From: Myxococcales bacterium
GTDB taxonomy: Bacteria; Myxococcota_A; Polyangia; Polyangiales; JAFGIB01
Assembly: GCA_028817905.1 (NCBI GenBank)
Contig: JAPPOR010000276.1
Coordinates: 1 to 45,767, forward strand
Reading direction: 5' to 3'
DNA length: 45,767 bases
Part shown: one piece after another, positions 1-45,767 of the stretch
Layout of the letters: every line of letters starts with the position of its first letter
Numbering within the stretch: the stretch's first letter is position 1
Made by a program: the position numbers and the translations under genes
Notes under the pieces: model-generated
What the model saw: the letters and a program-made list of their open reading frames with translations, nothing else
What the model was told of the DNA's origin: nothing
The model's database searches: none

Positions 1-51
1 TGCGGAGTCGAGCAGTTGTGCGAGGGCGCGTGATTTGGTGATGGATGCGGG

Positions 52-1308
52 CTAGATGCGCACGTGGTCCGTTCGACCGTTGTGCGAGTGTCCCAAGCTC
101 ACCGGACGCAGCATGATGACACCATCGACGTCGACTAGGCGTCCAGCTACCCAACTCGGTGCGCGTCCGGTCGTCTGGTCGTCGATGTACTGAATGACCG
201 CGGGTTCCCGGCCCGGCGTAAGCGGCAAGGCCTTGCCACCGTCGTCTATCAGCGATGCGGTTTGACCCTTCATGTAGCTGTCGGGCGCGACCACAACGAA
301 GGGCTCCGCAAGGCCAGGAAAGGCCTCGCTGGCTTCGCAGAAGCGATCGGGAAGGCGCCCAAACGACCGCACCGCCCAGTTCAGCATTGCGCCCCAGTGG
401 CCCTCCGTCACCACTGGAACGGAGACGTACTGCAAGAGACGGATGCGCCGCGGTTCGGCGGTCCGCTCGACCTCCGCGAGGCCCACGTGGACGACACGCG
501 GGCAGGTTCCTAGCGAGGACAGGGGACGCCCGCGGGGTCGCTCCTCACTGTAGACATCGCCGCTATCGAGATCGAGCAAATAGCGACGCTCGATGGCGCC
601 ACGTTCAACCCCATCGAGAAACTCACGCGCCACCTCGAGCATCGTACGATCGCTGATCTGGTAGACACCCGAGGGGTCGTGCGCTAGAGCTCCCAGCCAG
701 GACAGGATCCGCTCCTTGGCGGCCGCCCCCGGTGGCGCGGCGCGCAAGTCATCGGCAAGCCGGGCCGCACCGTCAAGAATGCGGGCGACCGTGTCGATGT
801 CGCGCGCCGCGATCGCGTTGTCGAGTCGGCCTACCCATCGGCTGATGCCAAGTGGTAGCGGCTCGGGAGCTGCGTGCACCAGGCGCTCCAACGTCTCGCC
901 GATCGAAGGTGCTTCCAGCGACCGGATCCCCACCCGCACGACCGCCGTCAGGACGTCTTCCAGTGCTTCAGCCAGGGCCAGGTTGTCTGCCCGCTCTGGG
1001 CGGTCACTTGGGATGGCCGTTCGGCCCTCGCGCACTGCGGCTTCGACATCGCTGTCCTTTTCGACTCCAGAGGCCTCAAGACTGGCAAGCAGCGATAGTG
1101 CTGCCGACGCGTGGACGCAGTTCTCCTGCGCGCAGGTGCACGACCAAGCGAACTGCCCGTCCAGTAGGCGCAAGGACACGAACTCATGCGCCTCCCCGAG
1201 CCTCACCTCCACGGACAGGCGCTCGATGCGCGCGGCAGCGGGGGGCGCTTCGGTGAAGCGCGTAAGGGCCGAGGCGGCGGCCAAATGCAAGGTTGGATCG
1301 ATCGTCAC
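52..1308 (-). CDS. SWIM zinc-finger domain protein
   Basis: About 418 residues, third gene of a minus-strand operon. A SWIM-type zinc-binding signature CxC-x4-CxH is visible at residues 57-66 (SCTCAQENCVH), preceded by the usual beta-strand segment (residues 28-52). SWIM domains bind DNA or proteins in many families; the remaining ~350 residues match nothing I recognise, so no reaction is assigned. The start is GTG at 1308, whose GTGA overlaps the stop of the upstream HEAT gene, indicating translational coupling. The frame stays open for 124 more codons upstream, but those residues lie inside the HEAT gene in another frame and are not credible. The stop (TAG) is 51 bases from the window edge, so further operon members may lie outside. 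Confidence 0.8.
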   Translation of the reverse strand: MTIDPTLHLAAASALTRFTEAPPAAARIERLSVEVRLGEAHEFVSLRLLDGQFAWSCTCAQENCVHASAALSLLASLEASGVEKDSDVEAAVREGRTAIPSDRPERADNLALAEALEDVLTAVVRVGIRSLEAPSIGETLERLVHAAPEPLPLGISRWVGRLDNAIAARDIDTVARILDGAARLADDLRAAPPGAAAKERILSWLGALAHDPSGVYQISDRTMLEVAREFLDGVERGAIERRYLLDLDSGDVYSEERPRGRPLSSLGTCPRVVHVGLAEVERTAEPRRIRLLQYVSVPVVTEGHWGAMLNWAVRSFGRLPDRFCEASEAFPGLAEPFVVVAPDSYMKGQTASLIDDGGKALPLTPGREPAVIQYIDDQTTGRAPSWVAGRLVDVDGVIMLRPVSLGHSHNGRTDHVRI

Positions 1309-3089
1309 GATGCCCTCGCCTTCAGGGCTTCGTGGCGCTCGCTGAGTGCGAACCGAAGCCCACTCGGCGCCTTGCGCAGGTCGAGCGCCAAGGCTTCCTC
1401 CAACAACCCGAATGCTACGTCCTCTCGGCCGTCTTGCTCCACCGCCTCGGCTCGGCGCAGGAACGCTTGCGCGAGATAGCGGACGGCCAGCGGATGCTGC
1501 TCGACCTGGGCGCGGTCCACCTCGAGCGCCCTGCGAAACGTGGCCAGTGCCTGGGCGTGATTGTTTCCGCGAGCATACATCATGGCAACAGACAGCACCG
1601 GAGTCGCCCACTCTGGCCGCAGGGCCGCGGCGGCCTCGAAGCGCCCAGCCGCCTTGTGGCGCATCCCTATCGCAAGCCACGCGTACCCGGTCAGGAGCGC
1701 CCAGCCAGCCCGGATGCGAACCATGGTCGGGTCGCGCTTCTTTACGATCGCCGCCAGCTTGGTGGTGTCGAAGGTCTCGCTGGCCGTTTCGGCGGGCGGC
1801 GGCTCCTCGCCGAGCAGCTCCATGCGAGCATGCACAGCAGCCTGGCTCTCCTCGATCTCTGCGCGCAGAGCCGAACGGTCGGTTGCGGCGGAGAGACGTG
1901 ATAGGGGCATCAACGCTCGACTGTCACCAATCCGACCGAGTGTACGGACGGCTGCCATCACCACGCTCGGATCTTCGTGGGCCAGCAGTTGCGTCACTGC
2001 CTGCACGTCGTCGTACGTGCCGATGTGGTCAAGGGCAGCCAACGCGCGCGGCAACATCAGCGTATCACCCCCCTCGAGCACCTCGCGGGCATAGGGTAGT
2101 CCGCGCGCGTCGCCCACCATCCCCAGCGAAGCGGCGATCGCGAGGCGATGCTCGGCCCGCACGGCCCGCTCGTAGGCACGCTTCAGAATCGGGTGCACTC
2201 GAGGATCGTCAATGCGACCCAATGCCCGGGTCGCTGGGCGCACCAACTCGCTATCGGGGCCGTCGAGCAGCACCGAACGCAGTGTGGGTACTAGGCGCGG
2301 ATCGCCGGCATTTTGAAGCGCCGCCAACATGGCACGTCGGTCGGCGATGTTGTCGACACCCCCCGAACCCTCGATCACCGCGCACACGTGCATGATAAGC
2401 AGGGCAGGCAGGTCACGAGCACGCGCAAGCAACTGCGCACGCTGGTCGCCGTGCAAAGCCAGGATAGGCTCCGCGATCAGCTGCCCGTCCCAAAACGACA
2501 GGACTTGCCCAGTGACGTCTTCGACGAGTTTGTCCCACCCTTTGCGACTGGCACGAGCGCGGCGGCCCTCGGCACCAGGCAACTGAGCGCAAGCCGACGA
2601 CAGCTCATATGCGATGTCGAACCGCCTCAGGTGCACGACCGTATCGACGGCAAGGCGGACCTGGTCGCCTGGAACTCCCTTGGGATCGTGCAGTAGCTCA
2701 CCCAGGCGCAGGGCGGCGGCGCGCTGCTGGCGCAACGTGCCGGCACGCAGGACGGCTAGTAGCGTTCTGAGGTCATCGAGCCGGCCCAGATCCATGCCGC
2801 GCTCGTCGGTCCCGGTCGTCAACCGCATCAGGTACGAGGCGCGGTTCTCGAACACCCGGCTGGACTCCCTGGGGCGTTCGACCTCGACCGCCTTCCAGCT
2901 GGCAAGCCGCAAGCGGCCAATGCCATCGCGCGCGATTTCGCGTACGAGATTGCGGGCGACGGTTCGGTCTTCGGCGGTCGATGGGAGACCAAGCGCGGTG
3001 CGAGGATCGCCGTAGTCGTCTGCGTCCTGACCGTGGGAAAGCAGCTTGCGCAAGCGCTGTGCAGAGCTGGGAGGCAAGCTGTCAGGCAT
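1305..3089 (-). CDS. HEAT-repeat and TPR scaffold protein
   Basis: 594 residues, soluble, no signal peptide. Residues about 210-400 contain successive alpha-helical HEAT/PBS-lyase-type repeats: segments such as ATRALGRIDDPRVHPIL and AVRTLGRIGDSRALMPL recur about every 30-40 residues. Residues about 440-560 look like TPRs (AAGRFEAAAALRPEWATPVL, then ALATFRRALEVD). Both are protein-protein interaction solenoids, so a scaffold or adaptor role is inferred; there is no catalytic motif. The ATG start lies inside the last codons of the upstream beta-propeller gene (8-base overlap, ATGCCTGA) and its stop overlaps the SWIM gene start (4 bases), so the three products are probably made together and may form a complex. 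Confidence 0.82.
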   Translation of the reverse strand: MPDSLPPSSAQRLRKLLSHGQDADDYGDPRTALGLPSTAEDRTVARNLVREIARDGIGRLRLASWKAVEVERPRESSRVFENRASYLMRLTTGTDERGMDLGRLDDLRTLLAVLRAGTLRQQRAAALRLGELLHDPKGVPGDQVRLAVDTVVHLRRFDIAYELSSACAQLPGAEGRRARASRKGWDKLVEDVTGQVLSFWDGQLIAEPILALHGDQRAQLLARARDLPALLIMHVCAVIEGSGGVDNIADRRAMLAALQNAGDPRLVPTLRSVLLDGPDSELVRPATRALGRIDDPRVHPILKRAYERAVRAEHRLAIAASLGMVGDARGLPYAREVLEGGDTLMLPRALAALDHIGTYDDVQAVTQLLAHEDPSVVMAAVRTLGRIGDSRALMPLSRLSAATDRSALRAEIEESQAAVHARMELLGEEPPPAETASETFDTTKLAAIVKKRDPTMVRIRAGWALLTGYAWLAIGMRHKAAGRFEAAAALRPEWATPVLSVAMMYARGNNHAQALATFRRALEVDRAQVEQHPLAVRYLAQAFLRRAEAVEQDGREDVAFGLLEEALALDLRKAPSGLRFALSERHEALKARAS

Positions 3090-4650
3090 CGTGTACGAGC
3101 AGCTTGGCTATGCCCGCCTCGCCCACGAGATACAGGCGGGTCTCACCGTGGTCGTGGCGCGCGCACAAGAAGACCGGAGCCCCCAGACTCCGATCGATGC
3201 GCGTGACGATTCGTGGACGCCAGGAAGCATCGTCGCATGGCCTGCGAACCAGCACCCAACCGTCGGGGCATGCCAAGCATGCATAGACCCTCGGGACGCG
3301 CGGCTCGCGCACCACAGCGCACACCGTAGCCGATGGGGGCAATAGTTGGAGCCACTCGCCATGGTGTGACGCGAGCACGCCCTGGGCGGTCGCCGCCACA
3401 ACCACGTCACGACAGCTCCACAGGTCACTGATCCCCTCTACCGGAAGCGGCAACTCGGTCCAACGCATCCCCCCATCTACCGACCGGAGCAAGGGTCCCC
3501 CACGCTGTGCGACGACGACCGAGCCATTGCCATCACTGGCCCACATCGTCACGGGCTCGAGCGGCGAAGCCGAAACGAAGCGATCGCCGTCCGGTACAAA
3601 GCGATACAGGCGTTCGCTCTGAGACAGGAAGGGTAAGCGGGCCTTGACCATCCCCAGTCTCGGTGCGCCCGCGCCAGGGCAGGCACAGACCGGAGCAAAT
3701 GAGGCACCCGCGTCGCGCGACCGATAGACCCAGTCGGCGGTCGCCGCCCACAGCACCCCCCCGCCGGCGCACAGCGTCACGGTGTCGGTGGGCAAGCCCC
3801 GGGCGGGCCGTACGTCTGAGGCGCGTAGGGAATGGCGTGTCAGCCGACCCTGATGGAGGGCATATAAACCGTGTTCGTCGGCTGCCAGGAGGCTGTCGGC
3901 GCCGGCCTCGCCGGTGGTCACATCCAGCTGTCTCCAGGCCGTCGGAGGCAGCAAGGACCATCTCACACCCGGCCACACCTCCAACCATGAGATCGTGCCG
4001 GGAGCCCCCTGCGGCCCCTTCGCACGTGCGGGCTCGGCGACGTCATCCAGTTCCGAACTCCGTTCCTCATCCAGGACACCTGCCTGGGGGGGGTCATACA
4101 TGCCGCCACCATCGTCTCCTATCCCTTCCTCTTCGTCGTCACCCTCGGTCGGACGGTCCATAGGAGGTAGGCGTGCCGCCAGATCGCCGAGCCCATCTTC
4201 GTCCTCTCGAAACCCTTCCTCGCCGTCATCACCACCAAGCGGGTCCACCTGTTCCTGAGCGAAGTCCTGTACCAGGCCATCCAGGAGCCCCTCGTCCTGG
4301 TCGCTACCATCGGTCCAGCCATCCTCTTCCCCGTCCAGCAGGTCCGGGTCGGTCCCTAACAGATCGCCAACCGGCTCCGCATCGCCCTCCGCCATGTCCT
4401 CCTCGCCAGCCTCCACCAGGGACTCCGGTGCCGCCAATTCGTCGCCCCCGTCCGCCAAATCTCGCTCGGACAGGGCGCCTTCCCGGTCGTCCTCAAGCCC
4501 GAGGTCAGAGTCATCGTCAGGCTGGAACGGGGCTTCTTCCTCCTCGTCCCCGACAGGTGGCAATCCGACCCCCTGCGGGTCTTCCTGGTCGTCCCCGTAC
4601 TGGGCGCTGTGGGTCAACTCACTGCGTTTGGGCGGTTGGGCGCTGCTCAT
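3082..4650 (-). CDS. Acidic N-terminal region plus BNR/Asp-box beta-propeller protein
   Basis: 522 residues from ATG 4650. Residues about 18-210 are a low-complexity, strongly Asp/Glu-rich segment (many DDEEE and DGEED runs). Residues about 225-522 look like a beta-propeller: two Asp-box (BNR) motifs, YRSRDAGASF and LRSVDGGMRW, occur in repeating four-stranded-blade-like segments. Such propellers bind proteins or glycans; without sialidase catalytic residues an enzyme role is unsupported. No signal peptide is seen, so it is probably cytoplasmic. I prefer ATG 4650, preceded by AGGTGAGAG at about 10 bases, over the GTG at 4728, which adds 26 residues. It is the first gene of the propeller-HEAT-SWIM operon. 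Confidence 0.75.
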   Translation of the reverse strand: MSSAQPPKRSELTHSAQYGDDQEDPQGVGLPPVGDEEEEAPFQPDDDSDLGLEDDREGALSERDLADGGDELAAPESLVEAGEEDMAEGDAEPVGDLLGTDPDLLDGEEDGWTDGSDQDEGLLDGLVQDFAQEQVDPLGGDDGEEGFREDEDGLGDLAARLPPMDRPTEGDDEEEGIGDDGGGMYDPPQAGVLDEERSSELDDVAEPARAKGPQGAPGTISWLEVWPGVRWSLLPPTAWRQLDVTTGEAGADSLLAADEHGLYALHQGRLTRHSLRASDVRPARGLPTDTVTLCAGGGVLWAATADWVYRSRDAGASFAPVCACPGAGAPRLGMVKARLPFLSQSERLYRFVPDGDRFVSASPLEPVTMWASDGNGSVVVAQRGGPLLRSVDGGMRWTELPLPVEGISDLWSCRDVVVAATAQGVLASHHGEWLQLLPPSATVCAVVREPRVPRVYACLACPDGWVLVRRPCDDASWRPRIVTRIDRSLGAPVFLCARHDHGETRLYLVGEAGIAKLLVHDA

Positions 4651-4750
4651 GGTCGCTACTCTCACCTGGCGCATTTGTGCCGGGTCACGCATGACATCGA
4701 CGCCGTCCCGCTTGTCCTTCGGCTCCACAGGGCTTCCGGCGCCCTAGAGA

Positions 4751-4767
4751 GAATACGGGGAGTATTC
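4751..4767. promoter_or_regulatory. Palindromic operator candidate (GAATAC-N5-GTATTC)
   Basis: A perfect 6-bp inverted repeat with a 5-base spacer, about 100 bp upstream of the ATG of the propeller/HEAT/SWIM operon. The geometry suits a dimeric helix-turn-helix repressor. It is AT-richer than its surroundings. Function is inferred from position and symmetry only. Confidence 0.4.
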
Positions 4768-4920
4768 CCGCCGGTCGTCGCAAACCCTACGCGCTCTAGC
4801 GCTGAAGTCATGAATGATCCGAGATTGTGGCACTTTTGAGGTTCATTGGGGAGCTCAACCTGGGGCGCAGTCGCTCACGACCGCCGTGACGGCCCAAACC
4901 GGCTGCCCCTGCTCTGTCTG

Positions 4921-4942
4921 AGAACTGGCTGAGAACTGGCTG
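4921..4942. repeat. 11-bp tandem duplication (AGAACTGGCTG x2)
   Basis: Two exact adjacent copies of AGAACTGGCTG, just beyond the 3' end of the UDG gene. Probably a simple slippage duplication; no function is suggested. Confidence 0.7.
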
Positions 4943-4954
4943 CCTTCGCCGCCC

Positions 4955-5818
4955 TCAAGTGGAGGCCGAACCCCGGGGCTGGTCACCGGAAAGCTTGGCC
5001 ATGACCTTCTGCAGATCCTGCCAGACCACACGTTTGAATTGAGGGCTCCGCAACAGGAATGCAGGATGGTAGGTCGGCATGACCTCAATGCCCTGAAAGC
5101 TGCCCCAGCGGCCCCGCCAGGGGCCCTCTTGGCCCGCAACCCCGAGATGCTCGGCCGCGCAGCGCCCAAGCGCGACAATCACGGTCGGCGCCACGATCTC
5201 GAGCTGTGACCGAAGGAACTTGGCGCAAGCAAGCGCCTCTTCCGCGCGCGGCGTGCGGTTTTCTGGCGGGCGGCACTTCACCACGTTGCAGATATACACG
5301 TCGTCCCGGGCATAGCCCATGGCTGCCACCATCTTGTCCAGCAGCTGACCTGCCGCCCCCACGAAGGGTAGCCCCTTTCGGTCTTCATCCCGGCCGGGCC
5401 CCTCGCCGACAAATGCGATGTCCGAGGCCGGATTGCCACGCGCAAACACATTCCGGTTGCGGCGCTCGTGCAGCACGCACGCTCGGCACTCGGCCGCCTC
5501 CTGTGCGAGCGTGGCCAGTCGTCGTTCTCTCTCGGCGAGTGGCAATCCACGTGGACCGGCGAGCCCCTCCTGTGCCCCTGCGGTTGTCATGCGGTCTCCG
5601 CCCGGCGCCACAGGTACCTCCGGGTCGGCACTGTACGGGCCTGCAGGCGGTCGCGAGTCGCCCGCTTGCGGGAGCTCGGAGAGTCTGCCTTCGCCGACTA
5701 CGCTCGGAATTCCGTGCGACCCCATACCCTGCTCAAACGTGAGATGACCGCGCAGCTGTGTGGCGGCCTCTGCGAGTATCTGCTCGCGGGAACGTGCAGG
5801 TGTCTCGTCCCGTTCCAT
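4955..5818 (-). CDS. Uracil-DNA glycosylase, family 4 type (Fe-S)
   Basis: 287 residues from ATG 5818. It removes uracil from DNA to start base-excision repair. The C-terminal ~190 residues carry the family-4 signatures: GEGPGRDED followed by GLPFVGAAGQLLDKM (residues 138-163), the CRPPENRTP block (182-190) and MPTYHPAFLLR (247-257). Cysteines C111, C114, C182 and C198 fit the C-x2-C ... C-x15-C pattern that ligates a 4Fe-4S cluster. The first ~95 residues are a Pro/Gly-rich extension absent from most family members. The frame runs open to 6289, but that part is antisense to the PP2C gene and is rejected. It diverges from the PP2C gene across 235 bp. Older databases call such proteins phage SPO1 DNA polymerase-related. 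Confidence 0.92.
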   Translation of the reverse strand: MERDETPARSREQILAEAATQLRGHLTFEQGMGSHGIPSVVGEGRLSELPQAGDSRPPAGPYSADPEVPVAPGGDRMTTAGAQEGLAGPRGLPLAERERRLATLAQEAAECRACVLHERRNRNVFARGNPASDIAFVGEGPGRDEDRKGLPFVGAAGQLLDKMVAAMGYARDDVYICNVVKCRPPENRTPRAEEALACAKFLRSQLEIVAPTVIVALGRCAAEHLGVAGQEGPWRGRWGSFQGIEVMPTYHPAFLLRSPQFKRVVWQDLQKVMAKLSGDQPRGSAST

Positions 5819-5997
5819 GGTCGCTGTGTACCACGGCCCTGGGACGTGTATGGCCGGTTTGTCAGCACCCCGTTCCCAGCGTTGACCCGCGAAATCCCCG
5901 TGCACCAAACGAACGCCCACCGAGGCCGACCACTCGCTCAATCGGGTCACGGGTTGGTCAGGGGCTCCCAGCCTTCCCCTGTAGCAATGCTGCGCGG

Positions 5998-6024
5998 TTG
6001 ACGGTGAGAATTCCAAAATGTTAG
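5998..6024 (+). promoter_or_regulatory. Possible sigma70-like promoter for the PP2C gene
   Basis: TTGACG at 5998-6003 and TGTTAG at 6019-6024 are separated by 15 bases in an AT-richer stretch. A start point near 6031 would give a leader of about 23 bases carrying the AGGAG ribosome site at 6041-6045. The -35 match is good; spacing and the -10 are poor. Confidence 0.3.
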
Positions 6025-6053
6025 CTTTTTCGCGCTGATAGGAGCTTTCTTGA

Positions 6054-6833
6054 GTGGCAGCTACACCCCAGGTCATCGCCGCCGGCAAAACCGACGTCGG
6101 CAGGAAGCGGACGCACAACGAGGACAACTTTGCGCTCGTCAATGAGGAACACCTGTTCCTCGTAGCGGACGGGATGGGTGGGCACTCGTCAGGCGAGGTT
6201 GCCAGTGGCATGGCCATCGAGACCATGTCCGAGTTCTTCAAGGCGACGTCGGCGGATCCAGACGCCACCTGGCCGTACAAGATGGACAAGACGCGCGGCT
6301 ACGAAGAAAACCGCTTGGTAACAGGCATCAAGCTCGCCAACCGCAGGATCTACGAAGCGTCGCAAAGGGAAAACCGTCTCCACGGGATGGGCACCACCAT
6401 CGTTTCCCTGCTGTGCGTTCAGAATCAATGTCTGATCGGTCACGTTGGTGACTCCCGCGTGTACCGTCTGCGCGGTGAGGTCCTGGAGCAGCTAACGGAA
6501 GACCACTCCTTGCTCAACGACTACATCAAGATGAAGTCCATGAGCCAGGAAGAGATCGAGAACTTCCCCCACAAGAACGTGATCGTGCGCGCGCTCGGCA
6601 TGAAGGAGTCTGTCAAGGTGGATGCGCTGCTCGATATGCCGCAACCGGGGGACACCTACATCCTATGCTCAGACGGTCTGGCGGGACCCATCAGCGACGA
6701 AGAGATCCGCGCCCTCGCCCTCGAACACCAGAACCTCGAGGCGGCCGCCGGCGCCATGATCGAAAGGGCCAATGAAAACGGCGGCCCGGACAACATTACG
6801 GTCGTTCTGTGTCGCTGGCTAGGAACTTCGTAG
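6054..6833 (+). CDS. PP2C-family Ser/Thr protein phosphatase
   Basis: 259 residues, soluble. A metal-dependent phosphatase (PPM/PrpC/Stp1 type) that reverses Hanks-type kinase phosphorylation. All core motifs are present: TDVGRKRTHNED (13-24), VADGMGGH (37-44), GMGTTIV (111-117), HVGDSRVYR (130-138), LCSDGL (204-209) and GPDNITVV (244-251), giving the usual metal-binding aspartates D24, D39, D207 and D246. GTG 6054 is chosen because AGGAG lies 9 bases upstream and homology starts at once. A plausible partner is the large kinase at 15496-19704, but that is inference. Its last 38 bases overlap the 3' end of the convergent protease gene. Confidence 0.93.
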   Translation: MAATPQVIAAGKTDVGRKRTHNEDNFALVNEEHLFLVADGMGGHSSGEVASGMAIETMSEFFKATSADPDATWPYKMDKTRGYEENRLVTGIKLANRRIYEASQRENRLHGMGTTIVSLLCVQNQCLIGHVGDSRVYRLRGEVLEQLTEDHSLLNDYIKMKSMSQEEIENFPHKNVIVRALGMKESVKVDALLDMPQPGDTYILCSDGLAGPISDEEIRALALEHQNLEAAAGAMIERANENGGPDNITVVLCRWLGTS

Positions 6834-9177
6834 CACCCGAAGTGGCATCCCTAACGATGGAAAGAGCCTCCTCGACCCACGGGTCGCGTTCCAGCTGCTT
6901 GCGCCACTTCTCCAGACGCGCTGCCGCGGCCTCACGCGCATCCGCGTCGTCCTGGGCCCGCGCCTTGGCGGACCGATAGCTAACAGGCTCGCTCGAAAGC
7001 ATCGCCGGTTCATCTTCCCCTTCCCTCTCAAACTCCTTGAGGGCCTTGTCCTGTGCCTCCGACCGGGCGCGCCAAGCAGCCTGCTGCAGGGGAACCAGCG
7101 TGTCTTCTTTGCGTTCCAACAGGAACCGCCCGCGCGCCTTGATGTGCTCGAACGCCTCGCTCTTCGCCGTCCGGGTGCGACTGCGCTCGGCAAGCGCAGA
7201 TACGTTCCATCGCACACCCTCCCATGGCCTGTGAGGAAGGGCGTCGATCTTGCTCCAGGGCACGGGGTTATCCAAAAAACGCTCGCCGGCTTCCACGTAG
7301 GGAAGCGGGTCCGCAAGCACGATATCCGGCCGCACGCCGCGTTGCTGAGTGGATTCCCCGTCCACCAGGAAGTACTGCTGCGTGGTGAGCTTGAAGACTC
7401 CCAGGGGGCCCGGGCTGCTGCGCACCAAACGGTCGAGCTCGGCCAGCATCTGGACTGTTCCCTTGCCATGCGTGGGGCCGGTGCCGACCACCAGCGCGCG
7501 CCCGTAGTCCTGCAGCGCACCGGCGACGATCTCGGACGCCGATGCGCTGAAGCGGTCCACCATCACCAGCAACCGGCCATCAAACGCGATCCTCGGATCT
7601 TCGTCCGACAGAACCTGCACGTCCCCGTCCGAGCGCCTGACCTGCACGACGGGCCCTTCCTGAATGAACAGTCCCGCGACCTGGGTGGCCTCGGAGAGCA
7701 GGCCTCCCCCGTTGCCGCGCAGGTCCAGGATCGCGCTCTTGACATTGCGTTTCTGAAACCGCTCGAGCAGGGCGCTCACGTCTTCACTGGCATTGCGCTC
7801 CTTCTCACCACGCTTGCCCCGAGTATTGCCGTAGAAGCTGGGCAGGTAGACGTAGCCGACCGGAGGCTGCTTGGGACCGAGTTTCAGCAGGGCGCCGCGG
7901 GCATAGGTCGCCTCCACGATCACCACATCACGTGTGATGACAATCGCTGTATTCCGGCCATCTGGCTTGCGAATCGACAACGTGACGATCGTGCCCTTGG
8001 GTCCGCGGATCATCTTGACCACTTCCGCCAGGCGCATATCGGTGACATCTACGGAGGTCCCGTCCTGCTGTGCCACCGCCATGATCAGATCGCCTGCGGA
8101 TAGGTCACCCTGACGCCAGGCGGCCCCCCCCGGTACGACTTCACGAACCTCGATGAAGTGGTCACCTTCACTGAGAATGGCGCCAATCCCCTCGAGGGAA
8201 CCGGTCATGCTGATATCGAAGTTGGCCTTGTCATCGGGCGCGAGATAGGCCGTGTGGGGCCCGTATACGGCCGCCACGGCATTGAGAAGCGTTTCCGCGG
8301 CTTCCAGGGGCTCGGGGGTGGCGCGCCTCTGGAAGCGACCGGCCAATGCCGACGAGAGCTCGGCGCGCGCCTTCTGTTCGCGAGCCGTTTCCGTCGCGGG
8401 TGGCGCCTCGTCCTGCGATCGCCCCGCCACTGTGGGGTCGTCGACCTTGGCCCTCCCCTGGCCCTCAGGGGGGGCACCGACCTTGTCCTGCTTCTTTGCT
8501 TGTGCGTCTGCTTCCCCGGTCTGCTCCTTTTCCTGCTCAGCCCGCGCCTCGAACGCTCGCCGCATACGAGACATCCGCTCGAGCACCTGGAGTTCCAAAA
8601 GCCGTCGCCACAGCTGCTTCAGCTCTTCGTCTCCCTGGACGAAGTCGCGCTTTTCAGGGTCGGTCTGCAGCGCCTCTTTGTCCGCCAGGTCAAACGGCTC
8701 CACCGTCAGGTCAGCCACCATCGCCGCGACCTTGTTGCGCTGTTGGGTCAGCAGAGCGGTTCCTAGGCGCGCTAGCTTCAGGTCGCCAGACGCAAGCTGG
8801 TCGCCGAGCTGGGCCGCACGCTCGCGCAGCGCCGCCACCTGCGGTTGGAGCAAGAACTGCTTGCCGGGGTCCAGGTGCTCGATGAAGTACTCAATCGCCT
8901 GCTTGGCCATGGCGTCGTCGATAGGCCGCGCCTTGAGGTGCTGAGCCTGAAGAAACTGCGAGACCGCCCTGGCCAGAATGGCTTCGCGCGGGTCGGGCGC
9001 GGGGAGGGGGGGCAGCTTGAGCGCCTTCGCCGCTCCAGGATGGGACGGGACGTTTGTGTCGGTCATTGCGGACGTGGGAGCCGCTACCTGGGGCCCGGAC
9101 ACAGACGCCCCCGAGGAACAGTTGCAGCCGCCGGCCACCGCCAGCATCAGAATCGAATTGAGCGCGCGTCGGTTCAC
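6796..9177 (-). CDS. prc: Tail-specific protease, S41 family (Prc/Tsp-like) with PDZ domain
   Basis: 793 residues, exported. The N-terminus has a short hydrophobic signal ending in AVAGGC, a weak lipobox, so it may be a lipoprotein or a simple periplasmic enzyme. Order: helical N-domain (60-310, with a charged Gln/Glu/Lys insert at ~205-270), PDZ (about 325-405), S41 protease (435-625) and a charged C-terminal helical region like the Tsp DUF3340 part (650-780). The catalytic Ser/Lys arrangement of Tsp fits S546 in FSASASE, D557 in QDYGRA and K572 in THGKGTVQ. Such proteases degrade periplasmic proteins recognised by their C-termini and help control cell-wall hydrolases. Start GTG 9177. It lies 31 bases after the nucleotidyltransferase gene, so it is probably co-transcribed with it. 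Confidence 0.93.
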   Translation of the reverse strand: MNRRALNSILMLAVAGGCNCSSGASVSGPQVAAPTSAMTDTNVPSHPGAAKALKLPPLPAPDPREAILARAVSQFLQAQHLKARPIDDAMAKQAIEYFIEHLDPGKQFLLQPQVAALRERAAQLGDQLASGDLKLARLGTALLTQQRNKVAAMVADLTVEPFDLADKEALQTDPEKRDFVQGDEELKQLWRRLLELQVLERMSRMRRAFEARAEQEKEQTGEADAQAKKQDKVGAPPEGQGRAKVDDPTVAGRSQDEAPPATETAREQKARAELSSALAGRFQRRATPEPLEAAETLLNAVAAVYGPHTAYLAPDDKANFDISMTGSLEGIGAILSEGDHFIEVREVVPGGAAWRQGDLSAGDLIMAVAQQDGTSVDVTDMRLAEVVKMIRGPKGTIVTLSIRKPDGRNTAIVITRDVVIVEATYARGALLKLGPKQPPVGYVYLPSFYGNTRGKRGEKERNASEDVSALLERFQKRNVKSAILDLRGNGGGLLSEATQVAGLFIQEGPVVQVRRSDGDVQVLSDEDPRIAFDGRLLVMVDRFSASASEIVAGALQDYGRALVVGTGPTHGKGTVQMLAELDRLVRSSPGPLGVFKLTTQQYFLVDGESTQQRGVRPDIVLADPLPYVEAGERFLDNPVPWSKIDALPHRPWEGVRWNVSALAERSRTRTAKSEAFEHIKARGRFLLERKEDTLVPLQQAAWRARSEAQDKALKEFEREGEDEPAMLSSEPVSYRSAKARAQDDADAREAAAARLEKWRKQLERDPWVEEALSIVRDATSGATKFLASDTERP

Positions 9178-9208
9178 TCGGTGACCTTAGCCCGCATCCA
9201 CCCGCAAA

Positions 9209-10207
9209 TCACGCGTCCTCGTTGCTGCCCTGGCCCACGGAGACAATACGGCCCGTTCCGGTCACAATTGCGGCTGTAAGGTCTCGGTCCACAGACGCTC
9301 CTGGCCATAGGACGGTGTCTTCGAGCCTGACGGGGCCGACACGTGCGCCGGATCCCACCACGCAGCGGCGCAGGCAGGCTCTGGGGTCGACCTGTGCCCT
9401 AGCACCCATCAGCACCTCAGTTTCGGGATCGGGTTGCACTCCGGGCCATGTCCGCCGGCCAGACACGAGATCCATATTCGCGGCATGATAGTGGTCGAGC
9501 GACTGCCCCACATCGGCGAAGGGGCCCGAATCGATCACCGCCATCACCCGTTCACCAGCAGCCAGCCAAGCGACAATGCCGTTTCGAAACAGGCATCCTT
9601 GGTCGGGAAGCAAGGCATGGGCGCGGGGAGAAAGCGCATATACGCCCGTGAACATGCAGCGCTGAAGCGAAGGGTTCCGGGGTTCTGCCAGGACTGCCCG
9701 AACCCGGCCCTCGTCATCGACGTCGACTGGACCGAACTTGGCGAAGGGCGGCATCGGCCGCACAACCAAGGTCACCAATGCGTCGCTCGCTGTGTGGACG
9801 GCCAGCAGTTGTGCCACGTCCGGCGCGAACAGCAGCTTCGCGTTCATCACAACAAAGGGGCCCTCCCGGGGGGGGCGCCACGCGTTCTTCACCCCCCCTC
9901 CTGTCCCCAGGATGCGCGGCTCGTGTACGTACGCAACGCCGCCGCCGGTCGACGTGAGAACGCCAACGTGCGGCTCAAAGCTGCGCCGCAAGGCCTGGGC
10001 CAGGTGGTGGGTATTGATCACGAGATCCCTTACGCCGGCAGCAGCCAAGTGCGAGAGCGCGTAAGTTCCGAGCGGGCGGTTGGCCACCGGAACCGCGGGC
10101 TTGGGCAGCTCATCAGTCAAAGGCCGGAGACGGGTACCGAAGCCGGCCGCCACCAGCATCCCACGTAGCCCGGGCACGTCCGTCGAAACGTTGCGCAAAG
10201 CGGCCAC
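9209..10207 (-). CDS. Sugar-1-phosphate nucleotidyltransferase-like protein
   Basis: 332 residues, soluble. The N-terminal signature GFGTRLRPLTDELPKPAVP (22-40) is the nucleotide-binding loop of NDP-sugar pyrophosphorylases, followed by GTGGGVKNA (101-109). These enzymes make NDP-sugars from sugar-1-phosphate and NTP. The C-terminal ~80 residues look like left-handed beta-helix hexapeptide turns. Oddity: at the position of the usual Mg-binding Asp in the (L/V)NGD/NAD motif the protein has MNAK (K124); the second metal Asp seems kept in FADVG (D232). It may still be active with altered metal use, or be regulatory. Substrate is unknown. It sits 7 bases after the UDP-GlcNAc-type dehydrogenase gene. 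Start GTG 10207; ATG at residue 17 is an alternative. Confidence 0.85.
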   Translation of the reverse strand: MAALRNVSTDVPGLRGMLVAAGFGTRLRPLTDELPKPAVPVANRPLGTYALSHLAAAGVRDLVINTHHLAQALRRSFEPHVGVLTSTGGGVAYVHEPRILGTGGGVKNAWRPPREGPFVVMNAKLLFAPDVAQLLAVHTASDALVTLVVRPMPPFAKFGPVDVDDEGRVRAVLAEPRNPSLQRCMFTGVYALSPRAHALLPDQGCLFRNGIVAWLAAGERVMAVIDSGPFADVGQSLDHYHAANMDLVSGRRTWPGVQPDPETEVLMGARAQVDPRACLRRCVVGSGARVGPVRLEDTVLWPGASVDRDLTAAIVTGTGRIVSVGQGSNEDA

Positions 10208-10214
10208 GGGTACG

Positions 10215-11585
10215 TCAGGCCCTGATCACGTTCGGATCACTGCCCCGATAGACACCCCGAGTATCCACGATCAGCGGGGCGTGTTCCCGCACGAGGTCGT
10301 AGTCGACGTCAGTGTGATCCGTGACCAGCATGACAGCATCCTGTCGCGCCAACGTCGCCGCGGTGAGCGGCAAGGAGCTCATCGCTGGGTGGCCGGGCCA
10401 GTTTCGTGTCTGCGGCAGCTCCGGGACAAAGGGGTCATGGTATTCGACGGAAGCACCATGGGCGTGCAGCAGCTTCATGATCTCAAAGCTTGGACTCTCG
10501 CGTGTGTCTCCCACATTCTTCTTGTAGGCCATGCCGAGTACGAGAACACGGCTACCTCGCAGGGCCCTACCGCGTCCATTGAGCGCGAGCTGCAACCGCT
10601 CCAAGGCGTAGCGGGGCATGCTCCGATTGATCTGCCCGGCCAGCTCGATGAAGTGCGTGTCCAGGCCGTACTCCCGGGCCTTCCACGCCAGATAGTACGG
10701 ATCGAGTGGTATGCAGTGGCCACCCCACCCAGGACCGGGATTGAAGCGCATGAACCCGAAGGGTTTGGTCGCCGCAGCATCGAGCACCTCCCAAATGTCG
10801 ACGCCCATGTGCTCGTAGATGACCTTGAGTTCGTTAACAAGCGCAATGTTGACAGCTCGGAAGATGTTTTCGGTTAGCTTGGTGGCCTCGGCAGCCGCAG
10901 CGCTGGAGACGCGCACGACGTTTCCGACGATCTTTCGATAGAGTGCCTCGGCCAGGTCACCCGAGTGTGGCTCGCTGCCACCCACGACCTTGGGAATGGT
11001 GGTGGTGCTATAGTCTGGATTGCCTGGGTCCTCGCGCTCGGGGGAAAAAGCCAGAAAGTACTCGCTTCCAAGTGCGAGTCCGCGCGCGTCTAGCACGCTT
11101 CTGACGAGCTCATCGGTGGTTCCAGGATACGTCGTGGACTCGAGGACAATCAGTTGCCCGGGGCGCAGCCGGTCGCGGATCGACTCGGCGCTCGACCGCA
11201 CATAGGACAGGTCCGGGTCGCGCTGCACAGACAACGGCGTAGGCACACAGATGAGCACAACATCGGCCTCGCCGAGTAGGTCGAAGTCATCGGAACTCCG
11301 AAAGCACCCTCCGCGGGTAGCGGCCTGAATGCGTTCGTCGCCAATGTGCTGGATGTAGCAGCGACCTGCCTGCAGGATCTCGACCTTCTTGGGGTCGACA
11401 TCCAGACCGATCACCGGAAATCCCCGTTCGGCATAGGCCAGGGCGAGGGGCAAGCCTACGTAACCCATCCCGATCACTGCGATGGTGGCTTGCTCGCTGT
11501 CGATCTTTGCCGCCAGCTCGCCTGCGGCCTGGGGTCCAGCGTACATGGGAGCGACGATTCTAACGGACGCCCGCTGCAATTGCAC
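10215..11585 (-). CDS. UDP-N-acetylglucosamine 6-dehydrogenase-type nucleotide-sugar dehydrogenase
   Basis: 456 residues. Oxidises the C6 alcohol of a UDP-sugar to the uronate with two NAD+. Rossmann motif GMGYVGLP is at 39-46; FSPEREDPGN (180-189) is typical of the WbpA/TviB (UDP-GlcNAc/UDP-ManNAc) branch rather than the UDP-glucose branch; the catalytic cysteine is C291 in GWGGHCIPLDP. A C-terminal UDPG_MGDP_dh_C domain follows (LVLGMAYKKNVGDTRESP). GTG 11585 is chosen because AGGAGAGG lies about 6 bases upstream; ATG 11546 lacks a ribosome site. It heads a minus-strand operon with the nucleotidyltransferase and probably prc, and diverges from ugd, so uronic-acid precursors are made on both sides of one control region. 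Confidence 0.92.
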   Translation of the reverse strand: MQLQRASVRIVAPMYAGPQAAGELAAKIDSEQATIAVIGMGYVGLPLALAYAERGFPVIGLDVDPKKVEILQAGRCYIQHIGDERIQAATRGGCFRSSDDFDLLGEADVVLICVPTPLSVQRDPDLSYVRSSAESIRDRLRPGQLIVLESTTYPGTTDELVRSVLDARGLALGSEYFLAFSPEREDPGNPDYSTTTIPKVVGGSEPHSGDLAEALYRKIVGNVVRVSSAAAAEATKLTENIFRAVNIALVNELKVIYEHMGVDIWEVLDAAATKPFGFMRFNPGPGWGGHCIPLDPYYLAWKAREYGLDTHFIELAGQINRSMPRYALERLQLALNGRGRALRGSRVLVLGMAYKKNVGDTRESPSFEIMKLLHAHGASVEYHDPFVPELPQTRNWPGHPAMSSLPLTAATLARQDAVMLVTDHTDVDYDLVREHAPLIVDTRGVYRGSDPNVIRA

Positions 11586-11692
11586 AACGCGCCTCTCCTG
11601 CCCGCGCGAAGGGAGGCCGGCGACCGACAGCGTGCTGCCCCCCCGAAACCAGCCCAGTAGGACTCCTAACTTATTGAAATTGCGCCCATTTA

Positions 11693-11742
11693 GTGAAAGT
11701 GATCAAGCGATCATACGGACTGACTGGAGGCGCTCACTTTCA
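11693..11742. promoter_or_regulatory. Inverted repeats in the divergent dehydrogenase control region
   Basis: Within the 235-bp gap between two divergent sugar-dehydrogenase genes, TGAAAGTGA (11694-11702) is repeated inverted as TCACTTTCA (11734-11742). A second small palindrome, TGATC-AAGC-GATCA, occupies 11700-11713. The area is AT-richer than the genes. These could be operators for coordinated control; no confident -10/-35 pair was found. Confidence 0.4.
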
Positions 11743-11820
11743 TGCGGTGGGTTGCGCGATCTGGTATAGAGCCGCAAGTCGGTTTGGTGACCGCCGCATG
11801 ACGCGAGGAGAGTCCAAGGA

Positions 11821-13134
11821 ATGAAAGTCTGCGTGATCGGAGCAGGGTATGTCGGCCTCGTTACAGGAACGGGTTTCGCCGAGACCGGCAACGACGTGGT
11901 GTGCGCCGATTTGGCTGAAGACAAGGTGGCGGCGTTGCACCGTGGCGAGGTTCCGATCTTTGAGCCAGGTCTGGAGCCACTGATCAAGAACAACGTCGAA
12001 GGCGGTCGCTTGAAGTTCACCACAGACGTCGACGCCGCGATCGCCGATGCCGAGGTGATCTTCGTCGCGGTGGGTACGCCACCGCGCGCGGATGGCGCCG
12101 CGAACCTGATGGCGGTCGACGCGGTGGCGGAGACGGTCGCGAAAGCCACCAGGCGTGAGTGCGTGCTGGTCATGAAGAGCACCGTGCCCGTGGGAACCAA
12201 CGCACGCGTTCGGCGAATCCTGGAGCACGCAGGAACAACCAAGGTGCATGTGGTTTCCAACCCGGAGTTCCTCAAGGAGGGTGACGCGGTCAACGACTTC
12301 ATGCGCCCCGATCGAATCGTCATCGGTTGCGACCCCGAAGACGAGTTCGCCCGTGATCTTATGCGGAGGCTGTACCATCCGCTCACCTTGAGCAGTGAGC
12401 GAATCGTCTGGATGGCGCCCGCCAGTGCTGAGCTCACGAAATACGTAGCAAACACCATGCTGGCCATGCGGATCTCCTTCATGAACGAGATCGCGGCGTT
12501 GTGCGAAGCGGTGAATGCAGATGTTCACGACGTACGCGTGGGCGTGGGAACGGACACGCGCATCGGCCCCAAGTTCTTGTATGCAGGGCCTGGATACGGC
12601 GGCTCATGCTTCCCAAAGGACGTAACCGCCCTGATCCACGTGGCCCGCGAACACAATGTACCCCTCGATTTGGCCACGGCCACCGATGCGGTCAATCAGC
12701 GGCAAAAAGGCGTGATGCTGCGCAAGCTCAAGCAAGCCTTCGAGGGCGACCTGCGCGGCAAGCGGATAGCTGTTTGGGGCATTGCGTTCAAGCCGCGAAC
12801 GGACGACATCCGGGAATCGCCTGCGATCACCCTTATCGAGGGGTTGCTCGCCGAGGGTGCCAAGGTCTCGGCGCACGACCCAGAAGCATGCGAAAACGCC
12901 CGCCAACGTCTGGGCGACGCGGTCGACGTGGTGGACAACCAGTACGATGCCCTCACCGGTGCTTCCGCCCTGGTGCTCGTAACCGAGTGGCGCCAGTACC
13001 AGAACCCCGACTTCGAACGCATCAAGGACGCGCTCGAGACACCTGTGCTGCTCGACGCCCGCAACATCTGGGACACCTACGGCCTTGGTAAGCAAGGGTT
13101 TACCTATCTCGGGATAGGAGTCCGAGGGAGCTGA
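11821..13134 (+). CDS. ugd: UDP-glucose 6-dehydrogenase
   Basis: 437 residues. Converts UDP-glucose to UDP-glucuronate with 2 NAD+, supplying uronic acid for surface polysaccharide. Motifs: Rossmann GAGYVGLV (7-14), VAVGTPP (83-89), STVPVGT (120-126), SNPEFLKEGDAVNDF (146-160) and the catalytic cysteine C263 in GYGGSCFPKD; then FKPRTDDIRESP in the C-terminal domain. Full length for the family. Start ATG 11821, with GAGGAG about 10 bases upstream. The next gene, 15 bases on, encodes a UDP-glucuronate-4-epimerase-like enzyme that would use the product. Confidence 0.95.
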   Translation: MKVCVIGAGYVGLVTGTGFAETGNDVVCADLAEDKVAALHRGEVPIFEPGLEPLIKNNVEGGRLKFTTDVDAAIADAEVIFVAVGTPPRADGAANLMAVDAVAETVAKATRRECVLVMKSTVPVGTNARVRRILEHAGTTKVHVVSNPEFLKEGDAVNDFMRPDRIVIGCDPEDEFARDLMRRLYHPLTLSSERIVWMAPASAELTKYVANTMLAMRISFMNEIAALCEAVNADVHDVRVGVGTDTRIGPKFLYAGPGYGGSCFPKDVTALIHVAREHNVPLDLATATDAVNQRQKGVMLRKLKQAFEGDLRGKRIAVWGIAFKPRTDDIRESPAITLIEGLLAEGAKVSAHDPEACENARQRLGDAVDVVDNQYDALTGASALVLVTEWRQYQNPDFERIKDALETPVLLDARNIWDTYGLGKQGFTYLGIGVRGS

Positions 13135-13149
13135 CGGTTCTAGGCACCC

Positions 13150-14109
13150 ATGCACATTCTTGTCACCGGCGGCGCGGGCTTCATCGGCAGCCATCTTTGC
13201 GAGGCACTGCTAGCCCGCGGCGACACCGTCGTAGCGTTGGACAACTTCAATAGCTACTACGACCCAGCACGGAAGCGCGCAGCGTTGGCCGAGATCCGTC
13301 GCGGCTCGGACCCGGTCCGCTTCCGCTTCTTCGAGGGGGACATTCGAGACCGCGCATTCGTCGACGAGCTGGTAGCCCGCGAGCGGATCGACGCCATTGC
13401 CCACCTCGCCGCGATGGCCGGAGTCCGCGCTTCCATCGGCCAAGCCCTGCTTTACGAAGCCGTCAACGTAATGGGAACGCTGCACGTGCTGGAGGCTGCC
13501 CGGCTTCACGGCATCGATCGAGTGGTGTGCGCTTCCACGTCGTCGGTCTACGGCAACACGACTACGATACCGTTTGTCGAGTCCGACCCCTGTGACTTGC
13601 CCCTGGCGCCCTACCCCGCAAGCAAGCGAAGCGTAGAGCTCCTCGGACACACGTACTACAACCTGCACGGAATGCACTTTACGGCTTTGCGGTTCTTCAC
13701 GGTGTACGGGCCGCGCAACCGCCCAGACATGATGGCCCATCTGCTGCTGGACAACATCGTGCACGGCAAGCCCGTGCAACTCTATGGCGGGGGACAGATG
13801 TGGCGAGACTGGACGTACGTCGGGGATATCGTAGACGGCGTCATGGCAGCGTTGGACCGTCCACTTGGGTACGAAGTCATCAACCTTGGCCGAGGAGAGC
13901 CGGTGCTCCTGAAGGACTTCGTCATGACCCTCGAGCAGCTTGCAGGGGGCGCTTCCCGACTCGACAAAGCGCCTGTGCCAGCGGCAGACGTTGAGCGAAC
14001 CTTCGCGAAGATCGACAAAGCCAAACGTCTGCTCGACTACTCTCCCAGCACAACGCTCGAAGTAGGTGCACAGCACCTATGGCGCTGGTATCAAACGCTT
14101 GCCGAGTAG
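13150..14109 (+). CDS. NAD-dependent epimerase, UDP-glucuronate 4-epimerase-like
   Basis: 319 residues, short-chain dehydrogenase fold. NAD-binding GGAGFIGSH (7-15), catalytic serine region STSSVYG (129-135) and YPASK (Y155, K159). The segment [14 protein letters not shown] is characteristic of UDP-glucuronate 4-epimerases (usually [14 protein letters not shown]), so the likely reaction is UDP-GlcA to UDP-GalA. Position directly after ugd supports this, since ugd makes the substrate. UDP-glucose or GlcNAc epimerase cannot be excluded from sequence alone. Start ATG 13150. A hairpin (14146-14170) lies after the stop. Confidence 0.9.
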
Positions 14110-14145
14110 CCAGCCCGAGCTCAACCGGGAAGTTCTGGCCTCGGT

Positions 14146-14170
14146 TCTGCCCAAGCCGCTTGGGTCCAGA
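14146..14170. terminator. Hairpin between convergent genes
   Basis: Stem CCCAAG/CTTGGG (14150-14155 and 14159-14164) around a 3-base loop, extended by TCTG/CAGA after a 2-base bulge. It sits in the 108-bp gap between the convergent epimerase and FHA genes and could stop transcription from both sides. There is no T-tract. Confidence 0.4.
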
Positions 14171-14217
14171 GGCGGTCGTGAGCACCTTCGCCCCGCACCC
14201 AAGAGTCCTGCCGGCGT

Positions 14218-15285
14218 CTATTCCGGTTCCCAGTGCAGGCGCGCGCGATCGTCTGCAAGCAGCAGCTCAAACTGCGGCGACAGTTTGGCAATGCGGACTT
14301 TCACCCTGCGCCCGGGCTGCTCCGCGAAGCACCCGTTCGTGCTGGCGGTGTCGATCGCATAGAGGTTGTTTTCGTGAAGAAACACCACGACGTGCACGCG
14401 AGAGATCCCCGAATCATCGACGTGCGCCAGACAGGCGTCATCGCAGCGATCGTAGGACCCCAAAAGGACCCCTTGCGAAGCTGCCCGTCGACCCAAGAGG
14501 AGTTCCTGCGAGCGACCGTGGGCCGATACGGTGAGTGTCCCGAGCAGCCCCTCATTGCGGTCGAGCAGACCGGCACCGGCCCTTTGCGGTCCAGCTACGA
14601 TCGTAAACGCCGTGCGCGACGCGCCGGCGTCCAAATCGGATCCAAGTCTACCACGCGGCTCCCCATCCCCGCTGGCCGCGGAGTGGCTAGCTGACGCTTG
14701 CGTGTATTGCGTCTGCTGCTCCAGGTATACGGGGTCGGCAACGTGGTCCCATGCTTCCCGCCTTGATGACGAAAGTGGACGCACACCAGTTGGAAGCAGC
14801 ACGAGCGCGTAGCGCCCGACGCTCAGCATCCCAGGACCATCACTGACCAGACCCTGCAGTTGGTTGCTGAAGCAATCGCGGAAGCCCAGGGAGGTGCGGA
14901 GATCCATGGTGCGAAAACTGAGCTTCGCGCTGCCGTTTGTGTAAGGGTGCGTAACCACAAGCAGGTGCCGGAGTGACACTGCGGAGTCGCTAGCCAGCAA
15001 CAGGCCGCAATTGCGATGCCGCCCTACGACCATGCTCGAAATCGCATCCTGGCGACTCTTGACCCAGCACTTGCCGGCCAGGCTTGCGGTACCGACATCG
15101 AAGGCCAGGGTCAGCAGGCCTGGCTGGCTCACGCTACATTGGGCGCGGCGGATCGTGTCGAAGTGCATGTCGAAGAGCGCTTCGAGTTCTGCATACCCCA
15201 CGTGGGCGCCCAAGCCGTCACCCACCACCGTCCGATAGTCGACTGACGAGGAGCTGGGTTCATGCAAGCTGGACTGATCGCTCAT
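14218..15285 (-). CDS. Two-FHA-domain signalling protein
   Basis: About 355 residues, soluble. Two regions resemble FHA phosphothreonine-binding domains. The first, at ~90-190, has VVGRHRNCGLLL with SLRHLLV. The second, at ~245-350, is more canonical: LGSYDRCDDACL, SGISRVHVVV and the TASTNGCF motif, where the Ser-x-x-His and Asn-Gly positions bind the phosphopeptide. The linker is Ser/Gln-rich. It diverges from the giant Ser/Thr kinase gene, so it may be that kinase's substrate or phospho-dependent partner (inference). ATG 15285 is used; a GTG at 15357 in frame would add 24 residues. Neither has a strong ribosome site. Confidence 0.75.
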   Translation of the reverse strand: MSDQSSLHEPSSSSVDYRTVVGDGLGAHVGYAELEALFDMHFDTIRRAQCSVSQPGLLTLAFDVGTASLAGKCWVKSRQDAISSMVVGRHRNCGLLLASDSAVSLRHLLVVTHPYTNGSAKLSFRTMDLRTSLGFRDCFSNQLQGLVSDGPGMLSVGRYALVLLPTGVRPLSSSRREAWDHVADPVYLEQQTQYTQASASHSAASGDGEPRGRLGSDLDAGASRTAFTIVAGPQRAGAGLLDRNEGLLGTLTVSAHGRSQELLLGRRAASQGVLLGSYDRCDDACLAHVDDSGISRVHVVVFLHENNLYAIDTASTNGCFAEQPGRRVKVRIAKLSPQFELLLADDRARLHWEPE

Positions 15286-15347
15286 CAAATGCGGCTTCAG
15301 AGGAGACACCCCAGTGTACCCTTGCTCACGCGTTTTTCGAAGTGGTA

Positions 15348-15386
15348 GAGCACCCACGATCCCCGAGGTATAGGCGGGTGGTGCTC
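15348..15386. promoter_or_regulatory. Inverted repeat in the FHA/kinase divergent region
   Basis: GAGCACC (15348-15354) is repeated inverted as GGTGCTC (15380-15386), extendable to 9 bp with one bulged base. It lies in the ~210-bp region between the divergent FHA and kinase genes. If the FHA gene starts at GTG 15357, this overlaps its start. Function unproven. Confidence 0.3.
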
Positions 15387-15495
15387 CTCAGCTTATGCCC
15401 TCCCCGTCCAACTCGCAGGTCGGCTCATGTCGTCGCGCTAGGTCGAAATCACCACGCATGGACGTGCCGCCGACCAACCCGGTAAGATCTATGAC

Positions 15496-18400
15496 GTGGA
15501 CGCGCAGGCTTCTCCGAGCAACCCTCCCGAACCGGCGCCGCCCGACCTCGGAAAGCGCTACCGCGTCGAAGGGCTCCTCGGGCGGGGAGGCATGGGTGAA
15601 GTCTATCGATGCCACGACCATGTCACGGGTCGCACGGTCGCGCTCAAACGCCTGAAGGCCGATGCAGTGGCTCGCCGGCCCGCGCTTTCGGCCCTGTTCG
15701 AACGCGAATATCACGCGCTCCAGGAGCTCGCCCACCCGAGTATCATCGAGGTGTTTGACTACGGCATCGGGGGAGACGGCGCGCCCTACTACACGATGGA
15801 GCTGCTGGACGGGCAGGATCTGAGCGCGCTGGCCCCCCTGCCCTGGCAGCAAGCCTGCGCGCTCTTGCGTGATGTCGCATCGTCGTTGGCGATTCTGCAC
15901 TCTCGTCGTTTGCTGCATCGAGACGTCAGCCCGGGCAATGTCCACAAGGACGCTGCGGGCCATGCGAAGCTGTTGGACTTCGGTGCGATGGCGACTTTCG
16001 GCGTGGAGGGCCAGATCATTGGTACGCCGCCATGCATCGCGCCCGAGATGGTTCACAATCAACCGCTGGACGCTCGCGCCGACCTGTACTCGCTGGGGGC
16101 GCTGGGATACTTCTTGATCGGCGGCCAACATGCCTATCCGGCCAGGCGAATCGAAACCCTGCGCGATATGTGGCGCTCGCGGCCAAGGACCCTGGGCACG
16201 CTAGCACCCGACACCCCCGAGGAGCTATGCAGCTTGATCGGGTCCATGATCAGTCTGGACGCCATGGCCAGGCCCACCAGCGCCGGCGAGGTGATCGAGC
16301 GCCTGACGGCGATTGCGGGATTGGAGACCGACGAAAGTCTCGACGCATCCCTCGAAGTGGCGCGCGCCTACCTCAAGACCCCCACCCTGCTCGGTCGGGA
16401 TGCTCAAATGGGGCGCTTGCGCAAGCAGGTGCTACGCGCCGCGCGCGGGCGCGGAAGCGCCAGTATCATCGACGGCGAACCCGGCATTGGCAGGACGCGG
16501 TTGCTCGACGCGCTCGCGCTCGAAGGCAAGCTGGCGGGAGCGACCGTAATCACCGCCGCCGGGGCGGACAGCACCGGGCGCCCCTTTGGCATGATCCAGG
16601 AACTCGCTCGTTCGCTGGCGGCCCAGCTGCCGGACGCGGCGCGCAACCACTTCGAGCGGCACCAGAACGCCATTCTTGCGGTGCTTCCAGAGATGGCTCA
16701 GCTGCTCGCGCTGCCTGAGCGCCAGCAGGGACCGGCGGCCTCCCGCATGCAGAATGTGGACAGTGTCGCAATGGCCGCGCTGGCTGACTGGATCGACGAA
16801 ATCACCTCGGACCGTCCACTCGTGATCGCCGTGGATGACCTGCAGGACGCTGACGAACAGTCACAGGGTATTCTTGGTGCCCTTGCCCATCGGGCGGGTC
16901 AGCGGCGATTGGCTGTGGTGGTGACCATCACAAGCGGCCAGCCCGAGTCGCCCCTGGTGGCTGGGCTGCGGCGCGTCGCTCCAGTCATCACGCTTGCTCC
17001 CTTCGATACCGAGGAGACTCGGAAACTCGTCCGCTCACTCTTCGGCGATGTACGGCACGTGGAGCTGGTCGCTGACTGGGTCGTCCGCCTCGCTCAGGGA
17101 AAACCACGCAACTGCATGGAGCTATGCGAACACCTGGTGGAGAGGGGCATCGCCCAATACCGGCGTGGCGCCTGGGTACTGCCAGCTTCACTTCGTGAGG
17201 ATGAGCTACCCACGAGCTTCGAGGGTGCGCTTTGTGAACGCGTACGGCAGTTGAGTCCGGATGCGCTCGCGATTGCGCAGGGAATCGCTCTATCTACCCT
17301 TCGGCTCGGCCTGTCGGAGTACGATCAACTGCTCGCGGGTGGTGAGGATTGCCATGCCCGTGTTTTCGCGGCGGTCGGTGAGCTCGTTGCGGCAGGTGTC
17401 CTGGCTGGGGACGGTGACGAGTATCGCCTCACTCAACCAGCCTATCGAGATGCCATCCGCGTAACGGTGGACGATGAAGAGGTCGTGCGGGAGACCCACC
17501 GTCGACTCGCGACCATTTTCGAAGCGCGCGGAAACACGTTCAACGTCGCGGACCATCAACTCTTGGCTGGAGATGAGCTGGACGCCCTGCGGTCCGTGAT
17601 CGAGGGCTACCACAGGTCGACCCAGGCCCAGGCCAGCGGCACCTATCGCTACCAGGGCGGGTTCGGGGAGGACCCGGCGCTCGCGTTCGAAACGCGGCGT
17701 GAGCTGCTCGACGTCTGGGAGAAGCACGAGCGCCCGGAACGTGAGCGGTTCATCCTGCATCGCTCCATGGTGATGTTGGCTCATTCGTACAATGCGTCGC
17801 TTGCGCGCCCCTATATCGAACCGCTCATCGAGTTGCTCAAGCACACCCTCGGCTTGCACCACTGGCACGAGCTCGGCACGGAAGCAAGTGACGCGGAGCG
17901 CATCCGCGATTGCCTTGCGAAGGCTCAGCAGGCCTACGAGGCGGCCGACGAACGGGATCGGATCATGCCCCCTTCGGAGGCGGTTCCCGCAGCCATCGTG
18001 CTCGTTGGAATGGGCCAAAACACAGGCAGGCAGGACTACGACGCGCCGCTGCTGCGCTACTTGCTCGATTTCGTGGACTACTTGCGCCCCCTGTCCCCGC
18101 GCCTGCAGATCACGCGCGACGCCATCGAGCACTCACTAGCACTTGTCACCGGGCGCGTAGGCGTCGCCCAAGAGACTCGGCAGCGCATGTTCGAGTACTA
18201 CAAGACGGGCGCCCTCCCCAACCCGGAGAACCCTCTGTACTATGTTTCGCAGATCGGGCGCGCCATCATCCTGCACGCCGAGGGTTACTTCTGGGCGGTG
18301 CGAGGTGGCACGCGGGCAGAACCCTGGGCCGCGCTGCTCGCCGACCCACTACAGGGACTGCCAGAGGAAGGAAACGCCGTGCGCCGCAGCGGGCACCTCT

Positions 18401-19704
18401 GGCTGCGCCGTGCCTGGGAGATCCGGCACATCATGCACCTGTACAACGGCAACGCGAAAGAGGCCCGACGTGCCCAAGACAAGATCGATCAGCTAGCAAT
18501 GCAACGCGGCTGGGCGGCATTTGGCGGGGGCACCGCTCAGTTCGAAGCCTATGCGCACGCCGTGTGCGGTGACCTGATGGCCCTGAAGCGCAGCCTGCAA
18601 ACGCTGGAAGCCATCGTGGCGCAAGGACACAAAGGCTGGCAGCCCTTCGTCCACATCGCACGCAGCGAATACCAGCGCCTGCGCGGCAACCCGCAGGAAG
18701 CGATCAAGGAGTGTCAGCAGGCACTCGCCCTCGCGGCCGCAGGAGAGCATGCCGGATGGTCTGTCGCCAGCGTCTCCCTGGTAGAGGCCTTGCTCGCGGC
18801 GGGGCGCCCGGACGAGGCGCTCGCAACCGCTCGTCAGGCCATCGCGGAGTGCAAGCGCGTCAACTTGGGCCCCTACGCGGAGCATAGTATCAAGCGTGTA
18901 CTGTCCCTCAGCGAGGCCGCAACGGGCTCCGCGGAAGCTGCTGTGAAGCGTCTTGAACGGCTGCGAGCTGCAGCCGAAGCCGGCGGGGTGGACGGCGCGA
19001 CCATGGGCCATCTAGACGAGACCATCGCGCGAGCCTGCATCTATGCAAAAGACTACGAAGGTTTCCGTGCCGCGGCGGCGCGAGCAGGACAAATGTATCG
19101 CGCAGGTGGCAACCCGGCACTGTTTGCGAAACACGAGCGGCTACTGCAGGCCGGACGTGCCGCCGGCTTCCCGGGCGACTCTGGACGCCCCACCCGGCCG
19201 CCATCAGGTTTATCCATCGAGCCGACCGGGGTCCAGACCGAGCTCGCCGCCCTTTCGGACGAGCGAGACCGCCACCAGGTCGCTCTGCGCGTCATGATGG
19301 AACGCACGGGCGCCAAGTCAGGCTTCCTGTTCCTCTGGGACGACAACGCCCTGCGGTTGGGAGCCGCCGACGACCCGAACGAGCCATCGAAGGAGCTGCT
19401 GGACACGTTGACGGAGTACCTCAAGGCGGAACTTGACGACTACCCGGACGTTACGGTCACCTGCTTCGATCACCAACTCGTCGAAGGCCAGGCACCCGGC
19501 TTCAGTCACCCGGACGGAGACTATCGACCGGTGCTTTTGACCCGAGAGTCCGGCCAAGGGCGCCAGGTCGTTGGCATCGCCGCCCTACTCGACACTGGGG
19601 AGGGCCTCCGCATGCCCACCTTGGACATGATTTCTTCGGTTACGGAGGGGCTGCATGCCACCGCAACCGATGAGGCAGAAGTCTCTGTTTTCGAACTCAG
19701 CTAG
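15496..19704 (+). CDS. Ser/Thr protein kinase fused to AAA-type ATPase, TPR and GAF-like regions
   Basis: 1402 residues. The kinase domain (about 22-275) has all landmarks: LGRGGMGEVY (28-37), K51 in VALK, HRDVSPGN (141-148), DFG (161-163) and APE (182-184). The catalytic-loop HRDVSPGN has Ser where HRDLKPEN has Lys, a variant common in myxobacterial kinases. An ATPase module follows, with GEPGIGRTRL (327-336) as a P-loop whose conserved Lys is Arg (R333), and PLVIAVDDLQ as Walker B (441-450). Residues ~650-1200 are a helical TPR-like solenoid; the last ~180 look GAF-like. The architecture resembles PknK/MalT-type sensors that integrate a signal and phosphorylate targets. No transmembrane segment is seen. 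Start GTG 15496 has only a weak ribosome site. Confidence 0.9.
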   Translation: MDAQASPSNPPEPAPPDLGKRYRVEGLLGRGGMGEVYRCHDHVTGRTVALKRLKADAVARRPALSALFEREYHALQELAHPSIIEVFDYGIGGDGAPYYTMELLDGQDLSALAPLPWQQACALLRDVASSLAILHSRRLLHRDVSPGNVHKDAAGHAKLLDFGAMATFGVEGQIIGTPPCIAPEMVHNQPLDARADLYSLGALGYFLIGGQHAYPARRIETLRDMWRSRPRTLGTLAPDTPEELCSLIGSMISLDAMARPTSAGEVIERLTAIAGLETDESLDASLEVARAYLKTPTLLGRDAQMGRLRKQVLRAARGRGSASIIDGEPGIGRTRLLDALALEGKLAGATVITAAGADSTGRPFGMIQELARSLAAQLPDAARNHFERHQNAILAVLPEMAQLLALPERQQGPAASRMQNVDSVAMAALADWIDEITSDRPLVIAVDDLQDADEQSQGILGALAHRAGQRRLAVVVTITSGQPESPLVAGLRRVAPVITLAPFDTEETRKLVRSLFGDVRHVELVADWVVRLAQGKPRNCMELCEHLVERGIAQYRRGAWVLPASLREDELPTSFEGALCERVRQLSPDALAIAQGIALSTLRLGLSEYDQLLAGGEDCHARVFAAVGELVAAGVLAGDGDEYRLTQPAYRDAIRVTVDDEEVVRETHRRLATIFEARGNTFNVADHQLLAGDELDALRSVIEGYHRSTQAQASGTYRYQGGFGEDPALAFETRRELLDVWEKHERPERERFILHRSMVMLAHSYNASLARPYIEPLIELLKHTLGLHHWHELGTEASDAERIRDCLAKAQQAYEAADERDRIMPPSEAVPAAIVLVGMGQNTGRQDYDAPLLRYLLDFVDYLRPLSPRLQITRDAIEHSLALVTGRVGVAQETRQRMFEYYKTGALPNPENPLYYVSQIGRAIILHAEGYFWAVRGGTRAEPWAALLADPLQGLPEEGNAVRRSGHLWLRRAWEIRHIMHLYNGNAKEARRAQDKIDQLAMQRGWAAFGGGTAQFEAYAHAVCGDLMALKRSLQTLEAIVAQGHKGWQPFVHIARSEYQRLRGNPQEAIKECQQALALAAAGEHAGWSVASVSLVEALLAAGRPDEALATARQAIAECKRVNLGPYAEHSIKRVLSLSEAATGSAEAAVKRLERLRAAAEAGGVDGATMGHLDETIARACIYAKDYEGFRAAAARAGQMYRAGGNPALFAKHERLLQAGRAAGFPGDSGRPTRPPSGLSIEPTGVQTELAALSDERDRHQVALRVMMERTGAKSGFLFLWDDNALRLGAADDPNEPSKELLDTLTEYLKAELDDYPDVTVTCFDHQLVEGQAPGFSHPDGDYRPVLLTRESGQGRQVVGIAALLDTGEGLRMPTLDMISSVTEGLHATATDEAEVSVFELS

Positions 19705-19774
19705 GCTGAAACCTCCCTTCGGGAAGCTCCAGGCCAGTTCTTTGTCTCCATGCAGAGGGCCGCGTGCGCCCGGC

Positions 19775-19797
19775 TCCAGTTTCGCGCTCGAACTGGA
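19775..19797. terminator. Hairpin between convergent kinase and gmd genes
   Basis: TCCAGTT (19775-19781) pairs with AACTGGA (19791-19797) around a 9-base loop, midway in the 124-bp gap between two convergent genes. It probably acts as a bidirectional terminator or insulator. No T-run follows. Confidence 0.4.
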
Positions 19798-19828
19798 CGG
19801 TACGGGGCCTAGCTAGCTAGTGGCTTGG

Positions 19829-22371
<2,543 letters not shown>

Positions 22372-22497
22372 CGGTTACACCCGGGCAAGGTCGACTGGTT
22401 GAGCAGCCAGCCAGGCCGCCTTCGAGCCAGGGAGCTTGCGTCGATATGCATGCTAAGTCGCGACTCATGGTTCTGCGCCCGCCAACCGTGCCTGCTC

Positions 22498-24723
22498 CTA
22501 GCCCTCCGCAGCCGGGCGCTCCTCCTCCGGGGCCTCGGAGGAGACATCGTAGTATCCTTCGCTCCGGTAGTAGTAGTAGGACCCGTAGCCGTACTTCTGT
22601 CTGTTCAAGTCCACGTCGTTCAGAATGCCTCCGATCAGATGGGCTTGGACGTCCTTCAACTGACGCAACGCAGACTTGACGGCATCGCGCGCGGTCTTGA
22701 GCGTGTGCACGACCAGCAAAGCTCCGTCGACCTGGGGCGCAATGATGGCGGCGTCGGTCACTGCGACAAGCGGGGGACTGTCGAGAATGACGATATCAAA
22801 CTCCTCGCGAAGCCTTTCGAGCATGTTCGTAAACTGCGTAGTGTGGAGCAACTCCGAGGGGTTCGGAGGGATCGGGCCGGAGGCCAGAAACCACAGGCCA
22901 GGAACCTTCGTTTCTTGCACAGCTTCCATCACGTCCTTGTCACCAACGAGGACCGACGTGACCCCCAGCCCGGATCGCAACCCGAACGCTCGGTGGATGC
23001 GCGGCTTGCGCAAGTCCGTATCCGCCAGCAGGACCTTCTTTCCACTCTGCGCCAGCGAAATACCCAGGCTGATGCTTACAGTCGTCTTGCCCTCGCGCGG
23101 GCTCGCGCTCGTGACCACGAAGGCGCCCACGGGGTTCTTGGTGGCCGCAAAGGTGAAATTGGTGCGGATGGTCCGACAGCACTCAGCCACGGCCGACTTC
23201 GGATTGGTGTGAACGTGTAGATCACGATCGATTGGATGCTCGCGCTTGCGCCCGCGGCGACGGCGCTGAGAACGCCCGGAAGCCTTGTCGATCTGCGGAA
23301 CAATGCCGAGCACCGTGAGCCCAAGCGCTTCCGCTTGTTCGACCGTACGGACGACCCGGTCAAGCTGGGACAGGAGCAGCACGAGCAGGAGCCCCAAAGC
23401 CAAACCCAAGATGACTCCGAGCGTGACCGCCATCGGGACCCGTGGCCGTATCGCGGCTGTGGGCACGAGGGCGCGGTCTACGACCTGAGCGTACTGAACC
23501 CTGAGCGCGCGGGTCAGGTCAGTCTCCGCTGTGCGCTCGAGGACCGCGCTGTATAGTCGATCCGTATTGTCGCGCTCGCGGATCAAGCGACGGTATTCGA
23601 TCTCCTGCAAGTTGAGCCGCAAACCCGCTTGATTGGACTCCTGGAGCGCCTGGCGAATGCCCGCTTCGACAGCCACCACCTCTTCGAGTTCGTTCTGGGC
23701 GCGATCGATGATTCCGTCGATCTCGGACCTTAGCTGCTCACGCAGCAGATCCATCCACTCGGTGACGGCGAGCATCCTCGGGTGGTTGTGGCCGTATTCG
23801 ATCGCCAGCTGTGCCTGCTCCGCTTCGGCGGTGCGGTATTGCTGGCGCAGGTGTTCGACCGACGGGGCTTCGTCGGTCGCACTGGCGTGCACGAGGAACG
23901 GATCCTCGGCGTTGGCACTGCCGAGGGCTTCCAAGCGCGCGGCGACCTCGATCCGCCTCGTCCGGGCGGTCGACAGGGCTTCTGTGTAGCGCTGGATATC
24001 GTTCGATACGATGTTCTGGCGGTCTTCGAGCGAGATGGACAGCACGTTGTGCTTGTCCTTGAAATCATGAAGCGCGAGCTCCGAGCTCTCTAGCTGCTTC
24101 TTCAGGCCTTCGAGCTGCTGTCCCAACCACTCAAGGGCTGCGGTGGTGGAGCCAAGCCGATCCTCGACCGTCTTCGCGATGTATGCGTCCGCGATCGAGT
24201 CAGCCAGAAGCGCCGCTCGCTCCGGATCGCGGTCTTCTATCCGGATGTGCACGACGCGGGTCTCCCGCTCCGGCTGAATCGTCAGCATCTGCTGAAGGAT
24301 GGAGGCCGCCTCGGTGATCGTAGCCGGCGATCGGGGCTTTCCGTCGGGCCCCGGCTTGCGCTCTCCGACGAAAGTTGGGTCCTGGTGCAGGCCGAGTTCA
24401 CTGACGACCCGCTCGGCAATCGCGCGACTTCCCAGGATCAGATTCTCGGTGGCAAAGTGTTCCCTCGTGGACCAATAGTTGAGCGGGCTATACGTCTCCA
24501 TCTTGCGGCCGAGGGGTTTGGGCGGGTCCGGAATATGCCGGATGGTGCAGTCGGCCAAGTAGATCTTCGTCTGGCGTGCCGTCCACAGGAACGCAAGCGT
24601 TCCACATGCTATCCCGCAGAACAGCACGAGCCATTTGTGCTTCAGCATGAGGCGCAACCAGCCGCCAAGGTCTAACCGGTTGCTCACCCCATGGTGACTC
24701 GCTGTCCTATTCGCCGTGTCCAT
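22498..24723 (-). CDS. Wzc-like polysaccharide co-polymerase with BY-kinase domain
   Basis: 741 residues, inner membrane. Two transmembrane helices (about 31-47 and 430-452) flank a periplasmic Wzz-type domain with coiled coil (~190-400). The cytoplasmic C-terminal half is a bacterial tyrosine kinase: Walker A SASPREGKTT (539-548), Walker A' LLADTDLRKPR (565-575), Walker B VILDSP (645-650), and a tyrosine cluster at 711-725 (YGYGSYYYY, then GYY) for autophosphorylation. Such proteins set chain length and couple Wzy-dependent polymerisation to export via an outer-membrane Wza. An Arg/Lys-rich linker lies at ~484-497. No low-molecular-weight tyrosine phosphatase or Wza is in the window. Next genes: wecA-like and gmd. 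Confidence 0.93.
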   Translation of the reverse strand: MDTANRTASHHGVSNRLDLGGWLRLMLKHKWLVLFCGIACGTLAFLWTARQTKIYLADCTIRHIPDPPKPLGRKMETYSPLNYWSTREHFATENLILGSRAIAERVVSELGLHQDPTFVGERKPGPDGKPRSPATITEAASILQQMLTIQPERETRVVHIRIEDRDPERAALLADSIADAYIAKTVEDRLGSTTAALEWLGQQLEGLKKQLESSELALHDFKDKHNVLSISLEDRQNIVSNDIQRYTEALSTARTRRIEVAARLEALGSANAEDPFLVHASATDEAPSVEHLRQQYRTAEAEQAQLAIEYGHNHPRMLAVTEWMDLLREQLRSEIDGIIDRAQNELEEVVAVEAGIRQALQESNQAGLRLNLQEIEYRRLIRERDNTDRLYSAVLERTAETDLTRALRVQYAQVVDRALVPTAAIRPRVPMAVTLGVILGLALGLLLVLLLSQLDRVVRTVEQAEALGLTVLGIVPQIDKASGRSQRRRRGRKREHPIDRDLHVHTNPKSAVAECCRTIRTNFTFAATKNPVGAFVVTSASPREGKTTVSISLGISLAQSGKKVLLADTDLRKPRIHRAFGLRSGLGVTSVLVGDKDVMEAVQETKVPGLWFLASGPIPPNPSELLHTTQFTNMLERLREEFDIVILDSPPLVAVTDAAIIAPQVDGALLVVHTLKTARDAVKSALRQLKDVQAHLIGGILNDVDLNRQKYGYGSYYYYRSEGYYDVSSEAPEEERPAAEG

Positions 24724-24810
24724 GATCCGAATAACCTACATCATCTTACAAGGTTAGCACCGCATGCCGTTTCATATCACAGGTCTAGTTGTCCGGGGCA
24801 GCGGACACGT

Positions 24811-27285
24811 TCAAGGCAAATCAACGACAGCTTTCGACATCTCTTCAATCCTGTGCTTGCCATCACACCCGCGTTTGAGATCGGGGCGACGTCGGCACAC
24901 ATCGGAGTAGGCCCGAAGTGCGCTCGGTAGGTCGCCCAGCTTCTCCGACACGTACGCGACCTTGAGCAGCACATCAGGCTCGTGGCCGTACCCATGGGCG
25001 CGCCGATAGGCGCGCAACGCGAGGGGCAGGTTGCCAAGCTCCATCTCGAGGTCACCGAGCAACACCATCGTCGCGACCAGGGACCCCGCCTTGCCCCCCG
25101 CCGAGGCTCGCAAGCGCGCCACCGTCGCTCGCATGCCTGGCCCGTCGCCGAGCTTTGCCTGCGCGCGGGCCCGCGCCTGTAACAGCTTGCTGGTCGGTCC
25201 GAGGTGTCGCTCGGCTTGCTCCGTAGCCGCCAACGACACCCGGGCCTGGCCTGCCCGCAAGAGGTGCTGCGCGAGCCGGAACCACAGCTCCTCGCGTCTT
25301 GCGTCCGCCTGTACAGCCGTCTGCAACAACGCGATCGCACCGGCATGGTCGCCTCGCCGGGCAAGCCTCTCGGCCTCTCGAGTGAAGGGCCTGTCGAGTT
25401 CGGGCAACGTCTCTCTCTGCCACGCATCCACCGCGGCTACCTGAAGCCTCCCTTGATCCATGCAATGCTGCACCGAGCGGGCTAGGGGTAGCTGGTTGTC
25501 GCCCTTCGGAAGAGCCTTCGGCAACACCGTGGCGTCCTGCTCGACCAGCGAACAAAGCAAGTCACGGGCGGTCTTCCAATCCAGGCGCCCCGCCTCCCGG
25601 AGTTCGAGCAACGCTTGGTCCTGCCGTCCCATATTCCAAAGCAACGCGGCGGCCAGTGCGTGCGGTGCACCCCAACGCGGTGCGAGGGACATGGCGTGAT
25701 TCAACCAGGCGAAAGCATCGCGTCTTTGGCGCCGCACAGCCTGGGTGGCTCCCAACACGACCAGATTGGGCTCGCTCGGGTGGTTCGCGAGCGCGTCGGC
25801 CAAGCCCGCCTCGAATACGCCCGGCTCAGCCGTTTCCAGCAAGCGCCGCAAGCGGACCCGCGCTTGGTGCGGCGCGGCCCCCAGCACAGACGTGGACAGC
25901 AGCACGATCCCGACAGACGCGACCGCGGCGGCGCCCCAGTTGAAGTGCGGCCGCATCCACGCCGACCGGCGGGTTCGTCGACGCGGACGCGGCGTCAGGC
26001 CGGCAAAGCAGGCAGCGGCAACCGTCGCCACACCAAATAGTTCGAGATTGTAGTCCGCCAGGTTCTGCACCACCAGCGCAGACAGCCCCATCACACCGCC
26101 GCGGGCGGTGGCCGTTCGCGCCCCACGGGCCGCATCGTAGAGCAACCAAGCGAGCGCCAAGAGCATGACGGTCGTTGCTGGCACCCCCCACTCAAAGGCC
26201 CATTGCAGGGGCAGGGACTCCGCGTACGCAAACCGGAAGGGTGTTTCCGAACTCACCAAGTACCCGACCGCAAAGGCGCCACGGCCCACACCGACAAGGG
26301 GCTGCTGAGGAAGCGCTTGCAGCATTTTGCCGTGAGCTACGAACTTGAACAGGTCCCCGGCCGCGTACTCCCTCACGACCGCGTCGAAGGCCAAGTAGCC
26401 GGCCGCCAGGAACGCGATCACCGAAGCCGCCCATAGGGCCAGCACCCTGGCCACGCCGCCGAATGCACGTCCCCCTCTCCCCACTCGCCAGGACCACACG
26501 GATAGCCCGGCACTGGCCACAACGGTGACGGCAATCGCGCCACGCGACATCGTCAGCATCACGACGATGACCATCACGACCGGAAACAGCAAGAGTAGCG
26601 ACATGAGTTGTCGACTGCGCGCTCCGGACGCCTGGCCAAGCAAGAGGGGCACGCCAAGGGCGCCAAAACCTCCCAGGTGATTGGGGTTCATGAGCGGTGA
26701 TAGGACAACCGTCGAGATGACGTCCGGGGGCCGGTACAAGCCAAATACGCGGGTTGCACCGATCGCGTAGTGACCCAGGCCAACCAACGCCAAGGTGCAG
26801 GTCGACGCCCCCACCGCACCGAGTACCTGCTCACGGTAGCCTGACAAGGCAAGGCGGGACGCGGCTACCACTGTGCACATCAGACCGATGCCCTTGAGCA
26901 CCTCCAGCCGACTCTGGCCTGGATCGAGGGAAAGGGTGCAAGCAAGCTCCCGGTCGATGAGCTGCGAGGTGGTGGTTGCGCGCGCGTATGCGTCGGGGTG
27001 CAACAGCTCGACCAGGCTGCACGGAAGGGGGGCTGCCTGCACGCCGGTCCATAGAAGCCCGAAGCCGAAGACGCCCAACAGCAAGCGCCACGCGCTGGTT
27101 GGGCGGACCGAGGGAAGCGCCCAGAAACCCGCCGCCATCGCCGCAAGCGAAGTGGTGGACGAAAGGACGACCGCCCAGGGATACAGACCGCCGAGCAGTT
27201 GGGGAGCAAGCAGCACGTGAAGCCAGAACGCCGCAACCGCCACGCGTACGCGCCGCGATCGCCGTCGGCCACGGCCTACCCGCAT
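24811..27285 (-). CDS. O-antigen polymerase/ligase-like membrane protein (Wzy_C/WaaL family) with TPR domain
   Basis: 824 residues. The first ~480 residues hold about 12 transmembrane helices with one large periplasmic loop, and the segment LMNPNHLGGFGALGVP matches the conserved NxNHxxG of Wzy/WaaL-family enzymes. These polymerise or ligate undecaprenyl-linked repeat units in the periplasm. Residues ~490-815 are a TPR-like helical region, present in some bacterial polymerases and O-glycosylating ligases of this family. It lies 87 bases upstream of the Wzc-like gene on the same strand. Start ATG 27285 has GGAG 6 bases upstream. Whether it polymerises or ligates cannot be told from sequence; operon context favours polymerase (Wzy). 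Confidence 0.85.
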   Translation of the reverse strand: MRVGRGRRRSRRVRVAVAAFWLHVLLAPQLLGGLYPWAVVLSSTTSLAAMAAGFWALPSVRPTSAWRLLLGVFGFGLLWTGVQAAPLPCSLVELLHPDAYARATTTSQLIDRELACTLSLDPGQSRLEVLKGIGLMCTVVAASRLALSGYREQVLGAVGASTCTLALVGLGHYAIGATRVFGLYRPPDVISTVVLSPLMNPNHLGGFGALGVPLLLGQASGARSRQLMSLLLLFPVVMVIVVMLTMSRGAIAVTVVASAGLSVWSWRVGRGGRAFGGVARVLALWAASVIAFLAAGYLAFDAVVREYAAGDLFKFVAHGKMLQALPQQPLVGVGRGAFAVGYLVSSETPFRFAYAESLPLQWAFEWGVPATTVMLLALAWLLYDAARGARTATARGGVMGLSALVVQNLADYNLELFGVATVAAACFAGLTPRPRRRTRRSAWMRPHFNWGAAAVASVGIVLLSTSVLGAAPHQARVRLRRLLETAEPGVFEAGLADALANHPSEPNLVVLGATQAVRRQRRDAFAWLNHAMSLAPRWGAPHALAAALLWNMGRQDQALLELREAGRLDWKTARDLLCSLVEQDATVLPKALPKGDNQLPLARSVQHCMDQGRLQVAAVDAWQRETLPELDRPFTREAERLARRGDHAGAIALLQTAVQADARREELWFRLAQHLLRAGQARVSLAATEQAERHLGPTSKLLQARARAQAKLGDGPGMRATVARLRASAGGKAGSLVATMVLLGDLEMELGNLPLALRAYRRAHGYGHEPDVLLKVAYVSEKLGDLPSALRAYSDVCRRRPDLKRGCDGKHRIEEMSKAVVDLP

Positions 27286-27547
27286 CGTTCACTCCGCATA
27301 TGCCGATGTGCGCAGGCGCCGAGTCCTTCCTGGGACCAAGCAGTACTAACACCAACCGGTGACGTACGCTGGACGAGCATTATGTCGGATCATACAAGCG
27401 CCAGAGGTGCAGATCCCAACAACCGGCAGCAAGCACGCTCCGATAGGTGAGACAAGTCACATACCTGTCGGTCGCAAGGGAATGGCTCAACGCCCAGGGC
27501 GAGATGTCGAGGTGGAGCCGAGTCCTGATTCAATCCCTTGCTCGGAT

Positions 27548-29308
27548 TTAGGATCCGTTGGGGGCGGGACGCCGGACCACCGTGTCGCCGAGGACCAGCA
27601 CGTCCATCTTGGTCCTCAGAAAGCAGGCGATGGCTTCCTCCGGCTTGCATACCACGGGCTCGTTCTCGTTGAATGAGGTGTTGAGCAGGATCGGCACGTC
27701 GGTCTTGGCCATGAACGCCTCGATCAGGCGGGCATAGCGTGGGTTGGTGGCGTGGTCGACCGTCTGCAGACGGCCGGATCCGTCGACGTGGGTGACAGCT
27801 GGGATCTGAACCCTGCGCTCCTGCCGGATTTGAAATACCTTCATCATGAAGGGTACGTCGTCATCCTCCTCAAACCATCCCGAGACATGTTCCCGCAGGA
27901 TAGACGGGGCAAAGGGGCGAAAGGACTCGCGGCGCTTGATCTTGAGGTTCAGAATATCCTTCATGTCGTCGCGCCGCGGGTCACAAAGAATCGAGCGGTT
28001 GCCCAGCGCTCGGGGCCCCCACTCCATTCGCCCCTGGAACCAGCCAACCACATCCCCAGCGGCGATGGCCGCAGCGACCGTCTCGCACAGGGCGCCCTCG
28101 TCCTCATGTTCGACCACGGAACAATTAGCTGCGTCGAGCTGGGCGCGTGCATCAGCGAGCGCCGAAGAGATCCCGCGAGCGTCGAACTCGGGGCCCCAGT
28201 ACGCATGAGGCATCGGTGAGCGGGCTCGGTCGCCAAGCTCGGCCTTCGTCTGGAGGGCCGCCCCGATTGCGCCTCCCGCGTCGCCGGCAGCGGACTGCAC
28301 ATAGACTTGTTGAAAGGGCGATCGCCGCCGCACTTTGCCGTTCGCTACCGAGTTCATGCCACACCCGCCTGCCAGTGCCAGCGCATTGATTCCTTCGGTA
28401 CGGTGCACGTACGCAAGCAAGTGGAAGAAAGCCTCCTCGTAGGTGGCCTGCACGGAGTGGGCGAGATCGCGGTGCCGATCTTCGAGCGGGTCTTCGGGCT
28501 TGCGGGCCGGCCCAAGCAACTCTTCGAGCGCGCCAGAGAATAGATTGCCCACGCTGGGAACGCCTCCCGACCACGTGTACGAGGTGTCCTCGACGTGGTG
28601 GCGGAAGTACTCCAAGCCCAGCTCGAAGCGCCCCTGTTGTTCCAGCCTCACCACGTTGCGCAGGGGTTCGACGAAGGTTGGCCTGCCATACGGCGCCAAC
28701 CCCATGACCTTGTACTCGTCTCCATAGTTCGGGAAGCCAAGGTACTGGGTCAGTGCCTGATAGAAGACGCCGAGAGAATGGGGAAAATAGACGCGATCGG
28801 CGACCTCGATGGCGCCGTCAACAACCCGACCCCAAGCCCCGCTGGAGAAGTCACCGAACCCGTCCACCGAAACCACAGACGCCTCGGCAAACGGGCCCGC
28901 ATAGTAAGCGGATGCCAGATGCGCTAGGTGGTGCTCTACCCGCCTTACTTGCGCTTGGAAGCGGCTACCGGGAAACGCCCGCTCGAATTCTTGTGGCAGC
29001 GAGACGCGGTCCTTGGCGTTCTTCAAACGTTGCAACACGAGCCGGAACTCGGGGCGCTTCCGTACAAGAAACCCGATCTTCTTGAGCAAGTGAGCACTTG
29101 GGTCGCTATTGATGGCCGCGTATTCGACGTCTCCCAAGCTCAGCCCTGCGGCATCGAGGCAGTACGCGATGGCCTGCTTTGGGAAGCCAGCCCAATGCTT
29201 GACGCGGCGAAAGCGCTCTTCTTCCACCGCTGCCCGTAGTGTTCCGTCGACAACCACGCAAGCCGCCGAATCGCCGTGATAGGCGTTGATCCCCAGAATG
29301 ACGGTCAT
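27548..29308 (-). CDS. Carbamoyltransferase (NodU/CmcH/TobZ family)
   Basis: 586 residues, soluble. Transfers carbamoyl from carbamoyl phosphate, through carbamoyl-AMP, to a hydroxyl of a sugar or antibiotic. N-terminal ASKHA-like Kae1 domain with GINAYHGDSAACV (6-18), the histidine metal site VEHHLAHLASAYY (H126, H127, H130), SVDGFGDFSSG, and NYGDEYKVMGLAPYG; the C-terminal YrdC-like-fold half has GNRSILCDPRRDDMKD and LNTSFNENEPVVC. It is complete for the family. As first gene upstream of the polymerase (262-bp gap without a gene), it may decorate the polysaccharide repeat with O-carbamoyl groups, as in Nod factors. Start ATG 29308 with AGGGA 8 bases upstream. Confidence 0.95.
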   Translation of the reverse strand: MTVILGINAYHGDSAACVVVDGTLRAAVEEERFRRVKHWAGFPKQAIAYCLDAAGLSLGDVEYAAINSDPSAHLLKKIGFLVRKRPEFRLVLQRLKNAKDRVSLPQEFERAFPGSRFQAQVRRVEHHLAHLASAYYAGPFAEASVVSVDGFGDFSSGAWGRVVDGAIEVADRVYFPHSLGVFYQALTQYLGFPNYGDEYKVMGLAPYGRPTFVEPLRNVVRLEQQGRFELGLEYFRHHVEDTSYTWSGGVPSVGNLFSGALEELLGPARKPEDPLEDRHRDLAHSVQATYEEAFFHLLAYVHRTEGINALALAGGCGMNSVANGKVRRRSPFQQVYVQSAAGDAGGAIGAALQTKAELGDRARSPMPHAYWGPEFDARGISSALADARAQLDAANCSVVEHEDEGALCETVAAAIAAGDVVGWFQGRMEWGPRALGNRSILCDPRRDDMKDILNLKIKRRESFRPFAPSILREHVSGWFEEDDDVPFMMKVFQIRQERRVQIPAVTHVDGSGRLQTVDHATNPRYARLIEAFMAKTDVPILLNTSFNENEPVVCKPEEAIACFLRTKMDVLVLGDTVVRRPAPNGS

Positions 29309-29754
29309 CGTCCTCGTCCCTGCGCCGGCGCCACGCAGGCGCGGCCGTCCGAGACCCGCGATACGCGCGGGTCATCATGCTCACTCGGAGGGATTGTCGC
29401 CCCTTTTCTCTTCCGACCGCAAACACATGCGGACGCGCACCCTTTCGAGTGAGGCGTCTCGGGGTTTGGGCGGACGGAGCCTCTCGTTCTCGGAGTTCTC
29501 TCGGATCCCTCTCAACTTCCGGTCGCTCGAATGTATCAACCATGATTGCGCGCGAGGTTCTGTTGGCGAGTAAGGCTCCGAAGATGCTACCAAGGCGCAA
29601 GCCGCGAAACGGCGACATGGGCGGGGACGGGGGACGCTGGCGCAGGCTGCGGTGGCGCCTGCTTGCATGCAGCTCAGATTGCGGGAAGCTGGGGCACTAC
29701 GGTGGGTTCGGTCGCTTGGGTCGGCGCCGCGTGTCCCCATAGGTTCGTCAAGAG
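29309..29754. other. Gene-free divergent region between carbamoyltransferase and Cys-rich lipoprotein genes
   Basis: About 446 bases with no credible gene; small open frames here lack family resemblance and good ribosome sites. It must carry promoters for both flanking genes. On the minus strand TTGCGG-N18-GACAAT is a weak promoter-like pair. One clear hairpin is at 29353-29373. Nothing else stands out. Confidence 0.5.
29353..29373. promoter_or_regulatory. Perfect 8-bp inverted repeat upstream of the carbamoyltransferase gene
   Basis: GACCCGCG-ATACG-CGCGGGTC, 45 bases before the carbamoyltransferase ATG. It could be an operator or a leader-RNA hairpin; there is no evidence which. Confidence 0.4.
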
Positions 29755-29760
29755 TTGGGC

Positions 29761-32196
29761 GTGAACTCGAGTACAGGGAAACGTAGATGGTCCGTGCCTG
29801 CGCGGTTCACGGGCCGCCTGAAGCTTGCTGGCGCGCGCTGGTTTGCGACACGCGTTCTGTCGGCGACCGCCCTGTTGGTTGGCTGCGACTCAGTCGACGA
29901 CAAGGGGTTTGTCGCCAGCTTCGGTCACGGGGAGTCTGTTTCCACCGGGATCGCGGTCAACGTCCCGGACGGTAGCGTGGAGACACCTCGCAAGACGCAC
30001 AAGGAGTGCGACGAGGACACCGAGGGCGGCCAGTGCGAGCTTCCCAACGCTCTGGGCCTGTGTGTGGACGGCGAGTGTTTGCTTGAGCGCTGCACCGGTG
30101 GGTTCGTGGACTGCGATGGGGACTCGGGGAACGTAGATGCCTCCATCAACATTCGTACGGGTTGCGAGGCGACGCTGACCTCCAATGAGCATTGTGGTCT
30201 GTGTAACGCAGTCTGCGACCTCCCCCACGCCGAGTCGAGCTGCTCGACCGGGCAGTGCCGCCTGCGCGACTGTGACCCCGGGTACCATGACTGCGATGAC
30301 GATCCGGAAAACGGCTGCGAGACCCAGCTGGGTTCGGTCCGCCATTGCGGTGACTGCGACGACGCTTGCGACGAGCTGGACAACGCCGTGGCCGATTGCA
30401 TTGACGGAGAGTGCGGCGTGGGCAAATGCGTGACCGGCTACGGGGATTGTGACAAGGATCCGGAGAATGGGTGCGAAACCGAACTGGTTACGCTGGACGA
30501 CTGCGGGCAGTGCGGTCGAGGGTGCAACCCGGACAAGGCTACAGGCGGGTGCGAGACCGGTGAATGTGTGATCGTGGCATGTGAGGGCGGCTACCATGAC
30601 TGCAACGGTCTGGCGGAAGATGGGTGCGAGGCCGACCTGGAGACAGTCAGCCACTGCGGTGCATGCGGTGCAGAGTGCGCCCCCCCCAATACCGAGCGAG
30701 CACGCTGCACGGGTGCCAGCGAGGGAGCCAGATGCCTCGTGGACCATACCTGTCCCGCCGAGGCTGAAGGATGCGTCGACGACTCCCCCTACACCGGCTG
30801 TTCCGGCGGCTACGCCGACTGCGATGGAGACCCCGAAAACGGCTGCGAAACGGCCCTCAATACGCTCGACGACTGCGGGGAGTGTGGCAGGGCATGCCGC
30901 AAGAGACAATCGATTACGAGCTGCGCCTCGGGCAGTTGTGAGACAATCGGTTGTGAGCTCGGCTTCGACCAATGTGGCGAGGACGGAAGCTGTATCTCTC
31001 TGGCGAACAACGAGGAGCACTGCGGGGCGTGTGGCCAGCGTTGCCCCGCGACGCGGCCCCGTTGCTTTGGCGGCCAATGCACGAGTCAGGTTTGCGCGGA
31101 GGGGACCGCCGACTGCAACGCAGCGTTCGAGTGTAACACCAACCTGAACGACCTCAGCGTCCAATCATGCGGTCTATGCGATGTCACGTGCGACCTACCG
31201 CACGCGAACGCTTTCTGCCGCAACGGCATGTGCGCCATTGCGCGCTGCGGAGACGACGACCGTGCGGATTGCGATGGGGTTGTGCGCAATGGCTGCGAAA
31301 CCGATTTGCGGACGCTCGACAACTGCGGTGCGTGTGGAGTCCATTGCCGCCTGGAAGGCGCCGAAGCGACGTGCAGCGACGGCAGGTGCAGGATCAAGGC
31401 CTGCCAGCCCGGTCGCGCCGACTGCAATGGCGAAGATGAAGATGGTTGCGAGACCGACACGGAACTACCGCAGGCCTGTGGATCCTGCGTAGCGGATTGC
31501 GCGGCAGGAGACAACGTCGTTCGTGGCGGGTGCGACGATGGGGTCTGCCAGCTCACCTGCGAGAAGGGCTTTGACGATTGCGACTCCGATCCGATCAACG
31601 GCTGCGAGGCAAGCTTGCAGGCGGAACGCCACTGCACTGCTTGTGGAGTCGATTGCACGGCCCTTGCGAACGTAGCGAGCGCGAAATGCGGCGCAAGGGG
31701 TTGTGAGGACCTGGTGTGCGAAGTGGGGTTTGCCGACTGCGATGGAAACGCGGACAATGGTTGCGAGGCCGACCTGGCAACCCCACGCCACTGCGGCGCA
31801 TGCGACAGTCCTTGCGCACCGGCACGCGGAACGGGCGAATGTACTCCAGACGGTGCCTGCGCCCTGGTGGGCTGCGATCCGGGCTTCGCCGACTGCAACG
31901 AAGACCCGCAGGATGGTTGCGAGGCCTCGCTAGCATCCGCTGGTAGCTGCGGGGCGTGCGACGCCGTCTGCCGCGTCGGCCTAGGATGCGAAAACGGTAC
32001 CTGCGTCTGTACGCACTCCGACGACTGCCCGCAGGATCAGGAATGCTGCGATGGCGAGTGCGTCGATACCGCTGCCGCCTGTTCTCCCTGGCCATGCCCA
32101 ATCCCAGGCACAGCCCGCCCCTTGTTGCACTGCGGCGGCTGCGGCACCTTCTGTCCTACCAGCGCACGCTTCTTCTGCTGTGCTGACCTGTTCTAG
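29761..32196 (+). CDS. Cys-rich repeat lipoprotein
   Basis: About 811 residues from GTG 29761 (TTG 29755 adds two). A basic N-terminus and hydrophobic stretch end in the lipobox LLVGC (C42), followed by Asp, so a membrane-anchored lipoprotein facing the periplasm or cell surface is likely. From residue ~114 to ~750 there are about 12 repeats of ~50 residues, each of the form G(F/Y)xDC(D/N)xDxxNGCExxL ... CGxCxxxC ... Cxx(G)xC. Each unit has about seven cysteines, implying disulfide-rich structure, and the DxDxxNG core resembles acidic Ca-binding loops (inference). The C-terminus is another Cys-dense segment. Similar repeat proteins occur in myxobacteria as hypothetical surface proteins. No enzyme motif. 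Confidence 0.85.
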   Translation: MNSSTGKRRWSVPARFTGRLKLAGARWFATRVLSATALLVGCDSVDDKGFVASFGHGESVSTGIAVNVPDGSVETPRKTHKECDEDTEGGQCELPNALGLCVDGECLLERCTGGFVDCDGDSGNVDASINIRTGCEATLTSNEHCGLCNAVCDLPHAESSCSTGQCRLRDCDPGYHDCDDDPENGCETQLGSVRHCGDCDDACDELDNAVADCIDGECGVGKCVTGYGDCDKDPENGCETELVTLDDCGQCGRGCNPDKATGGCETGECVIVACEGGYHDCNGLAEDGCEADLETVSHCGACGAECAPPNTERARCTGASEGARCLVDHTCPAEAEGCVDDSPYTGCSGGYADCDGDPENGCETALNTLDDCGECGRACRKRQSITSCASGSCETIGCELGFDQCGEDGSCISLANNEEHCGACGQRCPATRPRCFGGQCTSQVCAEGTADCNAAFECNTNLNDLSVQSCGLCDVTCDLPHANAFCRNGMCAIARCGDDDRADCDGVVRNGCETDLRTLDNCGACGVHCRLEGAEATCSDGRCRIKACQPGRADCNGEDEDGCETDTELPQACGSCVADCAAGDNVVRGGCDDGVCQLTCEKGFDDCDSDPINGCEASLQAERHCTACGVDCTALANVASAKCGARGCEDLVCEVGFADCDGNADNGCEADLATPRHCGACDSPCAPARGTGECTPDGACALVGCDPGFADCNEDPQDGCEASLASAGSCGACDAVCRVGLGCENGTCVCTHSDDCPQDQECCDGECVDTAAACSPWPCPIPGTARPLLHCGGCGTFCPTSARFFCCADLF
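30100..32010 (+). repeat. About 12 imperfect ~150-bp coding repeats
   Basis: Tandem units in the Cys-rich lipoprotein, each encoding DC(D/N)GDxxNGCE followed by CGxC. Units 2, 3, 5, 8 and 10-12 are the best conserved; units 4, 6 and 7 are degenerate, and unit 4 carries an insertion of about 25 residues. Divergence at the DNA level suggests old duplication. Confidence 0.85.
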
Positions 32197-32203
32197 CCTG
32201 GAA

Positions 32204-32234
32204 CATTCATGACTTGACGTCGAGGCCATGAATG
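32204..32234. terminator. Hairpin between convergent genes
   Basis: CATTCATG (32204-32211) pairs exactly with CATGAATG (32227-32234) around a 15-base loop, filling the 41-base gap between the convergent Cys-rich lipoprotein and GbsR-type regulator genes. Probable bidirectional terminator; no T-tract. Confidence 0.4.
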
Positions 32235-32237
32235 ACC

Positions 32238-32861
32238 CTAGCCTCGGCGACCGAGGCGGAAGCGGGGTAGCCAGGTCGCGTCCATGCGAGCGTTGGCGAT
32301 CAGGGCATCGAGCATAGAGCGGCCCAGGCGAGCGAGTTCGAGCAGTCGCCCGATACGCTCTCGTTGAAGCTCGATGCGCGCCTGAGAACCACCACGCCGC
32401 GCCTTGCGCTCGAGAGCCGCCAGGGCGTCCTCGAACGCCTCGATCGCGCCTTCAATCTCGCCGCGTTCCCGCTCGCGCAACACCCGCGAGATCATCTTCC
32501 AGAGGTTGCCCTCCGCGATGTGATAGTCGCGCCGATCACCCGGAACCCACTCCTTGTTCACCACACCCCAGCGAGCAAGCTCGCTGAGCGTCATCGACAC
32601 GGCGCCACTCGACAAGCTCAAGCGCTCCTGTAACTGCCTGCCGGTCAGTGGACGATCCGAAAGAAACAAGATCGTCCAGACGCGCCCCATATTGCGCTTA
32701 AAACCCCAAAGCACCATCAGGCGCCCTACGGCCTCGCTGACAACCCGCTCGCTCTCCCAAAGCCCATCCTCCGGAGCCTCCGTGTCGGCACATCCCTCCC
32801 GCTCCGCCAGCGGTTCAGGAGGCGCCTGGGCGCCATCGGGGTCAATAGGCGAACTCGGCAT
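32238..32861 (-). CDS. GbsR/MarR-like winged-helix transcriptional regulator
   Basis: About 207 residues. Residues ~40-110 form a winged helix: NMGRVWTILFLSDRPLTGRQ, then LSLSSGAVSMTLSELARWGV as the recognition region, then wing KEWVPGDRRDY. This matches the GbsR-type branch (MarR superfamily), which often controls membrane or osmolyte genes. Residues 110-200 are helical and may dimerise. ATG 32861 overlaps the polyprenyl synthase stop by one base (TGATG); a GTG at 32864 overlaps by four. Co-expression with a lipid-carrier enzyme suggests it controls envelope or isoprenoid functions and perhaps its own operon. Ligand unknown. Confidence 0.85.
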   Translation of the reverse strand: MPSSPIDPDGAQAPPEPLAEREGCADTEAPEDGLWESERVVSEAVGRLMVLWGFKRNMGRVWTILFLSDRPLTGRQLQERLSLSSGAVSMTLSELARWGVVNKEWVPGDRRDYHIAEGNLWKMISRVLRERERGEIEGAIEAFEDALAALERKARRGGSQARIELQRERIGRLLELARLGRSMLDALIANARMDATWLPRFRLGRRG

Positions 32862-33916
32862 CACACACGTCGCTCGATCAGGCCACGCACCAAGCTCTGC
32901 AAAAGCGACCGTTGGCGCGAAGCCGGTAGGCCGGACAGGGCGGCCAAGCCTTGCTCGGTCTGACCGAGTGCATAGGCTCGCGCCTTTTCGCAGCCTGCCC
33001 TGACGCTGTCGGTCTGGGCAACTCTGGCAGCGGCCAGGGTATCGCCCGCACGCGCATCTACGAGCAGCGGGCGCAGACGGTCCGCGTCGTGCTCAAGCGC
33101 CAACGCCAGGGGCAAGGTCGTCTTGCCTTCCGCCAGGTCATGACCGAGACGCTTGCCAACCTCGTGGGGTACCCCCTCCAAGTCGAGCACGTCATCGATA
33201 ATCTGGAATGCGATGCCGACCCGTTCCCCAAAGCGCCCTGCGGCATCGATCAACTCGGCATGGACCGGGGCGTCCACGGCCGCCACACGGGCCCCTGTGC
33301 GGCAAGCATGTGCGAACAGGGAGGCCGTCTTGCCCCGCACGATCTCGAGATAGCCCTCGATCCCCAGGTCATCCTTCCCGCGCGCACTCAACTGGGCGAC
33401 TTCACCCGCGATCAGCGATCGCATGGCGCGCAGGGTGTCGTTCATCACACCCGGAATCCCCGCCTCTTGGACGAGCTCAAGGGCGCGCGTGAGCAGGAGG
33501 TCACCCCCAAGCACGGAAACAAGGTTGCCCCAAAGGACACGACTGGCAGGTCGGCCGCGCCGCGTCTCCCCCTCATCCATCACATCGTCGTGCAGGAGGG
33601 TGGCCGAATGGATCAGCTCCACCGAAGCAGACAGGGGCGTCGCGCGACGGATATCGCCGCCACAGGCGGCGGTGGTGAGCAGCATCGAGAGCGGACGCAC
33701 GCGCTTGCCGCCTGCGCCGACCAAGTGAGTTGCAGCCTCTTCCAACACGGCGGGGCCGCCGTCAGAGGCGACCAAGAGGCGCTCGAGTCGCGGCAGCTCG
33801 TCGCCCAACATCCGTGCAATTTCGTCCATGTACTCGACTGGATGGGCTGCTGAACCACGCCCTTGAGCCGCCACCTTGAGTGCTTCGGACTCCACGGTTG
33901 GTATCATTTCCGACAT
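32861..33916 (-). CDS. Long-chain polyprenyl diphosphate synthase (IspB-like)
   Basis: 351 residues from ATG 33916 (an earlier in-frame start at 33964 adds 16). Condenses isopentenyl diphosphate onto an allylic primer. Both aspartate-rich motifs are present: DDVMDEGETRRGRP (first DDxxD at 110-114) and DDVLD (241-245), plus GGKRVRP near the N-terminus and the GKTTLP motif. The residue five before the first motif is Ala, small rather than aromatic, which in this family goes with long products (octaprenyl or longer), for quinone side chains or lipid carriers. It has a good promoter upstream and is coupled to the GbsR-type regulator. Confidence 0.92.
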   Translation of the reverse strand: MSEMIPTVESEALKVAAQGRGSAAHPVEYMDEIARMLGDELPRLERLLVASDGGPAVLEEAATHLVGAGGKRVRPLSMLLTTAACGGDIRRATPLSASVELIHSATLLHDDVMDEGETRRGRPASRVLWGNLVSVLGGDLLLTRALELVQEAGIPGVMNDTLRAMRSLIAGEVAQLSARGKDDLGIEGYLEIVRGKTASLFAHACRTGARVAAVDAPVHAELIDAAGRFGERVGIAFQIIDDVLDLEGVPHEVGKRLGHDLAEGKTTLPLALALEHDADRLRPLLVDARAGDTLAAARVAQTDSVRAGCEKARAYALGQTEQGLAALSGLPASRQRSLLQSLVRGLIERRV

Positions 33917-33975
33917 ATATATCGATCTTGATCGAGGGCCTGTGCTCACTCTCGGAGCTTTCAAAAATTGGTGAA

Positions 33976-34004
33976 ACTATGCGTTCGCCCGTCGTGCAGG
34001 TCAA
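33976..34004 (-). promoter_or_regulatory. Sigma70-like promoter of the polyprenyl synthase operon
   Basis: On the minus strand TTGACC (34004-33999), a 17-base spacer, then CATAGT (33981-33976): five of six and four of six consensus matches at ideal spacing. The start point would fall near 33969, giving a leader of about 53 bases to ATG 33916. Confidence 0.5.
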
Positions 34005-34010
34005 TAGTCG

Positions 34011-34039
34011 GCTGGCGATTGCCAAGCGGTTGCCAGCGG
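34011..34039. promoter_or_regulatory. Operator/activator-site candidate just upstream of the promoter
   Basis: Two near-identical direct repeats, TTGCCAAGCGG (34019-34029) and TTGCCAGCGG (34030-34039), lie within a GCTGGC/GCCAGC inverted repeat (34011-34016 and 34032-34037). The block is 7 bases upstream of the -35 element. The coupled GbsR-like regulator is an obvious candidate binder (inference). Confidence 0.35.
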
Positions 34040-34057
34040 TTACTAGATGGCGCGCCC

Positions 34058-34124
34058 CTAGCCCGCATGCTTCACCAACGCCACATCGCCTCGCTTCGCG
34101 GCGTTGATGAATCATGCGGGCTAG
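34058..34124. terminator. Long 67-nt stem-loop after the lipoprotein operon
   Basis: Near-perfect inverted repeat: 12 bp CTAGCCCGCATG/CATGCGGGCTAG, one mismatch, TTCA/TGAA, one mismatch, CAACGCC/GGCGTTG, then a 17-base loop. It begins two bases beyond the stop (34127-34129) of the minus-strand lipoprotein gene and precedes the promoter of the next operon, so it probably ends the 37148-34127 transcript. There is no T-tract; with 23 paired positions it is far longer than a typical terminator. Confidence 0.55.
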
Positions 34125-34126
34125 CG

Positions 34127-35623
34127 TCAGCGTGGGGCCACACCATCCGCTCGTTCGATCAGAACACCGTCGTAGGCGGGTGCAGGCGCGGCACCCCCAG
34201 CAGCAAACAACACCACGCGCAGCTTGCCCACACGGTAGGCGACCGTAACAGGTTCCACCGGGGTCTCTATCGCCTGGGGCAGCTCGGTGATAACCGCTTC
34301 ACCGGGGCGCTTCGAGCCGTCCGCGCCCGGTACCGCAATCGCGTCCAGCATGACTTCGCCCGATGACCCGTCGGCAGTCCCCTTCGGTGCGGGTGGGGAG
34401 TCCGTTGGTTCCGTTTCTTCGCCGGCGGCTCGACGAAAATCCTCAGCGTCGAGCGACAGGTCATCGTCCAAAACGGTCGGCCCGCGACCCGGTGGTCTGC
34501 CCTGGGGCGCAGCCCCGCTGGTTTGATCCGAGGCCGTGCTGGGGTCGTCCACCACGATCGTGTCCACAACCATATCGGTGCCCGCGCCCGCCTTGCCACC
34601 GTCACCGGCAAGCAGGTCGCTCACGCTTCGCTCCTGCCCCACCGGGGCAGACCCTCCTTCCTGAAGGGCGTCTCCCGGTTGACTGGGGTCTTTCGCACTG
34701 GTGTCCGTGCGCTCACCGGTGGGCCCGACTGCCGGACGGGCGATCGCGGCGAGGACATAGTCCGGTTCCGCTACCAGCTCGCCAGCCGCGAGCGCGGCAA
34801 CCGCAGGTGTGAGCTGTTCGAGCGCCCACGCGACCGCCGCCTTGCGCTCGCCCGGGTCGCTATCGATGACCAGCCGACGCTGCTCTACCTCCGACCAACG
34901 CGAGAAGCCCCAGCCCGGGATCAAGAGTTCCGCACGCACGAGACTCCCGTCGCGTGGGTCCATGTGCAGCCGAAGGATTAGCTGAATGGTCCGCTCGAGC
35001 CGCGTCGCTCCCGGAATCGGAATGGCGTAGTTCGCTGTGTAGTACTTGACGCACTCCTGCTTGGTGCAGCGGGGGCGTGGCGCACGACCGAAAGCCTGCG
35101 AGAAGTCCGGGTTCTGTTGCGCAACCCCCGGAATCGGCTTGCCCCAACCGGACAGACCGCCGAGCACGCCTATCCAGTAGCGAGCAAAGCGCCCGACCCA
35201 CGTGCGCCGTGCCTCTCGTGCCCTTGCCAGCCGGTCCTCGGAGGCCTGAGCGGCCCGACGTGCTTCTTCCGCTCGTTGCCGCTCGATCAGGTCGATGGCC
35301 TGCATGCGCGCAACGGCCTGGCGGGCAAACACGCCCTGTGGGAATACTTCCAGATACGTGGATAAACCGTCGCGCGTGTCTTTGAGGGACTCAAAGACTT
35401 GCGCCTCCTCGGCAGCTCTGGCCTCCTCTAGCTCGATCGTCCAGCGCCCATGGGGAAAGCGCGATACGTAAGCTGCAGTCGCACGCAGGCGGGTCGCCAG
35501 GTCGGTTGAGAGCCGTACTTCACGATAGGCGCGGTATTCGTCCTTGGGTGTGAACGATGCGCAACCGCCAAGTAGCATCGATAGCGAGAGCGCCAGCAGC
35601 CCGCTTGGCCATGAACCGTTCAT
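34127..35623 (-). CDS. Uncharacterised lipoprotein
   Basis: 498 residues. The signal peptide ends in the lipobox MLLGGC (C21). Residues ~30-170 are Arg/Glu/Ala-rich helices that look TPR-like. A middle folded part (~175-310) contains CTKQEC and predicted beta segments with IPIPGATRLERTIQLILRL. Residues ~310-430 are a low-complexity Asp/Pro/Gly/Thr-rich linker, and a short folded segment ends the protein. I do not recognise the family. It is the last of three ATGA-coupled exported genes (beta-barrel, Cys/Asp-rich protein, this one), so the products probably work together at the envelope. Confidence 0.75.
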   Translation of the reverse strand: MNGSWPSGLLALSLSMLLGGCASFTPKDEYRAYREVRLSTDLATRLRATAAYVSRFPHGRWTIELEEARAAEEAQVFESLKDTRDGLSTYLEVFPQGVFARQAVARMQAIDLIERQRAEEARRAAQASEDRLARAREARRTWVGRFARYWIGVLGGLSGWGKPIPGVAQQNPDFSQAFGRAPRPRCTKQECVKYYTANYAIPIPGATRLERTIQLILRLHMDPRDGSLVRAELLIPGWGFSRWSEVEQRRLVIDSDPGERKAAVAWALEQLTPAVAALAAGELVAEPDYVLAAIARPAVGPTGERTDTSAKDPSQPGDALQEGGSAPVGQERSVSDLLAGDGGKAGAGTDMVVDTIVVDDPSTASDQTSGAAPQGRPPGRGPTVLDDDLSLDAEDFRRAAGEETEPTDSPPAPKGTADGSSGEVMLDAIAVPGADGSKRPGEAVITELPQAIETPVEPVTVAYRVGKLRVVLFAAGGAAPAPAYDGVLIERADGVAPR

Positions 35624-36213
35624 AGACCGCCCCCATCGAACGACAGCGTGAACCTTCCCGCGTCCACCTCTCCCCCAATGAGATCATCCAGCTCCGTATC
35701 CAGCTCCACTTGGTCACCGTCCGCGACGTTCACGGCACCATCGGAGGAGCCCTCAACGGCGAGCCCTGCGTCCAGGTCATCGGTCATCCCGGCGTCCTGG
35801 CTATCGGCAATGCTCCGTGGCGAGTCATCCTCGTTCTGAAGCCGGCATAGCCGGGCACACTCATCGATCTCTTCAACCCCCAGCCCGAGCGTGGAGCGCG
35901 AATGAAGCGCGTTGAGGCAAGCGTTCGCATCACGCTGCGTTGGCCGGCACCCGGGCAAGAACCTGCGTCGCTCACAGCGGGCGATCGCAGCCCGCCGGCA
36001 GTCGTCGCGGCGCACCAGACTCAGCTTCCCATTCTCGTACTCTCGCACGCACAGAAGCTGTTCGCGCTCGCTGCAATAGGCCTCGAGGTCGGCCGGCCGA
36101 TCCAGGCTTTCGTCACTTGCAGCGCAGGACCCGACGGCTCCCGGCGTGGGGCCGGTGATGAACGCCAGGCAAAGGCAACCAAGGACAAGTCGCGATACCC
36201 TGCGGGCGCTCAC
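35620..36213 (-). CDS. Secreted Cys- and Asp-rich protein of unknown function
   Basis: 197 residues. N-terminal signal peptide (RRVSRLVLGCLCLAFITG, cleavage probably near residue 28). Residues ~30-125 carry about ten cysteines (for example LEAYCSEREQLLCV, DDCRRAAIARCERR, ECARLCRL), so a disulfide-bonded periplasmic domain is likely. Residues ~128-197 are acidic and disordered (DDLDAG, ELDTELDDLIGG). No family recognised. It overlaps the upstream beta-barrel gene and the downstream lipoprotein gene by 4 bases each (ATGA), which implies stoichiometric expression. Confidence 0.7.
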   Translation of the reverse strand: MSARRVSRLVLGCLCLAFITGPTPGAVGSCAASDESLDRPADLEAYCSEREQLLCVREYENGKLSLVRRDDCRRAAIARCERRRFLPGCRPTQRDANACLNALHSRSTLGLGVEEIDECARLCRLQNEDDSPRSIADSQDAGMTDDLDAGLAVEGSSDGAVNVADGDQVELDTELDDLIGGEVDAGRFTLSFDGGGL

Positions 36214-37148
36214 GGGAGCACCTCGTAGTCGATGAACAGCCCTGCTTCCAAGCTCGTGGTGAGGTTGATACTTCCGCGCGCACCAGCAAAACCACCGAGT
36301 GAAAGCTCAGTATAGGCACCAAACCCCGACAGCATTCGGTACCCGAGGGTGGCTCCCAGATCGAAGCCAACGCTGGTGCCTCCGGCGAGCAGAATTGGAA
36401 CGCCCAGGTGCGCGGCTGTGAAGAGGTCCGGGTCGAGCGCAGCGTAGGCGAGGTATGCAGGCATGAGCGCCAGCTGACTGCCGGCCGGCGTGGGCTCGTA
36501 GAAGCCGCCATCGGCGGTCATCCCGATCGAAGCACCAAGCCCCAGGCCGTGCTGCACCCTCGCGCCAACCGGGAACGCGATGCCCACGAGACCGTCTAAA
36601 AAGACCGGTGCGAAGGTGTCTTGGCCGAAATCCTCGTCCTGGCTCACGCGAAGCGGCACACCCACGCCAACCGTCATGAAGAAGTGGGTCAGGCGGGGCT
36701 CGCCCCGGGGCTCCTCCTGCTCGGCCGCGCCCTCCGCCGCCTTGGGCGGTGGACGCTCCGCCCCGAGCACGACCTTCGGCGGCGCTTCGGCGCTCGCTCG
36801 GGCAGTGTGCCCTGCCGGCGAGCCGACAGCGTTGACCTGCGTGTCCGCGGGCGTCCGGGGCTGCGCCGCGGGGGCTTGCGGCGGCGCCGCGGGTGTCTGG
36901 GGCTGCGCCGCGGGCAGCTGGGGCTGCGCCGTGGGTGTCTGGGGCTGCGCCATGGGCGTCCCAGGTGGCGCTTCGGGCGACTGGGGCTGCGCCGCGGGCA
37001 GCTGGGGCTGCGCCGCGGGCGACTGGGCTCCCGCCGTACGCGATGACATCCATGGTGGCGCGATCAGCAGCACCGACAGGGAGACGACCATCCCCCATTT
37101 GGGCCGCGCAGACGTCCCTGCACGGCTGAAATTATCTCCACATCCCAT
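36210..37148 (-). CDS. Outer-membrane beta-barrel-like protein with Pro/Gln-rich repeat region
   Basis: 312 residues. A signal-anchor-like hydrophobic stretch (20-33) with cleavage near TAGAQS is followed by a Pro/Gln/Ala repeat linker (43-100), then a C-terminal ~165 residues of alternating amphipathic beta-strands rich in Gly and aromatics (for example THFFMTVGVGVPLRVS, GFGAYTELSLGGFAGA), typical of a small outer-membrane barrel. No specific family is claimed. The start is uncertain: ATG 37148, or ATG 37091 which gives a more normal signal peptide and has a G-run just upstream. It heads the three-gene envelope operon and diverges after only 39 bases from the AgmX-like gene. Confidence 0.7.
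   Translation of the reverse strand: MGCGDNFSRAGTSARPKWGMVVSLSVLLIAPPWMSSRTAGAQSPAAQPQLPAAQPQSPEAPPGTPMAQPQTPTAQPQLPAAQPQTPAAPPQAPAAQPRTPADTQVNAVGSPAGHTARASAEAPPKVVLGAERPPPKAAEGAAEQEEPRGEPRLTHFFMTVGVGVPLRVSQDEDFGQDTFAPVFLDGLVGIAFPVGARVQHGLGLGASIGMTADGGFYEPTPAGSQLALMPAYLAYAALDPDLFTAAHLGVPILLAGGTSVGFDLGATLGYRMLSGFGAYTELSLGGFAGARGSINLTTSLEAGLFIDYEVLP
36849..37022 (-). repeat. Pro/Gln/Ala-rich coding repeats (about 24-bp units)
   Basis: The segment encodes about seven imperfect copies of an 8-residue PAAQPQxP unit in the beta-barrel precursor. The + strand shows recurring GGGGCTGCGCC. This is the kind of region that changes length by slippage; the linker may span peptidoglycan. Confidence 0.8.
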
Positions 37149-37187
37149 GAACCGAGTCGCACCTGTTGGCCGTGATATAAGTCCCGC

Positions 37188-37766
37188 GTGTCTCGATTTC
37201 TAGCAGGTTTTTGCTTCGCTTCCCTCCTTTGGGGCGGCCTTTTATACGCCCACACGCAGGGTATTGTCACGCTTGGATTCCTGGCTTCCGATGTTACGCC
37301 ACCGGAGGAAATCACCGCCGACGCCCAGACCGAACGGGGCACCGAGACGGGTAAGAAGCGCCGGCGTAAATGGAAGAAGCGTCCTCGCAAGCGACGCGAG
37401 CTTTCGGGGACGGCGATGACTGGCGACAATCTCGGCGGACCTGACACGCGTCACTTGAATGCCGCCGAGGGGGGCGGCGAGGAGCAACTGGTAAGCAGCG
37501 AAATCGAGGCGGGTTTCGACCGCGCGTTCCCAAAGATTCGCCGATGCCTCATGCTGGTCGATAGTCACGATCCCGTGCGGGGCAAGCTGACGTTCGGGCT
37601 GCGAATCGCGGGCACCGGTCGGATCACCAAGGTGAACCTCAAGGGGCCCGCGGTGGTCACGCGATCGGAGGCGGGCGGGTGCATGCGAAACGCCGCCAAG
37701 AGTATTCAGTTCCGCACCTTCAACGGGCCGGACATGCTCGTGCACTTCCCGATTACCCTGGATTGA
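37188..37766 (+). CDS. AgmX/PglI C-terminal-domain (TonB-like) protein
   Basis: 192 residues. One N-terminal membrane segment (about 4-31) is followed by a strongly basic linker (KKRRRKWKKRPRKRR, 56-70) and a globular C-terminal domain (102-192) with the AgmX/PglI pattern: KIRRCLMLV, GKLTFGLRIAGTGRITKVNL, then GGCMRNAAKSIQF, with the usual cysteine pair C120 and C165. The family is known from gliding and envelope proteins of myxobacteria and is related to TonB C-termini. A trans-envelope linking role is inferred. GTG 37188. It is followed after 3 bases by the TMTC-like gene and diverges from the envelope operon. Confidence 0.8.
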   Translation: MSRFLAGFCFASLLWGGLLYAHTQGIVTLGFLASDVTPPEEITADAQTERGTETGKKRRRKWKKRPRKRRELSGTAMTGDNLGGPDTRHLNAAEGGGEEQLVSSEIEAGFDRAFPKIRRCLMLVDSHDPVRGKLTFGLRIAGTGRITKVNLKGPAVVTRSEAGGCMRNAAKSIQFRTFNGPDMLVHFPITLD

Positions 37767-37769
37767 GCG

Positions 37770-39416
37770 ATGGCGCGCGCCCACGCGCTCTGTACGGCGC
37801 TCGTGCTGGCGGCCTTCGGCCGAGCACTGCCCTACCCGTTCCAGACGACTTGGGATGACGGCCGCTTCATCGTCGACAACCCCCTGGTGCGCGAGCCGAC
37901 CCTTTCACACCTGTGGGCGATCCTGACGCGCCCCCACTTCCAGGCCTATCATCCGCTGCACTTGATCAGTTACTGGCTCGATGTTCCGTGGTCAGATGCC
38001 TCGCCGCCTGTTGTGCGAGCGACCAATCTAGTGCTCTGGGTGGCAGCGGCCAATCTGCTTCTCTGGGCCTTTCGTTCGCTAAATCTGTCGCCGCTCGCGG
38101 CCTGCCTCGCGGCCCTGGCGGTGGCCGTCCATCCGGTACAGGTCGAAGCAGTGGTCTGGGCGACCGGACGCAAGGACGGGCTGGCCATGCTGGGTGCTGC
38201 GGCCACCTTGCTGTTTCACGCTCGCGCGGCCACGCCGTGGGATCGGAACGCATGGCTGTCGCGGGCCGCGTTCCTGTGTGCTGCGCTGGGCAAGACGACC
38301 GTCCTGCCCCTTAGCCTTCTGTTGGTTCTGGTCGACTGCGCACTGGACCGGCGTACGCTGAAGGCTGCGGTCACGCAGCAACTCCCGACCATCGTGGCGG
38401 CGCTCATCCTTTCGCCGATCGTGCTCACTGTCTGGGCGGACAATGAGATGATCCGCACCACCGCAGGCGGCGTTCGCATGGCGCCGGCCCGAGCAATCGC
38501 CACCCTCGGGCACCAGCTGCAGACAGCCCTGTGGCCTTCGCTGACAGCACCGATGTACGACACGCGCGCGATCAACGCCCCGGGGGCGTCGGACTACCTG
38601 CTTTCGATCGCCTGCGTCTTGAGTCTCATGGTCCGCAGCTCTGCGGTACGGATCGCGGGCGGTGGGTTTATCCTTATGATGGTCCCGGTCATGAACCTGG
38701 TCCCCATGTACTTCCCCCTGCAGGATCGCTACCTATCGCTGCCCCTGATACCCCTCGCCCTGGGTATCGGGGTCGGCTTGGATCGACTCTCGCGCGCCCT
38801 TCGTGCACCCCTTGGATCGATCGCGCTTGTCGTGGTTGTGGCGCTGGCAGTGCGCACCGTGCAGTACGCAGGCGAGTGGCAAAGCGAGAGCCGCCTGTGG
38901 GGTCACGCCGCGTCTACCCATCCCCAAGCGTTCTACGCTTGGATGAAGCTCGGCGAGGTGCGTCGTGCGCAGGGCGACCTGTACGGTGCGGTCGTGGCCT
39001 ACGCCCACCTCCCGCGGGTCGATCGGAAGCGCAAGGTGGGTTATGCGGCCCTGCTGCAGGCCGTTGCTCTGCGCGATGAACGCGTCTACGGCCTATCCCC
39101 GTCGCGCGCCGAAGCCTATGCGCGCAGCTTCTACGCAGGTCTGGACGACCCGCGCGGGCTCAAGGTCCTGGCGTCCCGCATGCTCGCCACGGGACATCTC
39201 CGAGCGCTCGAGTTGCCCCTCGCGTTCGCCCTCTCACAGGCACCCGTACCAGATGCAGCCCTGGAGCAGGCCGCCCGAAAACACCTCCAGGAAGGCCGAC
39301 CAAGCGTGGGGTTGTTCTATCTGGGCCGGATGGGCAGACAGACGACCGACGCGGAAGTCCGCGAACTCGCCGCACGGGCGCGAGCACGCGTCACTCCCCT
39401 GCCCCTGTTCGATTGA
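37770..39416 (+). CDS. TMTC-like GT-C-fold membrane protein
   Basis: 548 residues. About nine to ten transmembrane helices precede a helical TPR-like tail (~385-548). Family-like blocks: WDDGRFIVDNPLV (28-40, with the acidic pair D29/D30 in the first extracytoplasmic loop), YHPLHLISYWLD (60-71), HPVQVEAVVWATGRKD (121-136) and DRYLSLPLIPLALG (319-332). These resemble TMTC proteins, GT-C O-mannosyltransferases that use a polyprenyl-phosphate sugar donor. The acceptor and sugar here are unknown. It is coupled to the AgmX-like gene, and its last 26 bases overlap the 3' end of the convergent DUF2723-like gene. Confidence 0.8.
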   Translation: MARAHALCTALVLAAFGRALPYPFQTTWDDGRFIVDNPLVREPTLSHLWAILTRPHFQAYHPLHLISYWLDVPWSDASPPVVRATNLVLWVAAANLLLWAFRSLNLSPLAACLAALAVAVHPVQVEAVVWATGRKDGLAMLGAAATLLFHARAATPWDRNAWLSRAAFLCAALGKTTVLPLSLLLVLVDCALDRRTLKAAVTQQLPTIVAALILSPIVLTVWADNEMIRTTAGGVRMAPARAIATLGHQLQTALWPSLTAPMYDTRAINAPGASDYLLSIACVLSLMVRSSAVRIAGGGFILMMVPVMNLVPMYFPLQDRYLSLPLIPLALGIGVGLDRLSRALRAPLGSIALVVVVALAVRTVQYAGEWQSESRLWGHAASTHPQAFYAWMKLGEVRRAQGDLYGAVVAYAHLPRVDRKRKVGYAALLQAVALRDERVYGLSPSRAEAYARSFYAGLDDPRGLKVLASRMLATGHLRALELPLAFALSQAPVPDAALEQAARKHLQEGRPSVGLFYLGRMGRQTTDAEVRELAARARARVTPLPLFD

Positions 39417-41475
39417 GGGCGCGGGCCAATGCATCCAGCCGCGGGTCCTCGACGCCACGGTGGTGCGCATCGCGAAGCCATGCGCGCGCATCGTCGCTCC
39501 GGCCTGCGGCCCGCGCGTAGCGTGCCAGATTGACCCAGGCGGTTGCGCTCGGGTAGCGATGGTCGAGCGCGCGGCGCGTGCTCGCGATCGCCGCGTCCAG
39601 CCGTCCGGTGCGCGCCAGGGCCGCCCCAAGGGCGATCCAGGCGCTCGCACTGCCGGGGTCCAGCTCGGTGGCCCGGCGCAACATGTCGATCGCTCGCGCA
39701 GCGCCGCCCACACGCAGGCTCTGCTCGCCGGCCAGCCTGTAGGCGCGTGCCCATGGCCAGCGCGCCTCATGCGATGAGGGGTCCAGCGAAACGCGCGCGT
39801 GGCGCGCGCGGGCGAGCAAGGCGGTATCACCCCCGGCGGGCCCGTCGGAACCGAGCCCGCCATCGGCATGGGTCTGCCGGTCGGCACCGACGCGAAAGTA
39901 GGGAACCTCGGGCGTCATCCGTAGCGCGCCCGCGCGACCGATGCGCGCAAGAGGCTCAGGCGACTCCCAGAAGACGGGGCGCGCCGGAACCGGAGTAGCG
40001 AGCTGCGCGACCACTCGAGCCGCAGCATCGGCCCGTTCCTGCGGTTGGGACGCCGACGACGGTCTCCCCCGCTCCCGCACGCCCAGTGTGCGCAGGCGCC
40101 GAAGGTACTGCTCGTCCCAGAGGTGTTGGGCGGGAACCACGGCCACATCGGGGCGCGCCCCCTCGCCGTGGCGAGCGAACAGCGCTGCGGCACACTGGGT
40201 GTCGCTCCAACAGACGAGGACGCTGCGAGCAGGAAGCCGGGCGAGCGAACCGCCAGCCCCGTACAGCTCGTCCGGCACGTAGCCGGCAGAGGCGCCCGAC
40301 GGGGACGTTTCCAGCAGGACGAATACGGGGACCGCACAGGCGGTCGCTGTGACCAGCAAGCGGATCAACCACGGGCGCGCCCACGACATCCCTAGGCCAG
40401 CTCCGACGCCGGCGAGGACGCACAGCGCAGCGCCTGCCGCATGACCCACCTGACGATCGATGACCCCCATGGGGTTGACCCGCGCGGCGTAGACCAGATC
40501 GAGGGTCAATAGCGAAAGCGCGGTCAGTGCGATACCCGTCGTCCGCCGTAACCCCAGCACACAGCCCGCCAGCGCGAAGGGAATCACAAGCCCCAGGTCA
40601 CCCAACTGCTCCAGCAGGGCCAGGCTCGCTGCAGGGCTCCCGGTGGACATCTCGGCAGCGAATGACGAGCGAATCCGGGCCGCGGTGAGATGGTGCGCCA
40701 GCGCGACGAGACCCTCCGGGTTGCCCCAGTCCAATGGAGGCTGCCTGCTCGACGCGATCGGTAGGTAGAAAACGACGCTGGCGGCCGCAACCGCCGCCGG
40801 CACACGGTACCAGACGAACCTGAACATCCTGTCGCGGGCGGCACCCACACCCGACACTTGGCTCGTCACAGCGATCGCGAGCAGCAGCAACAAGAACAGC
40901 CCAGCGGTCACATGTAGGCCCACCGAAAGACCCAGTAGAACGACCAGGATTCCGGCGCAGCGCGGGCCTCGCATCAACGCGTTTGCGCCAGCGACCACTG
41001 CAAGCAGGGCGCTTGTATACACCTCGACGGCGACGGCACTGGCGGCGAACGTTTGCCAGCCGAACAGGCCCGCCGTGGCGACGACCACGGCAACCACGTG
41101 ACCCGCCATCGAGCGTACCCCAAGCCGCCCAAGCCAGCGCAGGACACAGTCTGCGATGAGCGCCAAGGTCAGCGCACCCATGACCGCAACACCGAGGTTC
41201 TGGCGAAAGGCGAGGTTGCCGAGGGGCAAGAAGGAAAACGCGCGCAGCAGCAGCACGTCCACAGGAAACCCGGTGGGGTGAGGAATGCCCAGGACGATCC
41301 CGGCAGTGCCCAGCTCGCCGCTGTCGCGCAGGCCGACGCCCGGTGCTGCCCACGCGCCCAGCAAGCCTGCGTAGACCGCAAACACGAAAAGGACGGCGAC
41401 CCCTCCCCAAGCAGGGACTGCTGAGGCGCCGGATCCGGGAGCGACAGGAACGCAGGCAAAGCGGCTCCACGCCAT
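39391..41475 (-). CDS. DUF2723/TMEM260-like membrane glycosyltransferase candidate with TPRs
   Basis: 694 residues. About eleven transmembrane helices fill residues 25-400. The first loop has GLRDSGELGTAGIVLGIPHP then TGFP (49-71), matching the DSGE ... LGxxHPxGYP signature of DUF2723, whose eukaryotic member TMEM260 is a protein O-mannosyltransferase. Residues ~400-560 form a periplasmic domain and ~560-690 contain TPRs (ARAIDMLRRATELDPGSASA, then the next helix). Start ATG 41475, with GGGAGGGG upstream. Convergent with, and overlapping, the TMTC-like gene; both are candidate polyprenyl-phosphate-sugar-dependent GT-C enzymes. Confidence 0.8.
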   Translation of the reverse strand: MAWSRFACVPVAPGSGASAVPAWGGVAVLFVFAVYAGLLGAWAAPGVGLRDSGELGTAGIVLGIPHPTGFPVDVLLLRAFSFLPLGNLAFRQNLGVAVMGALTLALIADCVLRWLGRLGVRSMAGHVVAVVVATAGLFGWQTFAASAVAVEVYTSALLAVVAGANALMRGPRCAGILVVLLGLSVGLHVTAGLFLLLLLAIAVTSQVSGVGAARDRMFRFVWYRVPAAVAAASVVFYLPIASSRQPPLDWGNPEGLVALAHHLTAARIRSSFAAEMSTGSPAASLALLEQLGDLGLVIPFALAGCVLGLRRTTGIALTALSLLTLDLVYAARVNPMGVIDRQVGHAAGAALCVLAGVGAGLGMSWARPWLIRLLVTATACAVPVFVLLETSPSGASAGYVPDELYGAGGSLARLPARSVLVCWSDTQCAAALFARHGEGARPDVAVVPAQHLWDEQYLRRLRTLGVRERGRPSSASQPQERADAAARVVAQLATPVPARPVFWESPEPLARIGRAGALRMTPEVPYFRVGADRQTHADGGLGSDGPAGGDTALLARARHARVSLDPSSHEARWPWARAYRLAGEQSLRVGGAARAIDMLRRATELDPGSASAWIALGAALARTGRLDAAIASTRRALDHRYPSATAWVNLARYARAAGRSDDARAWLRDAHHRGVEDPRLDALARALNRTGAGE

Positions 41476-41507
41476 CCTATCTCACCCCTCCCACGGGCGA
41501 CCGCTCC

Positions 41508-41523
41508 ATACCCCACAGGGTAT
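41508..41523. promoter_or_regulatory. Operator candidate ATACCC-CACA-GGGTAT
   Basis: Perfect 6-bp inverted repeat with a 4-base spacer in the 115-bp divergent region between the DUF2723-like gene and the exported helical-toroid gene. The symmetry and position suit a dimeric regulator acting on both promoters. No confident -10/-35 was seen. Confidence 0.4.
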
Positions 41524-41590
41524 CGCGGCCTCACTGCCTTCGACAGTCTTCCCCGTTTACTGGTCGGCCTCGATATGCGATGTGCCCGCC

Positions 41591-43318
41591 ATGTCCCGTG
41601 CTTGGAAAATATTCCTCGCAGCGGCGGCCGCCAGCGGCATCGCGGTAGCCGTTTTCCATCTATCGTCGCACCAGGACCCCCCACTCGACCCCACGACCGC
41701 GCCCAAGGGCCTGCCACGCCGGCTCGCGACGTTGCTCGCCCCTCACCCGGACCTCAATCCTCCCCCAGAAGGACCCGTCTACGTGGCCCTGCGTGCGCAA
41801 GGCATCCGTGTCGGTGAAGGCTGGGCTTCAGGCCTCACGTGGCGCCACGCCGCTATCAATGCGACCGAGAAGGTTCGCGCCGAGCACCCGGATCGCGAGG
41901 CCCACATTGATGCGATCGAACTGTGCGTCCCCCATAGCTATCGAAATCGCGCCATCCGCCGTCGTCGGGGCTCTCTGTCCAACAGTCATCGTGGCATCGA
42001 CGGTTTGGAGTTGACCTTCCACGACAAGGTCAGCCGCTACTGCCCGACATCGATGATCGCCCGCAACCAGTCCTTCCCCCTGGTCGACACGGCGTTCCGG
42101 CGCGAGCATGGGATAAAGAAAGATGACTTCTACTCCGACGCATCGGCCCGCAGCTTCGGCGCGCACCAGTTCCTGGTGCAGCTCGGCAACCAGGACCACA
42201 TCAAGCCCATGTATCGCGGCAACACGGTCGTCACCATGAAGGCCGTGACCAGCAAGGGCGTCCATCGGCTCGCGAGGCTCATGGGGGACTGGATGGTCCA
42301 GCAGCTGCAGGACAATGGGCGCATGATCTACCGCTATTTTCCCAGCAGCGGGCGCGAGTCCACGGGGAACAACATGATTCGCCAGTACATGGCTTCGCTG
42401 TGCCTCGTGCGACTTGCGCAGTGGCGCAAGGACAGCGATCTGATGGCGCGGGCGGAACACAACCTGCGCTACAACTTCTCGAGGTTCTTCCGCAGGGATG
42501 GTGACATCGGCCTGATTACATTTCGCGGCCGTAGCAAGCTAGGAGCCGCGGCCCTGGCCGCGCTCGGGGTGGTGGAGGCCCCATTTCGGGACAAGCTGCA
42601 GGAGTTCGAGACCCCGCTGGTGCGCATGACAGAACAAATGCTCCAGCCCGAGGGCCGCTTCATCACGTTCTACGGGACGACCAGCCACGACAACGCCAAC
42701 TTCTACGCGGGGGAGACGCTGCTTCTATGGGCAACCATGTACCAGAAACAGCAGGACCCGGCGCTGCTCGAGCGCTTCATGCGCGCGTTCCGGTACTACA
42801 AGGAGTGGCACCTGGACAACCGCAACCCCGCCTTCATTCCCTGGCACGTACAGGCGTACTACCGGATGTGGCAGGTGACGAAGGATCCGGCGCTTTCGGA
42901 TTTCGTCTTCGTGATGAGCGACTGGCTGCTCGACATGCAGGAATGGGACGAATCCCCGTACCTGGACACCCTCGGCCGCTTCTACGATGACAACAGACGA
43001 CAGTACGGTGTGCCCCACGCGTCTTCCACCGGCGTCTATCTGGAGGGCTACATCGACGCTTACCGACTCGCCAAGGAGTTGGGCGACGAGGGGCGCATGG
43101 TCAACTACCGCCTCGCGATCCTCAGGGGCCTGCGCTCCCTGATGCAGCTCCAATTCGAAGACGACATCGACATGTTCTACGTGTCGCGCCAGGATCGAGT
43201 ATTGGGTGGCATCCGCACCACGGTCTACGACAACAGCATCCGCGTCGACAATGTCCAGCACGGACTCATGGCCATCATGCGAATCATCGACGAATTCGAC
43301 GCTCACGACCTTTGGTAA
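41591..43318 (+). CDS. Exported protein with probable alpha/alpha-toroid domain, unassigned
   Basis: 575 residues from ATG 41591 (GTG 41582 adds three). A signal-anchor (SRAWKIFLAAAAASGIAVAV) puts it outside the cytoplasm. Residues ~60-140 (VYVALRAQGIRVGEGW, then DAIELCVPHSYR) vaguely resemble an AMMECR1-like fold. Residues ~230-570 form a long series of helical hairpins with conserved-looking motifs (STGNNMIRQYMASLCLV, HDNANFYAGETLLLW, HASSTGVYLEGYIDAYRLA), typical of (alpha/alpha)6 barrels found in glycoside hydrolases, lyases and epimerases. I cannot assign an activity. It lies 35 bases before the UbiA-type gene and beside two GT-C candidates, so a role in surface glycan processing is plausible. 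Confidence 0.65.
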   Translation: MSRAWKIFLAAAAASGIAVAVFHLSSHQDPPLDPTTAPKGLPRRLATLLAPHPDLNPPPEGPVYVALRAQGIRVGEGWASGLTWRHAAINATEKVRAEHPDREAHIDAIELCVPHSYRNRAIRRRRGSLSNSHRGIDGLELTFHDKVSRYCPTSMIARNQSFPLVDTAFRREHGIKKDDFYSDASARSFGAHQFLVQLGNQDHIKPMYRGNTVVTMKAVTSKGVHRLARLMGDWMVQQLQDNGRMIYRYFPSSGRESTGNNMIRQYMASLCLVRLAQWRKDSDLMARAEHNLRYNFSRFFRRDGDIGLITFRGRSKLGAAALAALGVVEAPFRDKLQEFETPLVRMTEQMLQPEGRFITFYGTTSHDNANFYAGETLLLWATMYQKQQDPALLERFMRAFRYYKEWHLDNRNPAFIPWHVQAYYRMWQVTKDPALSDFVFVMSDWLLDMQEWDESPYLDTLGRFYDDNRRQYGVPHASSTGVYLEGYIDAYRLAKELGDEGRMVNYRLAILRGLRSLMQLQFEDDIDMFYVSRQDRVLGGIRTTVYDNSIRVDNVQHGLMAIMRIIDEFDAHDLW

Positions 43319-43353
43319 CCTGATAGAATCTGCCTTGGTGTAGCATCGGCCCT

Positions 43354-44217
43354 ATGATCGGCGACTTCATCAAGCTGTCTCGCCCGAAGCACTGGATCAA
43401 GAACGTCTTCGTGTTGATGCCCGCGCCCTTCGCGCTGGCGTCCGGGGCCGAGTTCCAGGCGGTACGCTTCTTCGTCGGGCTTGCGGCCTTCTGCCTCGCC
43501 AACTCGGCCGTGTACTCTTTCAACGACGCCCAGGACGCCGAGCGGGATCGGCTTCACGACGAGAAGCGAAATCGCCCGGTGGCCGCGGGGCGAATCTCGG
43601 AACGGGCGGCCTATGCTTACGCGGCGCTGTTGGTCGCGGCCGGCACCGGACTCGCCTATGCGAGCGGAAGCACCATGGCGATGGTCGTGTTCGCGACGTA
43701 CCTGGTCTCCAATCTATTCTATTCCCTCAAGGGCAAGAACATCCCACTGGTGGACGTGTTCCTGCTGGCCGGATTCTTCCTGCTACGCTTCTTGTTGGGC
43801 TGCGCACTGCTGGGAGTCGCTGCCTCCAATTGGCTGCTCCTGTGCTCTTCGGCTCTGGCACTGTTCCTGGGCCTGGCCAAGCGGCGCTCAGACATTCTAA
43901 AGGGGCTTGACGAGTCCCATCGCCCCGCGCTCATGGGCTACAACGAGGGCTTCCTCGACCACGCGATGGGCATCACCGCGAGCATGACGATCGTGGCCTA
44001 CGCCCTGTACTCGATGGAAGCCGAGGTGCTTGCTGATGGGCGGGAGTTCGCCTCCCTCCCCTTTGTCGTGTTTGGGGTCCTGGACATCTTGCGCAAGGCC
44101 CACGTGGAAAGGGCTGGAGGCTCCCCTGTCGACCTGTTGCTCGGCTCGCCCAGCCTGATCGCAGGCGGCTTCGGATGGCTGATCAGTACGGCGTGGAGCG
44201 TCCGACTGTTCGGGTGA
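43354..44217 (+). CDS. UbiA-family decaprenyl-phosphate phosphoribosyltransferase-like protein
   Basis: 287 residues with about eight to nine transmembrane helices. The N-terminus, RPKHWIKNVFVLMP, is typical of the DPPR-synthase branch (Rv3806c type) of UbiA prenyltransferases. Metal/diphosphate motifs: NDAQDAERDRLH (57-68) with KRNRPVAAG (71-79), and the second motif YSLKGKNIPLVD (123-134). This branch transfers phosphoribose from PRPP to polyprenyl phosphate, the first step towards polyprenyl-phospho-arabinose or ribose donors. DprE1/DprE2-type epimerase genes and the DPPR phosphatase are not in the window. Assignment to the branch is from motif memory; another UbiA function is possible. 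Start ATG 43354. Confidence 0.87.
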   Translation: MIGDFIKLSRPKHWIKNVFVLMPAPFALASGAEFQAVRFFVGLAAFCLANSAVYSFNDAQDAERDRLHDEKRNRPVAAGRISERAAYAYAALLVAAGTGLAYASGSTMAMVVFATYLVSNLFYSLKGKNIPLVDVFLLAGFFLLRFLLGCALLGVAASNWLLLCSSALALFLGLAKRRSDILKGLDESHRPALMGYNEGFLDHAMGITASMTIVAYALYSMEAEVLADGREFASLPFVVFGVLDILRKAHVERAGGSPVDLLLGSPSLIAGGFGWLISTAWSVRLFG

Positions 44218-44232
44218 GCCTCTTTGTCGGCG

Positions 44233-44261
44233 CACGGCAGCGCGGTGCTTGGCTGCCCGTG
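44233..44261. terminator. Hairpin between convergent genes
   Basis: CACGGCAGC (44233-44241) pairs with GCTGCC-C-GTG (44252-44261) with one bulged base. It fills the 44-base gap between the UbiA-like gene and the convergent right-edge gene, ending exactly at that gene's stop (TAA, 44262-44264). Likely a shared terminator. Confidence 0.45.
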
Positions 44262-45767
44262 TTACTCGGTTCGCCAGATCGCCTCGCCTTCGAAGCGACC
44301 TGACACGGCCCGAATGCCGGAAGTGGTCTGCACGTTCATGAAGATCCTTCCCACCACGCGAAGCCCTCCATGCTTGGCGCCCCGCGGGGTGGCTTCGATC
44401 AGTTCAAGACGCCCCTGAATGACCTCCCCAGGGTCCTCGAACTCGGGCACCTGCACCAGCGAGGGGGTGTCGCCATTGAAGTCGACCGCCGCAATCGGAA
44501 GTTCCTTGTGCACCAGGTCTCGCAACCCCCGAACCCGAGGAAAGCGCCCAAACACCCGTAGCTGAGCGTCCCCGTCCTGCTTGGAGCCCAGGTACAACTG
44601 ACGAACTGGAAGGGTCCGCCCTACATGCGCGAGGTCGCGCTGCACGAACGAAAGGGTCAGCAGAGGTAGCTTGATCGTCGCTCCCCCACCGGCTTGCAGA
44701 GTCGCCTCGCCGCTCACAGGCCCGCTTTGTGCCGCCTCATGAACCGACTCGATACGCGGACGCAGCCGAGCATTCGCAACCTGCGCGCTCACGAGGCAGA
44801 GCGAAAGTGCAACAGCTTGGACAGCCAGTGAACGTCGCCCACCGGCGGCCAGAAACCCGGCCGCCACCGCATAGGCACACAGGCCCTGCACCCACGTACC
44901 TGCGGGAGTAGCGTTTCCGAAGAGCACCGAGTCCCCGGCCAGGGCGAAGGCCCCTAGCGCCAGCATGCCTGCCATCGCCAGCCCAAACGCCAGCATGGGC
45001 TTGGCCGGACGGGGCGCTGCCTCGCCAAGCTTGTCGCTCGGCTCCTTTCGCCGCGCGCGGGGGCGTTTGGTCTTCGTACTCGTCCTGGTGTTGTCGCCCC
45101 GAGAGCGAGCCCGCATACTTGCCCGCGGCCCGGATGGAGACGGGTCCGCATCGGCCTCCGTAGGCGAAAGGCCATCCAAACCCGAATTGCGCGCACCCGT
45201 CACGAATGTTCGTTCGCGCGAGGCCACAGGAATGGACGGCTGAACGACAGGCTGCGAGGTGGTCGACGGCAGCGACGGCAGTTCAATGGGTGCCGCGGAC
45301 GGGGTCTTGGGCGCCATCGGCGGATCGGGCAACCCGTGGTGACCCAGCGCGCCCACCGTGGCGACAGCGGCGTCGCGTGCGGGCGCAGCCCGGCGGTGAC
45401 GCGCCAGGCCTGGCGCTTGCTCGTCAAGCTCTAGTTCGCCTTCAGAGGCCTCCCCCTCGGGCAGCGGCGGGAGGTCCCCTGGGCCCGGAAGGGGAAGGGG
45501 CACGGGAGGCGGCTTGGCGGACCGCCCGTGGGCCACCCCTAGCGCAGGGTCGGACTCGAACAGGTCATCCAAGTCCGCCTCCAGTGCATCGCTGCCCAGC
45601 TCCTCGATGCCATCCCATTCGGCCCCCGCCTCCTGAGCGGACTCTACTTCCAGTGCATCACTGCCCAACTCCTCGATGCCATCCCACTCAACCCCCGCAT
45701 CCTGCGCCTCGCTGGACTCCGCTTCCGAAGCGATTTGCACCTGGGCTCCGAGGCTTTGCAGACTCGA
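44262..45767 (-). CDS. Acidic/Pro-rich membrane protein of unknown function (5' end beyond window)
   Basis: At least 501 residues; the frame stays open to the right edge, so the true start is probably outside (a GTG at 45740 would give 492). Visible order: a 23-residue duplicated acidic unit EWDGIEELGSDALE near the N-terminus, a Pro/Glu-rich region, a basic Arg/Lys/Ser/Thr linker (RARSRGDNTRTSTKTKRPRA), about three transmembrane helices, and a C-terminal ~160-residue folded domain, presumably extracytoplasmic. The layout (disordered cytoplasmic part, basic stop-transfer, helices, outer domain) suggests a membrane scaffold or sensor. No family recognised. The stop lies within the hairpin shared with the UbiA-like gene. 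Confidence 0.7.
   Translation of the reverse strand, partial: SSLQSLGAQVQIASEAESSEAQDAGVEWDGIEELGSDALEVESAQEAGAEWDGIEELGSDALEADLDDLFESDPALGVAHGRSAKPPPVPLPLPGPGDLPPLPEGEASEGELELDEQAPGLARHRRAAPARDAAVATVGALGHHGLPDPPMAPKTPSAAPIELPSLPSTTSQPVVQPSIPVASRERTFVTGARNSGLDGLSPTEADADPSPSGPRASMRARSRGDNTRTSTKTKRPRARRKEPSDKLGEAAPRPAKPMLAFGLAMAGMLALGAFALAGDSVLFGNATPAGTWVQGLCAYAVAAGFLAAGGRRSLAVQAVALSLCLVSAQVANARLRPRIESVHEAAQSGPVSGEATLQAGGGATIKLPLLTLSFVQRDLAHVGRTLPVRQLYLGSKQDGDAQLRVFGRFPRVRGLRDLVHKELPIAAVDFNGDTPSLVQVPEFEDPGEVIQGRLELIEATPRGAKHGGLRVVGRIFMNVQTTSGIRAVSGRFEGEAIWRTE
45581..45718 (-). repeat. 69-bp tandem coding duplication
   Basis: Two adjacent copies of a 69-bp (23-codon) unit encoding EWDGIEELGSDALE plus spacer, with only scattered base differences, so the duplication is fairly recent. 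More copies may lie beyond the window edge. Confidence 0.8.

Follow-up and report, generated by a model that had tools for sequence, protein, structure and literature searches.

Modules in which a UbiA-type polyprenyl phosphoribose synthase (PPPRS) is combined with a flippase and GT-C glycosyltransferases that add pentofuranoses, with epimerases as an optional component, have been published (PMC11127046), as has the mycobacterial DPA pathway (PMC10994848), and arabinosylation of the Pseudomonas type IV pilin has been proposed, as cited in PMC11127046, to involve a PPPRS that feeds a GT-C. In the three-component pentofuranose systems of Citrobacter youngae O1/O2 (Kelly 2024, PMC11127046), as at the myxococcal locus described here, a UbiA-type PPPRS goes together with a GT-C, and epimerases diversify the pentose there, as they may here. 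The Citrobacter systems carry a HAD phosphatase fused to UbiA, a MATE flippase, and a GT136 GT-C within a single O-antigen locus, whereas the locus studied here has no fused phosphatase, no flippase that was found, GT-Cs of the TMTC/TMEM260 type, and an additional toroid protein. The DPPRS active site is shared with the mycobacterial DPA pathway (Rv3806c, Rv3807c, DprE1, and DprE2, with Emb/Aft), and homologs of DprE1 and DprE2 are also encoded in the host genome and lie beside UbiA in its relatives; however, no Emb/Aft-type transferase is seen at the locus, and the host lies outside the actinobacteria. The GT-C of Pseudomonas pilin arabinosylation is TfpW. The proposed route from a PPPRS to a GT-C acting on an exported protein is alike in that case, but the GT-C belongs to a different family. 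The first-pass annotation of this DNA had known of no described system with such a composition, a claim that does not hold in light of the published PPPRS, flippase, and GT-C modules, the mycobacterial use of DPA, and the proposed pilin case. The general idea is thus already published, and what sets the locus apart from the known principle is its type of GT-C, the toroid, and the absence of a recognized flippase and of a phosphatase fused to UbiA.

The window, by which we mean the whole 45,767-nucleotide stretch analyzed, belongs to an 11.1-Mb genome that is 96% complete, and the locus lies on contig C949 of that genome. Its four genes form three transcription units. The first encodes a TMTC-like GT-C glycosyltransferase of 548 aa (37770..39416, + strand) with a multi-pass membrane domain, C-terminal TPRs, and WDD and HPxQVEAVxWATGRKD motifs; the second encodes a TMEM260-like GT-C of 694 aa (39391..41475, − strand) that is recognized by Pfam (PF11028, DUF2723) and also ends in TPRs; and the third encodes an (alpha/alpha)6 toroid protein of 578 aa (41582..43318, + strand), followed by a UbiA-superfamily protein of 287 aa (43354..44217, + strand) that, from its sequence and active-site residues, is a putative polyprenyl-phosphate phosphoribosyltransferase of the DPPRS/PPPRS type. 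The two GT-C genes are convergent and overlap tail-to-tail by 26 bp, the TMEM260-like and toroid genes are divergent, and the toroid and ubiA genes, co-directional and 35 bp apart, are the sole likely operon pair at the locus. The earlier description of two GT-Cs flanking the toroid and UbiA is correct as to the four genes and their places; they do not form one operon. Convergent with ubiA is the gene for an uncharacterized 492-aa protein (44262..45740, − strand), which we do not claim as a member of the module; its C-terminal part also adjoins ubiA in one other genome of the family (G003; 29% identity, E = 4e-11). Elsewhere in the window, a small protein encoded at 37188-37766 has a weak match to the AgmX/PglI C-terminal domain and, as a conserved neighbor, precedes the TMTC-like gene in G001, G003, G004, and G005, and an 813-aa protein encoded at 29755-32196 consists of about twelve cysteine-rich, DCDxDxxNGCE-like repeat units.

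The UbiA protein matches PF01040 in Pfam (E = 3.5e-24), and its closest solved structure is that of Rv3806c from M. tuberculosis (8j8j; E = 1.5e-26). Nine of the 11 PRPP/Mg2+ contact residues of Rv3806c (PMC10994848) are identical in UbiA (R22, K28, Y70, N73, D77, K87, R90, Y138, and K143). Q135 of Rv3806c is replaced by Asn, which is also found in nearly all relatives examined, Y157 by Phe, as in some mycobacteria, and Lys208, also named in PMC10994848, by Pro. A reading of the protein as an ordinary prenyltransferase for a quinone, heme, or lipid, with no phosphoribosyltransferase activity, would draw on its membership in the UbiA superfamily and on its scores, which fall below the curated NCBIfam cut-offs for DPPRS equivalogs (185.9 versus 207 bits and 172.7 versus 234 bits), the same cut-offs that are passed by several outgroup Myxococcota UbiA proteins. 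However, DPPRS models are its best NCBIfam matches, more than 100 bits above heme O synthase, and it keeps PRPP-contact residues, while the phosphoribose-binding sites are non-conserved in other UbiA enzymes (PMC10994848); we regard an ordinary prenyltransferase as very improbable. Because its scores lie under the curated cut-offs, we call the protein DPPRS-type rather than a certified DPPRS, and, judged from its sequence, it is very probably a phosphoribosyltransferase of the Rv3806c (DPPRS/PPPRS) type.

The proteins that flank the toroid and UbiA can be assigned as GT-Cs with high confidence. The TMEM260-like protein matches PF11028 well above the curated Pfam cut-off (E = 3e-12; 47.1 versus 24.2 bits), it aligns over residues 24-461 to human TMEM260 (PDB 9rql) in a homologous domain that shares the DSGEL and HP.G(Y/F)P motifs, and the host genome encodes four PF11028 proteins, this one included. 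Neither Pfam nor NCBIfam gives a match for the TMTC-like protein, but its AlphaFold model (pLDDT 80) finds the GT-C enzymes PglB and Pmt4 as its best structural matches, with PimE and AftD lower, at probabilities of 0.93-1.00 but E values of only 0.01-0.3. It has seven hydrophobic segments and, with its C-terminal TPRs, an architecture that resembles human TMTC1-4 (GT105). The human TMEM260 and TMTC proteins differ from those at the locus in being eukaryotic O-mannosyltransferases of the ER that use dolichyl-P-mannose, mannose being the sugar used by both (PMC11292533).

Gene neighborhoods in related genomes were examined again with tblastn and profile searches because the first gene caller had chosen antisense ORFs in GC-rich loci. 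Among the seven genomes of the family, the TMEM260-like gene and ubiA are adjacent in five, which is more than expected by chance, with the toroid between them in the host (G000) and G004 and without it in G003, G005, and G006; the TMEM260 ortholog is absent from G001 and G002, both of which retain UbiA, flanked in the former by polA and valS. The block around the locus (37188, 36210, 35620, and others), including neighbors unrelated to glycans, is also conserved in the family, and the linkage within the family is therefore partly explicable by synteny alone. It is possible, if rather doubtful, that UbiA makes a pentose donor for some envelope glycan and that the TMTC- and TMEM260-like GT-Cs draw on a different donor (e.g., polyprenyl-P-mannose) and are its neighbors by inherited synteny only. 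The unrelated genes in the conserved block, such as that for the AgmX-tail protein, are consistent with this alternative, as are the four TMEM260-like proteins of the host, the persistence of UbiA without TMEM260 in two genomes, and the transfer of mannose by the eukaryotic homologs (PMC11292533). Against it, in two genomes outside the family (G111 and G275) the gene immediately upstream of UbiA encodes a TMTC-like GT-C on the same strand, contrary to simple synteny, and in a third (G289), where DprE1, DprE2, and UbiA stand in a row, the TMTC-like gene is convergent with UbiA at a distance of 0.1 kb; the linkage of this UbiA clade to DprE1/E2 also speaks against it. A TMTC-like gene lies beside UbiA at none of 14 outgroup loci. 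Such genes number 0-8 per genome and are few (1-6) in the three genomes concerned, so that by our estimate chance adjacency would be expected at about 1/1000 per genome. Since UbiA has a TMTC-like GT-C as its immediate neighbor in two further families, the proposed linkage of donor and GT-C withstands the comparison of neighborhoods that had been suggested as its test, and UbiA/GT-C linkage recurs in related as well as distant Myxococcota. We put the chance that the flanking GT-Cs use a pentose donor made by UbiA at about even.

UbiA homologs are found in 235 of 284 genomes of the phylum (1e-20), nearly always with one listed copy each, and the protein from the window falls on a long branch within a 21-row Myxococcota clade with support of 100/100. 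DprE1 and/or DprE2 lies next to UbiA at eight loci of this clade (L044, L045, L046, L048, L049, L050, L056, and L057) and at none of the 14 outgroup loci, the identity of DprE1 having been verified with NCBIfam. The host genome encodes a DprE1-like protein of a different subtype (G000:C799; 1.6e-138, 463 bits versus a cut-off of 500) and a DprE2-like protein (G000:C147), both under the equivalog cut-offs and both on contigs other than that of ubiA. Within the family, DprE1/E2 is present in G003 and G006, was not found in G002, G004, or G005, and in G001 is represented by a decayed, frameshifted fragment of DprE1 (L108:9600-10000, G001:C26) in a genome that keeps ubiA, which suggests that the epimerase step was lost in that lineage. 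Both ribose and arabinose products are therefore possible across the family. The homologs in the host mean that its donor may be polyprenyl-P-arabinose and not ribose, and arabinose is at least as likely as ribose to be the donor sugar. The first-pass annotation had named ribose, which is called into question by these homologs and by their linkage to the same UbiA clade elsewhere. Nor does the word "dedicated" suit a system whose toroid is usually absent and whose UbiA is flanked, in G001, by polA and valS, in a genome that lacks a TMEM260 ortholog and has a decayed DprE1.

The lipid carrier had been attributed to the nearby polyprenyl synthase (32861-33964), which Pfam places in PF00348, the family of trans (E) chain builders. 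In most bacteria, the phosphate sugar carrier is made by the unrelated cis-type UppS, and the synthase therefore probably serves another pathway and is an unlikely source of the carrier. Among the ten window proteins encoded between 32.9 and 45.8 kb, Pfam recognized no flippase, MATE or otherwise, and no 5′-phosphatase. An EamA-family transporter adjoins the TMEM260-like gene in G004 (L059:442-1341) and is a possible flippase candidate for that genome only.

The explanation that we favor, which we hold to be about as likely true as false in its entirety, is that UbiA would transfer 5-phosphoribose from PRPP to polyprenyl phosphate at the inner membrane face, as its conserved active-site residues imply, and that the lipid product would then be dephosphorylated and, in the host genome, probably 2-epimerized by the unlinked DprE1 and DprE2 homologs. 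The resulting lipid-linked pentofuranose, whether arabinose or ribose, would be flipped and used by periplasmic GT-C transferases, for which the TMTC- and TMEM260-like neighbors are the best candidates, with an exported protein or glycan as the acceptor. The toroid would be an optional exported accessory, perhaps glycan-processing or glycan-binding, that was acquired here in some lineages. Of this scheme, the sequence analysis shows the genes present, their linkage, the predicted folds, and the conserved active-site residues; the activity, lipid, acceptor, and sugar, and the use of this donor by the two GT-Cs, are inferred. What stands of the donor-plus-transferase pentosylation system first proposed is the DPPRS-type UbiA beside GT-Cs, their recurrent linkage, and one Omnitrophota operon with the toroid; what falls away is ribose as the named sugar, the lipid source, the dedicated character, and the novelty. 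The stronger proposal of a new pentosylation machinery, in which TMTC- and/or TMEM260-type GT-Cs, which to date are not known as anything but mannosyltransferases, use polyprenyl-phosphate arabinose or ribose on exported proteins with the toroid as an accessory enzyme, seems unlikely.

The toroid model (pLDDT 83) matches the (alpha/alpha)6 enzymes of GH76, GH88, and the AGE epimerases (TMt up to 0.74), and the protein has an N-terminal alpha/beta domain and one N-terminal hydrophobic segment that would leave it exported or membrane-anchored; as modeled, it is a true exported (alpha/alpha)6 protein that is optional at the locus. Its overall barrel is the same as that of GH76, GH88/GH105, AGE epimerases, and GH127, but it belongs to none of their sequence families, has no match in Pfam, and has its own set of motifs (RxDNxQH, YPGE, and WH). 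Across 73 distinct sequences, Y375, E378, W421, H422, E488, R554, D556, and H560 are near-invariant polar residues that, on sequence grounds, look like an active site, though of no known family, and none of the columns conserved at ≥95% holds a cysteine. The absent Pfam matches and the motif set led us to reject placement in a known GH family; GH127, which needs conserved cysteines that the toroid does not have, was rejected as there is also no PF07944 match, with only a distant relative in G049 over the cut-off. A single-protein scan of genome contigs with the toroid alone found nothing, but a search with a four-sequence alignment found 76 loci in other genomes at 32-51% identity. The toroid is present in two of the seven family genomes, with orthologs in 17 of 379 genomes of the phylum (1e-40), and is scattered patchily over Omnitrophota, Planctomycetota, Cyanobacteria, Alphaproteobacteria, Gammaproteobacteria, Chloroflexia, and archaea. 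A second, distant relative occurs in the host genome itself (G000:C840, L012; 24% identity).

This patchy distribution, at such identities, would suit an envelope gene that spreads horizontally on its own, came to lie next to ubiA, and is unrelated to pentose transfer, a serious possibility, if somewhat short of an even one, that is compatible with the favored explanation of the other three genes. In agreement with it, no neighborhood of the toroid is conserved overall, the two copies in G090 both lie away from UbiA, one of them beside recD2, and DPPRS-type UbiA, found in 15 of the 36 toroid genomes searched, is absent from the other 21 (1e-15), so that the toroid is not pentose-specific everywhere. 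In Sinorhizobium glycinis, a DprE1 gene 7 kb from the toroid was rejected as linkage, as thrS and gyrB are among the genes between and around them. However, the order of toroid and then UbiA recurs in Omnitrophica bacterium GWA2_52_8 (L145:415-7204), where toroid, UbiA, DprE1, DprE2, and a GT87-like membrane protein are encoded on the same strand; this UbiA scores over the NCBIfam DPPRS cut-off, the polytopic protein has a relative that matches GT87 below threshold, and the run is a candidate for a complete pentose donor and transferase operon in another phylum. Members of the same polytopic family (alignment A6) are also encoded near the toroid at L148, L156, L163, and L173, in several phyla; comparison with the TMTC profile found no relation of TMTC to this GT87-like family. 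At a few more loci, a GT-C-like or MATE neighbor also runs counter to independence: a MATE transporter (PF01554, 5e-60) follows the toroid by 75 bp on the same strand (L205:9956-13302), and a TMTC-related protein precedes it at L219, loci with GT-C-like, polytopic, or MATE neighbors being a minority of about 90. Participation of the toroid in pentose transfer can thus be put forward tentatively, and we lean against it.

The context described here gives a widespread, uncharacterized family of exported toroid proteins a testable setting. If the GT-Cs are indeed coupled to the donor made by UbiA, Myxococcota would employ mycobacterial-type arabinose or ribose donors to modify proteins or glycans, and TMTC- and TMEM260-type enzymes, known in humans as disease-linked O-mannosyltransferases, would have bacterial relatives that use lipid-linked pentoses.
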